In this document: in pieces, positions 1 through 64,000 of the stretch
Numbering within the stretch: position 1 is the stretch's first letter
Layout: the number at the start of each line of letters is the position of its first letter
NCBI RefSeq assembly: GCF_032714615.1
Contig: NZ_JAWDKA010000003.1
Coordinates: forward strand, 1 to 64,000
DNA: 64,000 nt
Origin: Methanorbis furvi
Lineage (GTDB): Archaea > Halobacteriota > Methanomicrobia > Methanomicrobiales > Methanocorpusculaceae
Direction of reading: 5' to 3'
Program-made: the position numbers and the translations under genes
The notes under the pieces: model-generated
Seen by the model: only the letters and a program-made list of their open reading frames with translations
Databases searched by the model: none
What the model was told of the DNA's origin: nothing

Positions 1-188
1 ATATAAACCCTCCGAACTGCTGGATGATACCAATCAGACGAAAAAGCTCGCCTGATTTCTCACAAAACACATGAGTGACTGTGAGCTAACAACATAGGAT
101 GAAGAGAGATATAAAGACAGCGAAACAGAATTTTTTTGTCCCAAACAGTCATCCTCATAACACTCAGAAACCAACCTAATAAAAACTC
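1..188. other. Leading spacer, possible tail of an upstream gene
   Basis: No complete gene is visible. On the plus strand a frame open from the window edge runs from base 2 to a TGA ending at base 55 (about 17 codons, ending TKKLA), which could be the C-terminus of a gene that begins outside the window. A second frame is open from base 3 to 74, so the choice is weak. The rest is AT-rich and probably holds the promoter of the acetyltransferase gene at 189. Confidence 0.25.
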
Positions 189-662
189 ATGGACATTGGG
201 GAAGAAAACAGACAAAATCAACCGGAAATCAAATACCTGATGATCAGAAACTGGCAGACCAAAGAGATCATCGACCTCTACCGTGCAGGCGGCTGGTGGG
301 AAATGGGCTGGAACCCAGGCGGTATCGCGCCCCTCATTCGCGGTAGTTTCCTCTTCATAATCGCACTTGACAGCGCAACAGGCTCTGCCGTAGGCATGGG
401 AAGAATCATCGCCGACGGCTCATCAGACGGCTACATACAAGACGTCGCCGTCCTTCCCAGCTACCGGAATTTGGGCATCGGATCAAAAATTGCCGAAATT
501 CTACGCAGCCTCGGGCAAACCCTCGGCCTCTCATGGCTCGGCCTCATTGCAGCGCCCGAAGCTGAAGGCATCTATAAACGCGCAGGATTTTCTCCCATGG
601 AACGCTACACCCCCATGAACCTTGAACAGGAACGACCGAACAGATATCATGACACTCAGTGA
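189..662 (+). CDS. GNAT family N-acetyltransferase
   Basis: A 157-residue cytoplasmic protein with the GNAT fold, which transfers an acetyl group from acetyl-CoA to an amine; the substrate cannot be told from sequence. The acetyl-CoA pyrophosphate loop is visible as RNLGIGSK (residues 93-100), preceded by the beta-4 strand YIQDVAVLP. The C-terminal IYKRAGFSPM segment is also typical (beta-6/beta-7 region). Length fits a single-domain GNAT. Its 3' end overlaps the start of the DUF2156 gene by 14 nt, so the two are probably co-transcribed and translationally coupled. This resembles small-molecule or peptide GNATs rather than the RimI type, but that is only an impression. Confidence 0.85.
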   Translation: MDIGEENRQNQPEIKYLMIRNWQTKEIIDLYRAGGWWEMGWNPGGIAPLIRGSFLFIIALDSATGSAVGMGRIIADGSSDGYIQDVAVLPSYRNLGIGSKIAEILRSLGQTLGLSWLGLIAAPEAEGIYKRAGFSPMERYTPMNLEQERPNRYHDTQ

Positions 663-1560
663 AGCAGACTATAAACCAGTTACCCTGAAGGACAAACCAG
701 TCTTCGACAAAATATTTGCACAATACCCGCAAGTACACTCCGAGTACTCGTTCATGAACATGGTCTGCTGGGAACACTATGCCCCCTACTCATTTACCGT
801 TCAGGACGGAAGACTGCTCACCGCCTGCACCGTAGACGGCGAAACAACCTACCGCGCACCCGTGGGGGAACCAGCCCCAAAACTATTCGAAGAAGTCCTC
901 GCACTCGCAAAAGAGTGCGGCGGAAAAATGGCCATGGACTTCTACAACGAATCAGACGTCCGCTACCTCAAAGAAGTTCACCCCGAAACCCCGGTCTACA
1001 CCAACCGAGGATTTTCCGAGTATTATTACCGAACCGTTGAACTCGCCGAACTCAAAGGAAGAAAATATCTCAACATCCGCGGCCAGATCAACAGATTCAA
1101 CGCCGAGTACTGCCACACAACCGAACGAATCACAATCGATATCCTGCCCGAAGTCCGGGAGATGATTGAGGAGTGGAGCATCTCAAAACACTGCGAAGCA
1201 AACCTGATCATGAAAGAGGAACTGACCGCTGTTTTGTTTGCGCTCGAACACTGGCAGGAACTTGGATGCGAAGGACTTGCAATCAGAATCATGCCTGAAG
1301 GAAACATTGCCGCAATTGCTGTCTGGGAGTTTTTCAATGAATCAACTGCGCTCATACATTTTGAAAAAGGGTTCGTGAAGTACAAGGGCATCTATAAGAT
1401 CATCAATCAGGAGACGGCAAAATGTCTCCGGGCAAAATGCGAGTGGGTCAACAGAGAATCCGACATGGATGTTCCGGGACTGCGCGAGGCAAAGATGCGC
1501 TATCATCCCAACCACTGCGCAAAAGCATGGTATATCAAGAAGAAGGAGATTGTGCTCTGA
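649..1560 (+). CDS. DUF2156 (phosphatidylglycerol lysyltransferase C-terminal-like) protein
   Basis: About 303 residues from the ATG at 649 (starting MTLSEADYKPV). An in-frame ATG at 622 also exists but lies deeper inside the preceding acetyltransferase gene. The protein resembles the DUF2156 / LPG-synthetase C-terminal family: a double GNAT-like fold, with the early motif YSFMNMVCWEHYAPYSF and a conserved C-terminal segment KMRYHPNHCAKAWYIKKK. In bacterial MprF this domain moves an aminoacyl group from tRNA to lipid. Stand-alone archaeal copies have no established substrate. There is no membrane segment, so it is probably cytoplasmic or peripheral. Coupling to the upstream GNAT suggests the two acyl-transfer enzymes act together, but that is inference. 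Confidence 0.75.
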   Translation: MTLSEADYKPVTLKDKPVFDKIFAQYPQVHSEYSFMNMVCWEHYAPYSFTVQDGRLLTACTVDGETTYRAPVGEPAPKLFEEVLALAKECGGKMAMDFYNESDVRYLKEVHPETPVYTNRGFSEYYYRTVELAELKGRKYLNIRGQINRFNAEYCHTTERITIDILPEVREMIEEWSISKHCEANLIMKEELTAVLFALEHWQELGCEGLAIRIMPEGNIAAIAVWEFFNESTALIHFEKGFVKYKGIYKIINQETAKCLRAKCEWVNRESDMDVPGLREAKMRYHPNHCAKAWYIKKKEIVL

Positions 1561-1583
1561 AAATATCTGAGACTTACCACAGG

Positions 1584-1589
1584 TATATA
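1584..1589 (+). promoter_or_regulatory. TATA box of the Trm-G10 gene
   Basis: The sequence TATATA lies about 31 nt before the ATG at 1618, the spacing expected when an archaeal transcript starts at or next to the start codon. No Shine-Dalgarno sequence lies between, which supports a leaderless message. It is only about 25 nt after the stop of the DUF2156 gene, so Trm-G10 has its own promoter. Confidence 0.55.
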
Positions 1590-1617
1590 GTAACCAAACG
1601 GCATATCTATAGGACGG

Positions 1618-2571
1618 ATGAACCTGCTGTTTGAACTCTCCGGAGAGAACACCTCTCTGGCTATCGCGGAAATTGCCTGCGTCGGAACGGTGACGCGAAC
1701 GGCAACCGGTGCTGCGATCGCTGAGGTGGAGTATCCTGAGACGACGACACGACTTGCGCAGACCCATGTAGTTATGGAGCTGATTGGCGAATGCGACGGA
1801 ACCAGCAGTGCCTTACAGGAACTGCTGACGCAGCTGAATATTATCGCTGACCGTCCCTTTGCCTGCAGAGTCAGAAAGGTTCATCCTTCCACCGTAGATG
1901 CGCCCCAGCTGGAGCTGGAGCGCATGATGGGGAAGAGCATACGCGGAACTGTGTGCCTCAGTAATCCTGAGGTTGAATATCGTGCGCTCTTCACCGATAA
2001 CCGGTGTTTCCTCGGCAAGGTTCTCTACACCATTGACCGGGGATCTTATGCCTACCGTAATCCGCAGAGACGGGCCTTCTTCCATCCGGGAGTTATGATG
2101 CCCCTGATGGCAAGAACGATGGTGAACCTGACGCATGTTATGCCGGGAGAACTGTTGTGCGATCCGTTCTGCGGCACGGGAGGCATGCTGCTTGAGACCG
2201 AGCTGATGGGTGTTGTATCCATCGGCAGTGATTATGATCCCGAGATGCTTGAAGGATGCCGGAGCAATCTGCCCGACGGTGCATATGTTCGTGCGGACGC
2301 GACCAGGATGCCGTATCCTGACGGATGTTTTGATGCGGTCGCGACCGATTTACCCTACGGCCAGTCGACTACGGTTGGAGCTGATTCGCTGGACACGCTG
2401 TATGTGGACTCCCTGCGGGAAATCCGCCGCATCTTAAAGAAGGGCGGCCGTGCTGTTGTGGTTACGCACCGTGATATACGCGGCCTGACCGACGGTCTGT
2501 TTGAGATTTCGGGATATTATGAACAGCGAGTGCACAAGAGTCTGACACGCAGGATTCTGGTGCTCTGCTGA
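1618..2571 (+). CDS. tRNA (guanine(10)-N(2))-dimethyltransferase, Trm-G10 type
   Basis: A 317-residue SAM-dependent enzyme that methylates N2 of guanosine 10 in tRNA. The N-terminal half (about 1-140) fits a ferredoxin-like plus THUMP RNA-binding region. The C-terminal half is a Rossmann methyltransferase with the SAM motif CDPFCGTGGM (181-190) and catalytic motif IV as DLPYG (244-248), where many relatives have DPPYG. The linker RRAFFHPGVMMP before the SAM motif is characteristic of the COG1041 family. Length matches archaeal Trm-G10. The gene stands alone with its own TATA box; the next gene begins 47 nt downstream with its own ribosome binding site. Confidence 0.88.
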   Translation: MNLLFELSGENTSLAIAEIACVGTVTRTATGAAIAEVEYPETTTRLAQTHVVMELIGECDGTSSALQELLTQLNIIADRPFACRVRKVHPSTVDAPQLELERMMGKSIRGTVCLSNPEVEYRALFTDNRCFLGKVLYTIDRGSYAYRNPQRRAFFHPGVMMPLMARTMVNLTHVMPGELLCDPFCGTGGMLLETELMGVVSIGSDYDPEMLEGCRSNLPDGAYVRADATRMPYPDGCFDAVATDLPYGQSTTVGADSLDTLYVDSLREIRRILKKGGRAVVVTHRDIRGLTDGLFEISGYYEQRVHKSLTRRILVLC

Positions 2572-2618
2572 AGTTTATCTGATGTGATACGTACGATGTT
2601 AGTGCAGGAGGGGCGGCT

Positions 2619-3752
2619 ATGCTCCGGTGGATAGGCGAGCAGTTTGACCGGTATCACCCAGATCGGGCGGTTGCGGTGCGGGCTATGCGGCATATGCGGG
2701 CAGCGGAGCGGAAGAATCTGTTTTCCGAAGATATTATGCTGATGCGGACGGCGGAAGGATACTGGTTTGAGTCGCTGATTTATGAGCAGCTGATTCGAAT
2801 TGCGTCCCAGACGAATACGATTAAGAAAATTGTCCGCAAAGGTGCTGATGTTCCGAAACATAAGTCAAAGATTGCGCTCGGGATGAATGGTTTGTACTCT
2901 GCGGAGAAAGGGGATATTCGGGTGCGGGGGAACGGGCAGGATCTGGCTGAAGTTGATCTGCTGTTGTTTGATAATGAGAATCAGGCGACGTTCTGCGAGA
3001 TTGTGACGTCTCCCGCGGATCTGAAGGATCTTGAGGCGGAGATTATTTACAAGAAGCATCTGTTCGGCTATATGTTTAAGCAGGAGCATGTGGGGTTCAT
3101 TCTGTTTTCTTCGGTGGATATTTCGAATACGCAGGTGGTGCGGCGGTTAGTTGCTGATCCTGATAATTTGTATGTGGGAACAAAGCCGTGCGAGGTGATG
3201 AAGTCGGTGCTTCGTCCGCTGCGGCTGACGACGCTTCCAACACAGCCGGTGAAAAATCCGAAGCTGGTGTCCTGCGAGTCGCTGAGGACGCAAGGGTTTG
3301 ATTATAAGAAGCTGCATGATGAGGCGCTGACGCGTCTGTATTTTGCGATGGATCATAAGTTTTCAAGCGAGCAGTATTTTGCGGATCCGTGTGTGTCGCC
3401 GCTGGTGAAGAAGGTGATCTGCGGAGGGTTGTATCCGTCTGCGCTGAAAGGGCTGGTGTCTGAGTATGGGCTGCGGGTGAAGTCTGATGTTCTGGATTTT
3501 ACGAAGCTGTCGGAGAATTATTCGAAGGTAGTTCTTGCGGTGGATTATCCTGAGATGTCGCCGGTGATTTATCTGAAGCCGCGCAAACAGCGGACATATT
3601 TTAAGATGATTCCGGTGAAAACTGGCGGGTTTAAGTATGAGCGGCCAACGCCGTCGCGGGTCGGGTTCTATCTGTGGCTTGAGGTGACGAAGCCAACGCT
3701 GGGGATTGAGCGGACAAGGGATATTCTGAAGTACTGCGAGAACGTGAAGTGA
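2619..3752 (+). CDS. Uncharacterised protein, possible PD-(D/E)XK-like fold
   Basis: A 377-residue protein not recognised as a named family. The start is supported by GAGGGGC about 7 nt before the ATG. Residues 108-130 read as two beta strands carrying acidic residues (EVDLLLF with D113, then FCEIVTS with E127), preceded by a helix containing E46 and E51. This resembles the E...D...ExK core of PD-(D/E)XK nucleases, but the lysine position is valine (V129), so it may be a diverged or inactive member. The C-terminal half is basic, with KPRKQRTYFKMIPVKTGG near residues 323-340, suggesting nucleic-acid contact. No signal peptide or membrane helix. The nuclease idea is inference only. Confidence 0.6.
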   Translation: MLRWIGEQFDRYHPDRAVAVRAMRHMRAAERKNLFSEDIMLMRTAEGYWFESLIYEQLIRIASQTNTIKKIVRKGADVPKHKSKIALGMNGLYSAEKGDIRVRGNGQDLAEVDLLLFDNENQATFCEIVTSPADLKDLEAEIIYKKHLFGYMFKQEHVGFILFSSVDISNTQVVRRLVADPDNLYVGTKPCEVMKSVLRPLRLTTLPTQPVKNPKLVSCESLRTQGFDYKKLHDEALTRLYFAMDHKFSSEQYFADPCVSPLVKKVICGGLYPSALKGLVSEYGLRVKSDVLDFTKLSENYSKVVLAVDYPEMSPVIYLKPRKQRTYFKMIPVKTGGFKYERPTPSRVGFYLWLEVTKPTLGIERTRDILKYCENVK

Positions 3753-3777
3753 AGGGGTTTTTCCTCATCTTTTTTTG

Positions 3778-3830
3778 AAACGCGAATAGCACGAATAGCG
3801 CGAATAAAAAAATCGCCAAAGGCGATTTTT
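3778..3830. repeat. Family A intergenic repeat (half element)
   Basis: Iterated words aaacgcgaatagcacgaa and tagcgcgaat run into the palindrome aatcgccaaaggcgatt. The same block occurs at 10058 and 12556. It sits just after the stop of the preceding gene and could act at the RNA 3' end. Confidence 0.75.
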
Positions 3831-3860
3831 CAGATTGGAACTCCTGTTGACAAAAAAAAG

Positions 3861-3942
3861 TTTGTCGTTTGTCGACTCTAAAAAAAGTGATATCAGTCAT
3901 CAGCCTTGATCAGCACCAAAATTATCTCCGACAAACGACAAA
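3861..3942. repeat. Inverted repeat between convergent genes
   Basis: The arm tttgtcgtttgtcg (3861-3874) is exactly mirrored by cgacaaacgacaaa (3929-3942). It lies just past the minus-strand gene whose stop is at 3947, between two convergent genes. A role as a bidirectional terminator is plausible but unproven. Confidence 0.6.
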
Positions 3943-3946
3943 AAAA

Positions 3947-4912
3947 TCAGGGAAGGGTAATCGTCCCCATAATCCGCAGCTTTCCGCCGTCCAGATAATG
4001 CAGAACCGCCTTATCTCCCGGTTTATACACGACCGGAGTCTCCAGTTCAATGGTAAGTTTCGGGTTATGCCAGTCTGAACCGTTCTCAACGGCAACCACC
4101 CGGGCAGAAAGGAACTGCATCCAGTGGCCGACGGAAACAACCATCTGATCCTTCACTGCCGCAGGCCAGTACTTCACCAGATGTGCCTGGCCGGTGATGC
4201 TTGTTGAACTCTTCACGGCAGGATCAGTGGTCAGAACAAAACCCCGGTCAAGGTCATCAGACTCGATATCCTTCAGTGCACAGCCCACACGGTCGCCTGC
4301 ACATCCCCAGGTAAAGTCATCATCATGCTTCTGCACGGAACGGATTTGTGCGGTTTTTCCGGTTGGCTCAACCCGCATTTTGTCATGCTTCTTGATCCAG
4401 CCGTCCACAACACAGCCGAGAATAACCGTTCCAATTCCTCGCACATTGAAGTGGTGATCGATGGGGACCGAACCCACAGCACCGTCTTTTGGTTCTGACT
4501 CAGGCTGTGTGGCAGCTTTTGCAAGAAGATTTGCAGAAAGCGTGATAAAATCCTCCTCGCAGACCTCGTAGCCTTCAAGAACGGTTCCCTTGATCAGCGG
4601 GGCAATATCAGACGGCTGAATGTAATTCTTCAGAATGATCGTTCCCTTTGAAACACCGGCACAGTCCAGAATCAAAACCCACTCGGCAAACATCGGGGTG
4701 ATAGCGTCCACCACCACAATTGCTTCGTGAGCCATCGAGACCACATAAAACAGCGGGGCAAGCCGGTCAGGATACCGGGTCGGCTCAAGCAGCGTGACGG
4801 TGTCATGTCCCTTCTTCAGATTATAGAAAGTAATATCAGTACTTGTTCCCTTTTTCCCGATATCGCGGGCATATCCGTTGGGAGCAAGAACAGCAACCGT
4901 AAGATTTGGCAT
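3947..4912 (-). CDS. SelB/EF-Tu-like protein with degenerate GTPase domain
   Basis: A 321-residue protein related to translational GTPases of the EF-1A/SelB group. The region about 160-240 (VPIDHHFNVRGIGTVILGCV, then MRVEPTGKTAQIRSVQKHD) is a clear EF-Tu domain 2, and about 240-321 fits domain 3. The first 155 residues should be the G domain, but the P-loop GxxxxGK[ST] is absent: the equivalent start is LAPNGYARDIGKKGTSTDIT. No NKxD motif is seen either, so GTP binding is unlikely. Archaeal SelB-like paralogues that lost GTPase motifs have been described for methanogens, and this is probably one. Role unknown; a tRNA- or ribosome-linked job is inference. Confidence 0.78.
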   Translation of the reverse strand: MPNLTVAVLAPNGYARDIGKKGTSTDITFYNLKKGHDTVTLLEPTRYPDRLAPLFYVVSMAHEAIVVVDAITPMFAEWVLILDCAGVSKGTIILKNYIQPSDIAPLIKGTVLEGYEVCEEDFITLSANLLAKAATQPESEPKDGAVGSVPIDHHFNVRGIGTVILGCVVDGWIKKHDKMRVEPTGKTAQIRSVQKHDDDFTWGCAGDRVGCALKDIESDDLDRGFVLTTDPAVKSSTSITGQAHLVKYWPAAVKDQMVVSVGHWMQFLSARVVAVENGSDWHNPKLTIELETPVVYKPGDKAVLHYLDGGKLRIMGTITLP

Positions 4913-4982
4913 ATCCCTAACTATTTGCAGTGGGAGGGATTAATGCTTCCGAGAATGTAGGTTTTGCAGTATTATAATTCAT

Positions 4983-5171
4983 GAGCCGCCCACGGAAAAC
5001 ACGGAGCACACAGAAATCTCACAGAAAAACATCACGGAGCAGACGTGAACAACACGGAAAAAATATGACTACAAGGCAAAAACATTATGAAAATGAATTG
5101 TTTTTCAATTCAGTGTTGTTCTTGTCTGCTCCGTGATGTTTTTTCCGTGTGTTCCGTGGGCGACTCATAAG
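4983..5171. repeat. Family B intergenic inverted repeat, copy 1
   Basis: Left arm (gagccgcccacgg, then catcacggagcagacgtgaac at about 5029-5049) is mirrored on the right by tctgctccgtgatgttttttcc and ccgtgggcgactcat. The centre is A-rich. In this copy the right arm reads cttgtctgctcc where the other copies have cacgtctgctcc, so pairing is imperfect. Spacer between divergent genes. Confidence 0.8.
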
Positions 5172-5184
5172 ATAAACCTGCAAC

Positions 5185-5192
5185 GTATATAT
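5185..5192 (+). promoter_or_regulatory. TATA box of the ArfC gene
   Basis: GTATATAT lies about 28 nt before the ATG at 5216. The interval has only a weak purine stretch (aaaggga), so the message has a very short or no leader. The promoter starts right after the family B repeat. Confidence 0.55.
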
Positions 5193-5215
5193 CCCAACAA
5201 CACAAAGGGACATAC

Positions 5216-5893
5216 ATGCGCCCTTACGTCATCATCAACGCCGCAATGAGTGCTGATGGAAAAATATCCACCAAAGAACACCGGCAGACCAAAATCTCCG
5301 GAGACCAGGACTTTGCCCGCGTCGACAGGCTTCGGGCAGACTGCGACGCCGTCATGGTCGGAATTGGCACCATCCTTGCCGACGACTCCTCGCTTCGTCT
5401 CAAAAACCCTGACCTCATCGCCGAACGCACAGCACAGGGACGTGAGGAACAGCCGATGAGAATCGTCATCGACAGTCAGGCAAAGATGCCGCCGGACGGA
5501 GACATGTTCAAAAAAGGAACCGGCAGACGAGTCATCTTCGTCTCAGACAAGGCGCCTGAGGAAAAAGTTGCCGTCCTTGCAAAACAGGCGACCGTTATTC
5601 GTGCGGGCACAGATCAGGTTGACCTCGGACTTGTCCTCGACAAACTCGGTGAAATGGGCGTACAAAAACTCATGGTCGAAGGAGGCGCAACCCTTCTCTG
5701 GTCATTCACCAGCCAGAAACTCTTCGACGAAATACGCATCTATGTCGGAGCGCTCATCATCGGCGGAACGGACGCACCCACCCTCGTTGACGGGACAGGA
5801 TTCACCCGTGCCGAAGGCTTTCCCCGTCTCACTCTCAAAAATATTGAAAAAATTGATGACGGTCTGCTCATAACCTGGGCAAAAAAAGAATAA
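5216..5893 (+). CDS. arfC: 2,5-diamino-6-ribosylamino-pyrimidinone 5'-phosphate reductase (RibD C-terminal family)
   Basis: A 225-residue cytoplasmic enzyme of the RibD C-terminal / dihydrofolate-reductase-like fold. In archaeal riboflavin and F420-chromophore supply it uses NAD(P)H to reduce the ribosyl group of the product of GTP cyclohydrolase III plus formamide hydrolase. Visible family motifs are the N-terminal INAAMSADGKIS, DAVMVGIGTILADDSSL around residue 50, and the nucleotide-binding VEGGATLLWSF around 155-165. Length matches the stand-alone archaeal enzyme; no deaminase domain is fused. Only 13 nt, mostly A/T, separate its stop from the convergent lipoprotein gene, so the two probably share a T-rich termination zone. 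Confidence 0.9.
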   Translation: MRPYVIINAAMSADGKISTKEHRQTKISGDQDFARVDRLRADCDAVMVGIGTILADDSSLRLKNPDLIAERTAQGREEQPMRIVIDSQAKMPPDGDMFKKGTGRRVIFVSDKAPEEKVAVLAKQATVIRAGTDQVDLGLVLDKLGEMGVQKLMVEGGATLLWSFTSQKLFDEIRIYVGALIIGGTDAPTLVDGTGFTRAEGFPRLTLKNIEKIDDGLLITWAKKE

Positions 5894-5906
5894 AATATTT
5901 TTTTAG

Positions 5907-6380
5907 TTATGTTCTCGGCTTGAACGTGTAGAGCTGATCGCTCACCACAACAACCTCACCTGAGTAGTAGTATGCAACAACCTTCACACGGTCACTGATG
6001 GACGGCGTTGACGAACCCACAAACACCAGCTCGGTGCCGATTCTCGGTTCCTTGCCAAACTGCTGTGTGATAATTTCTTTGTCATCCGCACGGTAGAGGG
6101 TCACTTCTATTTTGCTGATCTGATTCGTTCCCTTGCCTCCCGAATACGTTGCCGTAATCTCCGGCTTGATCGAGTCACGGCCAACCTGCACAACTACCGC
6201 TTTTCCGTCAGGAAACGTACCGGTTGGTCCCGGAGTAAGACTGAAGTCAGGGTTGGTGGTCGAGGTTGGTGTTGGTGTAGGAGTGACGGTCGCCGGAGGA
6301 TTATCGGTACCGACACATCCTGCCGCAAGAACAAGGGCCGCAAGCAACAGAACACACATGGTCACAAGTTTGTAGTTCAT
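5907..6380 (-). CDS. Small membrane-anchored lipoprotein
   Basis: A 157-residue exported protein. The signal peptide (residues 1-21) ends in a lipobox-like LAAGC with Cys22 as the probable lipid anchor, followed by a Thr/Pro-rich linker (about 28-42). The remaining 110 residues look like a single beta-rich domain starting near FPDGKAVVVQVGRDSIKPEITATYSGG and ending YSGEVVVVSDQLYTF. Archaeal lipoproteins of this layout sit on the outer face of the membrane. No enzymatic motif is seen. A TATA-like stretch (aactataatt on the minus strand near 6405-6414) about 30 nt upstream fits a leaderless promoter. Confidence 0.8.
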   Translation of the reverse strand: MNYKLVTMCVLLLAALVLAAGCVGTDNPPATVTPTPTPTSTTNPDFSLTPGPTGTFPDGKAVVVQVGRDSIKPEITATYSGGKGTNQISKIEVTLYRADDKEIITQQFGKEPRIGTELVFVGSSTPSISDRVKVVAYYYSGEVVVVSDQLYTFKPRT

Positions 6381-6529
6381 ACTCTAAAGTAGTCACAAGG
6401 ACAATTATAGTTTGTGCCTGAGTGAGGAGTTCATTCCATGATGTTTACGTATACTTCATGTGAACGACAGGAGTTCGTAGACAAAATCACTCAACAAAAG
6501 AAAAAAAAATAATTTTGGGTTTTAAGGTC

Positions 6530-7207
6530 TTACGCAGACTCGTAGAGGTGAGCGTAGAATTTACCCTGCCAGATTACCAGAACCGGACCGATGATCCAGA
6601 GAATGATCATTCCAAGCGGAGCGACGAGTCCCGTGATCAGACCGACAATGAAGTAGATGATGGCAAAGATGACTGCAAGAACGATCCAGGAAAGGATGTA
6701 GTGCAGCCAGCCGATCTTGCCGATGATCTTGAAAAGTTCACCGACCTGGAATGCAGCGCCGAACTTCTCTTCCTTGGCAAACCGGACCATACCCATAGTA
6801 GCCAGGAAACCGAAGATAATGGCAATAATGACAGAGAGAATTACACCAACACCAAGTCCTAATGCTGCGCCGAGTGCACCAGTCGGATTCATCATACCAT
6901 CAACCGAGGCGAAGGAGGTAAGAACAGCTGCACCGCCAAGGATAACGAACACGATAGCCGGAATGATCATATAAACAATGAATACGATCCACATCAGGAT
7001 ACCATCGATAAGCATCTTGATCCAGTCGCCAAGTTTTGGTTCTCCGCCGCGATATACACGGGCAAGGAATCCGAACAGCAGAGCCCATCCGATGATCGGG
7101 ATGATAAACAGGATGATAAGAATAAGCCAGTCAAGCCATTTGCCGACAAGCCTGTCTTTTGCAAATGCAAAAGAACCTGTGACATTTTCTACAATACCAA
7201 TAGACAT
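6530..7207 (-). CDS. DUF4013 membrane protein (paralogue 1)
   Basis: A 225-residue polytopic protein with about six hydrophobic segments, matching the archaeal DUF4013 family. It begins MSIGIVENVTGSFAFAKDRL, a signature nearly repeated by the neighbour at 7512, followed by the membrane segment WLDWLILIILFIIPIIGW and the loop VYRGGEPKLGD. A second shared loop, VRFAKEEKFGAAFQ, lies near residue 145. No function is established. A GAGGTGG ribosome binding site and a TATA-like AATTATAAATAG about 45-55 nt upstream give a leadered message. A poly-T run just after the stop on the minus strand (6499-6512) is a likely terminator. Confidence 0.82.
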   Translation of the reverse strand: MSIGIVENVTGSFAFAKDRLVGKWLDWLILIILFIIPIIGWALLFGFLARVYRGGEPKLGDWIKMLIDGILMWIVFIVYMIIPAIVFVILGGAAVLTSFASVDGMMNPTGALGAALGLGVGVILSVIIAIIFGFLATMGMVRFAKEEKFGAAFQVGELFKIIGKIGWLHYILSWIVLAVIFAIIYFIVGLITGLVAPLGMIILWIIGPVLVIWQGKFYAHLYESA

Positions 7208-7511
7208 AAATTTCCACCTCTTTTTGTGGTTATAGAGAAATTCACTTTTACCTATTTATAATTACTCCTCTGTTGGCGAGATAACGGAAATTTTTTGAGT
7301 AATTTAGAAATCTCACGAAAATTCATCGAGATTAGAAATACACGAAATCAGTTTCGTGTTTTGACGAACATTTCGCAGGAATTACAAAATACACCGCAAA
7401 TTATCGACATTTTACCAAACAGAAGAAAAACGTCATGAGCAATTCAGAGAAAAGAGCGCGGATCACAAAAAGAAACAGCAGTAAAAAAAAAATAAAAATA
7501 AAGGATCTGCG
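7208..7511. other. Spacer between DUF4013 genes, with a hairpin
   Basis: It holds the leader and promoter of the 6530-7207 gene, then an 8-bp perfect hairpin (acacgaaa / tttcgtgt, loop tcag) at 7340-7359. A T-rich stretch near 7483-7500, read on the minus strand, should end the transcript of the 7512-8357 gene. No coding frame looks real here. Confidence 0.5.
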
Positions 7512-8357
7512 TTAGGGGGACGCAGGTTCAATTTCCTTGGTTGCAGTTGCAGACTCGTAGAGGGCTCCGAAGAATCTTGCCTCCCAGATGATCAGGAACG
7601 GCATAACAACAATCAGTAAACCCCAGCCGACCACAGGGATCAGAGCAAGGATCAGGTAGATCACCAGAATCACGATGCCGACAACAATGATGTTTACAAT
7701 GTACGTCAGCCAGCCGATGGTGCTGATCACATTCAAGATTTCCTTTAACTCAAATGCCGCACTAAACTTCTGGACCTTTGCAAATCTGATGACTGCCATG
7801 AGGTAGAACAGCATCGTTACTATCATGACAACGATCTCGATGATCATGGATGCAATGACATATGCAGGGTTCATCATCGGACCGAAGTTGAGCAGGATCG
7901 AGATGATAATGTAGGGAATGAAGTAGATGAAGGAGATGATTGTTGCAAGCAGACCATCAAGGAACATGCCTCCATAGGAGCCAAGCGTAAATTCGCCGCC
8001 GCGATACGCGCGGATCTGAACACCGGTCAGGAGAATACCAAATATCAGGGCAAGAATTATGCCAAGACCAATGAATACCATTGAGAAAATACCGGCCATG
8101 GCAAACGCTGATGTCATGGAGGAGGAAATCGGATCTCCCAGAACCATTGAATTTGACGTCATCGTTGGAAGGTTGTACGCGGACAACGCTGAAATTATCA
8201 TGCCGAACACGCCGCAAAAAATAAGAAGGGCACCAGCGACGGCCATAAGATTGATGAAGATCAGAATCAGCCAGTCACTAAAGGATTTGAGTGCTTTGTT
8301 GGTAAAATCATAAGAACTGTAAAGGTTCTCCACAATGCCAATAACCATTTTTTTCAA
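7512..8357 (-). CDS. DUF4013 membrane protein (paralogue 2)
   Basis: A 281-residue polytopic protein paralogous to the 6530-7207 gene. It starts with the same element (VIGIVENLYSSYDFTNKAL), has the same first membrane segment context (FSDWLILIFINLM), the RAYRGGEFTLGS loop, and the shared VRFAKVQKFSAAFE loop. It carries an extra hydrophobic region in residues 30-110 and ends in a charged tail, ATATKEIEPASP. As in paralogue 1, GAGGTG precedes the start and a TAAATAG-like promoter element lies about 45 nt upstream, so the pair looks like a tandem duplication including its promoter. Function unknown. Confidence 0.82.
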   Translation of the reverse strand: MKKMVIGIVENLYSSYDFTNKALKSFSDWLILIFINLMAVAGALLIFCGVFGMIISALSAYNLPTMTSNSMVLGDPISSSMTSAFAMAGIFSMVFIGLGIILALIFGILLTGVQIRAYRGGEFTLGSYGGMFLDGLLATIISFIYFIPYIIISILLNFGPMMNPAYVIASMIIEIVVMIVTMLFYLMAVIRFAKVQKFSAAFELKEILNVISTIGWLTYIVNIIVVGIVILVIYLILALIPVVGWGLLIVVMPFLIIWEARFFGALYESATATKEIEPASP

Positions 8358-8473
8358 TTCACCTCTTTCGTAAATACTGAGTAATTTGCTCCTATGCTAT
8401 TTACAGATTATGGACGAAACGTCATTGCATTTTTAATTCTGAGTATAAACACAAAACAAAATAAGAAAAAAAA

Positions 8474-9967
8474 TTAGTGCCGGAAGTGGCGGGTTCCGGT
8501 AAACACCACCGCAACGCCAAGCTCATCTGCCTTGGCAATAACCTCGGCATCACGGATCGAGCCTCCCGGCTGAATGAGTGCGGTCGCGCCAGCAGCTGCC
8601 GCAACCTCAAGCGTATCGGCAAACGGCAGGAACGCATCGGATGCGATGACGGTTCCTTTCATTGTTCTGCCGAACTCAGATGCCTTGATTATGGCAAGTT
8701 TTGCCGAGTCCACGCGGCTCATCTGGCCGACGCCAAGCCCGACGGTTTCGGTCGCGTTCGCATAAATGATCGCATTGCTCTTCGCATGCTTGACAACCTT
8801 CCATGCAAGCTTCAGTGCGGCAACCTCTTCAGCGGTTGGCGCACGCTTTGACACAATCTCCCAGCCCTCTTCATGGGCCGGAGTTCGCTGCACAAGAATG
8901 CCGCCGTCGATCGTCCGAACTTCATCAGCCGAAACTTCGGGCGGGAGAAGCAAAAGACGCATGTTCTCCTTTTTCTTCATGATCTCGCGTGCCTCATCCG
9001 TGAAGGAGGGGGCGATCAATACCTCAACAAAGGTGGAGCAGATCTCTTCGGCAACATCTTTGCCGACCTGGCTGTTCATCGCAACGACCGAGCCGTAGGC
9101 GGAAACCGGATCCACATCGCGTGCTTTCAGGTAGGAGGCAAGCTGGGTTGACCCAAGAGCTACCCCGCACGGGTTGTTGTGTTTTACAATGACCGTTGCC
9201 GGAGACGGGAGTTCGCGGCAGAGGCCGACCGCCGCGTGCACATCAAGATAGTTGTTGTAGGACATCTCCTTGCCCTGCAAAGCAACCTGTCCTGCGATGC
9301 CTGATGTTCCGTAGACTGCTGCCTTCTGGTGCGGGTTTTCTCCATAGCGCAGCGGGCGGCCGTTGGCAAACTGGAATGTGTAGGTGGTTGGGAAATCACT
9401 GCCGAGGCTGTTCAGATAGTTGGAGATCGCGCCGTCATAGGCAGCGGTCCGGGTGAGAGCCTTTGCGGCAAGGCCGAGCCTCTGTTCGTACGTGAACCCT
9501 TTGCCACTCACGGCTTCGATGACCATCGGGTAATCACTCGGGTCCACCACAACGGCAACGTCTTTGAAGTTTTTGGACGCCGCACGAATCATTGCAGGGC
9601 CGCCGATATCGACAAACTCGATCAGTTCGTCAAGCGGCAGATTCTTTTGAGACATCTCCTCAAACGGATATAAGTTGACGCAGAGAATGTCGATGCCCTC
9701 GATGCCGTGAGCCTTCATGATGTCGTCGTCTGTTCCGCGCCTGCCCAGAAGGCCGCCGTGAACCTTCGGGTGCAGTGTCTTGACGCGGCCGTCCATCATC
9801 TCCGGAAAACCGGTGTACTCAGAGACGTCTGTGACCGGAATGCCTGCGTCACGAAGCGTCTTTGCGGTTCCGCCGGAACTGAGAATGCCGATATTTTTTG
9901 CTGCCAGGGCTTTGGCAAGATCAAGAATGCCGGTCTTGTCCCAGACCGACAGGAGTGCACGAGTCAT
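8474..9967 (-). CDS. purH: Bifunctional AICAR transformylase / IMP cyclohydrolase
   Basis: A 497-residue cytoplasmic enzyme for the last two steps of IMP synthesis. The start is the ATG at 9967 (MTRALLSVWDKTG); the longer frame to 10081 adds a low-quality tail made from repeat DNA. The N-terminal IMP cyclohydrolase (MGS-like) domain shows ILSSGGTAKTLRDAG and MDGRVKTLHPKVHGG. The transformylase domain has RYGENPHQKAA and the catalytic KHNNPCG (lysine-histidine). The following motif reads DPVSAYGSVVAMN rather than the common SAFGG form, a modest variation. Many archaea lack PurH and use PurP/PurO, so its presence here is informative. A poly-T run follows the stop. Confidence 0.93.
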   Translation of the reverse strand: MTRALLSVWDKTGILDLAKALAAKNIGILSSGGTAKTLRDAGIPVTDVSEYTGFPEMMDGRVKTLHPKVHGGLLGRRGTDDDIMKAHGIEGIDILCVNLYPFEEMSQKNLPLDELIEFVDIGGPAMIRAASKNFKDVAVVVDPSDYPMVIEAVSGKGFTYEQRLGLAAKALTRTAAYDGAISNYLNSLGSDFPTTYTFQFANGRPLRYGENPHQKAAVYGTSGIAGQVALQGKEMSYNNYLDVHAAVGLCRELPSPATVIVKHNNPCGVALGSTQLASYLKARDVDPVSAYGSVVAMNSQVGKDVAEEICSTFVEVLIAPSFTDEAREIMKKKENMRLLLLPPEVSADEVRTIDGGILVQRTPAHEEGWEIVSKRAPTAEEVAALKLAWKVVKHAKSNAIIYANATETVGLGVGQMSRVDSAKLAIIKASEFGRTMKGTVIASDAFLPFADTLEVAAAAGATALIQPGGSIRDAEVIAKADELGVAVVFTGTRHFRH

Positions 9968-10057
9968 ATCAAAAGTATATGGTCGGGAGAAGGTATTAAT
10001 GAGATTGGGTCGAGGTGATCCACGAAAAAGAGTTCGTTTGTTTTTGGAATAAGTTTG

Positions 10058-10300
10058 AAACGCGAATAGCACGAATCGCATGTCTTTGGCCTGCTCACCG
10101 CTTCGCGGAATAGCGCGAATAAAAAATCGCCAAAGGCGATTTTTAGAATTTTACTAAAATTATTTATTTTCAAACAAACCAATTCGTCCAGAGAAGTACA
10201 TACAATTTTTTGAAAAATCGCCATTGACGATTTTTTATTCGCGCTATTCCGCGAAGCGGTGAGCAGGCCAAAGGCATGCGATTCGCGCTATTCGCGTTTT
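10058..10300. repeat. Family A inverted repeat element between uvrB and purH
   Basis: Left part 10058-10144 runs aaacgcgaatagcacgaatcgca, then a cctgctcaccgcttcgcgg module, then the palindrome aatcgccaaaggcgatt. About 70 nt of AT-rich body follow. The right part 10213-10300 is the mirror: aatcgccattgacgatt, tattcgcgctattccgcg, aagcggtgagcaggcc, ggcatgcgattcgcg. The right arm ends 8 nt before the uvrB stop codon. Confidence 0.82.
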
Positions 10301-10308
10301 AAAAATAA

Positions 10309-12243
10309 TCACAACCCGTTCCGCAGCTCCTTAACCCTGTCGCGAAGTGCGATCGCCTTCTCAAAGTCAAGACCAGCGGCGGCTGCCTTCATCTCAGCCT
10401 CAAGCTCGATGATGAGATTTGGAATCTCCGACTTCGGCAGATGCTTCACATCCTTAATGTCAACCTCCTTCTCGCGGACCGGTTTCTTGATCGTCTTTGG
10501 CACAATATCATGCTCGGTGTTGAACAAAATCTGCATCTCACGTCTGCGGGCGGTTTCTGACATCGCAACACGCATCGACTCGGTCATGTTGTCGGCATAC
10601 AAAACCACCCGTGACTCAGCATTGCGTGCCGCACGGCCGATGATCTGAATCAGACTCCGCGAATCACGCAGGAACCCCTCCTTATCAGCATCAAGAATTC
10701 CGATAAACCCGACCTCAGGAATATCAAGACCCTCACGAAGCAGATTGATACCCACCAGCACATCAAACAAACCAAGCCGCAGCTGGCGGATAAGCTCGGT
10801 CCGCTCAAGCGCCTGAATCTCCGAGTGAAGATATCTCGTCTTAATCCCCTGCTGCGCAAGATACTCGGTCAGCTCCTCGGCAAGCTTCTTCGTCAGCGTC
10901 GTAACAAGCGCACGGTCGCCTCTCGCGATCACCGCCTGAATTTCTCTGATGATATCATCAGTCTGCCCCTTAATGGGCCGCACCTCAACAACAGGATCCA
11001 CCAGACCCGTCGGCCTGATGATCTGCTCGACCACATCGCCCGAGTGGGACAACTCATACTCGCCCGGCGTTGCCGAGACAAAGATCACCTGACGCATATA
11101 CTTCTCAAACTCATCAAACTTGAGAGGGCGGTTGTCAAATGCGCTCGGCAGCCGGAACCCGTACTCAACCAGCGACATTTTTCTTGAGTGATCACCGTTG
11201 TACATCCCCCGAACCTGCGGGAGCGACTGGTGACTCTCATCGATCACCAGCAAAAAATCATCAGGGAAGTAATCAAGCAGACAGAACGGTTTCTCGCCTG
11301 CGGCTCGTCCATCGAAGTGGCGGGAGTAGTTCTCGATACCTTTGCAGGAGCCGGTCTCTTCAATCATCTCAAGATCATACTGCGTCCTCTGACGCAGACG
11401 GTGGGCCGAGAGATCGTCGAGTTTTCCCTCTCCGAGAACTTCGTCAAGTTCAGATCGAATGGATGCAAGACTTCGCTGCCGTTCAGACTCGGGCGTGACG
11501 AAGTGGCGCGCCGGATAGACATAAAAGTACTCGAGCCGTTCTTTTTCCTTGCCGGTGTTTTTGTCCACCTCAGAGATTCGTTCGATCTCATCACCAAACA
11601 GTTCGATTCTGATGATGTCGTTGAAGTAACCGGGGATGATATCGATCGTGTCCCCTTTGACGCGGAATCGTCCGGGCATCAGTTCAAGATCATTTCTCTC
11701 GAACAAAATGCTGATGAGTTTTTCGAGAATTTCGGTCCTGCCGATTTTTTGACCGGTGCGGAGTTCAAAACCGAGATTTTTGAAGTTCTCAGGGTTACCC
11801 AGACCATAGATGCAGGAGACCGAAGCCACTATTATAGTATCTCTGTGGGAGAGTAAAGACGCGGTCGCCGCAAGCCGCATCATCTCGATTTTGGGATTGA
11901 TTTGTGCATCCTTTTCGATGTACTGATCTTTTTTGGCGATGTAGGACTCGGGCTGGTAGTAGTCATAGTAGGAGATGAAGTACTCGACATGATTGTTCGG
12001 GAAAAATTCCTTGAACTCATTGTAAAGTTGTGCGGCAAGGGTTTTGTTGTGGGCAAGCACGAGCGTTGGTCTCTGGACGTTTGCGATAACATTTGCAATG
12101 GTGAAGGTTTTTCCTGACCCCGTCACGCCAAGCAGGGTCTGATACTGTTCGCCGTCTAAAATTCTGTCGGTGAGTTCGGCGATTGCTTCCGGCTGCGAGC
12201 CGCGGGGAGCGAACGAGGAGGTGATCTCAAACATGCCTGCCAT
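10309..12243 (-). CDS. uvrB: Excinuclease ABC subunit B
   Basis: A 644-residue DNA-repair helicase-like subunit that loads onto damaged DNA with UvrA and hands over to UvrC. Walker A is GVTGSGKT (about 39-46), followed by the beta-hairpin region YYDYYQPESYI. Walker B-like DESHQS, helicase motif FVSATPGEYE and motif VI IQIIGRAARN are present. The C-terminal UVR motif (about 605-640, ELEAEMKAAAAGLDFEKA) for UvrC contact is intact. The start could also be the ATG nine bases in (MFEITS). Bacterial-type UvrABC is patchy in archaea and mostly seen in mesophilic methanogens and halophiles. No uvrA or uvrC lies in the window. It diverges from the coiled-coil gene at 12349 over a shared promoter region. 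Confidence 0.95.
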   Translation of the reverse strand: MAGMFEITSSFAPRGSQPEAIAELTDRILDGEQYQTLLGVTGSGKTFTIANVIANVQRPTLVLAHNKTLAAQLYNEFKEFFPNNHVEYFISYYDYYQPESYIAKKDQYIEKDAQINPKIEMMRLAATASLLSHRDTIIVASVSCIYGLGNPENFKNLGFELRTGQKIGRTEILEKLISILFERNDLELMPGRFRVKGDTIDIIPGYFNDIIRIELFGDEIERISEVDKNTGKEKERLEYFYVYPARHFVTPESERQRSLASIRSELDEVLGEGKLDDLSAHRLRQRTQYDLEMIEETGSCKGIENYSRHFDGRAAGEKPFCLLDYFPDDFLLVIDESHQSLPQVRGMYNGDHSRKMSLVEYGFRLPSAFDNRPLKFDEFEKYMRQVIFVSATPGEYELSHSGDVVEQIIRPTGLVDPVVEVRPIKGQTDDIIREIQAVIARGDRALVTTLTKKLAEELTEYLAQQGIKTRYLHSEIQALERTELIRQLRLGLFDVLVGINLLREGLDIPEVGFIGILDADKEGFLRDSRSLIQIIGRAARNAESRVVLYADNMTESMRVAMSETARRREMQILFNTEHDIVPKTIKKPVREKEVDIKDVKHLPKSEIPNLIIELEAEMKAAAAGLDFEKAIALRDRVKELRNGL

Positions 12244-12317
12244 TTGTAGTAGTAATCTTGGTGTGAGGTACTATTAGTATGTGGGAATGCGGCATCAGGG
12301 GTCGCTATCTTCATATC

Positions 12318-12323
12318 TATATA
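12318..12323 (+). promoter_or_regulatory. TATA box of the 60-residue protein gene
   Basis: TATATA in catatctatatac lies about 28 nt before the ATG at 12349, as for a leaderless archaeal gene. On the other strand, a TATA-like catactaatag near 12270-12280 probably serves uvrB. Confidence 0.5.
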
Positions 12324-12348
12324 CTATTCAGGCGAACACCTCAATCAT

Positions 12349-12531
12349 ATGACACAGGAACTTGATAATGATGCCATTCTCCATGAACTCAAGCGGCTGG
12401 AAGGGATGATCCTCGTTCTTGAGAAGGAGAATATGGAGCTGCGCGAACGGGTGTCTGATCTTGAGCTCCAGACCGGGCAGCTGACCGAACGCCTGCTTCG
12501 AAGCGGCGGCTGTTCATCCTGCGGTATATGA
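12349..12531 (+). CDS. Small coiled-coil protein with Cys-rich tail
   Basis: A 60-residue protein. Residues 8-52 form a leucine-zipper-like heptad pattern (ILHELKRLEGMILVLEKEN, then LRERVSDLELQTGQLTERLL), and the tail GGCSSCGI has a CxxC pair that could bind metal or form a disulfide. It has a good TATA box and diverges from uvrB. The regular heptads, correct promoter spacing and clean stop argue it is real. A dimer or adaptor role is inference; no family is recognised. Confidence 0.65.
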   Translation: MTQELDNDAILHELKRLEGMILVLEKENMELRERVSDLELQTGQLTERLLRSGGCSSCGI

Positions 12532-12555
12532 TCTTTGTGAAACGCAAAGAAACTC

Positions 12556-12907
12556 GAAACGCGAATAGCACGAAGAACGCGAATAAAAAATCGCCAATGG
12601 CGATTTTTGAAAAAAAAATTACCAATATTTTTCTGAGAGCATAGATTGATCTGAAAATAAGTTATTTAGCAACCTCTTAAAAATCGCCAATGGCGATTTT
12701 TGAAAAAAAATTACCAATATTTTTCTGAGAGCATAGATTAATCTGAAAATAAGTTATTTAGCAACCTCTTAAAAATCGCCATTGGCGATTTTTTTTATTC
12801 GCGCTATTCCGCGAAGCGGTGAGCAGGCCGAAACGACTCCTGAAAGGAGGAGTTAAACACGACGAAACGGCGTGTGGAAGGCATGCGATTCGCGTTCTTC
12901 GCGTTTT
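12556..12907. repeat. Family A element with a 92-93 bp tandem duplication
   Basis: The outer left arm cgaaacgcgaatagcacg leads to three copies of the palindrome aatcgccaatggcgatt (tcgcc at 12591, 12684 and 12776). The roughly 75-nt body between the palindromes (ttaccaatatttttctgag... to ...agcaacctctta) is present twice and nearly identical. The outer right arm tattcgcgctattccgcg, agcggtgagcaggcc and ggcatgcgattcgcg follows, with an inserted 40-nt piece (gactcctgaaaggaggagtt and cacgacgaaacggcgtgtgg). It ends at the stop codon of the protease gene. Confidence 0.85.
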
Positions 12908-14273
12908 ATCGCGTGCCAGCGTCGACAGTGAACGCTTTGATCCTCACGTTCACATCGCCGTGCGCACCAATATCGGTCCACGCCCCTTCATCCTCATCAA
13001 ACAGATAACTCTGGTTTTCCTCAGACACCGAGGTTGAGATAAATATCTGATGCCGCTGGGTGAGATCCAGCGGCAGGGAGAGGCCCGGGTTTTCAAAAAA
13101 ATCCGAGGTGTCAGCCTCTGCACGAAGCGTAACCGTGACGGCAAAAGATTCGTTCGGGCGAAGCAGAAGCGGGCGGGGGAGCGGAATCGTGTGATACCCA
13201 GGGGTTTCCGCAGTTCCGCTCACCACTCTTTTGAGGGCGCTACCGAATTTGACTCCATTGATTGAGACAAAAATATCATACGAGACATTTTTGTTAAAGG
13301 TGAAAAACGAGACCGCACGAAGGGACTCATATCCTTTCGCAGTAAAGATGTTCGCCGCAGAAACTGTTATTTCGTCGCTGCCGTTGGAAGCGACCGGCAT
13401 TGATGTCGGCAGAATGCCGCCGTCGTACTGGTAATTGTGATCAAATGTCTCGGCAGGGACGACATCATAAAATACCGCATTGTCAAGCGAGGTATCATAG
13501 TACGAGACCCAGAAAAATCCATTGTCCCCAAACTCAGGTCCCCAGCTGTTTTTCATCAGCCATGCACCGTCACCCGGAGGGACGACGGTAAAATTTTCCC
13601 TGGAAAAATTATCATCCCATCCGACAAGGCCGACGGTGTGAGAACTGTCCGCATGATCAAAACAGTAGTAAGCGAAGGTGTCGTTGCGGTAGTAGGAGTC
13701 GTTTGAGTAGAGACCAACAGACGCAGCTCCGGTTTTCATCATCATGCGTTTGATCGCATCCGGCTCACTGAACTTGAGCCATGAAGAGTTCACGAGATAA
13801 TACGAGTTTGCCGCATGCGCAAGCGAGGAATCAAGAGCCGAAATATTTTCGTAAGGAGCGATGGATTCGTTCACAAACCCGAACCATGACGCAAGAACGA
13901 ACGCGGCAAAAAGTTCGTTGCCTCCTGCTTCAAGATACGATTTTTCGTCAGAGAGACTGATGAAGTCGCCGCGAAGTCCTTCGAGTCCCTCTTGGACAGC
14001 ATCAACACTTACCTCGTCGCGATTGTAGGCAAAGTAGGCGAGGTGCAGCTCCGAGAGATCAAGAGAGTCAGCATCCGCAAGGCCTTTTGTGATGATGTTT
14101 GACTCGGCAGCGTTCACAACACCGAACGCCCAGCAGGTGTTGGCATCTCCTTGCGACTTTGCAAAAGTTACGGCATGCAGCTCACGCAGATCAAAGGATG
14201 CGGGGGATGCCACGACTGTCGGAGATGTGATGATGATGAAGAGAAGAAAAAGAACAAGCAGCCGGCGGATCAT
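12906..14273 (-). CDS. Secreted papain-family (C1) cysteine protease
   Basis: A 455-residue exported protein. A signal peptide (about 1-22, RRLLVLFLLFIIITSPTVVA) precedes a papain-like domain: Q41 and C47 in SQGDANTCWAFG, the catalytic histidine in SSHTVGLVGWDD, and the asparagine in LMKNSWGPEFGDNGFFWVSY. No pro-region is visible. The C-terminal 170 residues form a beta-rich domain like the lectin-like domain that follows archaeal C1 peptidases (YQYDGGILPTSMP, then FTAKGYESLRAVSFFTF). It probably acts outside the cell on proteins or peptide cross-links. The start overlaps the stop of the upstream Xre gene as ATGA, so the two are translationally coupled, which is unusual for an exported protease. 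Confidence 0.88.
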   Translation of the reverse strand: MIRRLLVLFLLFIIITSPTVVASPASFDLRELHAVTFAKSQGDANTCWAFGVVNAAESNIITKGLADADSLDLSELHLAYFAYNRDEVSVDAVQEGLEGLRGDFISLSDEKSYLEAGGNELFAAFVLASWFGFVNESIAPYENISALDSSLAHAANSYYLVNSSWLKFSEPDAIKRMMMKTGAASVGLYSNDSYYRNDTFAYYCFDHADSSHTVGLVGWDDNFSRENFTVVPPGDGAWLMKNSWGPEFGDNGFFWVSYYDTSLDNAVFYDVVPAETFDHNYQYDGGILPTSMPVASNGSDEITVSAANIFTAKGYESLRAVSFFTFNKNVSYDIFVSINGVKFGSALKRVVSGTAETPGYHTIPLPRPLLLRPNESFAVTVTLRAEADTSDFFENPGLSLPLDLTQRHQIFISTSVSEENQSYLFDEDEGAWTDIGAHGDVNVRIKAFTVDAGTR

Positions 14274-14491
14274 TTTGCCACCGATTCTGGTTCATCGTCT
14301 GCTGAGAAGATGAACACCTCTTCGATCGGGAGATCAAAGATGCAGGCAATTTTGTGGGCGAGCAGGACTGAAGGATTATACTGCCCTTTTTCCAGAGAGA
14401 TAATTGTCCGGGAGGATACAAAGACCGCATCAGCCAGCTCCTGCTGGGTCATGCTGCGTGTGGCACGCAGCTCCCGAATTTTGTTATCCAT
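14270..14491 (-). CDS. Xre-family HTH transcriptional regulator
   Basis: A 73-residue DNA-binding protein from the ATG at 14491 (MDNKIRELRATRSMTQQ). The longer frame to 14554 adds an unrelated-looking prefix. The helix-turn-helix spans about residues 11-32 (MTQQELADAVFVSSRTIISLEKG), followed by the usual fourth helix and the tail PIEEVFIFSADDE typical of short YozG-like Xre regulators. Such regulators often sit with small multi-helix membrane proteins of the DUF2178/DUF3796 kind, as here. It is coupled to the protease gene by a 4-nt overlap and is a candidate autoregulator of the locus. Confidence 0.88.
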   Translation of the reverse strand: MDNKIRELRATRSMTQQELADAVFVSSRTIISLEKGQYNPSVLLAHKIACIFDLPIEEVFIFSADDEPESVAK

Positions 14492-14597
14492 TTCTTTATC
14501 CTTAATTATTTTGACAGAGAGGGAAATAGCCTTGCCGTCCTTCCAACTTCTCAAAACATGCCTGAGAAATTTTCGCAGTTTTCAATGTTCAGAGAAA

Positions 14598-15044
14598 TTA
14601 CATTTTCCGTTCAAAGTATGCATGAGCAATCAGGTAGACCATCATCAGAACAGCAAACAACCCCAACAGAAGTACCCGCACAGCAGAAACTACCGCGTAA
14701 GAGACATCTCCTGCGAGGATGTGAAGAATCGGTCCTGCATTGAATGCGGCAAACAGCAGTACTATTACTGCAATCTCCTGTGCGGCCCAGGATGATTTCA
14801 TAACAACAAGCAGTTCGCGTTCATCAAGTTTGGGAAACACCAGATTTCCTGATGAGTCAGTTCTGTCCCGGTGGTTTTTCAGAACATATGCTGCCGCAGC
14901 AACTCCCATCCCGAGAAACAAAATGGATGTGTAGGGAAACTGGGCAGTGTCGTCTGCAAACGAGAGAAGCAGACTCAAGGCCCCGCAGGCAAGAAAACCT
15001 GCGGCAAGAACGGTGTAGCGTTCAAGATAGTAAAGAGATGTCAT
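14598..15044 (-). CDS. Small four-helix membrane protein (DUF2178-like)
   Basis: A 148-residue protein with about four membrane helices (residues 12-32, 40-57, 86-106 and 118-140). The central cytoplasmic loop holds KLDERELLVVMKSSWAA, a motif characteristic of the DUF2178 group, in which a DER triplet precedes the third helix. It is 6 nt downstream of the similar gene at 15051-15518, and the two look like diverged paralogues. The Xre regulator begins about 107 nt further on. Possible roles include signalling to the regulator or acting as the effector; neither is shown. Confidence 0.72.
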   Translation of the reverse strand: MTSLYYLERYTVLAAGFLACGALSLLLSFADDTAQFPYTSILFLGMGVAAAAYVLKNHRDRTDSSGNLVFPKLDERELLVVMKSSWAAQEIAVIVLLFAAFNAGPILHILAGDVSYAVVSAVRVLLLGLFAVLMMVYLIAHAYFERKM

Positions 15045-15050
15045 AATATT

Positions 15051-15518
15051 TCACACCTTTGCATAGTAGTAATGGATGACAAACACGACCAGAGCGCCAA
15101 CAGAAAGGAGCATCAGAGACAGAAACATTCTGGATATATTTTCGACAATCACCATGTCGCTGATACCAAGAAATATCTCACAGATGTACTGCACATAGGT
15201 GACACAGAGGAAAAGGAGTCCAAGAACTACATAAAATGTAGAGGACGCTCCCTTCTCCTGCACACGAAGCCATCGTTCATCCTGATACGGTTTATCATCA
15301 ATTTTCATCTCAGCAGGATCACGCCGGTACCGGTAGAGGCATCCAAGAATAAAACATCCTCCGACAACAACACCAATAATTCCATAGGTTACGCCGCTCA
15401 GTCCAGGGCCCGGCGGAACATTCGGATAGAGATACTCCAACAACAGCCCTAAAATTCCACAGACCAAAAAAAATGCAAAAATCAGACACAGGGAAAACAG
15501 TCGTTTGGTAATCTTCAT
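15051..15518 (-). CDS. Small four-helix membrane protein (DUF2178-like), first gene of the protease locus
   Basis: A 155-residue membrane protein with about four helices (6-26, 40-60, 85-105, 125-150) and the loop DDKPYQDERWLRVQEKGASS, equivalent to the DER-containing loop of the next gene. GAGGAT lies only 3 nt before the ATG, a short Shine-Dalgarno spacing. It is the first gene of a minus-strand run ending in the secreted protease. Role unknown. Confidence 0.72.
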   Translation of the reverse strand: MKITKRLFSLCLIFAFFLVCGILGLLLEYLYPNVPPGPGLSGVTYGIIGVVVGGCFILGCLYRYRRDPAEMKIDDKPYQDERWLRVQEKGASSTFYVVLGLLFLCVTYVQYICEIFLGISDMVIVENISRMFLSLMLLSVGALVVFVIHYYYAKV

Positions 15519-15547
15519 GATCCTCTGAAAGTATATATGAAGTTTAT

Positions 15548-15557
15548 TTCATATGAA
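15548..15557. promoter_or_regulatory. Candidate operator of the membrane protein / Xre / protease locus
   Basis: The perfect palindrome ttcatatgaa lies 30 nt upstream of the first gene. On the minus strand the word acttcatat occurs twice, 17 nt apart, around 15532-15558. An AT-rich TATA candidate (caatattttt, minus strand) is at about 15570-15580. Binding by the locus-encoded Xre protein is inference. Confidence 0.35.
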
Positions 15558-15815
15558 GTTTTCTTCACCAAAAAATATTGAAAAATCACTCAGCCAAAAC
15601 ATCATCAGAAACAACAGCAATTTTTCTCAACTCCTCTTGTCTACAGAGAGTTTTTTACTGATTACTTGCATAAAAAGTTCCACCAAAACATCATCTCCGG
15701 GAAGCATCCTTGGTAATGACAGAATACCCAACACAGAGCACACCAGAGGCATGCCTGTTTTGTGCATTCTCTCATTAAAAAGTTGAAACGCCCTGAAATT
15801 TTGGAGGATTAACAG

Positions 15816-17873
15816 GTGGACGCACAATCAGAACTTATTATGTCGGTGGTGGTAGTACTCGCGTGCGCCATCGCCGTTCTTTTCGTAGGCAGACGCCTGC
15901 GTATGCCGTTTATTATCGGCTACTTCATTACCGGTATCATCGTAGGTCCTGCAGGCCTTGGTCTGGTCACCGAAGAACAGGTATCACTCTTAGCCGAACT
16001 TGGTGTCATCCTCCTGATGTTCACCATCGGTCTTGAGATGTCATTGAAGAGTCTGCTCTCAATGAAAAAGATCGTACTGGTAGGAGGTACCCTCCAGCTG
16101 GTGCTCACCACGGCAGCCGTCTGGGCCGTCATGGTCGCGGTCGGATTTGACTCGAACGTCGCAATTTTCATAGGATTCTTAGTTGCGCACTCATCAACCG
16201 CCGTCATCATGAACCTGTACCAGAACAGCGGCGAGGTTGACACAAAGCATGGGAGAATTGCGCTTGGCCTGCTTATCTTCCAAGACTTAAACGTCATTCC
16301 CATGATGCTCATGGTCCCCATCCTTGCCGGAACCTCAGAAACCGATCTGGTTGGATCCCTTCTGAACTTCGGTATGGGTATGGTTATCCTTGCAATCGTT
16401 CTCGTTGGAGCCATATTCCTTGTACCAAAATTCCTGACAAGAGTTGCCTTAACCCGGAGCAAGGAACTCTTCATCATCTCAATCGTTGCCATCTGTTTCG
16501 GTATCGCCTGGCTGATGTCCTTAAACGGTGTCTCTCTTGCGCTTGGTGCGTTCCTCGCAGGAATTGCAATCTCTGAATCCGATTACAGCCACGAAGTCAT
16601 CGGACAGATTCTGCCGTTCCGTGATCTTTTGACAAGTTTCTTCTTTGTCTCAATTGGTATGATGCTGAATTTGCAGTACGTCATGGAACACCTTCTGTTA
16701 ATCATTGTACTTGCGGTTGTTCTGATGTTTGGAAAAACACTCATCAACATCGTGAGTGTGAGAGCGATTGGTATAACGGGAGCTGCTGCGATCCTCTCGG
16801 CAATCGGCCTGTCGCAGATTGGTGAGTTCTCATTCATTTTGGGATCCACCGGTCTGTCGTCAGGCATTCTGACGCAGGATGTTTATCAGGTATTCCTTGC
16901 GATTACTATTGTAACCATGGCGATTACGCCGTTTGCGGTGAATGCAGGTCCGGCGATTGCAAAAAGGCTGGTCAAGCCAAAGGTGCCGGGCGGAAACATC
17001 TTCGAAGAGGAGGGAGAGGGGGACAACTGCGAGATCAAACCCAAAGAGCATGTGATTGTGGTGGGATACGGTCTTGCGGGACAGTACGTATCGAAGGCAC
17101 TGAAGCGGGTGGAGATCCCCTACCTCATTCTTGAACTGAATGCGGAGACTGTGAACCGCGAGAAGAAACGCGGTGAACGAATCGTTTACGGCGACGCAAC
17201 GCGTGACTCGATCCTTGAGTACGCCGGAGTGATGAAGGCACGTTCCATTGTGATCACGATTCCTGACATGGAAGCAATCAAAGCGATTGTTACAACCGTT
17301 CGCAGGATGAATCCGCACATCAACATCATCACAAGATCCAGATTTATCTCCGAGACCCAGGAGCTGTACCGGCTTGGTGCTGATGAAGTGATTGTGGATG
17401 AACGTGAGGCGGCTCTGCAGATTTTCCGCAGAATTCTTGCAAACGAGCAGGTTCCGCAGCAGGATCAGGATTTGTATGTGAAGCAGATCAGAAATGATCT
17501 TTATGATCAGTATATTGATGTGGGATCGCATGGCGATAAGACGGAGAAGTCCGGCAGCTGGTTTGATGCGATTCATCTGCGGGCGATAAGGACTGAGGAG
17601 AAGGATTCGATGAACCGTAACTCAATTGAGCAGATCAGGGTTGGAGACAACTGTGATGTTGCCGGAAAAAGGTTGTCTGATGTTCACCTGCGGGCAGACC
17701 ACGGTATATCGGTTATTGCTGTGCGGCGCGGCGAGGACAGTAATGATGCTGTTGTTGCGCCTGACGGAAATACAGTACTTGAGGCAGGCGACACGGCGGT
17801 TGTTATCGGGGACCGGAAGGCAATTACGGACATTCTTCCGCTGTTTACTGAGAAGACAGAAAAGGAGGAGTAA
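15816..17873 (+). CDS. CPA2-family cation:proton antiporter with TrkA domains
   Basis: A 685-residue membrane protein. The GTG start at 15816 is fixed by a strong GGAGG about 8 nt upstream. Residues 1-380 hold about 12 membrane helices of the Na+/H+ exchanger (KefB/CPA2) type, with family motifs FTIGLEMSLKSL, GRIALGLLIFQDLNVIP and FFFVSIGMM. A TrkA-N Rossmann domain follows (HVIVVGYGLAGQYVSKAL, about 409-426), ending near 530. A TrkA-C ligand domain makes up the last 80 residues. It probably moves K+ or Na+ against protons under nucleotide control. The gene is single. A perfect 9-bp hairpin follows the stop. Confidence 0.92.
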   Translation: MDAQSELIMSVVVVLACAIAVLFVGRRLRMPFIIGYFITGIIVGPAGLGLVTEEQVSLLAELGVILLMFTIGLEMSLKSLLSMKKIVLVGGTLQLVLTTAAVWAVMVAVGFDSNVAIFIGFLVAHSSTAVIMNLYQNSGEVDTKHGRIALGLLIFQDLNVIPMMLMVPILAGTSETDLVGSLLNFGMGMVILAIVLVGAIFLVPKFLTRVALTRSKELFIISIVAICFGIAWLMSLNGVSLALGAFLAGIAISESDYSHEVIGQILPFRDLLTSFFFVSIGMMLNLQYVMEHLLLIIVLAVVLMFGKTLINIVSVRAIGITGAAAILSAIGLSQIGEFSFILGSTGLSSGILTQDVYQVFLAITIVTMAITPFAVNAGPAIAKRLVKPKVPGGNIFEEEGEGDNCEIKPKEHVIVVGYGLAGQYVSKALKRVEIPYLILELNAETVNREKKRGERIVYGDATRDSILEYAGVMKARSIVITIPDMEAIKAIVTTVRRMNPHINIITRSRFISETQELYRLGADEVIVDEREAALQIFRRILANEQVPQQDQDLYVKQIRNDLYDQYIDVGSHGDKTEKSGSWFDAIHLRAIRTEEKDSMNRNSIEQIRVGDNCDVAGKRLSDVHLRADHGISVIAVRRGEDSNDAVVAPDGNTVLEAGDTAVVIGDRKAITDILPLFTEKTEKEE

Positions 17874-17884
17874 CAATTTTTTTG

Positions 17885-17910
17885 CTGCGGACGGGTGTGG
17901 ACGTCCGCAG
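17885..17910 (+). terminator. Hairpin after the antiporter gene
   Basis: ctgcggacg pairs perfectly with cgtccgcag around an 8-nt loop, 11 nt after the stop codon. T-rich sequence on both sides (acaattttttt and tgtattttttg) fits archaeal termination. Confidence 0.5.
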
Positions 17911-18899
17911 GCAGTATTGTATTTTTTGATTCAGACTGCTTTTGAATGGTGTGTGGTGGTTTTTGCAGTCCGAATTATTGGAGAGTATGAGTGTTTGGAT
18001 TGGCCGGGCATGTGGTGGTAACATTACTCTGATTCTTGTGCTGTCAGACCGGCATCTGGATTGAAACTGTTGGGTTCTTTTTTACTGGAGACTTTTTACA
18101 TCACCATCCTTTTGGTTTTTTAGGGGACAACTCCTTCAGAGTTGATTACTAGTAGTAAGTCATGATAATATATAAGGTTTCCCGAGAATTATCATTATCA
18201 GTTTCAGAACTCTGAGAGAGCATTCGCTGGAGGAGATGTGAGATGTGAGATCAAATAGGAAAAATATGAGAAAATTCTGCATGAATTTGTGCGAGTACGG
18301 CGCTGAGCGAACTCTGTTCTGAAAAGAGGCATCCTTTACCGATGGTGATGGTGAATTGTTTCGCGTTCGGCGTGATATCCATGCATTCATCTGTAAAAAA
18401 ATTATTTTGGGCTATTGTTCTACGCCTCATTACAATTCTAAACACGAACCACACGAAAAACACAAAATGAGAACAATGACGCAAGCGGTGCTGTAGAGTG
18501 GTTTTTGCTGCAACGCATTTGGATCTCACAAGCGGTTGAATCTGAATCAAAGCAGAGGTTTCGTGTTTTTCGTACTGTTTCGTGTTTCAAAATATTCAAA
18601 TGTTCACGGCATCACAATTTTTTTCCTGTGCAAAACTTTTCGGACAGTATCGTAAAAAAAGCCCAACACTACCCCAATCACCGAGAAAATATTTTGATCA
18701 GAACACCGTTACAGACACAAAAACATCAACAAAAATGAGTACCAACCCAAATTGCAAAGAAAAACACACAAGCAATAAACCCCATATTGATATACGTAAA
18801 AACCATTGCCAACAAAAACAGCGTCGACGCATCAGCTCAACAAAGCCAAGGAAAAAACCTGCAAAACATATAACTGAAAAAACCAATACTACTCAAACA
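17911..18899. other. Long spacer with a repeat and an orphan TATA element
   Basis: Nearly 1 kb without a convincing gene. A TATA-like aatatataagg (about 18168-18178) follows a 6-bp hairpin (caactc / gagttg), and could drive a short RNA; the only frame below it is 18 codons at 18266. An inverted repeat pairs aacacgaaccacacgaaa (18441-18458) with tttcgtactgtttcgtgtt (18569-18587), in the same iterated-word style as the other intergenic families. From 18735 the frame of the next gene is open, but the residues are low-complexity (Lys, Thr, Asn, His). Confidence 0.45.
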
Positions 18900-19970
18900 A
18901 TGACTCCGTCAAACGAGACTCAGGGAAAAAAATCACCCTACATTGACGAAACGTTTCAGCAACGGATTCGCCCATACATATCCATACTGAATGACAAAGA
19001 AGCAGAAGAGTACTTCAAAGAAACTGAAGAAGCGGTCGAACAACTGGTAGAGCTTGGAAAAGATCCAAAAGAAGCCCTCCAGATCATGGAAAACATCGGC
19101 CTCTATCTCTCGGCAAACTCCGGCAAAAACTTCACCGCCGACTATCAGAAAATATCACTCTCGAACGATCGTGAACTCTGGTCCATACAACTGCCGGGCG
19201 GAGGAAACGTCAACCTCTTCAGAACGCCGGAAGGAAACATGATCCTCGACACCGGATACGGCTGCTGTTATCATGACGTCGAAACCATGCTGAAAACTCT
19301 CGGCGTCGAAGGGTTTGCCGACGTCAAAAAAGTCGTCTGCACTCACGCCGACGCAGACCACTGCGGAGCCGCAGGATTTTTGCCGGTAAAACCAATCATG
19401 CACCCCGTAACAAAACAGATCCTTGACGCAGGAACACGGGGATTTGGATCCGACACAGATCACAAACAACTGGAACGCTCCTACACCACCACCATCAACA
19501 CCTTCTCCAAAATGAATGTCCCGGACTCTGTCGACCTCTGCAGCACCACACCCAAAGAGATGCACGGACTTTTCCCCGTGATCGATGAACTCGACTTCGG
19601 CGGCATGCACTTTGAGATCTGGGAAAGTCTGGGCGGCCACATCGCCGGACAAATTTTTCTCTACGAAAAAGACATTGGCCTCCTCTTCACCAGCGACGCA
19701 CTGATCAACTTTGCCACCATGACAAAAGAGCGCAGAGACTACTGCTCCATTGCAGACTATCTCGTCACCAGCGTCAACGTCAACAGCACAATCGCCAGAA
19801 CCGAACGCCATGAACTCATGCGCATCGCCAAAGAACTTGACGACGAGCTCAAGAGAAAAGGAAAAAAACTCCTGATCTGCTGCGGACACGGCGCAGTATC
19901 CATGCTTGACGACACAGGAAACATGGTTGCCGCAGGCGAAATACAACACTATGCCGCAGACGCCAAATGA
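18900..19970 (+). CDS. Metallo-beta-lactamase-fold hydrolase with HADADH metal motif
   Basis: About 356 residues from the ATG at 18900 (MTPSNETQGKK). An earlier ATG at 18735 would add 55 low-complexity residues and cannot be excluded. The first 80 residues are helical and acidic. The MBL core follows: NMILDTGYGCCYHD, the metal motif THADADHCGAAG (family consensus HxHxDH, here with Asp at the second His), the third ligand in GGHIAGQIFLY, an aspartate in LFTSDALI, and CCGHGAV near the end. The Asp variant is known in some MBL proteins and need not abolish metal binding. Substrate unknown; hydrolysis of a small molecule is the default inference. Confidence 0.8.
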   Translation: MTPSNETQGKKSPYIDETFQQRIRPYISILNDKEAEEYFKETEEAVEQLVELGKDPKEALQIMENIGLYLSANSGKNFTADYQKISLSNDRELWSIQLPGGGNVNLFRTPEGNMILDTGYGCCYHDVETMLKTLGVEGFADVKKVVCTHADADHCGAAGFLPVKPIMHPVTKQILDAGTRGFGSDTDHKQLERSYTTTINTFSKMNVPDSVDLCSTTPKEMHGLFPVIDELDFGGMHFEIWESLGGHIAGQIFLYEKDIGLLFTSDALINFATMTKERRDYCSIADYLVTSVNVNSTIARTERHELMRIAKELDDELKRKGKKLLICCGHGAVSMLDDTGNMVAAGEIQHYAADAK

Positions 19971-20091
19971 ACTGACCCGCAGTTTATTTCCGGCACCATT
20001 TTTTTGGCTTTGATCGTGAACTCGTTTATTGGCAACTAACGTTCGTTGTTCCTCCGCCCACGACTCGCATGCCTTCGGCCTGCTCACTGTT

Positions 20092-20245
20092 TCGCAGGAA
20101 AAAACGGAACACGTGGAAAAAACATCACGGAGCAGACGAAAACATCACAGAATACGAAAACAATTCATTTCCGTGATGTTCACGTCTGCTCCGTGATGTT
20201 TTTTTCGGTGAAACTCCGTGTGTTCCGTTTTTCCGTGGGCGGAGC
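20092..20245. repeat. Family B intergenic inverted repeat, copy 2
   Basis: Left arm cggaacacgtgg then catcacggagcagacg; right arm cacgtctgctccgtgatg then gtgttccgtttttccgtgg. Just upstream (20065-20095) is the shared module cgcatgccttcggcctgctcac, which in other spacers belongs to family A. Confidence 0.8.
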
Positions 20246-20327
20246 TGACCATCATTTTTTTCCTGAACCCCTGCCTGCCGGAACCGGCATCCCTAAGTAG
20301 ACTTATGGAAAACATCTAACCAGCAAC

Positions 20328-21011
20328 ATGCAGAAACCCCTCCTTGAACCTGCCTACTCTGCCGTCCTTTTCGACATGGACAACACACTTTTCGACTTCG
20401 TTGCCGCAATGAAACGAGGAGCCGCAGCTGCCGCGGACACCGTGGGCTTTGGAACAGGAGACCAGCTCTTCTCCTACTACCTCCGCTGGAAATATCACAT
20501 CGAAGACCATGCAAACCTCCAGGACTTCATGATGGACAACCAGAGATTCAGCGTGGACGGATACCTTGCCGCAGTCAAAGCATTTGAAGACGCAAAGTTC
20601 ACCGGCCTTGCACCCTACCCGGGAATCCCCGACCTTCTCTCAGGACTCAAACAAAAAGGATACCGGCTCGGCATCGTAACCGACGCGTATGAGTATGCCG
20701 CAGTCGAGCGGCTGAAACACACCGGTCTTGACGCCTACTTCGACGTCGTCGTTGCATATGATCTCACCGGCTACAAAAAACCGCATCACGCACCGTTTGA
20801 GTACGCCATGAGTCTGCTTGACACCATGCCGCACGAGACCATCTATGTCGGCGACTCAATCCGTCGCGACATCGAACCTGCCAAAGCACTCGGACTTGCC
20901 GCAGTCTACGCAGCCTACGGTGACCGAAACTTCTACGAACCAAACCGGACCTGTCCGCCACGAGTAATTGTGGCAGAGAGTCCTGAAGATATTGGAAAAA
21001 TACTTCTCTAA
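20328..21011 (+). CDS. HAD-superfamily hydrolase (phosphatase type)
   Basis: A 227-residue cytoplasmic enzyme of the HAD class, subfamily I (helical cap). Motif I is FDMDNTLFD (catalytic Asp near residue 15), motif II is IVTDAYE, the motif III lysine lies in GYKKPHHAPFEY, and motif IV is GDSIRRDIEPAK. The cap at about 20-90 is helical. Length matches the archaeal phosphoglycolate-phosphatase-like / TIGR02253 proteins. The natural substrate cannot be read from sequence. It ends 6 nt before the convergent regulator gene. Confidence 0.87.
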   Translation: MQKPLLEPAYSAVLFDMDNTLFDFVAAMKRGAAAAADTVGFGTGDQLFSYYLRWKYHIEDHANLQDFMMDNQRFSVDGYLAAVKAFEDAKFTGLAPYPGIPDLLSGLKQKGYRLGIVTDAYEYAAVERLKHTGLDAYFDVVVAYDLTGYKKPHHAPFEYAMSLLDTMPHETIYVGDSIRRDIEPAKALGLAAVYAAYGDRNFYEPNRTCPPRVIVAESPEDIGKILL

Positions 21012-21017
21012 AAAAGA

Positions 21018-21740
21018 TTAGTCATCCTGGGGCACATCGCCGCGGGAGATAACCTGTGCAAACATCTGGCCAAGACAGGTCAAACGGATCGCAATATTTC
21101 TGCCGTACTTAGTCTTCACAATGAATCCGCCGGACTCAAGCTTTGAGAGATGGTGAGACAGTCTGCTCCTCTCGCTGCGGAACCGCTTTGAATTCTTGTC
21201 GATCTCCGGAAACATCAGATAAATCAGCGAATCGAGCGACTCCACACCATCGCCGATACGGGAAATTAACAACTGCTGCTCTGCACCGGGATAGCCGATC
21301 GGCAGAACCGGAATCTCAACAATCTCCAGCGCTCCAACAAGCGTACCATCGTCGCTGTAGTTTGGCAGAGCCGAGACCACACGTGCTCTGCTCATGCTTG
21401 CGGCAATGTATGCACTCATCGAAAGCGGCTGAAGAGCAGAAGCGACGTTGAGTAAAACATCGTTGCCGAGCGTGCGCTCACTGTTGATGATCGAAAGGAT
21501 CTGATTTGCAGCCTCCATGACTGACGACTTGTTCACTTCCACCACGGAGACCGGCCAAAAGATTCCAAGATCGCGGGACAGGGATTTTGCAGTTTTTTGT
21601 ACAAGAGCTTCTCCGGAGAACTTGGGATCATTCCCAGTCACCAGAACGATGCGGGAAAATCCCACTTCGCGAAGAAGAGCGATGGATCCCATGAGGAAAT
21701 CCCGCTCGGGTCCGACAAATACTACATGTGTTGTTGGCAT
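21018..21740 (-). CDS. HFX_2341-type regulator: CARF-like domain plus winged helix
   Basis: A 240-residue protein. The N-terminal half (MPTTHVVFVGPERDFLMGSI, then VTGNDPKFSGEA and NDVLLNVASALQPLSMSAYI) is a Rossmann-like sensor of the HFX_2341/DUF6293 family, related to CARF domains. The C-terminal half is a winged helix with SERSRLSHHLSKLESGGFI and RLTCLGQMF. In CRISPR loci such Csa3-like proteins bind cyclic oligonucleotides, but there is no CRISPR array or cas gene in this window, so this is an orphan with an unknown ligand. It may regulate itself or the neighbouring acyl-CoA synthetase; no operator was found. Confidence 0.75.
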   Translation of the reverse strand: MPTTHVVFVGPERDFLMGSIALLREVGFSRIVLVTGNDPKFSGEALVQKTAKSLSRDLGIFWPVSVVEVNKSSVMEAANQILSIINSERTLGNDVLLNVASALQPLSMSAYIAASMSRARVVSALPNYSDDGTLVGALEIVEIPVLPIGYPGAEQQLLISRIGDGVESLDSLIYLMFPEIDKNSKRFRSERSRLSHHLSKLESGGFIVKTKYGRNIAIRLTCLGQMFAQVISRGDVPQDD

Positions 21741-21850
21741 TTTTTGTTCCAGTTCATATTAGAATTGATTATTATATTATGTTGTTGGATGCAATCCATT
21801 TACGCAAAATTCATCAGAACAGGGATTAATTCGAAAAAAAAGGAAGTGAG

Positions 21851-23548
21851 TTATGCAGTTTTGATTTTTGCAACTTCTTCGAGGCCGAGTTCAGCGATGG
21901 AAACCTTCTGCATTTCGCCTTTTTGAATTTTTCCGGTGACCGTCATCGGGAACGAGTCAACGAACTTGTAGTATCGGGGAATTTTCTGGCGGGCGATGCG
22001 TCCGGTGCAGTAATCACGAATCTCGTCTTCGGTAAGCGTCTGGCCAGGCTCGACCTTGACCCATGCCATCAGCTCTTCGCCGTATTTTTCGTCAGGAACA
22101 CCGATGACGTAAACATCAGAGATCTTTTTGTGCAGGTGCAGGAACTCTTCGATCTCACGCGGGTACAGATTTTCTCCGCCGCGGATTACCATCTCCTTTA
22201 ACCGGCCGACCATCTTGACATAGCCTTCTTCATCCATCGTTCCAAGATCGCCTGAGTGCAGCCATCCGTTGCGGTCGATCACCTGTGCGGTGGCGGAAGG
22301 ATTGTTGTAGTAGCACTTCATTTTCATGTAGCCGCGGGCACAGATTTCACCGGTCTCGCCGAGTGGTACGATGCGTCCGGTTTTCGGGTCCTTGATGATG
22401 AGTTCGGTGTGAGGGAAAACACGGCCGACGGTTGTGACACGCCGCTCGAGGCTGTCATCGGTGGTGGACATGGTGATTCCCGGGGATGTTTCGGTGAGAC
22501 CGTAGACGATGACGATCTCTTTCATGTTCATCTTGTCGCTGACCTCCCGCATCCGCTCGATCGGGCAGGGGGAACCTGCCATGATTCCGGTGCGGAGACT
22601 GGAGAAGTCATAGCGGGAGAAGTTCGGGTGCTCAAGTTCGGCGATGAACATGGTGGGAACGCCGTGCACGGCGGTGCATCGCTCGTCCTGTACTGCTTTC
22701 ATGACCGCTTCTGGGTCAAAGGAGGGAGAGGGAATCACCATGGTGGTGCCGTGCGTGACGCAGGCCATGTTGGAGAGGACCATGCCGAAGCAGTGGTAGA
22801 AGGGCACCGGAATGCAGAGTTTGTCTTTTTCGGTGAACTTCATGCCGTCGCCGATGATCATGCCGTTGTTCAGCACTGAGTGATGGGATAAGACGACGCC
22901 TTTTGGGTAGCCGGTGGTGCCGCTGGTGTACTGGATGTTTAAGGGGTCGTCAAACTCGACCGAGTCTTCACGGTCGGAGAGTTCCTGATCCGAGATCTGT
23001 CTGCCTGCTTCGAGCATTTCGCTCCATCGGTACATGCCGTTGTAAGGGATTTCGCCCATGAAGACGATGTTTCTGAGGTACGGGAACTTTTCTGATCTCA
23101 GTCTCCCCGGTTTTGATTCAAATGCTTCGGGGCATGCTTCGTAGAACATGCCGACGTAGTCTGAGGTCTTGAACCGTCCCTGTAAGATCAGGGTGTCAAC
23201 TTCAGACTGCTTTAAGGCGTACTCCAGTTCAAATGTCCGGTAAGCAGGGTTGATGTTGACCATGACGGCACCGATTTTTGCGGTGGCGTACTGAACGAGT
23301 ACCCACTCGGCATAGTTCATTGCCCAGATGGCAACACGCATGCCGTGTTCGACGCCAAGCATCATGAGCCCTTTGGCTACGTCATCAACAGCGCTTAGAA
23401 ACTCCGCCCATGTGTAACGAAGATTCTGTTCAACGGAGACGAGAGCGTCAGTGCTCGGGTACTTCGCTGCAGTGCTGTTCAGGATTTGTCCAACGGTTTG
23501 TCCAAGAAGTGGTTTCATGGACACGCCGCATGCGTAGCTTTCGACCAT
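21851..23548 (-). CDS. AMP-forming acyl-CoA synthetase
   Basis: A 565-residue ANL-superfamily enzyme that activates a fatty acid to acyl-CoA with ATP. The P-loop is YTSGTTGYPKG, the second motif is VYGLTETSP, the adenylate contact is LHSGDLGTMDEEGYVKMVGR, the hinge is KEMVIRGGENLYP, and the catalytic lysine lies in MTVTGKIQKGEM. Residues before the first motif match the FadD/medium-chain group rather than acetyl-CoA synthetase. The start may be the ATG at 23518 (MKPLLGQTVGQIL) rather than 23548; neither has a clear Shine-Dalgarno. A fatty-acid ligase is unexpected in a methanogen with isoprenoid lipids, so it may serve uptake, detoxification or branched acids (inference). Confidence 0.9.
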   Translation of the reverse strand: MVESYACGVSMKPLLGQTVGQILNSTAAKYPSTDALVSVEQNLRYTWAEFLSAVDDVAKGLMMLGVEHGMRVAIWAMNYAEWVLVQYATAKIGAVMVNINPAYRTFELEYALKQSEVDTLILQGRFKTSDYVGMFYEACPEAFESKPGRLRSEKFPYLRNIVFMGEIPYNGMYRWSEMLEAGRQISDQELSDREDSVEFDDPLNIQYTSGTTGYPKGVVLSHHSVLNNGMIIGDGMKFTEKDKLCIPVPFYHCFGMVLSNMACVTHGTTMVIPSPSFDPEAVMKAVQDERCTAVHGVPTMFIAELEHPNFSRYDFSSLRTGIMAGSPCPIERMREVSDKMNMKEIVIVYGLTETSPGITMSTTDDSLERRVTTVGRVFPHTELIIKDPKTGRIVPLGETGEICARGYMKMKCYYNNPSATAQVIDRNGWLHSGDLGTMDEEGYVKMVGRLKEMVIRGGENLYPREIEEFLHLHKKISDVYVIGVPDEKYGEELMAWVKVEPGQTLTEDEIRDYCTGRIARQKIPRYYKFVDSFPMTVTGKIQKGEMQKVSIAELGLEEVAKIKTA

Positions 23549-23842
23549 ATTCCATAAATGTTGGGACTTGAAATATAAAAAGAGTGGGCGGGGATCATAT
23601 ACACAAAATCATTTCTGCTTCGCAGCTCCGCCCACGGAACACACTGAACACACGGAAATTTCACGGAAAAAACATCACGGAGCAGACGTGAACAACACGG
23701 AAATAGATTTATTTTAATTAGGATAGGAGTTACGCGGTGTGATGTCAAGGAAAACTTATCTGTTTTTTTCTGAAAAATGTTGACTGGATTAGTGGTGGAT
23801 GGGTATGATGAGAAAAAACAACCGCAGATTCACGCAGATTCC

Positions 23843-23936
23843 AAATTTGCCAATCGCTGTTATCTTGCGTTCGGTCGGGACTCCGGCTAATCGCCTCCGT
23901 CCTTTTCGACCTCACTGGATAACAGCTGGCAAATTT
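23843..23936 (+). repeat. Family C 94-nt hairpin, copy C1-left
   Basis: Stem order: aaatttgcca/tggcaaattt (10 bp), bulge atc, gctgttatc/gataacagc (9 bp), internal loop, ggtcg/cgacc, ggac/gtcc, symmetric tcc/tcc loop, ggc/gcc, apical loop taatc. Pairing partners lie at 23843-23852 with 23927-23936, and 23856-23864 with 23918-23926. Confidence 0.85.
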
Positions 23937-24076
23937 TATCGGTTTTTTGTTGGAGTGGTAAATGCGGCTCTGTTTGGAAAAAAATCAATTACATATTCGT
24001 ATAGATGGCGTTTTCTGAAAAATGTGAGGGGAGAGGATGAGATAAATTATACTCATCACTCAACAAAAAACCGAAG

Positions 24077-24170
24077 AAATTTGCCAGCTGTTATCCAGTG
24101 AGGTCGAAAAGGACGGAGGCGATTAGCCGGAGTCCCGACCGAACGCAAGATAACAGCGATTGGCAAATTT
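24077..24170 (-). repeat. Family C 94-nt hairpin, copy C1-right
   Basis: Reverse-complement partner of C1-left with the same stems (gctgttatc/gataacagc, ggtcg/cgacc) and the same 3-nt bulge. Flanks match as well: caaccgcagattcacgcag on the left mirrors ctgcgtgaatctgcggttg here. Confidence 0.85.
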
Positions 24171-24511
24171 GGAATCTGCGTGAATCTGCGGTTGGTTTTT
24201 TCAAGTAAAACCCACTTACCACTCACCAGCCTACTTTTTTCCAGAAAAAAAGGAACTGAGATCTTTTTGCAATATCATATCGCGTAACTCCTATTTCTGT
24301 TGTTGTGCCATGAAAATATTTCGTCGCGATTTTTCAGAAAAATTCCCAAAACGAAACCAACGAAACATTTTGTGAGATCACAACAATTCATTTCCGTGTT
24401 GTTCACGTCTGCTCCGTGATGTTTTCTGTGAAAATTTCCGTGCGTTCCGATTTTCCGTGGGCGGAGCCGACGAAGCGGCAAACACGACGAAGCGAAAAAA
24501 AGTGAAAACGA

Positions 24512-27112
24512 TCAGGCTTTTCTGATCGTAATGATCGCATCATCAACCATGATCACATCAACCGCCATACCGGAGACCGAGTAAACATACGAAGTGGTCC
24601 ATGCATTCTCCGGCACCGCAATCTCCTCGCCGTCAGCGACGACAAATGCCGGCGGTGTTATCTTGTCGGCATCAGAAAGTGCGTTCACCGCTGCCATGAA
24701 TGCGCCCGCCTTTCCGCGGAGCGTTTTGCCGACAACACCCTTGTTGAACACCACATCGCCGACCTTCTTCTCAAGCTTCGGCTCCTCCGCCTTCCAGGTC
24801 ACCTGAGCATTCACCGTGCGGCCGAGATCGCCTGCATCATCAACATTGTGCGACGGCGTATAGATGGTAGTCTCACCGAGCGGTGCATTGAGGGCAAGTC
24901 CTGCATCATGCTTGTACTTGCGGAGCACGCCGACAATATTCACCACAAGATCGCCGTCACGCATCGCGTCCGCATCAGTGTACGAGAAACTGCTCCAGGG
25001 ATGATCAATAATTCTCGCACCGCCGGAGAGATGGTGGTAACACTCCTGCGCAAAGAACGGAATATAGGGAGAGAGCATCGTACACAGAGCATCCACCGTC
25101 GTCCGAAGCGTGTAAACCGCACCGGCGCGGTCAGGGTCCTCGCTGTAGAGTCTGCCTTTCACAAACTCCAGATACTCATCGGCAAGCACATTCCATGCAA
25201 AGTCGCGGATCAGCTTCAGACCCTTGTCGAAGAGATAGTTTTCCATAGCGTCCGTTACTTCAGCAATCGTATGTGAGAGGTTTGCAAGCATCCAGCGGTC
25301 AATCAGAGTGGACGGGCCGTTTGTTTCCGGAACCGTGGTCTCCTTGTTGATCTGCATCAAGGAGAACCTGACGATGTTCCACATCTTTGTCTGGAATCTG
25401 GATGCTGCGACCACATCATTCCAGTTGAACTGAATGTCCTGACCGGTCGAAGAGCCGGCAGCAGCCCACTGACGAAGCGCGTCAACACCGTACGGACCCA
25501 TGACATCCTCAGGGCCGATCACATTGCCGCGCGACTTCGACATCTTGAACCCGTCCTCGCCGAGCACCATGCCGTTGATCAGAATGCCGTCCCACGGCTT
25601 TTCACCGGTGAGCGCGATGCTGCGGAGGATGGTGTAGAATGCCCAGGTTCTGATGATGTCATGTCCCTGCGGACGAATCTGTGACGGGAAGTACGGCGGT
25701 CTGCCTGAACCGTCCCAGCCGGTGATGTGCAGATCAGTGATGGATGAATCCATCCAGGTGTCGAGCACGTCGGTTTCGCCGGTGAACGAACTGCCGCCGC
25801 ACTTCGGGCAGGCATGCTTTGGTTTGTCGATGGTCGGATCGATCGGGAGATCGGCCTCGTCCGGCAAAATCATTTCGCCGCACTGATCACAGAACCAGAC
25901 CGGAATCGGGGTGGCAAACAGCCGCTGACGGGAAATGCACCAGTCCCACTCCATCTGCTCTGCCCAGTTTTCCAGCCGCTGCAGCATGTGTTCGGGATAC
26001 CATTTGATCTCGCGGGCTGCTTTGACGATCTCATCACCCTTGACTCTGACGAACCACTGGCGTTCGGAGAGAATTTCGATCGGAGTCTTGCATCTCCAGC
26101 AGCCGCCGACACGCTGGTCGATCTGTTTCTGGCTTTTGAGGATGCCGAGTGCTTTCATGTCGGCAAGGATTGCTTCGCGGCATGCCTTTGAGGTCATTCC
26201 CTGATACTTGCCGCAGATGGCAGTCATGGTTCCATTGGTGGAGAGCGCCTTGCGGAGCGGGAGGTGATGTTTTTTCCACCAGAACACGTCGGTCTTGTCA
26301 CCAAACGTACAGATCATTACGGCACCTGATCCGAAGTTCATGTCAACGGCATCGTCGGCGATGATGGTTACGTCGTGACCGAAGATGGGGACGCGGAGAG
26401 TTTTTCCAACACTTTCCGTGTACCGCTCGTCATCAGGGTGGACGGCGACGGCGACACAGGCTGCGAGCAGTTCAGGGCGCGTGGTTGCGATCTCCAGTCC
26501 GTCGAAGTCGAAGAAGTTGAGGAGCGTGGTTCCTTCGTAGTAGGATACTTCGGCGAATGCGATTGCAGTCTCGCAGCGGGTGCAGTAGTTTACCGGATGC
26601 TCGTCCTGATAGATGTAGCCGTCTTTGAGCATGCGCAGGAACGAGAGCTGGGTTTTGCCGTAGTAGTACGGCTCCATGGTGATGTATTCGTTGCTCCAGT
26701 CTACCGAGAAACCCATGGTTCGAAGTGACTGGCGCATTGCTGCGATGTTATCTACGGTGAGTTCGCGGCACATGCGGCGGAATTCTTCGCGGGAAACGTC
26801 ATTTTTGGTGATGTTGTGGGTCTCTTCGACCTTGACTTCGGTCGGGAGGCCGTGACAGTCCCAGCCCTGCGGGAACATGACGTTGTAGCCGGTCATGCGT
26901 TTGTAGCGCGCGATGATATCCATGTAGACCCAGTTTAATGCGTGGCCGATGTGGAGTTTGCCGGTCGGGTACGGCGGCGGGGTGTCAATTACGTATTGGG
27001 GTTTGTTCGATTGGGTATCGAAGTAAAAATCGCTATCATTCCATTCGCCCAGCCACCGCTTTTCCACGGCGGCAAAGTCGTATGTTTTTGGGAGCTCCTC
27101 TGGGAGTGACAT
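24512..27112 (-). CDS. valS: Valyl-tRNA synthetase
   Basis: An 866-residue class I synthetase that charges tRNA-Val. The start is the ATG at 27112 ([20 protein letters not shown]); the longer frame to 27172 adds a short basic tail without support. HIGH is [11 protein letters not shown], the editing CP1 domain lies at about 190-330 ([19 protein letters not shown]), a zinc-binding stretch CDQCGEM...CPKCGG lies near 430-460, and KMSKS is FKMSKSRGN near 540. The order and the C-terminal anticodon domain fit archaeal ValRS. The last 80 residues have no long coiled-coil arm, as usual in archaea. The gene is single. Confidence 0.96.
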
Positions 27113-27285
27113 CTGCAGTAGTTTTTGTTTTTCTTTCCATTTGATTGTTATGCGAGAGTGAGGTTTTTTCATGGTTGCAACTCAGCGGTAACGATGAAAA
27201 GCAGCACGAAAAAAAACCTGACAGCGCAAATGCGGCAGTGTCAGGATACACAAACTAATTACAGATTCCAAAGAAAATAAAAGAC

Positions 27286-27840
27286 ATGACAAAAGTTCTC
27301 GGCATTTGCGGTTCGGCTGCACCGAAAAGCAGCACAAAGAAACTGATCGAAGCAGCACTTGACGCGGCAAAGACTGCGGGGGCGGAGGTTGAGTTCATTG
27401 ATGCGGCAAAGATGAATATTCACGGCTGCAAGGGATGTCTTGCCTGTAAAGCGGATCAGGCGAAACTGTGTACGCAAAAGGATGACATGACGCCGCTGTA
27501 TGCTAAGATCAATGCTGCGGATGCGATTATTATCGGGTCACCGATTTACTTTGGCGAAAACACGGGCCAGATCAAATGCTTCATCGACCGGCTGTATGCA
27601 TTTATCGGGCCTGAGGGTTCGAGAATGAAGCCCGGGATAAAGACTGCGGCAATTATAACCCAAGGATATGATGATGAAAAGGCGTATGTGCAGTGTGCGA
27701 ACACGCTTGTGGGCGGCTTTAGTCATTTAGGTGCAACTGCTGTCGAGCCGCTGATCGTGGGCAGCCTGCACACGGCAGATGATCTGAAACCTGAAACGAT
27801 CGCAGCGGCAAAAACACTCGGCAAGAAACTTGCAGAGTAA
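27286..27840 (+). CDS. Iron-sulfur flavoprotein (Isf-like flavodoxin-fold protein)
   Basis: A 184-residue protein of the NADPH-dependent FMN reductase / Isf family. The flavin phosphate loop is GICGSAAPKSSTKK. The compact cysteine motif C48-x2-C51-x2-C54-x7-C62 matches the 4Fe-4S ligand pattern of methanogen Isf, and the FMN contact GSPIYFGENTGQ follows at about 85-96. In Methanosarcina, Isf accepts electrons from ferredoxin and is tied to oxidative stress defence. That fits the FpaA/MsvR locus elsewhere in the window, but co-regulation is not shown. The gene is single, divergent from valS. Confidence 0.88.
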   Translation: MTKVLGICGSAAPKSSTKKLIEAALDAAKTAGAEVEFIDAAKMNIHGCKGCLACKADQAKLCTQKDDMTPLYAKINAADAIIIGSPIYFGENTGQIKCFIDRLYAFIGPEGSRMKPGIKTAAIITQGYDDEKAYVQCANTLVGGFSHLGATAVEPLIVGSLHTADDLKPETIAAAKTLGKKLAE

Positions 27841-27858
27841 AAATACTTTTTTTGTTTG

Positions 27859-28172
27859 AAGTAACCACGGAATGCACCGAACACACGGAGCTTCACTGAA
27901 TGCACGGAGAACGCCTGCGGCGCCGGAATGCACGGAAAGATTTCCGAGACAATTTATTCTCTTTTACTCCCTCAAAATATGAAAAATATATTCCGTGCAT
28001 TCCGGCGCCGCAGGCGTTCTCCGTGCATTTCTGCGAAGCAGTGAGCAGGCCGAAGGCATGTGATTTTCATTTTTCCGTGAAGTTCTGTGTGCTCTGTGCA
28101 TTCCGTGGTTACTCCAAGCGCGGCCAAAGACAGAAAATCTCAAATAATGAAACTCATCACCGCGTAAGTCCG
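27859..28172. repeat. Family D inverted repeat with a family E arm
   Basis: Left gtaaccacggaatgcac, right gcattccgtggttactcc (to 28115). Inner perfect arms at 27901-27938 and 27990-28027 share tgcacggagaacgcctgcgg and cgccggaatgcacgga. The module gcagtgagcaggccgaaggc sits in the right arm (28034-28060). A degenerate family E arm (caccgcgtaagtcc) is at 28152-28168. Confidence 0.85.
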
Positions 28173-28211
28173 ATTTTAAAAACGAACAGAAAATCAGATC
28201 AATAAAAAAAA

Positions 28212-29450
28212 TTAATCCGAAGCCAGTGCTTCCACCGGATTCAGATTCGCCGCTTTCCATGCCGGATACAATCCTGACAGCAGACAGACAACAACGCCGA
28301 TAATAATACCGTACGGAATGTAGACGAGGACCGCCGGAGTAAACATCAGAGCGATGTTTCCAAACAGCAGACCAATCACCACCGCCGACGCACCGGCGCT
28401 CAAGATTCCGCCGATCAGCGCCCCGATCAGACCAATGATAATTGCTTCATACAGAAACATCAGCAGCACCTGACTGCGGAGCGTTCCGATACTGCGCAGA
28501 ATACCAATCTCGCGGATACGCTCATTCACACTCATCAGCATCACATTGAAGATCGCAATTGCGGCAACCAACAGGGAAATTCCGCCGATAGCCATAAGGA
28601 ACAGAGAGACCATACCAAGACCCTCCTGCATCGCCGCAGCAAACTGCCGGGCATCAAGGATATTCACACGATCATCCGTCTTGCGGTCGGCACGACCATT
28701 CAGCCGCTTCTCAATCGCCTCAACCATCGGATCAAGATTATCCAGATTACCTGTCTTCACCATGGCAGAGTAGTACAGCTTGTGGGTATTTGCCATAGAC
28801 TCAAACCATGTCGCAGTCCCGACAATCGCCCGATCCGTTGAAAACGTCAGTGACATACCTGAACTTTCCATGATACCAACAACACGCACGGCGGTCGTTG
28901 CCCCGTTCTTATCAGTCATCATCAGACGACTGCCGATGCGGAGATCATAATCATCCGCAAGCTTCTGACCAATCAGAACCCCTTCTGTACTGCGGGGAAC
29001 TTTTCCGCTGGAAATCGTCACAAGATCAGGGATATCACCCGGTTCAAGACCATAAACTGATGCCGAAAACGCATCCTTGCCCGAAGTAATCGACTTACTT
29101 CCCTGATACATAGGAATCAGTGAATAGTCACTCGTCACCGTTCGTATCGCGGCTTCAATATCTCGGAGATCCTTGGAAGAGAGACCATTCGCCGAAACTC
29201 CGTCCACTATTTTTTCATCAGCTGAATAAATGGTCAGCGAGTTCGTCGAAGACGACAGAATCGATGTCATATCCGAAGAAAACGCAGCACCCATCATACC
29301 AAGCGACGTAATCGCAACAACGCCGATAATGATACCAACCATCGAGAGAAGCGACCGCAGAAAATTCAGCCGGAGGTTGCGTATCGAAAGCTCAAAAATA
29401 ATCGGAGAAATGAGCTTGCCCACAACAGAGGTGGAGGACGTTTTACTCAT
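28212..29450 (-). CDS. ABC transporter permease, MacB/FtsX type
   Basis: A 412-residue membrane protein. One helix near residue 35-58 (SMVGIIIGVVAITSLGMMG) is followed by a large external MacB-PCD domain (about 60-275) and three C-terminal helices forming the FtsX domain (LFLMAIGGISLLVAAIAIFN, then LIGALIGGILSAGASAVVIG, then a last pair near YIPYGIIIGVVVCLLSG). The closing motif GLYPAWKAANLNPVEALASD is diagnostic of the family. Its ATG overlaps the ATPase gene's end by 8 nt. In archaea this type is thought to act as a mechanotransducing exporter or surface-protein handler rather than an importer; substrate unknown. Confidence 0.9.
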   Translation of the reverse strand: MSKTSSTSVVGKLISPIIFELSIRNLRLNFLRSLLSMVGIIIGVVAITSLGMMGAAFSSDMTSILSSSTNSLTIYSADEKIVDGVSANGLSSKDLRDIEAAIRTVTSDYSLIPMYQGSKSITSGKDAFSASVYGLEPGDIPDLVTISSGKVPRSTEGVLIGQKLADDYDLRIGSRLMMTDKNGATTAVRVVGIMESSGMSLTFSTDRAIVGTATWFESMANTHKLYYSAMVKTGNLDNLDPMVEAIEKRLNGRADRKTDDRVNILDARQFAAAMQEGLGMVSLFLMAIGGISLLVAAIAIFNVMLMSVNERIREIGILRSIGTLRSQVLLMFLYEAIIIGLIGALIGGILSAGASAVVIGLLFGNIALMFTPAVLVYIPYGIIIGVVVCLLSGLYPAWKAANLNPVEALASD

Positions 29451-30123
29451 TCACAATTTCCCCGTCACGGATAACAATTGTCCGGCGTGCATACTTCGCC
29501 GTATTTGGATCATGCGTGACCATCACAATTGTCCTGCCTTTATTGTTCAGATCCTGCAGCAGCTCCATAATCTGCTGACTCATCTTGGAATCCAGATTTC
29601 CGGTCGGCTCATCACAAAGAAGAAGAGCCGGATCGTTGGCAAGCGCCCGCGCAATTGCCACACGCTGCTGCTGACCTCCCGAGAGCTCAAACGGCGTGTG
29701 GGTCATCTTCTGCTCGTCAATGCCTACCATTCCCAAAAGCTCCTTTGGTCTGCCGGTATCATCGCGCTTACCGTATTTGAGAATCATCGGATACTCCACA
29801 TTCTCATATGCGGTCAGAAGACCGATCAGATTGAACTTCTGAAAAATGAAACCAATCCGGTCACGGCGGTGCTCGGTCAGCTCATCATCGGTCATCTCCT
29901 TGATGCTCCGGCCGTCGATGTACATCTCGCCTGATGTCGGCACGTCAAGACAGCCGATCATATTCATCAGTGTTGATTTACCCGAACCTGACGGACCCAT
30001 GATAGCCACAAACTCTCCTTTCATCACTGAGAAGGTAACGCCGTTTAAGGCATGCACATCGCCTGCCGGCATGTGATAGACCTTATACACGTCGACAAGC
30101 TCAACTACAGGAACGTCTGTCAT
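29443..30123 (-). CDS. ABC transporter ATP-binding protein, MacB/LolD type
   Basis: A 226-residue ATPase. Walker A is GPSGSGKSTLMN (about 43-54), the Q-loop lies in GFIFQKFNLIG, the signature is LSGGQQQRVAIARAL, Walker B is ALLLCDEPTGNLDS, and the H-loop is MVTHDPN. The whole length is a single nucleotide-binding domain, as in LolD/MacB. It is 3 nt downstream of the surface-protein gene and overlaps the permease start, so the three genes form one operon transcribed on the minus strand. Confidence 0.93.
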   Translation of the reverse strand: MTDVPVVELVDVYKVYHMPAGDVHALNGVTFSVMKGEFVAIMGPSGSGKSTLMNMIGCLDVPTSGEMYIDGRSIKEMTDDELTEHRRDRIGFIFQKFNLIGLLTAYENVEYPMILKYGKRDDTGRPKELLGMVGIDEQKMTHTPFELSGGQQQRVAIARALANDPALLLCDEPTGNLDSKMSQQIMELLQDLNNKGRTIVMVTHDPNTAKYARRTIVIRDGEIVNE

Positions 30124-30126
30124 GAT

Positions 30127-31302
30127 TTATTTTTTCCTCAGATCCGTCAGCAGTCCGCGCCGCCATGCAACAACCGCACAGACACCAATCAGAAGAATTA
30201 CCACAACCGCAGCAACAGCGCCAGCGGGAGATTCGTCACTTGAGGTTGCGTTGCCGGAGACAACAGCGCCGCTCAGAGTCACCTGAACGGTTGACTGATA
30301 CTGGTTGCCGTCCGCATCCTTGTACGAGACCAGGAGATCAACAACATTGGATTCGGGGTTTGTGAAGGTGACATCAAACTCGGCAATTCCGTCCGGTTCA
30401 AGAGAGCCTACCACATAGCTTTCCATAGGAGCGACCGGTGTTGCTTTTGCGGTTGTTACGATGATGGACTTTGCATCCTCAAGTCCTGCGTTGTTGACAT
30501 CGCCCGTGACCTGATAGTAGGTTCCTTTGTTGGCAATCTCAATATTGTTGAGAATCATCTCTGCGCGGACCTTGCGCTCTCCAAGAGAGACTGGGATCTG
30601 CACAGAGTTGGTGTGAAGGTTTTGGCCGTTGCGGTAGCTGACATCAAAGGAGATGTCGGTCGGTTTGTCAACGACTACCGTGAGATTTGCGTCCACATAC
30701 TGATCAGGATCAAGTTTTCCGACAAAGTAGGTGGTCTGCTTGGAAGAGACGCCATCGCCTGAGACGCTGATCTGAATACCGTTCAGACTGTTTGCACGCG
30801 GGTTTCCAACACGTACGGTGACTTTTTCATTTCTGCTCTCGCCAAATGCATCCGGCTGGTCGATCAGTGCGACCGAGAGCTGGGTGTCGTCAACGCGGAC
30901 GGCAAACGTGTACTTCAGACTGCTGAGTCCTGCGTTCAGGAAATCCAGATACAGCATCGGATAGTAGGTACCGATCTGGCCACGGGAGGTGATCGGGAAC
31001 GTGAATGTCATTTCATCGCCCGGACCAAGCATGCCCACGCTGTTGTAGGCTTTGGCTTCGGGAGAGTACACTTCGTTCACACCCATAATCAGCGCACGGC
31101 CGATGGAGACTGAGGTCGTACCTGAATTTTTAATGACTGCGGTTATTGTTGCGGTATCACCGGGCATGAGGACTTCAGGGTCCATGGTGAGGCTGATTAC
31201 AGATACCTGTCCGGTTTCTTCGGCGGCAGCAGAGGAGAGGCCGCCAGTGACCAACAGGAAGAGAACGAGTGCTCCGATCAGGAGGGTGTGTGGAAATTTC
31301 AT
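30127..31302 (-). CDS. Cell-surface COG1361-like protein, partner of the ABC transporter
   Basis: 391 residues from the ATG at 31302 (MKFPHTLLIGALVLFLL); the longer frame to 31386 adds a poor extension. A signal peptide (about 1-25, ending SSAAAEE) is followed by three Ig-like CARDB-type repeats (for example MLGPGDEMTFTFPI, VGKLDPDQYVDANLTVVV and VGSLEPDGIAEFDVTF). A C-terminal membrane anchor (VAAVVVILLIGVCAVVAWRR) ends in a basic tail. Such proteins often sit with MacB-like transporters in euryarchaea and probably form the extracellular part of the complex. It is the first gene of the operon. Confidence 0.82.
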   Translation of the reverse strand: MKFPHTLLIGALVLFLLVTGGLSSAAAEETGQVSVISLTMDPEVLMPGDTATITAVIKNSGTTSVSIGRALIMGVNEVYSPEAKAYNSVGMLGPGDEMTFTFPITSRGQIGTYYPMLYLDFLNAGLSSLKYTFAVRVDDTQLSVALIDQPDAFGESRNEKVTVRVGNPRANSLNGIQISVSGDGVSSKQTTYFVGKLDPDQYVDANLTVVVDKPTDISFDVSYRNGQNLHTNSVQIPVSLGERKVRAEMILNNIEIANKGTYYQVTGDVNNAGLEDAKSIIVTTAKATPVAPMESYVVGSLEPDGIAEFDVTFTNPESNVVDLLVSYKDADGNQYQSTVQVTLSGAVVSGNATSSDESPAGAVAAVVVILLIGVCAVVAWRRGLLTDLRKK

Positions 31303-31460
31303 TGTTGGGTCTCTTATTTCTCTTGAATGTATAACATGTTTTCCATATTGTGGATGCCCGACAACCCTAATAGCATGCAGAACCAACGAGTTAGTATGAA
31401 TTCCTGTACCGCCCGTGTTACTGCATATCTGTTTGGCAGGTCTCGTTGCGGAGGATCGTC

Positions 31461-31952
31461 TTGACCGCTGATGAATTTTTCCGGAACGGTATGAAGGAGT
31501 ACCTGAACCGCAACTTTGCAGAGAGTGTTGTCTGGTTTTCTCAGGCGATCCAAAAAAATCCTGAGAATGTAAACTATTACTACTACCGGGGAACCGCGTA
31601 TCAGGAGATGGATGAGTTTGCCAAAGCGGTTGCTGATTATTCCGAGGCGCTAAACCGATTCTCAGGATGTGTGCCGATCCGCTACAACCGTGCAGAGATA
31701 TGCAGAAAAATGGGACATGCCGACCGGGCCGCAGAGGATCTGACCTACATTATTGTGCATGCCGACAGAGCAAAAGGCGAGGGGCACTGGCTGGCGCTTG
31801 CGTATCTGGAGCGCGGGCTTGCGCGTATCGACTGCGGCGATCTGACAAAAGGCCTGGCGGATTTTGGGAAGGCGGAAGGGCTTGCAAAGGAGCTTGATGA
31901 TAAAATTTTACTCGCACAAATCGCAAACGAGCTGGAAAAAAGCGGGCTGTGA
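31461..31952 (+). CDS. TPR-repeat protein
   Basis: About 163 residues. The start is judged to be the TTG at 31461 because GGAGG lies 6 nt before it; the TTG at 31446 has no such site. Residues 10-110 form about three tetratricopeptide repeats (NFAESVVWFSQAIQKNPENV, YYRGTAYQEMDEFAKAVADY, RAEICRKMGHADRAAEDL) and a fourth weaker one follows. These build a helical scaffold for protein contacts. There is no signal peptide. It converges on the transglutaminase-like gene, with stops 2 nt apart. No partner can be named. Confidence 0.8.
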   Translation: MTADEFFRNGMKEYLNRNFAESVVWFSQAIQKNPENVNYYYYRGTAYQEMDEFAKAVADYSEALNRFSGCVPIRYNRAEICRKMGHADRAAEDLTYIIVHADRAKGEGHWLALAYLERGLARIDCGDLTKGLADFGKAEGLAKELDDKILLAQIANELEKSGL

Positions 31953-31954
31953 GA

Positions 31955-33052
31955 TCAAAGCTGCATATTTTGTATTTTTGCCGAGACCGATCTTCGGTCG
32001 AGGCGGTTGTGCTGAATAAATCCGGCGACTGCGGCGAGACGGTTATACTCGTCAACAGCCGCGTTATACCGCTCAATCTGTTTTGCAAGGCCTGTGACCC
32101 TCGCGTTGTGCGAGGCTACGGATTTTTTGTATGAGGCATACTTTGCGGCAAACAGCTCAGCGTCATCGGATAGTTTTGCGGTTTCTGCTTCAAGGCAGCT
32201 GAGTGATTCCCGCGAGACGGTGAGCGCTTCTTTGTCGCGGGTGATTTTTTCTTCCTGGGTTTTGATCATCGTCACAAGATCGCCGGTCTCGGATAGTTTT
32301 TCTTTGAGGGTGGATCTGACGACGAGAATGCGGGAAATTTCAGTGATGCTGCCGTACCGTTTTGAGCCGTGGCCGACAAAGAACACTTTTGGGCGTGAGG
32401 CAAGTACTCGCATGCTGCCATCTCCTGCGGGGAATTCTCCTTCGGCATCACCCACATAGCTGATCGCAGTTGATTCGATCACTGCGCAGCCGCATCCTCG
32501 AAAGTCGTAGCCGTCTTGGACCGGAATGCCGACGGCAACGTGATTTTCTGCGGTGAACTGTAGAATGGCGACTGCATATCCTTCGTGTGAGAGAAGGCCT
32601 GCAAGAAGCAGGGATTTGTCGCTGCATATGCCGCGGCCGTCAACAACGGTCTCGACGGGAAATCTTGGCGCCCGGTCGATGGAGGCAACTTTTTCGGTGT
32701 CATAGGGGATTGACTGCACAAATGCTGCGAGCATTTCAAGATAGTCGTCGTCGTCATAGTTCTGGGCTGACCGGATTTTTCGCATGCCGGACAACAGTGT
32801 CCGATAAAAGGAGGTAAGGGAGGGGTCTTCGACAAACGCTGCATAGTAGCCGGCAAGCCAGGCGTCCCCGATGCCTGCGGGGACGCGGGCGGATTTTCCT
32901 GATGATTTTGCTCCTTCATAGAGCGAGGCAGGGACTGAGATCGTAAAGCTGTGGTTTAAGTGGCGGAACGGAAAGGTGATTCTGACCGATGTGTCTCCAG
33001 AAGTAACTGCCGGAGTTATGGATGGGTAGATCACGTTTTTTGCAGGCCGCAT
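31955..33052 (-). CDS. Transglutaminase-like protein with C-terminal coiled coil
   Basis: A 365-residue protein. The transglutaminase/cysteine-protease-like core shows Cys143 in DGRGICSDKSLLLAGLL, His171 in ENHVAVGIPV, and an acidic third residue soon after (AVIESTA). Upstream, DDYLEMLAAFVQSIPYDTE is the usual lead-in to this fold. Residues about 255-345 are a long coiled coil rich in Lys and Glu. No signal peptide is seen, so it is probably cytoplasmic, unlike most archaeal relatives. Peptidase, amidase or cross-linking activity is possible. The coiled coil suggests oligomerisation. Confidence 0.72.
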   Translation of the reverse strand: MRPAKNVIYPSITPAVTSGDTSVRITFPFRHLNHSFTISVPASLYEGAKSSGKSARVPAGIGDAWLAGYYAAFVEDPSLTSFYRTLLSGMRKIRSAQNYDDDDYLEMLAAFVQSIPYDTEKVASIDRAPRFPVETVVDGRGICSDKSLLLAGLLSHEGYAVAILQFTAENHVAVGIPVQDGYDFRGCGCAVIESTAISYVGDAEGEFPAGDGSMRVLASRPKVFFVGHGSKRYGSITEISRILVVRSTLKEKLSETGDLVTMIKTQEEKITRDKEALTVSRESLSCLEAETAKLSDDAELFAAKYASYKKSVASHNARVTGLAKQIERYNAAVDEYNRLAAVAGFIQHNRLDRRSVSAKIQNMQL

Positions 33053-33149
33053 TCTTTTCGTACATTGGGAGTTCGGGAATGTTGAATGTTGTCAAAGAGG
33101 AGGTGGGGGTCGTTTGGTTTATCTCAAAGTGGATAGGGAATTACTATGA

Positions 33150-33232
33150 ATAGGAGTTCCGCGGTGTGAAATAACATAAGGAAAGAGAATCCCAAACAAT
33201 GAAACTCACCGCCACATAACCCCCATATGAAA
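33150..33232. repeat. Family E pair
   Basis: The arm gaataggagttccgcggtgtga faces a degenerate mirror, aaactcaccgccacataacc, about 40 nt away. A matching right half occurs at 28148-28170. Confidence 0.6.
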
Positions 33233-33255
33233 AAACGATTCTCGCACTACCCTGC

Positions 33256-33505
33256 CAGTCGACAGTCGACAGTCGACAGTCGACAGTTGATCACACCATT
33301 CCAAAAAAATCAGATAGACAAAAACCCCGCGTCTCTCCTTTCGCACGAGAAGTGACGCTCTCCCGCTATCTTGTTGTTTATATATAGAACTAATAAGTAA
33401 TAAATCTGCACAATTTCCTGATTGAAAAAAACAAAAAAACAAAAAATGAGGGAACCACCCATCCCCCAAAACAGTAATCGACTGTCGACTGTCGACTATC
33501 GACTC
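33256..33505. repeat. Inverted clusters of the 7-mer cagtcga
   Basis: Four perfect cagtcga units plus a variant (33256-33290) are mirrored by tcgactg, tcgactg, tcgacta, tcgactc (33478-33505). Between them is 187 nt of AT-rich DNA without a credible gene. The right cluster lies about 30 nt beyond the pheT stop. It could be a terminator-like or protein-binding array. Confidence 0.75.
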
Positions 33506-33538
33506 ATGACCACCAATAATCCCTAATCCGAAAAAAAG

Positions 33539-35152
33539 TTAGAGCAGACCGGAGAGGTCCATCTCAAACGCTGCCACCGGATGCTCAAGACCAAACGCCA
33601 CCAAAACATCTGGACTGATCTCACCAAACATACCGATCTTTTTTCCATCCACATACACATCGCCGCGGCGGCCGTCCAGAAACGCCGGATCACTTGACTC
33701 GCGGACCACATACGCAAGCGACATCATCCGGCAGAACGAATCAACAACCGCATAAATCTCCGAAAAATCCGCCGCATTATGAATCGAAGCTGCCGCCATC
33801 TTCGGATACGTCACAAGATTTTCCACCACATCGCCGCAGGCGAAAATCTTCTGCGGCAGCTCGCGTGACCGGTTCAGGGAAAGCGAATCCATCAGCATCG
33901 GCAGAATATCAGTCCTGATGATCGTCTGATCCTCACTGATCGGATGCAGCACATGAAGCGCCGCAGGATTTTCCGGCCGATTCATCATCTCATACGATAC
34001 CTTTCCGCTCGTCAGCGTAAACGGCGTATTTTCCGTGTAGGACATACCGATCATGACATTTCTTACAAGGCTGTAAATCTCCTGAACCGGATGAGGCTTG
34101 CCGACCGTAAACGTCGGCGGCAGGCTTGCCGGAATCTTATCATACCCGTACGCAATCGCCGCATCCTCATAGATATCATGATCATGCATGATATCTGCAC
34201 GGTAACAGGGAATCGTAACGCGGACATGATCAGCGTCCGCCACCTCAGCGCCGAACCGCATCCGCTCAAGAAGCCCCTTCATCTCTGAAGCATCAATACT
34301 GATGCCGACAAGAGCATTGCACTCAGAAACCGAAACCGTGCGTTCCGCAGGAGCAAGAGTCGGCACAGCCGTTCCTTCCACATCCACCGACTCAACAGTT
34401 GCGCCCATCTCAACCATTGCGGCACAGATGATATTGACCGCAACCATCACCGCACGCGGCTCAGTTCCGGTTACATCCAGCAGAATATTTCTGGTCGCTT
34501 CAGTAACACGGGTCAGTTCTCCGTTGATGATTGGCGGGAACGAACAGACATTGCCCTTCGCATCAAGAATCAGCGGAAAGAGCGGCAGGTCCTCGACAAT
34601 CTTTGCGTAGGCTTTTCCCTTCGGATGCTCGGCAAGAATTGTGTCCATCGTCATAGGAGTGTCGTAGTCAAGCGGAACGAAACTCGTCGACCGCTCGGCC
34701 GCGACATAGGAGAACGGGCCGGTGATGGTGTCAAGATCATGCACACCGATAGCGACCTTTTTACGGCCGCGGCCGACCGCCCAGTGCAGGGACTCCTGCA
34801 GGCCCATCAGCGACTCAATCATCGCATTGTCCATTCTGACATTTCTGATAACCGCTGAGCCGAGATAGGGACGGATGTTCTTCAGTTTTGGATCGACCGA
34901 GAACTTCATTCCTGACGGTTTCACCGAGTAGGTCGGAAGGCCGGTTTCGATACCAAGGTATCCCCGCATTGCTCGCGCGGTTCCTTCCGCGCTGTAAAGA
35001 TCAGGGCGGTTTGGGAAAAACTGAACATCAGTCTGGTCCGCCTCTTCGCGTTCCACTTCAGAGCCCATCATCGGCAGATTGTCGCGGATGGTTTTGATAT
35101 CGGTCTTCGTCAGCCGTTCAAGATAGGTATTATTGAGTTTTACGACCGGCAT
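33539..35152 (-). CDS. pheT: Phenylalanyl-tRNA synthetase beta subunit (archaeal type)
   Basis: A 537-residue subunit of the alpha2-beta2 enzyme. Typical features are the N-terminal [14 protein letters not shown], the B3/B4 editing region near [17 protein letters not shown], the B5 domain near [21 protein letters not shown], and the C-terminal class II-like fold ending [14 protein letters not shown]. Length fits archaeal PheT, which lacks the bacterial EMAP and FDX domains. The start lies 2 nt after the pheS stop. Last gene of the endA-trpS-pheS-pheT run. Confidence 0.94.
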
Positions 35153-35154
35153 GG

Positions 35155-36579
35155 TTACACCCTCCGAACCGGACTCGCACGAATCCAGTCAATGTCACTG
35201 CGGTAAAGCTGGCGGAGATCTTTGAGACCCATCCGCAGCATCGAGACACGCGACACGCCAAGTCCCCATGCGAGGACCGGACAGTCGATGCCCCACGGAG
35301 CGGTGACCTCTTTTCTGAAGATACCTGCACCGCCAAGCTCGACCCAGCCGAGACCGTCGACCCAGACCTCGGGTTCAACGGATGGCTCGGTGTACGGGAA
35401 ATAGCCGGGCCGGAACCGGACCGACTCAAAACCCATTCTGCCGAAAAATTCTTTGAAAAATCCAAGCAGGTGACCAAACGTCAGGTCCTTGTCCATGACG
35501 ATTCCTTCCAGCTGCTCGAACTCCGGTAAATGCGTCGGGTCGATCGTCTCGCGGCGATAGACGCGGGAGATGGAGAATGCCTTGACCGGCGGGTTCGGAT
35601 TTTTGGCAAGATGCTGAATCGAGAGCGAGGTGCTGTGCGTCCGAAGAACACATTTTCTGGCAATGTCAGGACTCCAGTCGCCGCCCCATCCGGTTGAACC
35701 GGTTTGGCCTCCGGTCATGTGGATGTTTTTGATCTTTTCCCAGTCGGTTGGGAGGTCCATTTCTTCAGCGAGGTGGAACGTGTCCTGCATTTCGCGGGCC
35801 GGATGGTCCTGCGGCTGGTAGAGCGAGTCAAAGTTCCAGAATGCGTTCTGGACGATCGAGCCATGGAACTCGGTGAATCCCATCTCAAACAGAAGCGTAC
35901 GAATCTCATCGAGAATCTGCTGGTTCGGGTGCACGCGGCCGCCGTAGATCTTTTTCGGCAGCTTGTCCACGCTGTAGCGGCGTAGCGGCAGCGTTTTCCA
36001 CTCGCCTGAGAGAATCTGTTCGCTGGAGAGTGTGCCAATCTCCTCACGGAGATCAAGACCCGCAGCGACGACTGCCGTGCCCGCAGGCGTGATGGAGACT
36101 TTCCACGAGACGCTCTCGAGAACTTCGGCAAGACCGCGCTTGACCAATTCTTTGCATCCTTCGGTTCCTGCGACCGGATTTTTCAGCGCGATTTCATCCG
36201 CTCCTTCGGATACGTCCGCTGCCTTGGTGACGACTCCTTTGTCAATGACAATCCAGTTTTTCTTGCGCAGCCAGCCGACGGCAATCTTTGACAGCGGGTG
36301 TCTGGTGAGTTCCGCCATCGGGATCGAACCCTCGATGCTTGCAAGTACCTGTCGCTCGGGCAGCCCTTCGGTCGCATACTTTTTTCCTTCCTCGGTCAGG
36401 ACGGCGGTCTCGACGACCGTTTTGTCAAGAGTGACCAGACCGCGGTCTGCACACAGATGCGCCCACTGAACGACTGCTCCCTCAGGAGCATCAAGTTTTT
36501 CTGCGAGCGTGATCGCGTCCGCAGATTTGAGTTCTGCAAGCACGGCAAGCACGCGTTTTTCATTGATTGTGAGATCCAT
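35155..36579 (-). CDS. pheS: Phenylalanyl-tRNA synthetase alpha subunit
   Basis: 474 residues from the ATG at 36579, 2 nt after the trpS stop; a GTG at 36588 would overlap trpS. The N-terminal 200 residues hold winged-helix modules ([20 protein letters not shown], then [19 protein letters not shown]) as in archaeal and eukaryotic PheS. The class II catalytic core follows: motif 1 around [34 protein letters not shown], motif 2 around [20 protein letters not shown], and motif 3 in [16 protein letters not shown]. It binds ATP and phenylalanine. Same operon as trpS and pheT. Confidence 0.95.
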
Positions 36580-36581
36580 TG

Positions 36582-37838
36582 TTACCACTCCACCATGTGA
36601 GCCACTTCGTCGCGTTTTTCCCTGAACTCAGCAAGGAACGTGCGGACACGTTCAAGCGTCTCCTTCTTACAGGTTCCGCACATGAGTTCTCCGGCCTTGC
36701 AGGCGCGGCACATCTCGGCAAGTTCAGCGTCGTTTTCCTGCATATGGAATCTGTTCATCTGATAAATCGAACACTTCTCCGGCTCGCCTCCGAGTTTTTT
36801 CTGCTCTTCGAGTGTCTGGCGTCCTCCGGTGAGTGCGCCCATGATCTTTTTCTTGACATCCTTGTCGGGATCGTCAAACCAGACCAGACTGTCCGGGACG
36901 CTGGACGACATTTTGCCGCCCTGCAAACCCTGCAAAAAGCTGTGGTAGGTTGCAGACGGCAGTAAAAATCCGAACCCGCCGAACTCCTGCTCAATTCCGC
37001 GAACAATTGCGTCGGTCTCTGCAAGAGTGTGGCCTGCCGGGAGATCAACATGGGCTTCGTATTTTTTCGAACCAACAAACCGCTTCGCCACCGCATCAAT
37101 CGCACCTTCGGGAGCGTTCTTTGATCTGATGCTGATATGGGTTCCGCGGTCTTCGACGAGAAACATTCTTAGAGAGTTCGTCACATCGCGGGTCAGCCGG
37201 ATGTGCGGGTCCTGATCGATGCCGACCGGAACAACGGTCGGTGCAATCCCTGCAACCAGCTGCGGGTAGAGAATGTCTGCAACCTGCATGGAAACGCTGA
37301 CCGCGTGGGCGAGTTCCGTCTCGGGCCCGAATCCGTAGATCGCCGACAGCTCTGAGAAGTTGATCTTTGTTGCTGCTTCAAATGCGAGATCCTTGAGCTG
37401 ATTATTGCGGCGCTGTGAGTATATTTCGCCTTCAAACCCGAGCGCATACAGGCATTCCATGTACTCGCGGGCGTACTTGTCGCAGACATCCCATGAAAGA
37501 CCGCGGACAGCATGTGCTTCGCGGTCTGCCATGGAGATAAATCCCCTGCCGCCCTGCTGAATGTGCCAGACGACCTCCTTCATCACCATCAGGTGACCGA
37601 AGTGCGGATGACCGCTCGGCATAAAACCGGTCAGCACATGGAACGGTTTTTTCTCTGCCATTGCGTCCGCAACTGCGTCGTAGCCGCGGTGGCCAGCAAC
37701 GATGTCGCGGCGGATAAAGACCGGCTGGTTTTCGATTTTTTCTTTTACCGGTGCAAACGGTTCAATACCGAAGTCGGTAATCAGCCGGTTGATATCCATT
37801 TTGGGTGTACTTGACCAGGGGTTAATCTGTTCTGCCAT
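36582..37838 (-). CDS. trpS: Tryptophanyl-tRNA synthetase
   Basis: 418 residues from the ATG at 37838 (MAEQINPWSS). Class I signatures: HIGH-like SGHPHFGHLMV and KMSSS-like GGKMSSSVPDSLVWF. Other TrpRS landmarks are VPVGIDQDPHIRLTRD and the C-terminal anticodon region with CRACKAGELMCGTCKKE, a cysteine set that could bind metal. The length and early WSSTP motif match archaeal/eukaryotic TrpRS rather than the short bacterial form. It is 21 nt after the endA stop. Confidence 0.95.
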   Translation of the reverse strand: MAEQINPWSSTPKMDINRLITDFGIEPFAPVKEKIENQPVFIRRDIVAGHRGYDAVADAMAEKKPFHVLTGFMPSGHPHFGHLMVMKEVVWHIQQGGRGFISMADREAHAVRGLSWDVCDKYAREYMECLYALGFEGEIYSQRRNNQLKDLAFEAATKINFSELSAIYGFGPETELAHAVSVSMQVADILYPQLVAGIAPTVVPVGIDQDPHIRLTRDVTNSLRMFLVEDRGTHISIRSKNAPEGAIDAVAKRFVGSKKYEAHVDLPAGHTLAETDAIVRGIEQEFGGFGFLLPSATYHSFLQGLQGGKMSSSVPDSLVWFDDPDKDVKKKIMGALTGGRQTLEEQKKLGGEPEKCSIYQMNRFHMQENDAELAEMCRACKAGELMCGTCKKETLERVRTFLAEFREKRDEVAHMVEW

Positions 37839-37859
37839 AAATCTCACGATTGTTTTATG

Positions 37860-38882
37860 TTATAATTTCATACGGGCGAATTCGATGAAGACCATGTCAG
37901 CGTCGTCAATGACTGCGAAAAGCATCTTCTTTTTCACACTGTGGGCGAGACGGACCGAGCGGGAGATGAGACTCATCGGCATGGTAAGGTCGTGCGGGCA
38001 TGCATGCACCAGCATCTCGGAGTGTTTGCCCTCCTCGGTGTAGACGCGGAAGTGATGACCGTACTTGTAGCCGGTCCTTGGCGAGTAGCCGATGCTGCGC
38101 AGATGCCGGTAGACGATCATTTTGTCGGTGAACTCAGGGTCATAGGCCGAGGCATGTTTTTCATACTCAGCAGCTGTCATCTCCGGCGATAGGGATAGTT
38201 TTCCGATCTCAAGGAGCCAGCAGACCTCGGCTGGTGCGAGGAACAGGCGTGATGCGTCAAGCATCGTTCCGCACCAGAACTTTTTCAGTGTCTCGGTAAT
38301 TCCTGAGCCGTCCTCGACAACATAGGCGGGCGCGCCTGCAAAGATCGCGCTGGCCGGTGGAAGATCATCTACGCGACAGGATGACTCCTCTTTTGCTGCT
38401 GGTTTACTGATCCGAATCTCATAGTAGGTCAGTTCATGTTCGTCGTCAACGACTGCGAGGAGGAACTGTTTTCGCATGTTGGATGCGGCCTGTGCTTCGC
38501 GCAGGACAACTGAGAGGTCGACCATGTCGCGTTCGGAAAGTACCCGCAGCAGATATTTTGACTGACCGTGTCCCGGGCGCTGACCGCGGGGAAAAATGCG
38601 GTAATCCTGCGGACCTGTTGTGACTACATAGCCGCGCTCGCGAATGTCGCGATAGACGATGAAGCTGCGGAGAAATCCATGGTTTGCGGCATTTGCCGAG
38701 AGGAGGTGGTCAAATGACCAGCCGTCGATCTCAATTTTTCCGCGCGCAATAAGGTAGAGGGCCTCCTCTACGGCAAGCCGGAGTTTTCCGGTCTTTTCTA
38801 TGCGCCCATAGCCGCTCTGCTCATAAAAGACTGCGGCCTCCTGAGGTGCCTCAACTCTGGTGCCATCGAATTCTGCCTTCAC
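37860..38882 (-). CDS. endA: tRNA splicing endonuclease, fused two-domain form
   Basis: A 340-residue enzyme that removes introns from archaeal pre-tRNA. The length is about double the single-domain EndA, and two similar halves are visible: residues 1-165 (ERGYVVTTGPQDYRIFPRG) and 170-340 (SIGYSPRTGYKYGHHFRVY). The second half keeps the catalytic Tyr, His (YKYGHHFRVY) and Lys (RLAHSVKKK). The first half keeps the fold but its matching positions read PGHGQSKYLLRV and MRKQFLLAV, so it is probably structural. This is the alpha2-type architecture known from several Euryarchaeota. First gene of the translation-related run. Confidence 0.92.
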   Translation of the reverse strand: MKAEFDGTRVEAPQEAAVFYEQSGYGRIEKTGKLRLAVEEALYLIARGKIEIDGWSFDHLLSANAANHGFLRSFIVYRDIRERGYVVTTGPQDYRIFPRGQRPGHGQSKYLLRVLSERDMVDLSVVLREAQAASNMRKQFLLAVVDDEHELTYYEIRISKPAAKEESSCRVDDLPPASAIFAGAPAYVVEDGSGITETLKKFWCGTMLDASRLFLAPAEVCWLLEIGKLSLSPEMTAAEYEKHASAYDPEFTDKMIVYRHLRSIGYSPRTGYKYGHHFRVYTEEGKHSEMLVHACPHDLTMPMSLISRSVRLAHSVKKKMLFAVIDDADMVFIEFARMKL

Positions 38883-38984
38883 GCGGGTAATAGTTTGTTT
38901 TCTGAAATCATTAAAGAAGTCGTCTCAACGTTTTTACATTCATCATTTTGAGGTAAGCAGATCTTTGGCCTGATCGCTACTCCG

Positions 38985-39187
38985 TCCACGGAAAAACGGT
39001 AAACAAGTCTTTGGCATGGTTGCTGCTCCGTCCACGGAAAAACGGAACACACGGAAATATCACAGAAAAAAAAACATCACGGAGCAGACGTGAACAGCAC
39101 GGAATTCGAAAATAATTCATTTCTGTGATGTTCACGTCTGCTCCGTGATGTTTTTTTTCGTGTGTTCCGCTTTTCCGTGGGCGACTC
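38985..39187. repeat. Family B intergenic inverted repeat, copy 4
   Basis: Arms catcacggagcagacgtgaac and gttcacgtctgctccgtgatg pair perfectly; outer arms ccacggaaaaacgg and ccgcttttccgtgg follow. The left outer unit (tccgtccacggaaaaacgg) is duplicated in direct orientation at 38981 and 39028. Confidence 0.82.
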
Positions 39188-39254
39188 GGAAATAATAATG
39201 TAACATCCAGCACTCCACAAAGATACTAATACCCTAACGTAAAAGATACTATAC

Positions 39255-40559
39255 ATGATCAAATACGCAAAGGCATTTTTCGTTCTGATGCTGATGGCGG
39301 TCATATGCTGCGGGGGAGTTTCCGCAAGCATCGTTGAGGATCTCAACGTGACCTATCAGCTGGACGGGACCTACATCAATGCGGATGCTGTTGCTCCGAT
39401 AACCGGCGGAGGATTTTTCCTCGGGATGACCAACAGCTCAAGTGCAGTTCTGTTAAAGACCGACAATGCAGGAAAAGAGATCTGGCGAACCTATCTCACG
39501 GGGGAAAGTGTCAGATCAGTTGTTACTTTGGATGACGGAGGATGTGTTCTTACCACAATAACCAGAGTCATTGAAGGAACTCCTGAAGAGGGCTACACCT
39601 TCAGCGGGGAGACAACACTCATCAGAGTTGACAGCAAAGGAACTGTTCTCTGGGAGTCGCCTCTTGCAGATACCGGCGCAGGCGGCATTGCGGTATCAGG
39701 CGGAAAAATCTACTTCGCCGGATGGTTTTGGGAGACCAACACCGGATTTACTCAGAGTTTCCTGCTCTCAAACGGTGCTCCGGGAAATGATCAGATCCGG
39801 CTTGGCAACGAAACCTCACCCATGATTCCGCTTGCGATGCTTCTTGAGGATGACGGAACGCTGGTTCTCACCGGAGGAACGACGTCATATCTCACTGAGG
39901 GAAGTGCGTATGCATGGATTGCAAAGGTGAAGGGCGGCATCGTCCAAAATGAAGCGATCGTTCGGACCGGCAGTGCTGACCCCTTGTACGGCGAAGGCGC
40001 ATGCGGGTATGATCTTACCAGAGCGCATGACGGCGGCTACCTTGTTGTCGGCTCCAATCCTCCGTTTGGTGTGACCTGGGAGTCAGGACTCGGCTGGGCA
40101 GCACACGTGAAAGAAGATCTCTCCCTTGCATGGGTCAATGAGCTCCCGGGATGCTACATTCCCTACGCGGTCGTGCAGTTCGGTGACGGATACCTTGCCG
40201 CGGGAATGGACGGGTATGATGATCCGGTATGGCTGACGCTGTCGCTGGGCGGCGCAATCACGGATCTGCAGAAAATATCCCAGAATGGAAAGACTTCCAA
40301 ATTCAATGATGCAGCATCTGTTTCGACCGGAAAGGCAGCACTGGTCGGATGGATTATGCCTGAGAGCTCCTCCAAAGGCATTCTGATAACGCTTGTTGAT
40401 ACAGAGGTTCCGGCTGAGTCTGATAACACCGGACTTCTCGTTGCCGGAGGAGTGATCTGTGTTATCATCATCGCAGGGCTTGTCTACTTCCTTGTGATCA
40501 GAAAACCTGCGGCAAAACCTGAAAAGAAATCTGCGAAGAAAAGCGGAAAGAAAAATTAA
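39255..40559 (+). CDS. Membrane-anchored surface protein with beta-propeller-like repeats
   Basis: A 434-residue exported protein. A signal peptide (about 1-24, ending GGVSAS) precedes roughly six repeats with the theme of a Gly-rich turn followed by VLLKTDNAGKEIW or LIRVDSKGTVLWE, resembling PQQ/WD-like blades. A C-terminal membrane helix (VAGGVICVIIIAGLVYFLVI) ends in a Lys-rich cytoplasmic tail. It is probably held on the outer face of the membrane. No catalytic motif. The promoter candidate is an AT-rich stretch about 25-30 nt before the ATG. A T-rich run after the stop (about 40559-40577) fits termination. Confidence 0.78.
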   Translation: MIKYAKAFFVLMLMAVICCGGVSASIVEDLNVTYQLDGTYINADAVAPITGGGFFLGMTNSSSAVLLKTDNAGKEIWRTYLTGESVRSVVTLDDGGCVLTTITRVIEGTPEEGYTFSGETTLIRVDSKGTVLWESPLADTGAGGIAVSGGKIYFAGWFWETNTGFTQSFLLSNGAPGNDQIRLGNETSPMIPLAMLLEDDGTLVLTGGTTSYLTEGSAYAWIAKVKGGIVQNEAIVRTGSADPLYGEGACGYDLTRAHDGGYLVVGSNPPFGVTWESGLGWAAHVKEDLSLAWVNELPGCYIPYAVVQFGDGYLAAGMDGYDDPVWLTLSLGGAITDLQKISQNGKTSKFNDAASVSTGKAALVGWIMPESSSKGILITLVDTEVPAESDNTGLLVAGGVICVIIIAGLVYFLVIRKPAAKPEKKSAKKSGKKN

Positions 40560-40574
40560 TTTTTTTTTATTTTT

Positions 40575-40668
40575 TTAGATAGGAGTTACGCGGTGTGGTT
40601 TTGCGGCGTGCGGTTTTGTTTGAAGTAACCACGGAATGCACAGAGCACACCCGCGTAACATCTATTTT
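40575..40668. repeat. Compact E-D-E' repeat
   Basis: The E arm gataggagttacgcggtgtgg is followed by a D word (gaagtaaccacggaatgcac) and a shortened E' (cacccgcgtaacatctattt). It lies at the 3' ends of two convergent genes. Confidence 0.7.
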
Positions 40669-40669
40669 T

Positions 40670-41449
40670 TCAAGAAATCACAGCAGAGTCGGGCAGCGTT
40701 ATCTCAAAACAGCAGGCAGGGTATCCCTGCGCCATACACTCGATCTCTTCCACAATCACCGGTTTTTTGCCGAAGTAGGCTGACAGCACCGCGGTGAGGA
40801 TCCCGCGCGAAATAACACAGCAGCCGCGCTCAACTTTTGGAAGGACCATACACTCATAACATTTGTAGATCTCAATCCGCAGCGGGGACATGGAACGAAT
40901 CCGCATTTCCCCAAGTCCGTACCGTGTCCAAAACCTGACAATATTGTCAAGGGTTTTTTCGAGAGTGTTTGCAACAAGATACATCGACACCGACTCGCCC
41001 AGCATTTCCCCGCCGCGGATCATGATCGGATCGATCCTGATGCCTGCTTCAATGAGAGCCACCTGAATAATATGCGGAATGATCTGGCGGTAGTCCACGT
41101 TGTCGTACTTGATGTAACACTGGCGGATCAGTTCCCGGAACTCATTGTTGCCGGTCTGCCGGCAGGGTTCAATATCAGCGAGATGCGACGCTGTAAGATA
41201 GTAGGTCTTTTTTCGTGCATCGCCCGGAACAGAGTGGGAAGCAATGAGGCCTGAGTCAATAAGAGAGTTAACGTGAACAGATACCGTGGATTTGGAAAGG
41301 CCGGTAAACTCCATGATGCGGGAAAAGGACACCTCGCCTTCATCCCTGATGAGAAAAAGAATGCTGTTTCTCACCGGACTTCGGATTGCCGTGACTGTCC
41401 CATCGCTGGAAAATAATTTGAGAGGTTGGGAAATGTCGGGTTCAGGCAT
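40670..41449 (-). CDS. msvR: MsvR-type redox regulator: winged helix plus V4R domain
   Basis: A 259-residue regulator. Residues 20-90 form an ArsR-like winged helix (FTGLSKSTVSVHVNSLIDSGLI, then DARKKTYYLT). Residues 115-250 are a V4R domain rich in cysteine (C197, C200, C210, C211, C238, C246, C247). This pairing is the hallmark of methanogen MsvR, which senses oxidation through cysteines and represses itself and the F420H2 oxidase gene. Here fpaA and fae lie just beyond, which strongly supports the name. A TATA-like aatataatat (minus strand, 41494-41503) precedes the gene. Confidence 0.85.
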   Translation of the reverse strand: MPEPDISQPLKLFSSDGTVTAIRSPVRNSILFLIRDEGEVSFSRIMEFTGLSKSTVSVHVNSLIDSGLIASHSVPGDARKKTYYLTASHLADIEPCRQTGNNEFRELIRQCYIKYDNVDYRQIIPHIIQVALIEAGIRIDPIMIRGGEMLGESVSMYLVANTLEKTLDNIVRFWTRYGLGEMRIRSMSPLRIEIYKCYECMVLPKVERGCCVISRGILTAVLSAYFGKKPVIVEEIECMAQGYPACCFEITLPDSAVIS

Positions 41450-41493
41450 AATATAACTGTGGTTTTGGAATGTATCTCAAAAACCTGATTGGG

Positions 41494-41503
41494 AATATAA
41501 TAT
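41494..41503 (-). promoter_or_regulatory. Promoter element of msvR
   Basis: The AT block aatataatat (plus-strand letters) lies about 45-55 nt before the msvR ATG. The inverted words ggttttg and caaaaacc (41461-41484) lie between it and the gene and are a possible operator. Confidence 0.35.
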
Positions 41504-41556
41504 GCCGCAGAGAGATATGAAGGTTCGGAACAATGCAAAAGATTCAAAAAAAAAAA

Positions 41557-42102
41557 TTAGTTAAATGGATGAACTGCCGAGTTTTTCTTGGCAAGAATTT
41601 CATCGACTTTCGGCTCACCGGTAATCGCACGTTTGATCGCAAGTTTGGTTGCCTCATAGTTCCAGTCGTGAACCTTCTTTTTGTCAGCTGCATCCCACTC
41701 GATAAAAACGGAGACGATGATTAACAGATCCTCTGCTTTGTCTTTGGGAATCACACCTTCTTCAACCGAATCCATGACCGCCATCGCAACCGCGTGCTGG
41801 GCCGGCCCGAACATCATGACCGCCTGACCGGCATTTTTGATGGTGACCTTGTTCACCATCAAAGTTGACGGCTTTGGCGGGAGGTTGGGAGTAACGACAG
41901 CAAGCAGGGGTGTGTGTCCTTTCTGCGGAGAGGAAAGGGCACTGACAAATGCCTGCTCAACTGAACTTCCTTTTGGCCCGATAATCAGATCAATGTGCGC
42001 TACCTCAGCACCTTCACCGACCAGTGCTTCGCCAAACATTACGCGGGTAAACGGAGAAATAACTCCGCCTACGGCATTATCGACACTTTGTAAAAATCCC
42101 AT
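41557..42102 (-). CDS. fae: Formaldehyde-activating enzyme
   Basis: A 181-residue enzyme that condenses formaldehyde with tetrahydromethanopterin to methylene-H4MPT. Family motifs are [55 protein letters not shown] and the helix [16 protein letters not shown]. Length matches stand-alone Fae, with no fused Hps domain. In methanogens it detoxifies or recycles formaldehyde made in sugar-phosphate metabolism. GAGGAT about 7 nt before the ATG is the ribosome binding site. A poly-T run follows the stop on the minus strand. It lies between msvR and fpaA. Confidence 0.95.
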
Positions 42103-42147
42103 TGTTGTATCCTCGTTTCTGTGTTGTCAGATCCGGCATTCGGGTCT

Positions 42148-42184
42148 GTTACTTTGTAACTATGAGACCGTGGGATAAATATTT
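42148..42184 (-). promoter_or_regulatory. fae promoter with a palindrome in the leader
   Basis: A TATA-like aaatatttat (minus strand, 42175-42184) lies about 75 nt before the ATG. Between it and the gene is the palindrome gttactttgtaac (42148-42160), placed where a repressor would block elongation or where the transcript would begin. The binding protein is unknown. Confidence 0.4.
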
Positions 42185-42446
42185 GTCCGTTGAAGAAGTT
42201 TTGGATTGTAACCCAGAACAGTTCATACAAAAACAAACCGGATGCATCTGTTTTGTTGGTATTTTCAGCAGAAAAATTTAGAAATGCCGAAATGTTAAAA
42301 AAAAGATCAGGAACTCACACAGGAAACCGATTTTGATAAAAATGCCGCAATCTCACCTCTATTAAATATCAAATACGAATATGTAGCCATCGACCGAGAA
42401 ATGAAGGCGGAACTGACCAGCCGGACTCGGTACGGGATACATTATC

Positions 42447-43670
42447 ATGTTGCAAGCAGTAAAAATCAAAGACGGCGTCTACTGGGTAGGAGCTATTGAC
42501 TGGAATCTTCGTGACTACCACGGCTATACTCTTCCGGGAACCACCTACAACGCGTACCTCGTTATCGGAGAAAAGGTTGCACTGATTGACGGAACCTACC
42601 CGGGTCATGAGTGGCAGCTTATCGAACGAATTGAGTCCGTTTTGCCGCTGGAAAAAATCGATTACATCGTGGCAAACCATATCGAGATTGATCACTCAGG
42701 CTCCCTCCCGCTCTTTTCCAAGAAACTGCCAAAAGTTCCGATCTACATGACCGAGATCGCGAAGAAAGGATTTGCGCGCCACTTTGACACCAGCGCATGG
42801 AACATTCACACCATCAAAAATCTGGAAAACCTTTCGCTTGGCGGCGGCAAGACCCTGACCTTCCTTGAGGCCCCGTTCCTCCACTGGCCTGACTCGATGT
42901 TCACCTATCTTGGTGAGGACAAGATTCTCTTCCCGAACGATGCGTTCGGCCAGCATGTTGCATCCAGTGAGCGTTTCGATGATGAGCTCGGTATTGATAT
43001 TGCGATGGAGCATGCGGCAAAGTTTGTTGCAAACCTGATTGTTCCGCTCTCTCCAAAAGTTCTCAAGAAACTTGGCGAGGTCACCGAGCTTGGTGTGCCG
43101 ATTGAGATGATCGCACCTTCGCACGGAATTATCTGGAGAAGCCATGCAGCAGATATCATCAACGCCTATGTCAACTGGGCGAACGGTGTTGCCAAAAATA
43201 AGATCACAATCGTGTATGACACGATGCACTACTCAACCGGCATTGCCGCTCAGTACATTGCCGAGGGCGCGATCACTGAAGGTGTTGAGGTCAAGTTCGA
43301 TCTCTTAAAGGACGGACGGTATGAAGGAGTTCACCGCTCGGATGTCGTCCGCGACATTCTTGACTCAAAGGCGGTCATTGTCGGTTCCCCGACTCTGGAG
43401 GATTATCCGCTGCCGACAGTTGCCGGATTCCTCTACTATCTGATGGGAATCAGACCAGGTAAGCAGACGCAGAAAAAAATCGGGTTTGCGTTCGGCTCCA
43501 ACGGCGGAAAAGGCGGTGCGCCAAAAGTCATCACTGAACTTCTGGAAAAAGCCGGCATTCAGATCTGGCATGAGCCGGTAGAGTTCACTTACCGCCCGGA
43601 TCAGCAGGACAAGGAGAAGTTCTTCAAGCTTGGTCAGGAGATCGCAAAAGAGATCAAAAAGATGCCGTAA
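42447..43670 (+). CDS. fpaA: Flavodiiron protein, F420H2 oxidase type
   Basis: A 407-residue enzyme reducing O2 to water with coenzyme F420H2. The N-terminal metallo-beta-lactamase domain keeps the diiron ligands: NHIEIDHSG (H78, E80, D82, H83), LHWPDSMFTYL, LFPNDAFG and APSHGIIW. The C-terminal flavodoxin domain starts near residue 252 (KITIVYDTMHYSTG) and contains AVIVGSPTLEDYPLPTVAGF. The length and absence of a rubredoxin tail match methanogen FpaA/FprA. In Methanothermobacter it is under MsvR control, and here msvR is one gene away. The AT-rich attaaatatcaaata near 42361-42375 is a likely promoter. Confidence 0.93.
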   Translation: MLQAVKIKDGVYWVGAIDWNLRDYHGYTLPGTTYNAYLVIGEKVALIDGTYPGHEWQLIERIESVLPLEKIDYIVANHIEIDHSGSLPLFSKKLPKVPIYMTEIAKKGFARHFDTSAWNIHTIKNLENLSLGGGKTLTFLEAPFLHWPDSMFTYLGEDKILFPNDAFGQHVASSERFDDELGIDIAMEHAAKFVANLIVPLSPKVLKKLGEVTELGVPIEMIAPSHGIIWRSHAADIINAYVNWANGVAKNKITIVYDTMHYSTGIAAQYIAEGAITEGVEVKFDLLKDGRYEGVHRSDVVRDILDSKAVIVGSPTLEDYPLPTVAGFLYYLMGIRPGKQTQKKIGFAFGSNGGKGGAPKVITELLEKAGIQIWHEPVEFTYRPDQQDKEKFFKLGQEIAKEIKKMP

Positions 43671-43695
43671 GGCATGGTGAAAAAACCAACTACTT

Positions 43696-43772
43696 TTTTT
43701 TAGGAGTTCCGCGGTATGATTTTTAGACGGATGACTCTGTTTGGAGTAACCACGGAATGCACGGAACAGAAG
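43696..43772. repeat. Family E followed by a half family D repeat
   Basis: taggagttccgcggtatga, then 25 nt, then gtttggagtaaccacggaatg. No mirror arm follows; the spacing and order copy those at 40575. Confidence 0.65.
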
Positions 43773-43812
43773 CACAAGCAACATTCCAACAAGGTAAGAA
43801 AAAAAACAAGTG

Positions 43813-43980
43813 TTAAGGCATGAGATAGAACTCCCCTTCTTTCTCCCGCCCAACAATAGTATTCTCAACGTAATACCTTATGAAGTTTGCGGACGTGTCA
43901 TTGTCGTGTGAAAACTCGTTTATTGACGAATACACCTTGCCGTTCGTCGCAGTTTCATCCGCAAAAAAACAGCAGACCAT
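43813..43980 (-). CDS. Short ORF, small protein or remnant, upstream of addB
   Basis: A 55-codon frame (MVCCFFADETATNGKVYSSI ... GEFYLMP) with ordinary amino-acid content. The same frame stays open upstream to 44046 without an ATG and still reads like protein (WTAEYDKCVPIEKKGWQLF). GGGGTGG lies 11 nt before the ATG at 43980, a fair ribosome binding site. Either it is a small gene or the C-terminal relic of a longer gene truncated where addB (start 44053) now begins. It contains several aromatic residues and YYVENTIVGRE. No family recognised. Confidence 0.45.
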   Translation of the reverse strand: MVCCFFADETATNGKVYSSINEFSHDNDTSANFIRYYVENTIVGREKEGEFYLMP

Positions 43981-44052
43981 CCGAAACAACTGCCACCCCT
44001 TCTTTTCAATTGGAACACATTTATCGTATTCTGCCGTCCAACTAAATCAATA

Positions 44053-47004
44053 ATGTTTGCTCCGAATCGCTACGGTCTGCCGAAAACCATACCAGACGAC
44101 CTTATCGCAGCATACCTTTGCGAACAAAAAGCAGATCCGGCAAACGCATGGATGATTTTGCCGGTAAACCGGCTCGCAGAAACAACAAAAAACCAGATCA
44201 TACAAGAAAACGGATCCTGCATACCATCCCGCATCACAACCATTCCTGAGTTTGCAAAAACCGTTTCGGCCGCAGTTTATCCAAACATCAGAATCCTTTC
44301 ATCGATCGAACAGACACTGATATTTTCTGAAATCATTGGAAAAAATCAGCGGATGCTCAACATATTTCCTGAGAAAAAGACCGGACTTGCAGCAGTAGAA
44401 AACCTCGTCACCCTCTACAACACCCTCCGCTACCGGCGCGCGCAGCTCCCGAAAGGAAATGAAAAACTTGCGGCCATCGCCTCGGTGTTTGAGGAGTACG
44501 AAACATTCCTGAAACAGAAACTGGCAGCGGATGCAGTCCGCACCCTTGAACTCGCAGCAGACGCTGTGCGCGACGGAAAATTCTCAATAAAATATGCAGT
44601 ACTGTTTGGCCACTATGCACCAAAAGAGCTGGAAACAGATCTCCTGAATGCAGTAAAAGCATGCGCGCAAAACGGAGTGGAGTTTGTTCCCCATGCAGAA
44701 AACACCAAAATATTTCCTGTGCGAAAAAATCTCGAAGAGAGCGAACACCACGAGTTCGCAGAAACAGTATTTCAGAAACTCTCCCTGTCGCCAAACCTCC
44801 CGATCAAAAAGATCGGTGTGTTTTCAAGCAGGTCGGCTGAACTCTCGGCAATCGCAGAAGAGATATGCCGCTTAATGGAAACAGGAGTCAGCCCCGGAGA
44901 CATCGCAATCCTCACGCCTGAAGTGCCGCTCTATGCAGAACTTGCCGGAGAACTGTTCCCGGATTTTTCTGCGGGGGGCAGCACACTGAAATTTGAAAGC
45001 TCTATCGGCTACCCCCTGTTCCGGTCTCCCGCAGTAGCCGCGGTGTTTTCCCTGCTGAAAACCGTGATCGGAAACTACCAAACTGAAGAGATGACAACAC
45101 TCTTTTCCTACCCGCACTTTTTCTGGAAGGAAAACACCATCTCATCCCGCGACCTGCTCTGGCTATCTCAGGCAGCAGAGATCACCGGCGGAAAACACCA
45201 GTGGCTGACATATCCGGAAAAACTGAAAAGCCGGCTGAATCGAAAAATGGAGGATTTTGACACTCCTGCGCCGGAAAAAGCAGAGCTTGCGGCAAAGGCA
45301 GCAAAAATAGATGCAATCAAAGAAAAACTTGAGCGGATTTTTGCTCTCCTCGCTCCCTTGAACGACGGAAAAAAAACCGCAGAAGAGTATATCGAAGAAC
45401 TTCGAAAGGTGCTTGCACAGCTTGAGTTCCCCGGAAAAGAGAGGAACGAGGCTGAAACGAATGCTTCGGCAGTGAAAAGTTTTGAAGAAGTACTTCTATC
45501 AATTGACTATGCAGAAACTCTCATCCGCAGCGAAAAAATATCTGCCGGAAAATTTTACTCGATGCTGTTTTCCTTTGTCAAGTCCGCACAAACCACCCCT
45601 TCATCACCCGCTGAAAGTGAAGAATGCGTGAAAATTTACGGATTCCGCGAGACCGTTCATCAGAAAATTCCGCACGTGTTCCTTGCAGGACTCACCGCCG
45701 ACGTTCTCCCCCGCGTGCATCCGCGGCTGCCGTTTCTGACGATGGCAGAAACTCTGGAAGCAAAGACCCAGACTTATGAAGAAACGCTCCGTGAAGAGCG
45801 GTACGCATTTTTGTCAGCACTGCTCACCGCAGAAAAATCCCTCTACCTCTCCGCACCAACAACAGACGAAGGCAAAGCAAAAATTCCGTCCGCATGGCTG
45901 AAAATGTTTGACCTGCCGGACGCTGCATGGGAAACAAAAGAGCTGCGGCATTCAAATGCATGGCTGTCGATGCATGCAGGAAAACTAATGGCAGAAAACA
46001 GCTGGGAAACGGATCTGGACACAAGCCGGCTGCCGGACCTGATCGACGCCGCACGAAGGACCGGAGTCGAGGTTGTCAGCCGTGCCGGAGCGCCGACAAC
46101 AGAGTACGACGCAGTATTTAGTGATGACCAGTTTACCGACCGGTACAGAAGCTCGGTCTGTTTCTCGGTAACCGAACTTGAGCGGTACGCCGCATGTCCC
46201 TTCCGCTGGTATACAGAGCTCCACCTGCGACTCGCAGCTCACCCTGATCCAAAGGGTGACGATACTCCTGAACTGGGAGTGGTCATTCACAAAACCATGT
46301 ACCGGATGATTGCAGAGTCGCAGTTTTTTCCGCCGACAAAAGAGACCCGCGAGTCTGCAACCGCGGATCTTATGAGAATTGCCGCAGAAGAGTTTGATCA
46401 GGCCGGCCTTGCAACCCCGAGATGGCAGAGCCTGAAAGACCGATACATAGGAACTCCCAGATATCCGGGAAGGCTCGTTGAAGTTATCGACAGAGAAATT
46501 GACGCTGCAAACTCAGGATACCTCACACCCAAAGAGATGCTGGAGTTTTCATTTTCGATGGAGGATGGACCAGGCATACCTCTGCCAAACGGTGATGAAC
46601 TCAGGCTGGAAGGAAGGGTTGACCGGATCGGAGTGCGGGGCAGCGAGTTTGTGGTGACCGATTACAAAACCGGCAAGGTGAAAACAGCTGGTGATATCAA
46701 AACAGGAAAATCCCTTCAGCTCCCCTTGTACCTCGCCGCAATCAGACATCTCAGACCGGATTTGCGGCAGGCAGGCGGCAGTTACTATCAGATATCGGCA
46801 AAATCGGTCTTGGAAACCTATCCGCTGAAGGATTCAGGCGACTATTATGTTTCGCTCGCACTTGAGTTCGCCGCAGCATACCGAAACGGAATGCAAAGAG
46901 GAGTCTGTGCACCGGTCTACAACAAAACCGAATGCTCCTTTTGCAAGGAGAGGTTCATCTGCAGATTTACCGAACTCAGATCACTCGGCGGAGGTGAAGA
47001 GTAG
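44053..47004 (+). CDS. addB: AddB-like nuclease subunit with Fe-S cysteines
   Basis: A 983-residue protein. The N-terminal 650 residues form an inactivated helicase-like fold: the Walker A site expected at the start is missing (MILPVNRLAETTKNQI), while later SF1-like segments remain (FGHYAPKELETDLLNAV, EECVKIYGFRETVHQKIPHV). The C-terminal RecB-type nuclease shows SVTELERYAACPFRWYTEL, LEGRVDRIGV and VTDYKTGK. One early Cys in YAACPF plus CSFCKERFIC near residue 958 give the four ligands of the AddB-type 4Fe-4S cluster. It pairs with the next gene, 3 nt away. Confidence 0.85.
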   Translation: MFAPNRYGLPKTIPDDLIAAYLCEQKADPANAWMILPVNRLAETTKNQIIQENGSCIPSRITTIPEFAKTVSAAVYPNIRILSSIEQTLIFSEIIGKNQRMLNIFPEKKTGLAAVENLVTLYNTLRYRRAQLPKGNEKLAAIASVFEEYETFLKQKLAADAVRTLELAADAVRDGKFSIKYAVLFGHYAPKELETDLLNAVKACAQNGVEFVPHAENTKIFPVRKNLEESEHHEFAETVFQKLSLSPNLPIKKIGVFSSRSAELSAIAEEICRLMETGVSPGDIAILTPEVPLYAELAGELFPDFSAGGSTLKFESSIGYPLFRSPAVAAVFSLLKTVIGNYQTEEMTTLFSYPHFFWKENTISSRDLLWLSQAAEITGGKHQWLTYPEKLKSRLNRKMEDFDTPAPEKAELAAKAAKIDAIKEKLERIFALLAPLNDGKKTAEEYIEELRKVLAQLEFPGKERNEAETNASAVKSFEEVLLSIDYAETLIRSEKISAGKFYSMLFSFVKSAQTTPSSPAESEECVKIYGFRETVHQKIPHVFLAGLTADVLPRVHPRLPFLTMAETLEAKTQTYEETLREERYAFLSALLTAEKSLYLSAPTTDEGKAKIPSAWLKMFDLPDAAWETKELRHSNAWLSMHAGKLMAENSWETDLDTSRLPDLIDAARRTGVEVVSRAGAPTTEYDAVFSDDQFTDRYRSSVCFSVTELERYAACPFRWYTELHLRLAAHPDPKGDDTPELGVVIHKTMYRMIAESQFFPPTKETRESATADLMRIAAEEFDQAGLATPRWQSLKDRYIGTPRYPGRLVEVIDREIDAANSGYLTPKEMLEFSFSMEDGPGIPLPNGDELRLEGRVDRIGVRGSEFVVTDYKTGKVKTAGDIKTGKSLQLPLYLAAIRHLRPDLRQAGGSYYQISAKSVLETYPLKDSGDYYVSLALEFAAAYRNGMQRGVCAPVYNKTECSFCKERFICRFTELRSLGGGEE

Positions 47005-47007
47005 ACA

Positions 47008-50000
47008 ATGGTGGAACTGACCAAACGACAAAAAGAGGCGCTTTCTATCGGAAAAAGTCTCTGCGTAACTGCGGGAGCGGGGACCGGCAAAACATTTCTG
47101 TTGAGCAGACGCTATCAGGTGCTGCTCTCTTACCTTCGGGAAACAACAGGGTCGGCAAGTGTTTCAGATATTTTGGCGCTGACGTTTACCGAAAAAGCTG
47201 CGGCAGAGATGCGGGAGAGGATTGAGTCCGATATCCGCGGTCTTGCAGAGACCGCAGGGAAAACGGAAGAGTATTTGTTCTGGACAGAAATTCTTGACGA
47301 GTTTTTCCGCGCATCGATCACCACCTTTCACGGATTCTGTGCCGCGGTTCTGCGGGAGTTTGCTCTCGACGCAGAGATTGATCCAGGGTTTGAGATTTTG
47401 GATGAGATGGAAAAGCAGGTGATGACCACAACCTCCATCAGAAATGTTCTGATGCGGCCACCGGAGTTTTTGTATGATGATGCGGCGCTGCTGTTCACTG
47501 ATGTTGCAGCACCGGAGAAAATTGTCGCAGAACTTTTGCCGCAGTATGTTGAGTTCAGAAAATTTTTCCCAACAAATGCTGACGAAAAAAAATTCTGCAT
47601 CAATGAGTGGCGGAAACTGATGAGTGAGGCCATCAGACACAAGCAGGAAATTTTTTTCGCTGACCCTTCCACAAAAAAATCGATCAGTGAACTGAAAACT
47701 CTCGCCAAAAGTTACGGCAGGGCTGACGACACCGGAGGAAAATATCTCAGAGAGATTTGCGATGCGCTGAATTATCTGAACATTGACGCGGATGAAGATC
47801 AGTTTTGTGCGGCGGTCGCAGCGATCAAGGCAGCGAACGGGACAAAAACCGGAAAAACTCTCGGCAGCAAAAAAGAGTTCGGCGACGATCTCATCAGGTT
47901 CCGCGACTCGTTTGTGACTCTGAGAAAAGCCTGCGACACATTCCCGGACGGCTGGTCACACCTTCCAAGAGAAGGAGACTCGTTCACCGAAGAAAGTGTG
48001 AACGTTATTGCAGCTCTCGGCCGCGTGACAGGCGAGGTGTATGCAAGGTATCAGCGGGAAAAACAGCAGAGAAATGCTCTTGACTTTGAGGATCTGATCA
48101 GGCTTGCAGGGGAGCTCACCAGAAATGAACAGGTGCAAAAAGTACTGAGGAAACGATATTCATACATTCTGGTGGACGAGGTGCAGGACACCGATCCTGC
48201 GCAGTCCGCTCTTATCTGGCGGATTGTCGGCTCTCTTGATCCGTCCAACGACTCGGTGTTTTTAGTCGGAGATCCAAAACAGTCGATCTATGCGTTCCGC
48301 AACGCAGACATCTGCGAGGTAAACGCGATGCAGGAGAAGATCTCCGCCGCCTGCAATACAGAGCCGATTGCACTCAACGTAAGTTTCCGCAGCACAAAGG
48401 AGATTCTTGGTGTCGTGAACTATCTGTTTGCAAAACTGTTTGCAAAATCCGCAGAGGCATGGGATGTTGGGTATGATCCAATCAAAGTGTCTCCGCCGCG
48501 TGCCTGCGACACGGGGACGGTGCAGATTCTTGAGACGATTCCTGACGACTCAGCGCCGCCAAGAGTTCTTGAAGCACGGATGATCTCAGCAAAAATTCTG
48601 GAGATGATCAGATCCGGCGTGTTGGTTCGCGACGGAAGCGAGCTGCGGCCTGCGCGGTTTGGGGATGTGGCAATTCTTTTGGAGACAAGAAACACGCAGG
48701 CTTTGATCGAGCATGCCCTGCGGGAGGCAGGAGTTCCTTACAGCATCTACAAGAGTCAGGGATTTTACCGGTCACAGGAGATCACTGATATAATGCTGCT
48801 TTTGTCGGTGGTTACCGGAATGGGTGACGACATTGCGATCTACGGCGTGCTCCGCTCTCCGTACTTTGGAATCTCGGATGCAGAGCTCTGTATCACCGGC
48901 GGCGGCAGTTACTACGGCAGGGTCAGCAGGTATGCAAAGGAACATCCTGAGTCGCAAATTGCCAGGGCAATGATACAGATTCGCCGGTGGCAGAGTTTTT
49001 CGATGCAAGAAGCGGTACCTGAATTTTTGCGGCGGGTTTTCCGCGAGGCAGGAATGTATGCGGTGTATGGAGGGATGCCGGACGGCAGATTTATTCTTGC
49101 AAATCTTGAGAAACTGATCGGGCTTGCCAGGACTCAGACCCGGAAACGGTCGCTGCCGCTCCCTGAGTTTGTGCGGATGCTTGCGACCGGTGCAGAGGAG
49201 GAGGTCAGCGAGAGCGAGGCGCAGGTTGATCTTTTGGATGGAGATGCGGTACGGATTATGACGGTCCATGCTTCAAAGGGTCTTGAGTTTCCGGTGGTGG
49301 TCCTGGCAAATCTTGACAGAAACACATCCCCGACCGGTACCGGACTGGTGCTTGATAAAATGTTCGGGGTCGGGCTTTCGATACGGATGCACGGCGAGGG
49401 GGAGAGACCTGCGGATACGTTTGTGCGGATGTTTACCAAGGAGATGCGGAGAGCAAAAGAGATCGCCGAACGGAAACGGTTGTTCTATGTTGCAATGACG
49501 CGGGCGAAGGATCATCTGGTTTTGTCGTACGTGAAAGAGAAGAGTTTCCCGCGGGAAAACAGCAGGGCGGAGTGGTTGTCTGAGTACCTGCTTCCCAAAG
49601 AGGAGGTGCAGTCATTTACGATTTCTGTTGATGAGATGGAGATTGAAATCTCCGTGACTTCGGGAACTGCGTATCAAGCGGAGGAGTGCAGGGATGTCTG
49701 TTGTCCTGCCCCTCCTGCGGCGTATTCGTATGCGGCGCCTGAGGAGGAGGAGGTTGTAAGGCGAAGAAGGCGGCCAGCTTCTGCAACAGCAATGAATCGC
49801 ACGGATGCAGACGAGCCAGCAACACCTAAAGCTCTCTACGGTACTGTTTTACATGGTGTGTTTCAGGGGCAGGATGCGTCGATGCTGTGCAGAAAGTACC
49901 GGCTGGATGCTTCTGTTGAGAAACAGATCAGGGATGCGTATGCACAGTTTTTGCAGTCTGCACTTATGCAGAATGTATCTGAGGAGTTCTGCGAGCTGCC

Positions 50001-50283
50001 GTTTTCAGTGGAAATTGCGGGTAGAGAGTTTACCGGAGTTATCGACCGGCTTGTCAGATATAGGGATGGAAGTCTGCGGGTGATCGATTACAAATCTGGC
50101 AGGATGAGTGCAACGGACGAAGAGACGCTTGCGCGGTATCAAAGACAGGTTTCTTTGTATGCAGCTGCGGTGGAGCGGCTGTTTTCGGTGCGGCCGCTCG
50201 CATGTGTGTACTTCTCGCATGATGCGGGGGTCTTGGAGGTTGATGTTTCTGATGAGAGGGAGGCGGAGATGTTTGGGGAGTAG
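47008..50283 (+). CDS. addA: AddA-like helicase-nuclease subunit
   Basis: A 1091-residue UvrD/RecB-family enzyme. Walker A is TAGAGTGKTFLLSRR (about 18-32), motif Ia contains LALTFTEKAAAEMRER, Walker B is LVDEVQDTDPAQ (about 390), motif III is VGDPKQSIYAFRNAD, motif IV is LNVSFRSTKEIL, motif V is VRIMTVHASKGLEFPVVV and motif VI is RLFYVAMTRAKDHLV. The C-terminal PD-(D/E)XK nuclease has GTVLHGVFQG, GVIDRLVRYRDG and VIDYKSGR. Together with AddB it should resect double-strand breaks. Archaea normally use HerA-NurA and Mre11-Rad50, so a bacterial origin is likely. Confidence 0.9.
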   Translation: MVELTKRQKEALSIGKSLCVTAGAGTGKTFLLSRRYQVLLSYLRETTGSASVSDILALTFTEKAAAEMRERIESDIRGLAETAGKTEEYLFWTEILDEFFRASITTFHGFCAAVLREFALDAEIDPGFEILDEMEKQVMTTTSIRNVLMRPPEFLYDDAALLFTDVAAPEKIVAELLPQYVEFRKFFPTNADEKKFCINEWRKLMSEAIRHKQEIFFADPSTKKSISELKTLAKSYGRADDTGGKYLREICDALNYLNIDADEDQFCAAVAAIKAANGTKTGKTLGSKKEFGDDLIRFRDSFVTLRKACDTFPDGWSHLPREGDSFTEESVNVIAALGRVTGEVYARYQREKQQRNALDFEDLIRLAGELTRNEQVQKVLRKRYSYILVDEVQDTDPAQSALIWRIVGSLDPSNDSVFLVGDPKQSIYAFRNADICEVNAMQEKISAACNTEPIALNVSFRSTKEILGVVNYLFAKLFAKSAEAWDVGYDPIKVSPPRACDTGTVQILETIPDDSAPPRVLEARMISAKILEMIRSGVLVRDGSELRPARFGDVAILLETRNTQALIEHALREAGVPYSIYKSQGFYRSQEITDIMLLLSVVTGMGDDIAIYGVLRSPYFGISDAELCITGGGSYYGRVSRYAKEHPESQIARAMIQIRRWQSFSMQEAVPEFLRRVFREAGMYAVYGGMPDGRFILANLEKLIGLARTQTRKRSLPLPEFVRMLATGAEEEVSESEAQVDLLDGDAVRIMTVHASKGLEFPVVVLANLDRNTSPTGTGLVLDKMFGVGLSIRMHGEGERPADTFVRMFTKEMRRAKEIAERKRLFYVAMTRAKDHLVLSYVKEKSFPRENSRAEWLSEYLLPKEEVQSFTISVDEMEIEISVTSGTAYQAEECRDVCCPAPPAAYSYAAPEEEEVVRRRRRPASATAMNRTDADEPATPKALYGTVLHGVFQGQDASMLCRKYRLDASVEKQIRDAYAQFLQSALMQNVSEEFCELPFSVEIAGREFTGVIDRLVRYRDGSLRVIDYKSGRMSATDEETLARYQRQVSLYAAAVERLFSVRPLACVYFSHDAGVLEVDVSDEREAEMFGE

Positions 50284-50462
50284 GTTTTGGTTTTACTTGA
50301 GTAACCACAAACGAGGCCACACCGCAGAACTCCTCTTCCAAGCAAAACCACAGATTTCGCTCGAAAATTATTTTTTCATACATCGCAGATTCCCCCAGAT
50401 TTTTGGAGCAAAGTCCGAAGCGAAGCAAAGCATCAATAGTCGGCAAAGCATATCAATATCCC
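50284..50462. other. Spacer with D/E repeat relic
   Basis: ttgagtaaccacaaacgagg (D word) is followed at once by ccacaccgcagaactcctc (reversed E word) at 50299-50335. A tail (cgcagattcccccagatttttgg) resembles the flank of family C. No gene; the frame open into asd from 50403 is repeat-derived. Confidence 0.5.
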
Positions 50463-51482
50463 ATGGTTAATGTTGGTATCCTTGGAGCCACAGGCGCAGT
50501 TGGTCAGCGCTTCGTGCAGCTTCTGGCAGACCATCCGTGGTTTTCCCTGACGACACTGACGGCATCGGACCGGTCAGCCGGAAAAACCTACGGCTCAGTG
50601 GTCAACTGGCGGCTTGACTCTCCCTTCCCTGACTCGGTAAACGACCTCGTCGTCTCTCCGACGACAGTTGACGCAGTAAAAGACTGTGACATCGTCTTTT
50701 CCGCACTGCCGGCAGAGATTGCAACCACACTTGAGTCTGAAATCGCAGACGCAGGTGTTGGCGTCTTCAGCAACGCAAGCTCTCACCGCATGGCAACAGA
50801 CGTCCCGCTGATGATTGCAGAAGTCAACCCGGAACATGCCGCACTGATTGACATCCAGAAAAAGAATCACAACCGCGACGGATTCATTGTCACCAACCCG
50901 AACTGCTCAACAATCATGCTTGCAACCGCACTCGCACCGCTGATGCAGTTCCCCTTCAAAAGCATACAGGTGGCAACCCTTCAGGCAATCTCCGGCGCAG
51001 GCTTTGACGGAGTCCCCGCATTTGGCATCTACGACAACGTCATCCCGTACATCGGATCTGAAGAAGAAAAAATCGCACGCGAAGCAAACAAAATTCTCGG
51101 AACATTTAACGGCGCAAAAATAACCGACGCCCCGTTTACCGTGTCCGCATCCTGCAACCGCGTCGCAGTAATCGACGGCCACACACTCAACGTCTGGATC
51201 GACCTCGCAGCAACTCCTGCCGAAGTTGTTGAAGCATTCAAGTCCTGGCAACCGCCGTTCTCCGGCCTCCCCACCCAGCCGGCAAAAACCGTCCAGTACC
51301 TTGAACAGACAGACAGACCGCAGCCGCGCCTTGACAGAAACCGCGGCAACGGCATGACAGTCTCTGTCGGGCGCGTCCGTGACGGCATCAGATTCGTGGC
51401 AATGGGTCACAACACCATCCGCGGCGCTGCCGGCGCATCGGTCCTGAATGCAGAGCTGCTGCATACCAAGAAATATTTCTGA
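50463..51482 (+). CDS. asd: Aspartate-semialdehyde dehydrogenase
   Basis: 339 residues from the ATG at 50463 (MVNVGILGATGAVGQRF); the frame open from 50403 adds a repeat-derived tail. It makes aspartate semialdehyde from aspartyl phosphate for lysine, threonine and methionine synthesis. The NADP loop GATGAVGQRF is at 8-17, the active-site cysteine lies in VTNPNCSTIML, the second motif is TLQAISGAGFDG, and the catalytic His-containing VIDGHTLNVW follows. Length fits the archaeal/fungal-type enzyme. Single gene ahead of alba, with no obvious shared transcript. Confidence 0.95.
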   Translation: MVNVGILGATGAVGQRFVQLLADHPWFSLTTLTASDRSAGKTYGSVVNWRLDSPFPDSVNDLVVSPTTVDAVKDCDIVFSALPAEIATTLESEIADAGVGVFSNASSHRMATDVPLMIAEVNPEHAALIDIQKKNHNRDGFIVTNPNCSTIMLATALAPLMQFPFKSIQVATLQAISGAGFDGVPAFGIYDNVIPYIGSEEEKIAREANKILGTFNGAKITDAPFTVSASCNRVAVIDGHTLNVWIDLAATPAEVVEAFKSWQPPFSGLPTQPAKTVQYLEQTDRPQPRLDRNRGNGMTVSVGRVRDGIRFVAMGHNTIRGAAGASVLNAELLHTKKYF

Positions 51483-51556
51483 AAAAGATTTGGAAGAATC
51501 AAAATAATTTCCATAATTTTTCCGATATGCCATATTCTGCAAAATGGGAAGCGATG

Positions 51557-51564
51557 AAATATAT
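51557..51564 (+). promoter_or_regulatory. TATA box of alba
   Basis: aaatatat lies about 33 nt before the ATG at 51594, giving a short leader that includes agaag just before the start. Confidence 0.5.
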
Positions 51565-51593
51565 CTGATTAACTGATACATTATACATAGAAG

Positions 51594-51860
51594 ATGGATA
51601 ATATAGTCCTGATTGGAAACAAGCCGGTGATGAACTACGTGCTTGCCGTGGTGACCCAGTTCAACGCCGACAACGCCGAGGTGATTGTAAAAGCACGCGG
51701 CAAGGCCATTGTTCGCGCAGTGGACACGACGGAGATTGTGGTCCGCCAGTTTCTTCCGAATGTGGTCAAGCGGAGTGTAACCACCTCCACTGATCAGGTT
51801 GAAACCGACAATGGTCCGTCAAACGTTTCGTGTATTGAAATAATTCTGGCAAAATCCTGA
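51594..51860 (+). CDS. alba: Alba DNA/RNA-binding protein
   Basis: An 88-residue chromatin protein. The diagnostic GNKPVMNYV (about 8-16) carries the lysine that contacts nucleic acid, and the C-terminal beta hairpin ([16 protein letters not shown]) is the minor-groove arm. Length matches archaeal Alba. It coats DNA and RNA as dimers. The 99-residue anchored protein starts 11 nt downstream, then a permease 6 nt after that, so these may share a message. Confidence 0.95.
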
Positions 51861-51871
51861 TTTTTCTGCTT

Positions 51872-52171
51872 ATGTCAAAGAAAAATACGATTGTCGGGGT
51901 GATTCTTGTGGTCGCCTGTGTGCTCTGCGTGTGGTATGTGAGCATGCCAAAGACCGAAGAGTTTTCTGCCTCGGGAACGGTGGAGGTTCTCGGAGGCGGC
52001 ACGGTAATCTCCGGGGATGACGGCACAACCTATATCCCGATCTCCGGTGTTCCTGTGGAGTTCGACAATGGTGTGCGGGTTTCATTCACGGCAGTTCTGA
52101 ATACATCGGATGATTCTATGTATCGGGGGCATTACAAACCAATTGATCTGGTGAGTGTTTCCCGCGGGTAA
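51872..52171 (+). CDS. Small membrane-anchored beta-rich protein
   Basis: A 99-residue protein with one N-terminal helix (VGVILVVACVLCVWYVSM, about 8-25) that could be an uncleaved signal anchor. The rest is an all-beta domain (SGTVEVLGGGTVISGDDGTT, then VPVEFDNGVRVSFTAVL), likely outside the cell. No known family. It sits tightly between alba and the permease gene and may be an accessory of the permease. Confidence 0.75.
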   Translation: MSKKNTIVGVILVVACVLCVWYVSMPKTEEFSASGTVEVLGGGTVISGDDGTTYIPISGVPVEFDNGVRVSFTAVLNTSDDSMYRGHYKPIDLVSVSRG

Positions 52172-52177
52172 GAGAGA

Positions 52178-53416
52178 ATGTTTCCGGTTGCAGTTGCAAT
52201 TCTTGCAGTTGTTTTTTTGCTGATTGTGGTCCGCCGCGTGGGAGGAGTCAGGCTCCCCATCTGGGCGGTGATGACAGGCGGCGCTGTTGCAGCACTTTTG
52301 ACCGGATCGATCAGTATTCCTGATGCGGTTGCGTCGGTGAATGTGCAGCTGATCATATTTTTGTTCGGGGTGTTTGTTCTGGGGGTTGCTATGGAGCGGT
52401 CCGGACTTTTGCACACGACATCGGTTGCGGTATTTTCAAAGGCGAAGACCCGTTGTCAGGTGATGCTGTGGTTTATTTTTCTGATGGCGGCAACGTCGGC
52501 GTTTCTGATGAATGATACGGCGGCAATTATCGGGACGCCAGTGGCGTTATACTGTGCGAGGCATTTTGGGATTCCGGTGACAAGGATGCTGGTGGCTCTT
52601 GCAGCGTCGGTGACGTTCGGCAGTGTGATGACGCCGATCGGAAACCCGCAGGTGCTGCTGATAGCAATGTCAGGAGGGGTCCCTGATGCGTTTGTGAGTT
52701 TTTTCGTCTATCTGTTCGTTCCGGCGATGGTGAGTCTGTATGTCCTTTACCGGCTGATGATCTGGCGGCTGCCGGATGGTGAGGAGCTGTTGAAGGTTGG
52801 TCCTGATGCAAAGGAGCCGGAGGATCTGAAGCTGGAGAGGCTGGTGAAGCTGTCGCTTGTGCTTATGCTTGCAGTTATCGGTCTGCGGATGGTTGCGTCA
52901 ATGTTTGGTTACGAGCTTCCAATGGTGACGATCGCAGCTGCTGCCGCACTGCCGCTGATTATTTTTTCAAGGAGAAGGGTTGAGCTGGTGCGGGGTATTG
53001 ACTGGAGCACGCTGGTGTTTTTTGTGTCGATGTTTGTTCTGATGGCTGCGGTATGGAACACTGGGGTGATTCAGTCGCTTTTGCCTGAGTCGTTTACGAC
53101 GTCAATGCCGATGCTGTTTGTGGTGAGCCTTTTGGTGCCGCAGCTGGTGTCAAATGTGCCGTATGTGGCGCTGGTTCTGCCGGTGCTGGAGGCTGCGGGG
53201 GCGCCGATGTCGATGTATCTGACGCTTGCTGCGGGAAGTACGGTGTCAGGGGGACTGACGATTCTTGGTGCGGCAAGTTCGGTGATTATTATTCAGAATG
53301 CGGAGAAGCGCGGCCAGACGATGACTTTCTGGCAGTATTTCAGGGTGGGGGTCCCGCTGACGATTGTGTCTGCGACGGTGTTTATTCTGTGGATATGGAT
53401 GGTGTCGTCGTTGTGA
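52178..53416 (+). CDS. Anion permease of the ArsB/NhaD/SLC13 superfamily
   Basis: A 412-residue membrane transporter with about 11 helices. Ion-transporter superfamily features are the re-entrant hairpin FLMNDTAAIIGTPVALYCAR, the motif FGSVMTPIGNPQVLL, and in the second half VSNVPYVALVLPVLEA. The two halves repeat the NxxT/P-type signature in inverted topology. Possible substrates are arsenite, a di- or tricarboxylate, or Na+/H+ exchange; sequence alone does not decide, and no arsR or ars gene is nearby. It lies 6 nt downstream of the small anchored protein gene. Confidence 0.85.
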   Translation: MFPVAVAILAVVFLLIVVRRVGGVRLPIWAVMTGGAVAALLTGSISIPDAVASVNVQLIIFLFGVFVLGVAMERSGLLHTTSVAVFSKAKTRCQVMLWFIFLMAATSAFLMNDTAAIIGTPVALYCARHFGIPVTRMLVALAASVTFGSVMTPIGNPQVLLIAMSGGVPDAFVSFFVYLFVPAMVSLYVLYRLMIWRLPDGEELLKVGPDAKEPEDLKLERLVKLSLVLMLAVIGLRMVASMFGYELPMVTIAAAAALPLIIFSRRRVELVRGIDWSTLVFFVSMFVLMAAVWNTGVIQSLLPESFTTSMPMLFVVSLLVPQLVSNVPYVALVLPVLEAAGAPMSMYLTLAAGSTVSGGLTILGAASSVIIIQNAEKRGQTMTFWQYFRVGVPLTIVSATVFILWIWMVSSL

Positions 53417-53548
53417 AAAATGGCAGGGTGAATAGGTGGTCTGAGGTGAAATTTTTTGAAACACAAAACAACACGAAAAAAATGCAAGCGGGTAAGTGAT
53501 GAGTGTGGATGCACGAGATAAACCAACCGCAGATTTTCGCAGATTTCC

Positions 53549-53642
53549 AAATTTGCCAATCGCCATTATCTTGCGTTCGGGCGGGACTCCGGCTAATCGC
53601 CTCCGTCCATTTCGCCCTCACTGGATAATGGCTGGCAAATTT
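53549..53642 (+). repeat. Family C 94-nt hairpin, copy C2-left
   Basis: Same structure as C1, but the 9-bp stem reads gccattatc/gataatggc and the inner stem gggcg/cgccc: three base pairs changed relative to C1 with pairing kept. Confidence 0.85.
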
Positions 53643-53794
53643 CATCGGTTTTTTGTTGAGTGATGAGTGGGAACGATGAGAAAAAATAATGAAGGATTCA
53701 CACATATTGCATTTTTTAGAAAATGTGAACGGGTGGAGGGTGAGTGGGAACGATGAGAAAAACCACACTCACCACTCCAACAAAAAACCGATGA

Positions 53795-53888
53795 AAATTT
53801 GCCAGCTGTTATCCAGTGAGGGCGAAATTGACGGAGGCGATTAGCCGGAGTCCCGCCCGAACGCAAGATAACAGCGATTGGCAAATTT
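53795..53888 (-). repeat. Family C 94-nt hairpin, copy C2-right
   Basis: The stem reads gctgttatc/gataacagc as in C1, and the inner stem gggcg/cgccc as in C2-left; one inner pair is lost where gtcc became gtca. Confidence 0.85.
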
Positions 53889-54154
53889 GGAAATCTGCGA
53901 AAATCTGCGGTGGGTTTTTTCTCGTGCGTCCACACTCACCACTTACTCGCTTACGTTTTCCAGAAAAAAACCAACTAAATCTTTTTGTGAGAGTGCATTT
54001 TTCCGTGAAGCTCTGTGCATTTTCGCGAAGCTGTGAAACAGTGAGCACGACGGAACGGCGTATGAAGCGGTAAGCAGGCCACAGGCATGCGTCACGTGTT
54101 TACTCCAAACAAAACCGCATGCCGCAAACCCCCTTTTCTCTCACAGCGACAGAA

Positions 54155-54946
54155 TCACAGATCCGCGACCCGTATCCGCAGGTCGGCAAGATTTTTCCAG
54201 TACTCCTGTTGCCCTGACTCGGGCGCGGTTCCTGCGATGAAAACATCTTCAGGATCGAACAGCCGGCAGACCGCAGTAAGGGCCTCTGCATCAGGGTCGA
54301 TCACACAGACATGCCGGATGGTATAACAGTCGGCGAGTGCTTCAAGACCTGGCACGGCATCTTTGGAAAGGATGAGGTCCCGTTGAACCTCCAGGACATC
54401 AGAGAGATAGGCGTCGGGCACATACCGGAGATAGCGTCTGCCGGAGAAGTGCTCCATATCAATATAATCGGGCGCGTCATCATAGATGAGCACATGGCCT
54501 GCGGTGCCGGCATCACGCATCAGACGACAGAGGTCCGTGACTGCGTCTGCGAGTTCGGCGGACGCATCATCAGCGTCGCCGAAGTAGGCATCGGTATAAT
54601 GCAGTGCAGAAGGAGAGGGCATCGCCCACCAGCACCCGCGGGAGATCCTCCCGGCTACTGAACAGTCGGCAAGGATGTCATCTGGAATGAGATCAAACTC
54701 TGCCGTGATGGTCTGATCACAAATATTGGACAGTGCCGAATCGATGCGGCCTTGATAGAACATTCCGCCGCAGGCAGGATGGGTAACCGGCGGCAGCTGG
54801 GCGCGAAGAGATGTTTCTATCTCCCAAGTAGTCAGATCAACGGTTCTGCCCATATGATCCAGAATCCATTTCCCCAGTTCATTGGCCGCAGGAGGGGAAG
54901 GCTTTGCAGACCCGAGGCTTCGTACCGGAAATGATCGTTCACGCAA
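54155..54946 (-). CDS. Uncharacterised acidic protein
   Basis: About 263 residues if the TTG at 54946 is used; a TATA-like gattaaatac about 35 nt upstream supports a leaderless start there, and the first internal ATG is 31 codons in. The protein is acidic, with no signal peptide or membrane helix. Visible segments include HPACGGMFYQGRIDSALSNI, a Cys-Trp pair in RISRGCWWAMPSPSALHYTD, and two repeated themes that look like alpha/beta units (GHVLIYDDAPDYIDMEHF, VCVIDPDAEALTAVCRLFDP). No family recognised. It is flanked on both sides by intergenic repeats. Confidence 0.6.
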   Translation of the reverse strand: MRERSFPVRSLGSAKPSPPAANELGKWILDHMGRTVDLTTWEIETSLRAQLPPVTHPACGGMFYQGRIDSALSNICDQTITAEFDLIPDDILADCSVAGRISRGCWWAMPSPSALHYTDAYFGDADDASAELADAVTDLCRLMRDAGTAGHVLIYDDAPDYIDMEHFSGRRYLRYVPDAYLSDVLEVQRDLILSKDAVPGLEALADCYTIRHVCVIDPDAEALTAVCRLFDPEDVFIAGTAPESGQQEYWKNLADLRIRVADL

Positions 54947-55023
54947 CGCAGTTCACTTATGAGCAGATAAGTCACTGAAGTATTTAATCATGCTCCAAAT
55001 GCCGTGCTGGCCATTAAGTCCTG

Positions 55024-55192
55024 CATCCCACGGAAAAACGGAGCACACGGAAATATGCAGAAAAAAACATCACGGAGTAGACGTGAACAGCACGGAATTC
55101 TAAAACAATTTATTTCTGTGATGTTCACGTCTACTCCGTGATGTTTTTTTCGTGGAGTTCAGTGTGTTCCGATTTTCCGTGGGCGACTCAGA
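55024..55192. repeat. Family B intergenic inverted repeat, copy 5 (covarying)
   Basis: Arms catcacggagtagacgtgaac and gttcacgtctactccgtgatg pair fully. The base pair T55078-A55133 replaces the C-G pair of the other four copies. Outer arms cccacggaaaaacgg and ccgattttccgtggg. Ends about 70 nt before metG. Confidence 0.85.
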
Positions 55193-55259
55193 AATAACGA
55201 CCCAAACACTGGAAAGGTAAAAACCCTAATACCATTTCCGCGCCAAATGAGTAACTACT

Positions 55260-57296
55260 ATGACCAATAAGCCGACAGTCGTCACCTGCGGTCTTCCCTA
55301 TACCAACGGCCTGTGCCACCTTGGCCACCTGAGGACCTACATTCCCGGCGACTTTTACGTCCGTTACCTTCGGCGGCTTGGCGACGACATCGTCTTCATC
55401 TGCGGATCCGACAACCACGGAACCCCGATCGTCGTCACCGCAGAGGCGGAACACACCACACCCCGTGCCGTCTCCGAACACTACCATGCACACTTTGACG
55501 AAGTATTCAAAGCAATGGAAATCAGGTTCGACCGGTTCGGCATGACGGACGACCCGACCAACCACAACCGGACTACAAGCATCCTCAAAACCCTGATCGA
55601 AAAGGGATACGTGTATGAAAAGACCATCCAGCAGAGCTACTGCCCGAACTGCAAGCGGTTCCTGCCGGACCGGTATGTGGAAGGCACCTGCCCCTACTGC
55701 GGCAAACATGCACGCGGCGACGAGTGCGACCAGGGCTGCGGCAGACATCTGGAACCCGGAGAAATCCTTGATCCGGTCTGTGCCACCTGCGGAACCAAAG
55801 CAGAGCTTCGCGAACAGAAGCACTACTACTTCAAACTCAGCGAGTTCAGAGACTATCTCATCGAGTACCTCCCGACACTCGAAGGAACCATCAACGCCCG
55901 CAACTATGCGATCGGCTGGGTGGAAAACGAGCTGAAAGACTGGTGCATCACCCGTATGATGGACTGGGGCGTAAAGTTCCCGTCGCAGAATGCCGAAGGC
56001 CTCGTCTGCTATGTATGGGTGGACGCTCCGATCGGCTACATCTCCTTTACCGAGGAGTGGGCAGCTGCCACCGGAGGCAGCTGGCAGAAGTACTGGTGCG
56101 AGGGCGACCGCGTGCACTTCATCGGTTCAGATATCATCTACCACCACTGCGTGTTCTGGCCTGCAATGCTGCACGGCGCAGGATACCAGCCGCCGTCCGC
56201 AGTTGTTGCGAGCGGTATGGTAACGATTGACGGCCAGAAGTTCTCCAAGTCACGCGGGTATGTGGTCTGGACGCAGGAGGATTATCTGGAGAAGGGCCTT
56301 CCGGCAGATTATCTCAGGTATTATCTGCTTGCCTACACGAGCCACACCCGCGAGCTGGACTTTTCGTGGAAGGAGTTTCAGGCACGGATCAATAATGAGC
56401 TGGTCAACACCTTCGGCAACTTTGCAAACCGGAGTATGACGCTTGTTAAAACGAAATTCGGTGATGTACCGGATGTTTCGGTTGCGCAGGAGATCTTTGA
56501 TGAGATTGCAAAGACGCTTGCGTCAGTCGAGGAGTCGGTGCGGGCGTATGAGTTTAAGGCTGCGGTTGACGGGATTTTGCTTCTTGCAGGATACGGTAAC
56601 AGCTATATCTCGAATGCTGCTCCGTGGAAGCTGGTAAAGGAGGATCCGGCGGCAGCGGCGGTGATTCTGAAGAACTGTCTGCAGATTGTGAAGGCATGCG
56701 CACTGCTGATTCAGCCGGTGATGCCGGATTCGGCACAGAAGCTGTGGGCGATGCTCGGTTATGCGGATGAGGTTGAGAGCCATCCGATTGCGGATGCTCT
56801 GGTACCGTTTGAGAACAAGACACTGGGAGATATTAGTCCGCTGTTTGCAAGGATTGAGGACAAGCAGCGCGAGGATCTTGAGGCTACGCTTGCAAAGCGG
56901 GCTGTTGAGGCACAGAATAAGGCAGCAGGTAAGAGTATGATTGATGCAGAGAAAGTTGAGATTGAACCGTTTTCAGAGGAGATTGTAAGTATCGATGATG
57001 TGGCAAAGCTGGATCTTCGTGTGGGTCTGGTGGTGAAGGCTGAAAAGGTGCCAAAGACGGAGAAACTGCTGAGGCTGCAGGTGGATGTGGGAACCGAGGT
57101 CCGCCAGATTGTTTCGAGTATTGCTCTGGAGTATACGCCTGAGGAGATGGTCGGGAAAAAGATCATTGTGATTGTGAATTTAAAGCCGGCAAAGTTCCGG
57201 GGAGAGGAGAGTAATGGTATGCTGTTCGCCGCGGGCGAGTCGGCGTCACTGCTTGTTCCGCTCCGCGATGTTGCGCCGGGGACGAAGATACACTAA
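55260..57296 (+). CDS. metG: Methionyl-tRNA synthetase with C-terminal tRNA-binding domain
   Basis: A 678-residue class I synthetase. HIGH is GLCHLGHLRTY (about 17-27). A zinc domain with four knuckle pairs is visible (CPNCKRF, CPYCGKH, CDQGCGRH, CATCGTK; about 125-185). The KMSKS loop is GQKFSKSRGYV (near 325). The anticodon helical bundle runs to about 545, and the last 110 residues form an EMAPII-like OB fold (DLRVGLVVKAEKVPKTEKLL ... GEESNGMLFAAG). Fused C-terminal OB domains occur in many archaeal and bacterial MetRS. Single gene, followed by the hairpin cluster. Confidence 0.96.
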   Translation: MTNKPTVVTCGLPYTNGLCHLGHLRTYIPGDFYVRYLRRLGDDIVFICGSDNHGTPIVVTAEAEHTTPRAVSEHYHAHFDEVFKAMEIRFDRFGMTDDPTNHNRTTSILKTLIEKGYVYEKTIQQSYCPNCKRFLPDRYVEGTCPYCGKHARGDECDQGCGRHLEPGEILDPVCATCGTKAELREQKHYYFKLSEFRDYLIEYLPTLEGTINARNYAIGWVENELKDWCITRMMDWGVKFPSQNAEGLVCYVWVDAPIGYISFTEEWAAATGGSWQKYWCEGDRVHFIGSDIIYHHCVFWPAMLHGAGYQPPSAVVASGMVTIDGQKFSKSRGYVVWTQEDYLEKGLPADYLRYYLLAYTSHTRELDFSWKEFQARINNELVNTFGNFANRSMTLVKTKFGDVPDVSVAQEIFDEIAKTLASVEESVRAYEFKAAVDGILLLAGYGNSYISNAAPWKLVKEDPAAAAVILKNCLQIVKACALLIQPVMPDSAQKLWAMLGYADEVESHPIADALVPFENKTLGDISPLFARIEDKQREDLEATLAKRAVEAQNKAAGKSMIDAEKVEIEPFSEEIVSIDDVAKLDLRVGLVVKAEKVPKTEKLLRLQVDVGTEVRQIVSSIALEYTPEEMVGKKIIVIVNLKPAKFRGEESNGMLFAAGESASLLVPLRDVAPGTKIH

Positions 57297-57306
57297 CCGC
57301 CCCGAC

Positions 57307-57433
57307 ACATTTGTAATGTGGGAGCTGCAGGCCAAAAGCCTGCGGCCCCACACAAATGTATCGGCTCGGCATCCATCGCAAACCTATGGTTTGCTCTGCT
57401 CCCCTGCAAACAGGGTCGCTCATCCCTTCGGGA
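57307..57433. repeat. Run of four hairpins after metG
   Basis: Hairpin 1: acatttgt/acaaatgt enclosing gcaggc/gcctgc (57307-57359). Hairpin 2: gcaaacc/ggtttgc, loop tat (57378-57394). Hairpin 3: ccctg/caggg, loop caaa (57402-57415). Hairpin 4: tccc/ggga, loop ttc (57423-57433). The first begins 11 nt after the metG stop. A structured 3' UTR, terminator or small RNA are all possible. Confidence 0.6.
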
Positions 57434-57441
57434 CTCGGTAA

Positions 57442-58178
57442 TCATGGTTGAGCGGGAAATGGTTTTGGTAAAAAATAATTTCGGGAGTTTTTTTATCCCT
57501 GATCTTCATCGACAGTTGTCCGATGAGTGCGATTCTCATACGATTTTTCTCCTGAGTCGTAAGTCGCAAGTTGTATGCCGGTGGTTTTTGGAGGGGGAGA
57601 GGTTGCTGTTTTGCGGTTGGTCCGGCGGTTGGTTTTTGGTGCATGGTGGTTATGCACCGGTGGCCAAAGATAGGGTGTTTTCTTTGAGCCGATTCTCTTA
57701 TTTTCCGTTATGTGATTTTAAGGTTTTGAACAAAAATCAGGTGTGATTTTCTTGTATTTTCGTGTTTGATGCAGCAATCTGCATTAAAATTCAATTATAA
57801 TAATAGATGCGACGATAGTATTTTAGTGTTCGCGCGAGGGGAAAATTAGGTGTTGCATCCTAAGATATGAGGAGAACTGCCCAGAGAACAATTGAATTAT
57901 TGATTTGAGGTTTATTTTTGGTTTCCTTGGAGATTCATCCGATATTTTCGGCTGAAATATTTCAAAAAAATACCGACATACAAATATATTGGACACAGAT
58001 TAGGTTTCGTGCAGTGAATGGGGCGATATATAATGAATTTCATGAGTTATTCGAGTTATAATCAAAGATAGATTCATATCAGATAAAAAATAACATACCA
58101 TTATCTTAGGATTTAATGTTTCAAGTATGTGTGTTTGTGCTGTTCACACGTGGTTTGCTCATCCTGAGGAGGAATTTA
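57442..58178. other. AT-rich spacer before the large surface-protein gene
   Basis: No convincing gene. The stretch 57440-57750 has open frames on both strands but none with normal composition. From about 57770 the DNA is very AT-rich. TATA-like elements occur at about 57796 (aattataataat) and 58025 (gatatataatga). The latter would give a leader of about 130 nt to the gene at 58179. Confidence 0.45.
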
Positions 58179-61100
58179 ATGCTTTTACGTAAATGCGGGA
58201 CGGAAAGTCCCAAAAAGCGGGCGGAAGTCCTTGCACGCGGTGGTGTGATCGCGGTTGCGACTTCTGAAAGAAGGAGCGGAGCAAGGCTTTGCCTTGCGAT
58301 TGCGGCTCTTCTGCTTGTGTGTGTGCTGACAGTGGGAGCTGTTAGTGCGGATGAGCCTGTTGATGTTAAAAATTGGGATGAGTTGTATGCTAATCTCACA
58401 GCAGGGTACTCAGTTAAATTGGTTCAGAATATCAATGCTCTAAACACATCACTCAATCTGAGTGACTCGAATAAACCTGTCACCTTGGATCTGAATGGTA
58501 GTAGGTTGTTCAATACTACCATGTGGGGTAGTACTAGAGATACAGGTGCCATCATCACTCTTGGAGGTGGTAATCTGACGATCACTGATTCTTCATCCAA
58601 TACCCTTGGTTCCATTGAAAGCAGCTGGACTGCGATTGTCGTGAAACAGGGTGTTCTGAATTTAGATAAAGGAACAGTGAAAAAAATTGAGAATACGACG
58701 AACAAGGCGGTAGTTCATGGTTATACTATCGATATTGAAGGATCATCCAGTTCAAATGCCAACAAGCACTCTGTTGTTACCATAGGCCCTGATGCCATCG
58801 TTGAAGGATATGCTTGGGCCGTTGGTATTGGTAATAATGGTATCAAGGCTGCCTATGGTATCGAATTGGATGTGTACGGCATCCTGAGAGGCAATCAGAC
58901 TGCATCTTCTTTGAAGAATGCCTACGGAAGCGGAGGATTAACCGTTAACGGCAATGTTCAAGGTTCGGGGAACACTGTTCCCAGTGGGAACATTCCGGAG
59001 ATTCGAATTCATGATGGAGCAAAGATCATTGGTTACAATGCCGTTGCATCCCAATCACTTGGGGCGGCAAAATACAACGGAGCTGCTGTCTATGGAGCAG
59101 GATTTGCAAACTGGACCATCACTGGTGGAACGATCATCGGTGGTGAGGCACTTGGCATCAAGTCAGGCAAATGGTATATTTCCGGAGGAGAGTTTACCGG
59201 AAATGGATTGTTCGCTGATCCTGCTATCTCCGACAGTAATGGGTCTGAACCAACTGGTGCTGCTCTGAGTGTTACCACAAATCATGGTTATGCAAAGAAT
59301 GTGAACATCACTATCACCGGCGGTAATTTCACAAGTACGGACCAGTCCGCATTTTATGAGGGATCGAGTTGGGATAAAGATAAAGGGTATCAGGCAGGTT
59401 CAGCCCTGAAGATGGTGGCCATCTCCGGCGGTAATTTCAAGATGAACAACAACACTCTGAGTGCTATTACCATTCAGAACTCCGGTGACACCACAAACAT
59501 CACCGATGGCATTTCCATTAAGGATAAAACAGGCAACAACCTGCTCTATCGCGGGGTGAATCTGACGAGTGCCGGTGCCACACCGACCTTCAAGTGGGGC
59601 GGTGACAACACCAGCGGTTATAACCTGACGATCAGCCAAAGCGGCAATTACAAGCTGATGGACAGTATCACGCTCGGCAGTATGGATATACCTTCCTCTA
59701 TATCAGGGGTCACCTTTGACGGCAACAAAGGCGCAGGAGTACAGATTACATTATCAAAATCACCACTAAAAAACCCGATTCAGATTAAAGGAACTTCGGT
59801 TACCCTGACAAACATGTATGTGACCGCAATTGACGGTACTGCCGGAGCAAACTCAAATGGTGTTATCCAATTCTCTGGAGTTAATGGCAAACTTCTGAAC
59901 AGCAAAATTGATTTCAGTAATATAAATCTTGATGATTCCTTCGCCGCAGTCCGTCTCAATGGTGCTGATTCCGTCGTCTCAGGAACTGAGATCTTCAATG
60001 GTAACTCTACCACCAGCAGCAGCCAGTGTATCGTAGTTTCCGGAAATAATGCTACAATCACCAACAACAAACTGACTCCGGGAACAGCATTGAAGGGGCT
60101 GAAAAAAGACGGCAAAACATCCAGCGGCAGTGTTGCTGTTCGCTTAACAGGCGACACATCGGAAAAACTCACGGTTACCAACAACGTCATAACGAGCACA
60201 TGGTCGAAAGACGAAACCACCCGAAACTCCGGTGTCAGCCTTGACACCTCAACAAGAACATCCATCGAGGCTGTCATCACCAACAACACGTTCACCCTGA
60301 ACAATGCAAACAGAACAACCACGAATAACACAGCACTCGGCGGCTATGGCAGCGTTCTCTACATTAATCCTCTAATGAAAAACGACGATACAGCCTTCAC
60401 GGTGAATGTTGATATCCAGAACAACACTGTCAAGAAAGGAACCTACCTCATCTATGCCGACGGGAATGACGGTGCAAAATCCATTACCGTAACCGGCACC
60501 GTATCATACAACAACTTTGCTACGATTACCGGTAAAAAGGCAGAAAACAGCACTGATGTTACCACATTCACGGTAAGTGGTATCACATGGACGAGCAACG
60601 TCGAACCGGCAGTTCCCGAAGTTCCCTCGGTCACACCAACCACTGATATACAAGGAAATACTGTTCTCACTCCAACTTCATCGGGTGATACCTCCATTAC
60701 CGATACCACCGCAACCATCGGTAATGCAACCACAAGTACCGCAGTCATTCAGATTTCCGGCACCGGAGTGAGTAGAGATCCAGGTACTGGTGCTCTCACT
60801 GTCCCCGCAACTGCCGAGATCAAAGCTGTTTACCAGGAATCTCCCGCCGAATCTCCAGCTTCAGTAGGAAATACCGAATATCAGCTCAACATCACCCTCA
60901 CAGCGGTTGATACTGCAAATCTGCCAACCATCAGCCCGGCATTCAATGAAACGAAAGCATCACAGATAGCCGGAAAGGGATATGCAGTTGCTGCAATGAT
61001 TACTGCAACCGGCGATGTCAGTGCTATCAACAGAAATATTACAAACGGCGGTTACGTGGAAGTCAGCTTCAAAGTTCCGAGGGTATGGGCTGACCGTGTT

Positions 61101-61763
61101 GGTCTGGATAGAATTGTAGGATTCCACATAAAATCAGATGGTTCGATGGAAGGGCCGCTGGCGGTAACCAGAGGGTCAAGCGATGCTACCTCCTACACCT
61201 TCATCGTGAAAACGAGTGGATTTTCCACCATCGCTGTCGCAGCCTCCACCCAACCGATAACAACGGTGCCGACATATCAGCCGGCACCACCAGTCTACAG
61301 CACCTCTGACGGCAACATGGAGAACGCCTTCCGCGTCCTCTTCGACTCCAAAGGCGGCAGCTTCGTGCAGCCGGCAACCGGTCTCTCTTATGGTGACCGC
61401 ATCACAAAACCCACTGATCCAGAACGCGACGGCTACACCTTCGCCGGCTGGTACAAGGATGAAGCAGGCACCATTGCATGGGTCTTTGCCGAGGATGCAA
61501 TTCCCGGCGACACGACACTCTATGCAAAGTGGATCTCCCAAGGCTCGGGGACCACCAATGCCGTAGCAACGCAGGCAGCATCCGCACAGACCACGCAAAG
61601 CTCGTCGGTGATGCAGACAGCGTCAGCAACGCAAGAAGCGACACCATCCGCGACGACAGCGCCCGCCGGCATCTCGCCGACCATGACGCAGGCTCCCGCA
61701 CCATTATTCGGCATGCTTGCCGGATTGGTTGCGGCCGGAGTGTTGCTCAGAAGAAGAGAGTAA
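58179..61763 (+). CDS. Large surface protein with parallel-beta repeats, InlB-type repeat and C-terminal sorting signal
   Basis: 1194 residues from the ATG at 58179, fixed by gaggagg 6 nt upstream; the longer frame from 58116 has no such site. The N-terminus has a long charged region (about 35 residues) before the hydrophobic LCLAIAALLLVCVLTVGAVSA. Residues 60-800 are Asn/Gly/Ser/Thr-rich with recurrent short strands (ITGGNFTS, AISGGNFKM, ITNNKL, VTNNVI), typical of a right-handed beta-helix or pectate-lyase-like fold. A predicted Ig-like region and a Thr/Pro-rich stretch follow. One InlB B-repeat (VLFDSKGGSFVQPA ... DGYTFAGWYKDEAG) lies near 1052-1115. A Gln/Thr/Ala linker leads to PAPLFGMLAGLVAAGVLLRR. 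Confidence 0.85.
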   Translation: MLLRKCGTESPKKRAEVLARGGVIAVATSERRSGARLCLAIAALLLVCVLTVGAVSADEPVDVKNWDELYANLTAGYSVKLVQNINALNTSLNLSDSNKPVTLDLNGSRLFNTTMWGSTRDTGAIITLGGGNLTITDSSSNTLGSIESSWTAIVVKQGVLNLDKGTVKKIENTTNKAVVHGYTIDIEGSSSSNANKHSVVTIGPDAIVEGYAWAVGIGNNGIKAAYGIELDVYGILRGNQTASSLKNAYGSGGLTVNGNVQGSGNTVPSGNIPEIRIHDGAKIIGYNAVASQSLGAAKYNGAAVYGAGFANWTITGGTIIGGEALGIKSGKWYISGGEFTGNGLFADPAISDSNGSEPTGAALSVTTNHGYAKNVNITITGGNFTSTDQSAFYEGSSWDKDKGYQAGSALKMVAISGGNFKMNNNTLSAITIQNSGDTTNITDGISIKDKTGNNLLYRGVNLTSAGATPTFKWGGDNTSGYNLTISQSGNYKLMDSITLGSMDIPSSISGVTFDGNKGAGVQITLSKSPLKNPIQIKGTSVTLTNMYVTAIDGTAGANSNGVIQFSGVNGKLLNSKIDFSNINLDDSFAAVRLNGADSVVSGTEIFNGNSTTSSSQCIVVSGNNATITNNKLTPGTALKGLKKDGKTSSGSVAVRLTGDTSEKLTVTNNVITSTWSKDETTRNSGVSLDTSTRTSIEAVITNNTFTLNNANRTTTNNTALGGYGSVLYINPLMKNDDTAFTVNVDIQNNTVKKGTYLIYADGNDGAKSITVTGTVSYNNFATITGKKAENSTDVTTFTVSGITWTSNVEPAVPEVPSVTPTTDIQGNTVLTPTSSGDTSITDTTATIGNATTSTAVIQISGTGVSRDPGTGALTVPATAEIKAVYQESPAESPASVGNTEYQLNITLTAVDTANLPTISPAFNETKASQIAGKGYAVAAMITATGDVSAINRNITNGGYVEVSFKVPRVWADRVGLDRIVGFHIKSDGSMEGPLAVTRGSSDATSYTFIVKTSGFSTIAVAASTQPITTVPTYQPAPPVYSTSDGNMENAFRVLFDSKGGSFVQPATGLSYGDRITKPTDPERDGYTFAGWYKDEAGTIAWVFAEDAIPGDTTLYAKWISQGSGTTNAVATQAASAQTTQSSSVMQTASATQEATPSATTAPAGISPTMTQAPAPLFGMLAGLVAAGVLLRRRE

Positions 61764-62236
61764 CCACTCTCTTTCTTTTTGGTACTTTGTATTCGGTTGA
61801 GTGGTAACTGGGAATAATGAGATAGAACCAACCGCAGATTTTCAAATTTATCACTTCAACAGTGAAATCGCTGCTCCGGCGGCATTAGACAAATCCCGCA
61901 AGGAAAAATGGTCCGGAACATTATCATCTGATTCCTGTCCGGAAAACGGGTATACACGTATACCCGCCATCACCAAACAGCACACTTCACGGAATTGTCT
62001 GCCGATACCGGGACAAGCGTATGCGAGCCATCCGCATCATCTCCAACAAAAAACCACTCAAGACAGCACAACACTGCCTCCGGCGGCATTCCCGCACTCA
62101 CACAGTAGCCAAATCACTCGGATGAAACAGTACAAAACATCTAACACATCCGCTGCGTCTTCATCATACACCATTCAGCGCAGCGCAAACTGCTGAGTGC
62201 CCGGCCGAAACCGGTGAAAATTAATCTGATTTTTTT
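61764..62236. other. Spacer with a perfect hairpin
   Basis: A 131-codon plus-strand frame (61801-62196) has an unnatural Ser/Thr/His mix and is probably not a gene. cgggtatac and gtatacccg pair around a 2-nt loop at 61947-61966. The words accaaccgcagattttc (about 61827) are a family C flank relic. ctccggcggcat occurs twice (61873, 62078). Confidence 0.45.
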
Positions 62237-63107
62237 AAAATGAGTTTCGCCATGTGAAATTGCATAAAGAAGAGGTTATTTTTGTACGTGATTACTTCAA
62301 AGAGGGCTTCCGCGATGTGAGCTTCATTGTTTGCGATTTATCTATCCTTTGCTTCGTTTGGAGTAACCACGGAAAACACAGACCAGACGGAATACCACGG
62401 AAAAAACACGGAGAACGCCTGCGACGCCAGAAAACACGGAAAGCCTAAGAGTATGAGTATGGGTAGTGGATCATCGTTTTGAAATGCCAATTTCCTTAGG
62501 GTTTCCCGCGAAACTGCTGTACTCTCACAAAAAGATTTAGTGAATTTTTTTCTGAAATATCGTGATGAAATATTTTCATGTGGTAATATATACTCCCGCA
62601 GTTATTTGGAAAAAAATCAATTGGACGATGAGAATAAAACACGAATTACACGAATCGCACGCCGCTTCGCGGCCTGCTTGGCTCGCCTACCGGCTCGCCG
62701 ATATTTGAAATGTATAACATATTTTCTCCTCGCTAATCGCTCGTCGATCAAATACAGTTTTTCGTTGCATCTTATTAGCTCCGACACCCTGACGAGCAAT
62801 TAGCGAGGAAGGGAGGAGGAAAGAGGTTCAAAATTATGTCGTGGGCGAGCCGGTAGGCGAGCACAGCATGCCGAAGGCATGCGATTCGTGTAATTCGTGT
62901 TCTCTACTTCAGCGACACTCTGAAAATATTTCTGCGACAATTTTTTTTTGAAAAATTTCCAAGACGAAACTTACTAAATCTTTTTGTGGCATCACATTTT
63001 TCCGTGGTATTCCGTGTGGTCTGTGTTTTCCGTGGTTACTCCAAATAAAACCAAATAAAGATAATTTCTTTTCCCTGTGCTATTTCACACCGCATAACTC
63101 CTCACAA
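62237..63107. repeat. Nested inverted-repeat locus (families E, D, F and A-like)
   Basis: Layers from outside: E (gagtttcgccatgtgaaatt at 62243, tatttcacaccgcataactc at 63083); D (ggagtaaccacggaaaacac at 62360, gtgttttccgtggttactcc at 63024); F (aaaaagatttagtgaatttt at 62529, acgaaacttactaaatcttt at 62964); an acgaat layer (acacgaattacacgaatcgc at 62639, gcgattcgtgtaattcgtgt at 62881); cgagccggtaggcgagc arms; and a core pair ctcgctaatcgctcgtc / gacgagcaattagcgag. No credible gene. Confidence 0.87.
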
Positions 63108-63165
63108 AATTATTCCGCAGTATCACAGCAAAACCAAAAAAAAAGAGAAACATCTCGCCCCGCAA

Positions 63166-63999
63166 TCAATCATCCGAAAATGGAATCTCAACCACCGCCA
63201 GATCAAACGGAGCGATCACCTCACCATCGAAAAACTCATGCGCATCATGCACATGATTCGCCGCCGACGTATACCGGGAACTGAAATGCACCAGCGCCAA
63301 AATCTTCGGCCTCACCTCCGCAGCAACAAGACCCGCCTCCCGCGCCGTTGAATGCCAGACCTCCTTCGCCCGGGCAGACCCCTCCTCCTCATCAAACGTC
63401 GCCTCATGAATCAGAAGATCCGCCCCCTCCAGCAGATCATTACGGTTTTTCACCGGCCGCGTATCCCCAGTATACACAACCTTCCGGCCGCGCCTGAGAC
63501 TGCCCATCACCTGATCAGGCGTCACAACACGCTCAACACCATCACGGACAATCCGCACCGTCTCACCCCGCTGAAGCCTCCCGAACAGCGGGCCTGGAGG
63601 AACACCAAGAGCAACAGCACCCTCACGATCAAACCGTCCGGGCCGCATATCCTCCTCAAGCACATACCCGACACTCTCAATCCCGTGATACGTCTTAAAC
63701 GCCATCACCGAATACCCGTCAAACAGCGTCACATCACCATCAGAAACCTCAACACCAGTCAAAACAAACGACATCTTCGGCGTCAGCTGATGAATAATCT
63801 CCACAAACGCATCCACACCCCGCGGACCATAAATCGTCAGAGGCTCAGTACGGCCGTTAAAAGACATCGTCTCCACCAGACCAAAAATCCCAAGATAATG
63901 ATCCGCATGCCAGTGCGTCACAAAAATTGCACTCACCGTAAAACCCGTCTTCGCCCGCATCATCTGCTGCTGCGCACCCTCCCCGCAGTCAAATAACAG
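63166..63999 (-). CDS. rnz: Ribonuclease Z, 5' end outside the window
   Basis: The 3' part (278 codons) of a tRNA 3'-end processing endonuclease of the MBL fold. The frame is open to the window edge and begins LLFDCGEGAQQQMMRA, the conserved segment normally near residue 30-40, so only about 30 N-terminal residues are missing. The metal motif THWHADHYLG, then TYHGIESVGYV, YTGDTRPV and ALVHFSSRY complete the active site. Length and motifs match archaeal RNase Z. It makes the tRNA ends charged by the four synthetases in this window. Confidence 0.93.
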   Translation of the reverse strand: MLFDCGEGAQQQMMRAKTGFTVSAIFVTHWHADHYLGIFGLVETMSFNGRTEPLTIYGPRGVDAFVEIIHQLTPKMSFVLTGVEVSDGDVTLFDGYSVMAFKTYHGIESVGYVLEEDMRPGRFDREGAVALGVPPGPLFGRLQRGETVRIVRDGVERVVTPDQVMGSLRRGRKVVYTGDTRPVKNRNDLLEGADLLIHEATFDEEEGSARAKEVWHSTAREAGLVAAEVRPKILALVHFSSRYTSAANHVHDAHEFFDGEVIAPFDLAVVEIPFSDD

Positions 64000-64000
64000 C

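What the first reader, a model, noticed from the sequence alone, without database searches (positions are those of the whole stretch)
23625..24466. Three-layer nested inverted repeat between acyl-CoA synthetase and valS genes
Families B, E and C are arranged concentrically, so the whole 840-bp spacer is symmetrical about its centre. Each layer also occurs on its own elsewhere in the window. This suggests repeated insertion of palindromic elements into the centre of earlier ones, or a composite unit with a function in DNA structure.
Basis: seen in the sequence. Interest (0 to 1): 0.68.

Follow-up and report, generated by a model that had tools for sequence, protein, structure and literature searches.

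The report
Nested miniature transposons in a methanogen
The long symmetrical stretch between the two genes is one small, gene-less jumping element that landed inside the loop of another, older one, shown by a close relative that has only the older one and by further relatives that have neither; it is a clear case of 'Russian-doll' mobile DNA rather than a new kind of structure.

Summary
The symmetry is real: the 860-nt spacer insert folds into one long stem (z = -34). It consists of two nested miniature inverted-repeat elements (MITEs), not three. (1) Outer element 'O' (arms 23617-23708 / 24384-24476): about 145 copies in this Methanocorpusculum genome, about 60 in the nearest relative G019, almost none elsewhere in the genus; 8-9 bp target duplications. 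(2) Inner element 'T' (23724-24293): ends TAGGAGTTACGCGGTG, 6-bp target duplications (z = 9.1 over 56 copies), common in about ten of 25 genus genomes. A fragment of a third repeat ('D', about 90 bp) lies between O and T on one side only. Comparing the same valS/acyl-CoA synthetase gap settles the order: more distant relatives have neither element; G019 has O plus D but no T; our genome has all. A reciprocal case (T inside an O loop in G019, empty here) shows a perfect 6-bp duplication. The only T-ended element with a transposase is a frameshifted 1103-bp IS701-like relic. T lies in O loops more often than expected (5 of 28 versus 0.95, P = 0.002). Nested elements are known in haloarchaea: a new member of a known kind.

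The parts
23617..23708 (+). left arm of outer MITE 'O' (GCTCCGCCCACGGAA...CATCACGGAGCAGACGTGAACAACACGGAA)
   Evidence: 84% identical to reverse complement of the right arm; core CACGGAGCAGACGTGAACA occurs 145+/146- in the genome, reversed-pattern control 0
24384..24476 (-). right arm of outer MITE 'O'
23709..23723 (+). left remnant of the O loop (AT-rich)
   Evidence: empty O elements have a 30-45 nt AT-rich loop here
24294..24383 (+). right part of the O loop, containing fragment 'D' (CATGAAAATATTTCGTCGCGA...CAAAATGTTTCGTTGG), an older asymmetric insert
   Evidence: same sequence, reverse orientation, fills the loop of a T-free O element at L064:1080-1188; also present in G019 at the orthologous site
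23724..24293 (+). inner MITE 'T', 570 bp, inserted in the O loop
   Evidence: intact free-standing copy C1:289969-290540 (572 bp, TSD TCTGAA/TCTGAA), 89% identical; absent at the orthologous site in G019
23724..23739 (+). left terminal inverted repeat of T, TAGGAGTTACGCGGTG
   Evidence: exact match
24278..24293 (-). right terminal inverted repeat of T, TAGGAGTTACGCGATA
   Evidence: 2 mismatches to TAGGAGTTACGCGGTG
   Evidence: pairs with 24201-24277, about 71% over the outer arm
24201..24277 (-). outer subterminal arm of T, right
   Evidence: 97% complementary to 24057-24200; internal stem CTGTTATC/GATAACAG or TCATTATC/GATAATGA among copies
24057..24200 (-). inner arm of T, right
23958..24056 (+). 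central spacer of T
   Evidence: recognised at 70-91% identity in several other T copies
23718..23723 (+). sequence where the left target duplication of T should be (TTAGGA); does not match the right side TTTCTG (24294-24299)
   Evidence: right side matches the G019 empty site ...TTTTTTTCTGTTGG

Best explanation
The spacer carries two nested non-autonomous DNA transposons (MITEs). O, a palindromic element with 8-9 bp target duplications, inserted between valS and the acyl-CoA synthetase gene, upstream of the conserved TATA-like box, in the common ancestor of this species and G019. A third repeat, D, is in its loop in both species. Later, in this species only, T landed in the AT-rich O loop. 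T is a palindromic element with ends TAGGAGTTACGCGGTG and 6-bp duplications, moved in trans by a DDE transposase of the IS701-like kind, of which this genome keeps one broken copy with the same ends. The concentric look is a by-product of one palindrome sitting in the short loop of another. Shown: order of events, element boundaries, target duplications, shared ends with the transposase relic. Inferred: that this transposase moved T, and that O was moved by some other, possibly IS5-like, transposase. Function for the cell: none indicated; both layers are best read as selfish passengers in a tolerated gap.
For: Orthologous spacers: 58-179 bp without either element in M. petauri (L084), L085-L088, L094 and 69-184 bp in L200, L202-L204, L207; L098 has a small gene there but no repeat. 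G019 has O and D but not T. Reciprocal case: O with a 45-nt loop at C1:171620 here, the same O in G019 with T inserted and the duplication AAATAA on both sides. T target duplication is 6 bp: mean identity 0.66 against 0.49 control, z = 9.1, 14 of 56 exact, other lengths weaker. O empty sites in G019 with flanking duplications such as CCGACTCA/CCATCTCA, AATAAAACA/AATAAAACA, CAAAAAAAGT. IS701-like transposase relic at C4:185483-186585 bounded by TAGGACTTACGCGGTG and TAGGAGTTACGCGGTG. T without coding capacity in another species. No gene-orientation preference for O.
Against: The window's own T copy has no matching 6-bp duplication (TTAGGA versus TTTCTG). Its left O arm resembles other O copies more than the G019 ortholog (ortholog rank 145 of 211), so the left side was altered afterwards, perhaps by gene conversion. 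No intact transposase with T ends was found in 25 genus genomes (listings of TIR places were cut, so this is not exhaustive), and none with clear O ends. Canonical IS701 elements make 4-bp duplications (PMC2266710), not 6.
Confidence: 0.92

Rival explanations
1. O hairpin loops are a preferred landing site for other elements (through AT-rich target sequence or through loops exposed when the hairpin extrudes), so nesting is directed rather than accidental.
For: In 781 kb, 5 of 28 T elements lie in O loops against 0.95 expected for intergenic DNA, P = 0.002. 32 of 70 O elements have loops expanded to 65 nt or more by several unrelated inserts, against the 30-45 nt empty loop.
Against: In G019 only 1 of 33 T elements lies in an O loop against 0.36 expected, P = 0.30. 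The loops are AT-rich, like T target sites, so sequence preference alone may explain it. Some loop types may be inherited O subfamilies rather than new insertions. Survival in already tolerated sites gives the same pattern.
Confidence: 0.2
2. The layers are one composite element (O with T inside) that multiplies as a unit.
For: Several O elements contain T (C1:189316, C1:192405, C1:280450, C2:172306, C3:23676).
Against: The T inserts are of different subtypes and sit at different loop positions; T occurs mostly without O, O mostly without T; orthologs show O without T in both directions; T is common in species with no O.
Confidence: 0.04
3. The spacer palindrome is a functional unit of the cell, for example a terminator, REP/BIME-like nucleoid site or structured RNA between valS and the acyl-CoA synthetase gene.
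For: Very stable fold; location between a gene end and a promoter; compensatory changes inside the hairpin of the T inner arm.
Against: Absent from the same spacer in many relatives; O copies show no bias among convergent, tandem and divergent gaps (P about 0.6); only sub-threshold Rfam matches to microRNA families, which long hairpins tend to give; target duplications mark both layers as transposons.
Confidence: 0.05

Closest known systems
MGE conglomerates of haloarchaea (Haloquadratum walsbyi; PMC3119063)
   Same: Short transposase-free elements inserted in one another, 192 such events listed, with targeting preferences; MITEs moving although their transposase is broken.
   Different: There the affected elements are mostly IS605-type elements and PATEs; here both partners are long near-perfect palindromes, so nesting yields a concentric inverted repeat.
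Prokaryotic MITEs in general (review PMC10969869; nested 'Russian doll' elements in the de novo pipeline of PMC3852290)
   Same: Short, non-coding, terminal inverted repeats, target duplications, many intergenic copies, moved in trans.
   Different: Unusually long arms (about 230 nt on each side of T) and high copy number of O (about 145 in 1.85 Mb). Methanocorpusculum is not mentioned in PMC3852290.
IS701 family / IS4 superfamily (PMC2266710; NCBIfam NF049921)
   Same: The relic bounded by T ends matches NF049921 (IS701_2) at E 1e-62 and 9e-9 over its two frames.
   Different: T duplications are 6 bp, whereas nearly all IS701 elements in PMC2266710 make 4 bp; the relic is frameshifted and scores below the model's cut-off.
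REP/BIME palindromes
   Same: Many intergenic palindromic copies.
   Different: O has terminal repeats and 8-9 bp target duplications at empty sites; no gene-end bias.

Membership tests
MITE (both O and T) | terminal inverted repeats | tested here: met
   T: TAGGAGTTACGCGGTG, 107 hits against 10 in the control. O: paired arms and ends of the form GGCTTTGCCCATAAATTCG, though the O ends are degenerate.
MITE (both O and T) | target site duplications of fixed length | tested here: met
   T 6 bp, z 9.1. O 8-9 bp from a handful of empty sites in G019, less precise.
MITE (both O and T) | no transposase gene | tested here: met
   no transposase ORF in T even in the 827-829 bp copies (L259 has only short overlapping frames); O unit under 300 bp when empty.
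MITE (both O and T) | multi-copy, with empty orthologous sites in relatives | tested here: met
MITE (both O and T) | partner transposon with the same ends | tested here: inconclusive
   T: met by a broken 1103-bp element. O: only a weak lead, an IS5-like element in G023 with an end 16/19 identical.
IS701 family (for the element that moves T) | transposase of the family | tested here: met
   NF049921 E 1.1e-62 on the main frame, below the curated cut-off, the gene being broken
IS701 family (for the element that moves T) | 4-bp target duplication (PMC2266710) | tested here: not met
   T copies give 6 bp; 4 bp has z 2.1 only. Called IS701-like, not filed as a member.
IS630, IS1 and IS1595 families | transposase present in the genome | tested here: not met
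   no PF13358 or PF03400 match in 25 genus genomes; PF12762 only in G016
REP/BIME | no target duplication; preference for gene ends | tested here: not met
   target duplications; no bias. The defining features are from general knowledge.

The most novel reading that the evidence does not exclude
Hairpin loops of the abundant O element act as landing pads: the IS701-like transposase and others choose DNA at the tip of extruded hairpins, so nested palindromes are built by directed, repeated central insertion across the genome.
Probability: 0.15. Interest if true: 0.6.

Novelty: new member of a known kind. Interest (0 to 1): 0.36.

Why it matters
It gives an ortholog-supported sequence of events for a nested palindrome in a methanogen genus where I found no published MITE description in the library searched, and links one abundant MITE family to a decaying IS701-like source. 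About 46% of sampled O elements carry something in their loop, so the genome offers a testable case of whether hairpin loops attract insertions.

Tried and rejected
Rfam search: only sub-threshold microRNA matches typical of long hairpins. Initial idea that T has TA duplications and belongs with IS630: rejected by the 6-bp duplication and absence of IS630 transposases. IS1595 and IS1 as sources of O: no transposases in this species. Arm-to-arm gene conversion keeping palindromes perfect: weak for O (within-element identity 0.726 versus 0.716 permuted, p 0.04; rare variants shared 27 versus 11.8 expected), none for T inner arms (p 0.20), so not claimed. Intact IS5-like transposase at C9 (L283) has no O or T ends.

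Full report
OBSERVATION. The 860-nt stretch folds as one stem, z = -34 against shuffles. The window belongs to a Methanocorpusculum genome (closest named valS relatives M. petauri and Candidatus M. faecipullorum), contig C3 of a 1.85-Mb assembly.

WHAT THE LAYERS ARE. Searching the genome with the spacer gave 147 matches. Placing the blocks on 37 loci shows two independent palindromic families. Empty O elements have a loop of 30-45 nt, usually 32. It occurs complete and alone, e.g. C1:289969-290540.

ORDER OF EVENTS. Relatives with the same gene order have spacers of 58-184 bp free of both elements (L098 carries a small gene there but no repeat). The nearest O-rich relative, G019, has in this spacer an O element with D in its loop and no T; its valS-side O core was later lost by a deletion between two GGAAATTTT stretches (the deletion mechanism is inferred from sequence). 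So O came first, D was in the loop before the split from G019, and T came last. The mirror case is at C1:171620: O with a short loop here, and in G019 the same O with a 344-bp T in the loop flanked by AAATAA on both sides. Other O sites are empty in G019, giving 8-9 bp duplications, for example CCGACTCA/CCATCTCA, AATAAAACA on both sides, CAAAAAAAGT on both sides (lengths beyond 9 are read as chance extension).

HOW THE ELEMENTS MOVE. Over 56 T copies from four species the flanking 6-mers match far above shuffled pairs (0.66 versus 0.49, z 9.1, 14 exact); 5 bp gives a weaker echo (z 6.1), and 2-4 and 7-11 bp give little. Two TIRs in this genome, C4:185483 and C4:186570, bound a 1103-bp element with a transposase in two frames; both pieces match NCBIfam NF049921, IS701-like. 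It is the only such copy here, and G019 keeps only a fragment. This is the likely source of T, now broken. PMC2266710 reports 4-bp duplications for IS701, so I call the source IS701-like rather than a member. For O no source was found; an IS5-like element in G023 with a similar end is a weak lead. O is confined to this species and G019 (291 and 123 half-sites, at most 4 in any other genome at this stringency), whereas T is abundant in several species without O.

IS NESTING MORE THAN CHANCE? In 781 kb of this genome 5 of 28 T elements lie in O loops, expected 0.95, P = 0.002; in G019 1 of 33, expected 0.36, not significant. 32 of 70 O loops are expanded, by several unrelated sequences; two of the largest (C1:183260, C1:334898) may be mispaired arms. 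A preference for O loops is possible, but AT-rich target sequence or survival in harmless sites explains it as well.

FUNCTION. The insert lies upstream of the TATA-like box that is conserved between this genome and its relatives, so the acyl-CoA synthetase core promoter is intact; an effect on expression was not testable here. O elements show no preference for convergent, tandem or divergent gaps.

LOOSE ENDS. The window's T lacks a matching duplication: the right side TTTCTG fits the G019 empty site, the left side TTAGGA does not. The left O arm is closer to other O copies than to the G019 ortholog. Conversion from another O copy after the T insertion would account for both, but this is inference.

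KNOWN CONTEXT. Elements nested in elements are frequent in haloarchaea (192 events in Haloquadratum, PMC3119063) and 'Russian doll' elements are handled by MITE pipelines (PMC3852290); the 2024 MITE review lists few archaea (PMC10969869). No paper in the library described these families in Methanocorpusculum. The finding is thus real, explained, and a new example of a known kind.

Noticed in passing
C1:189316-190024 (L037:930-1820) and C1:15965-16086: A GC-rich 35-40 nt unit (CGCATGCCTTCGGCCTGCT..CCGCTTCGCGG) is inserted at the same point in both arms of these O elements, at C1:15965 with private variants shared by both arms; elsewhere it is in one arm only. Suggests occasional copying between arms.
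   Followed up: partly
23813-23957 and other T copies: Each T inner arm is itself a hairpin whose stem shows compensated changes (CTGTTATC/GATAACAG versus TCATTATC/GATAATGA), the two types usually occupying opposite arms; the window copy has the same type in both.
   Followed up: partly
C2:172306-172758 and G019:C2:185391-185930: A T subtype holds a further palindrome (CCACGGAACACACTGAACACACGG...) that resembles the outer part of O, giving O around T around an O-like repeat.
   Followed up: no
window 27843-28194 and 62338-63103: More palindromic intergenic repeats with GAGTAACCACGGAA ends and T-like termini (28158, 63088); they trigger false microRNA matches in Rfam at 27896-28033.
   Followed up: no
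window 10085-12832: A separate repeat family (10085-10272, 12556-12832) including a 116-nt stretch repeated at 97% identity.
   Followed up: no
C4:185483-186585: Single broken IS701-like element with T ends, the probable source of T; no intact copy was found in the 25 genus genomes searched.
   Followed up: yes
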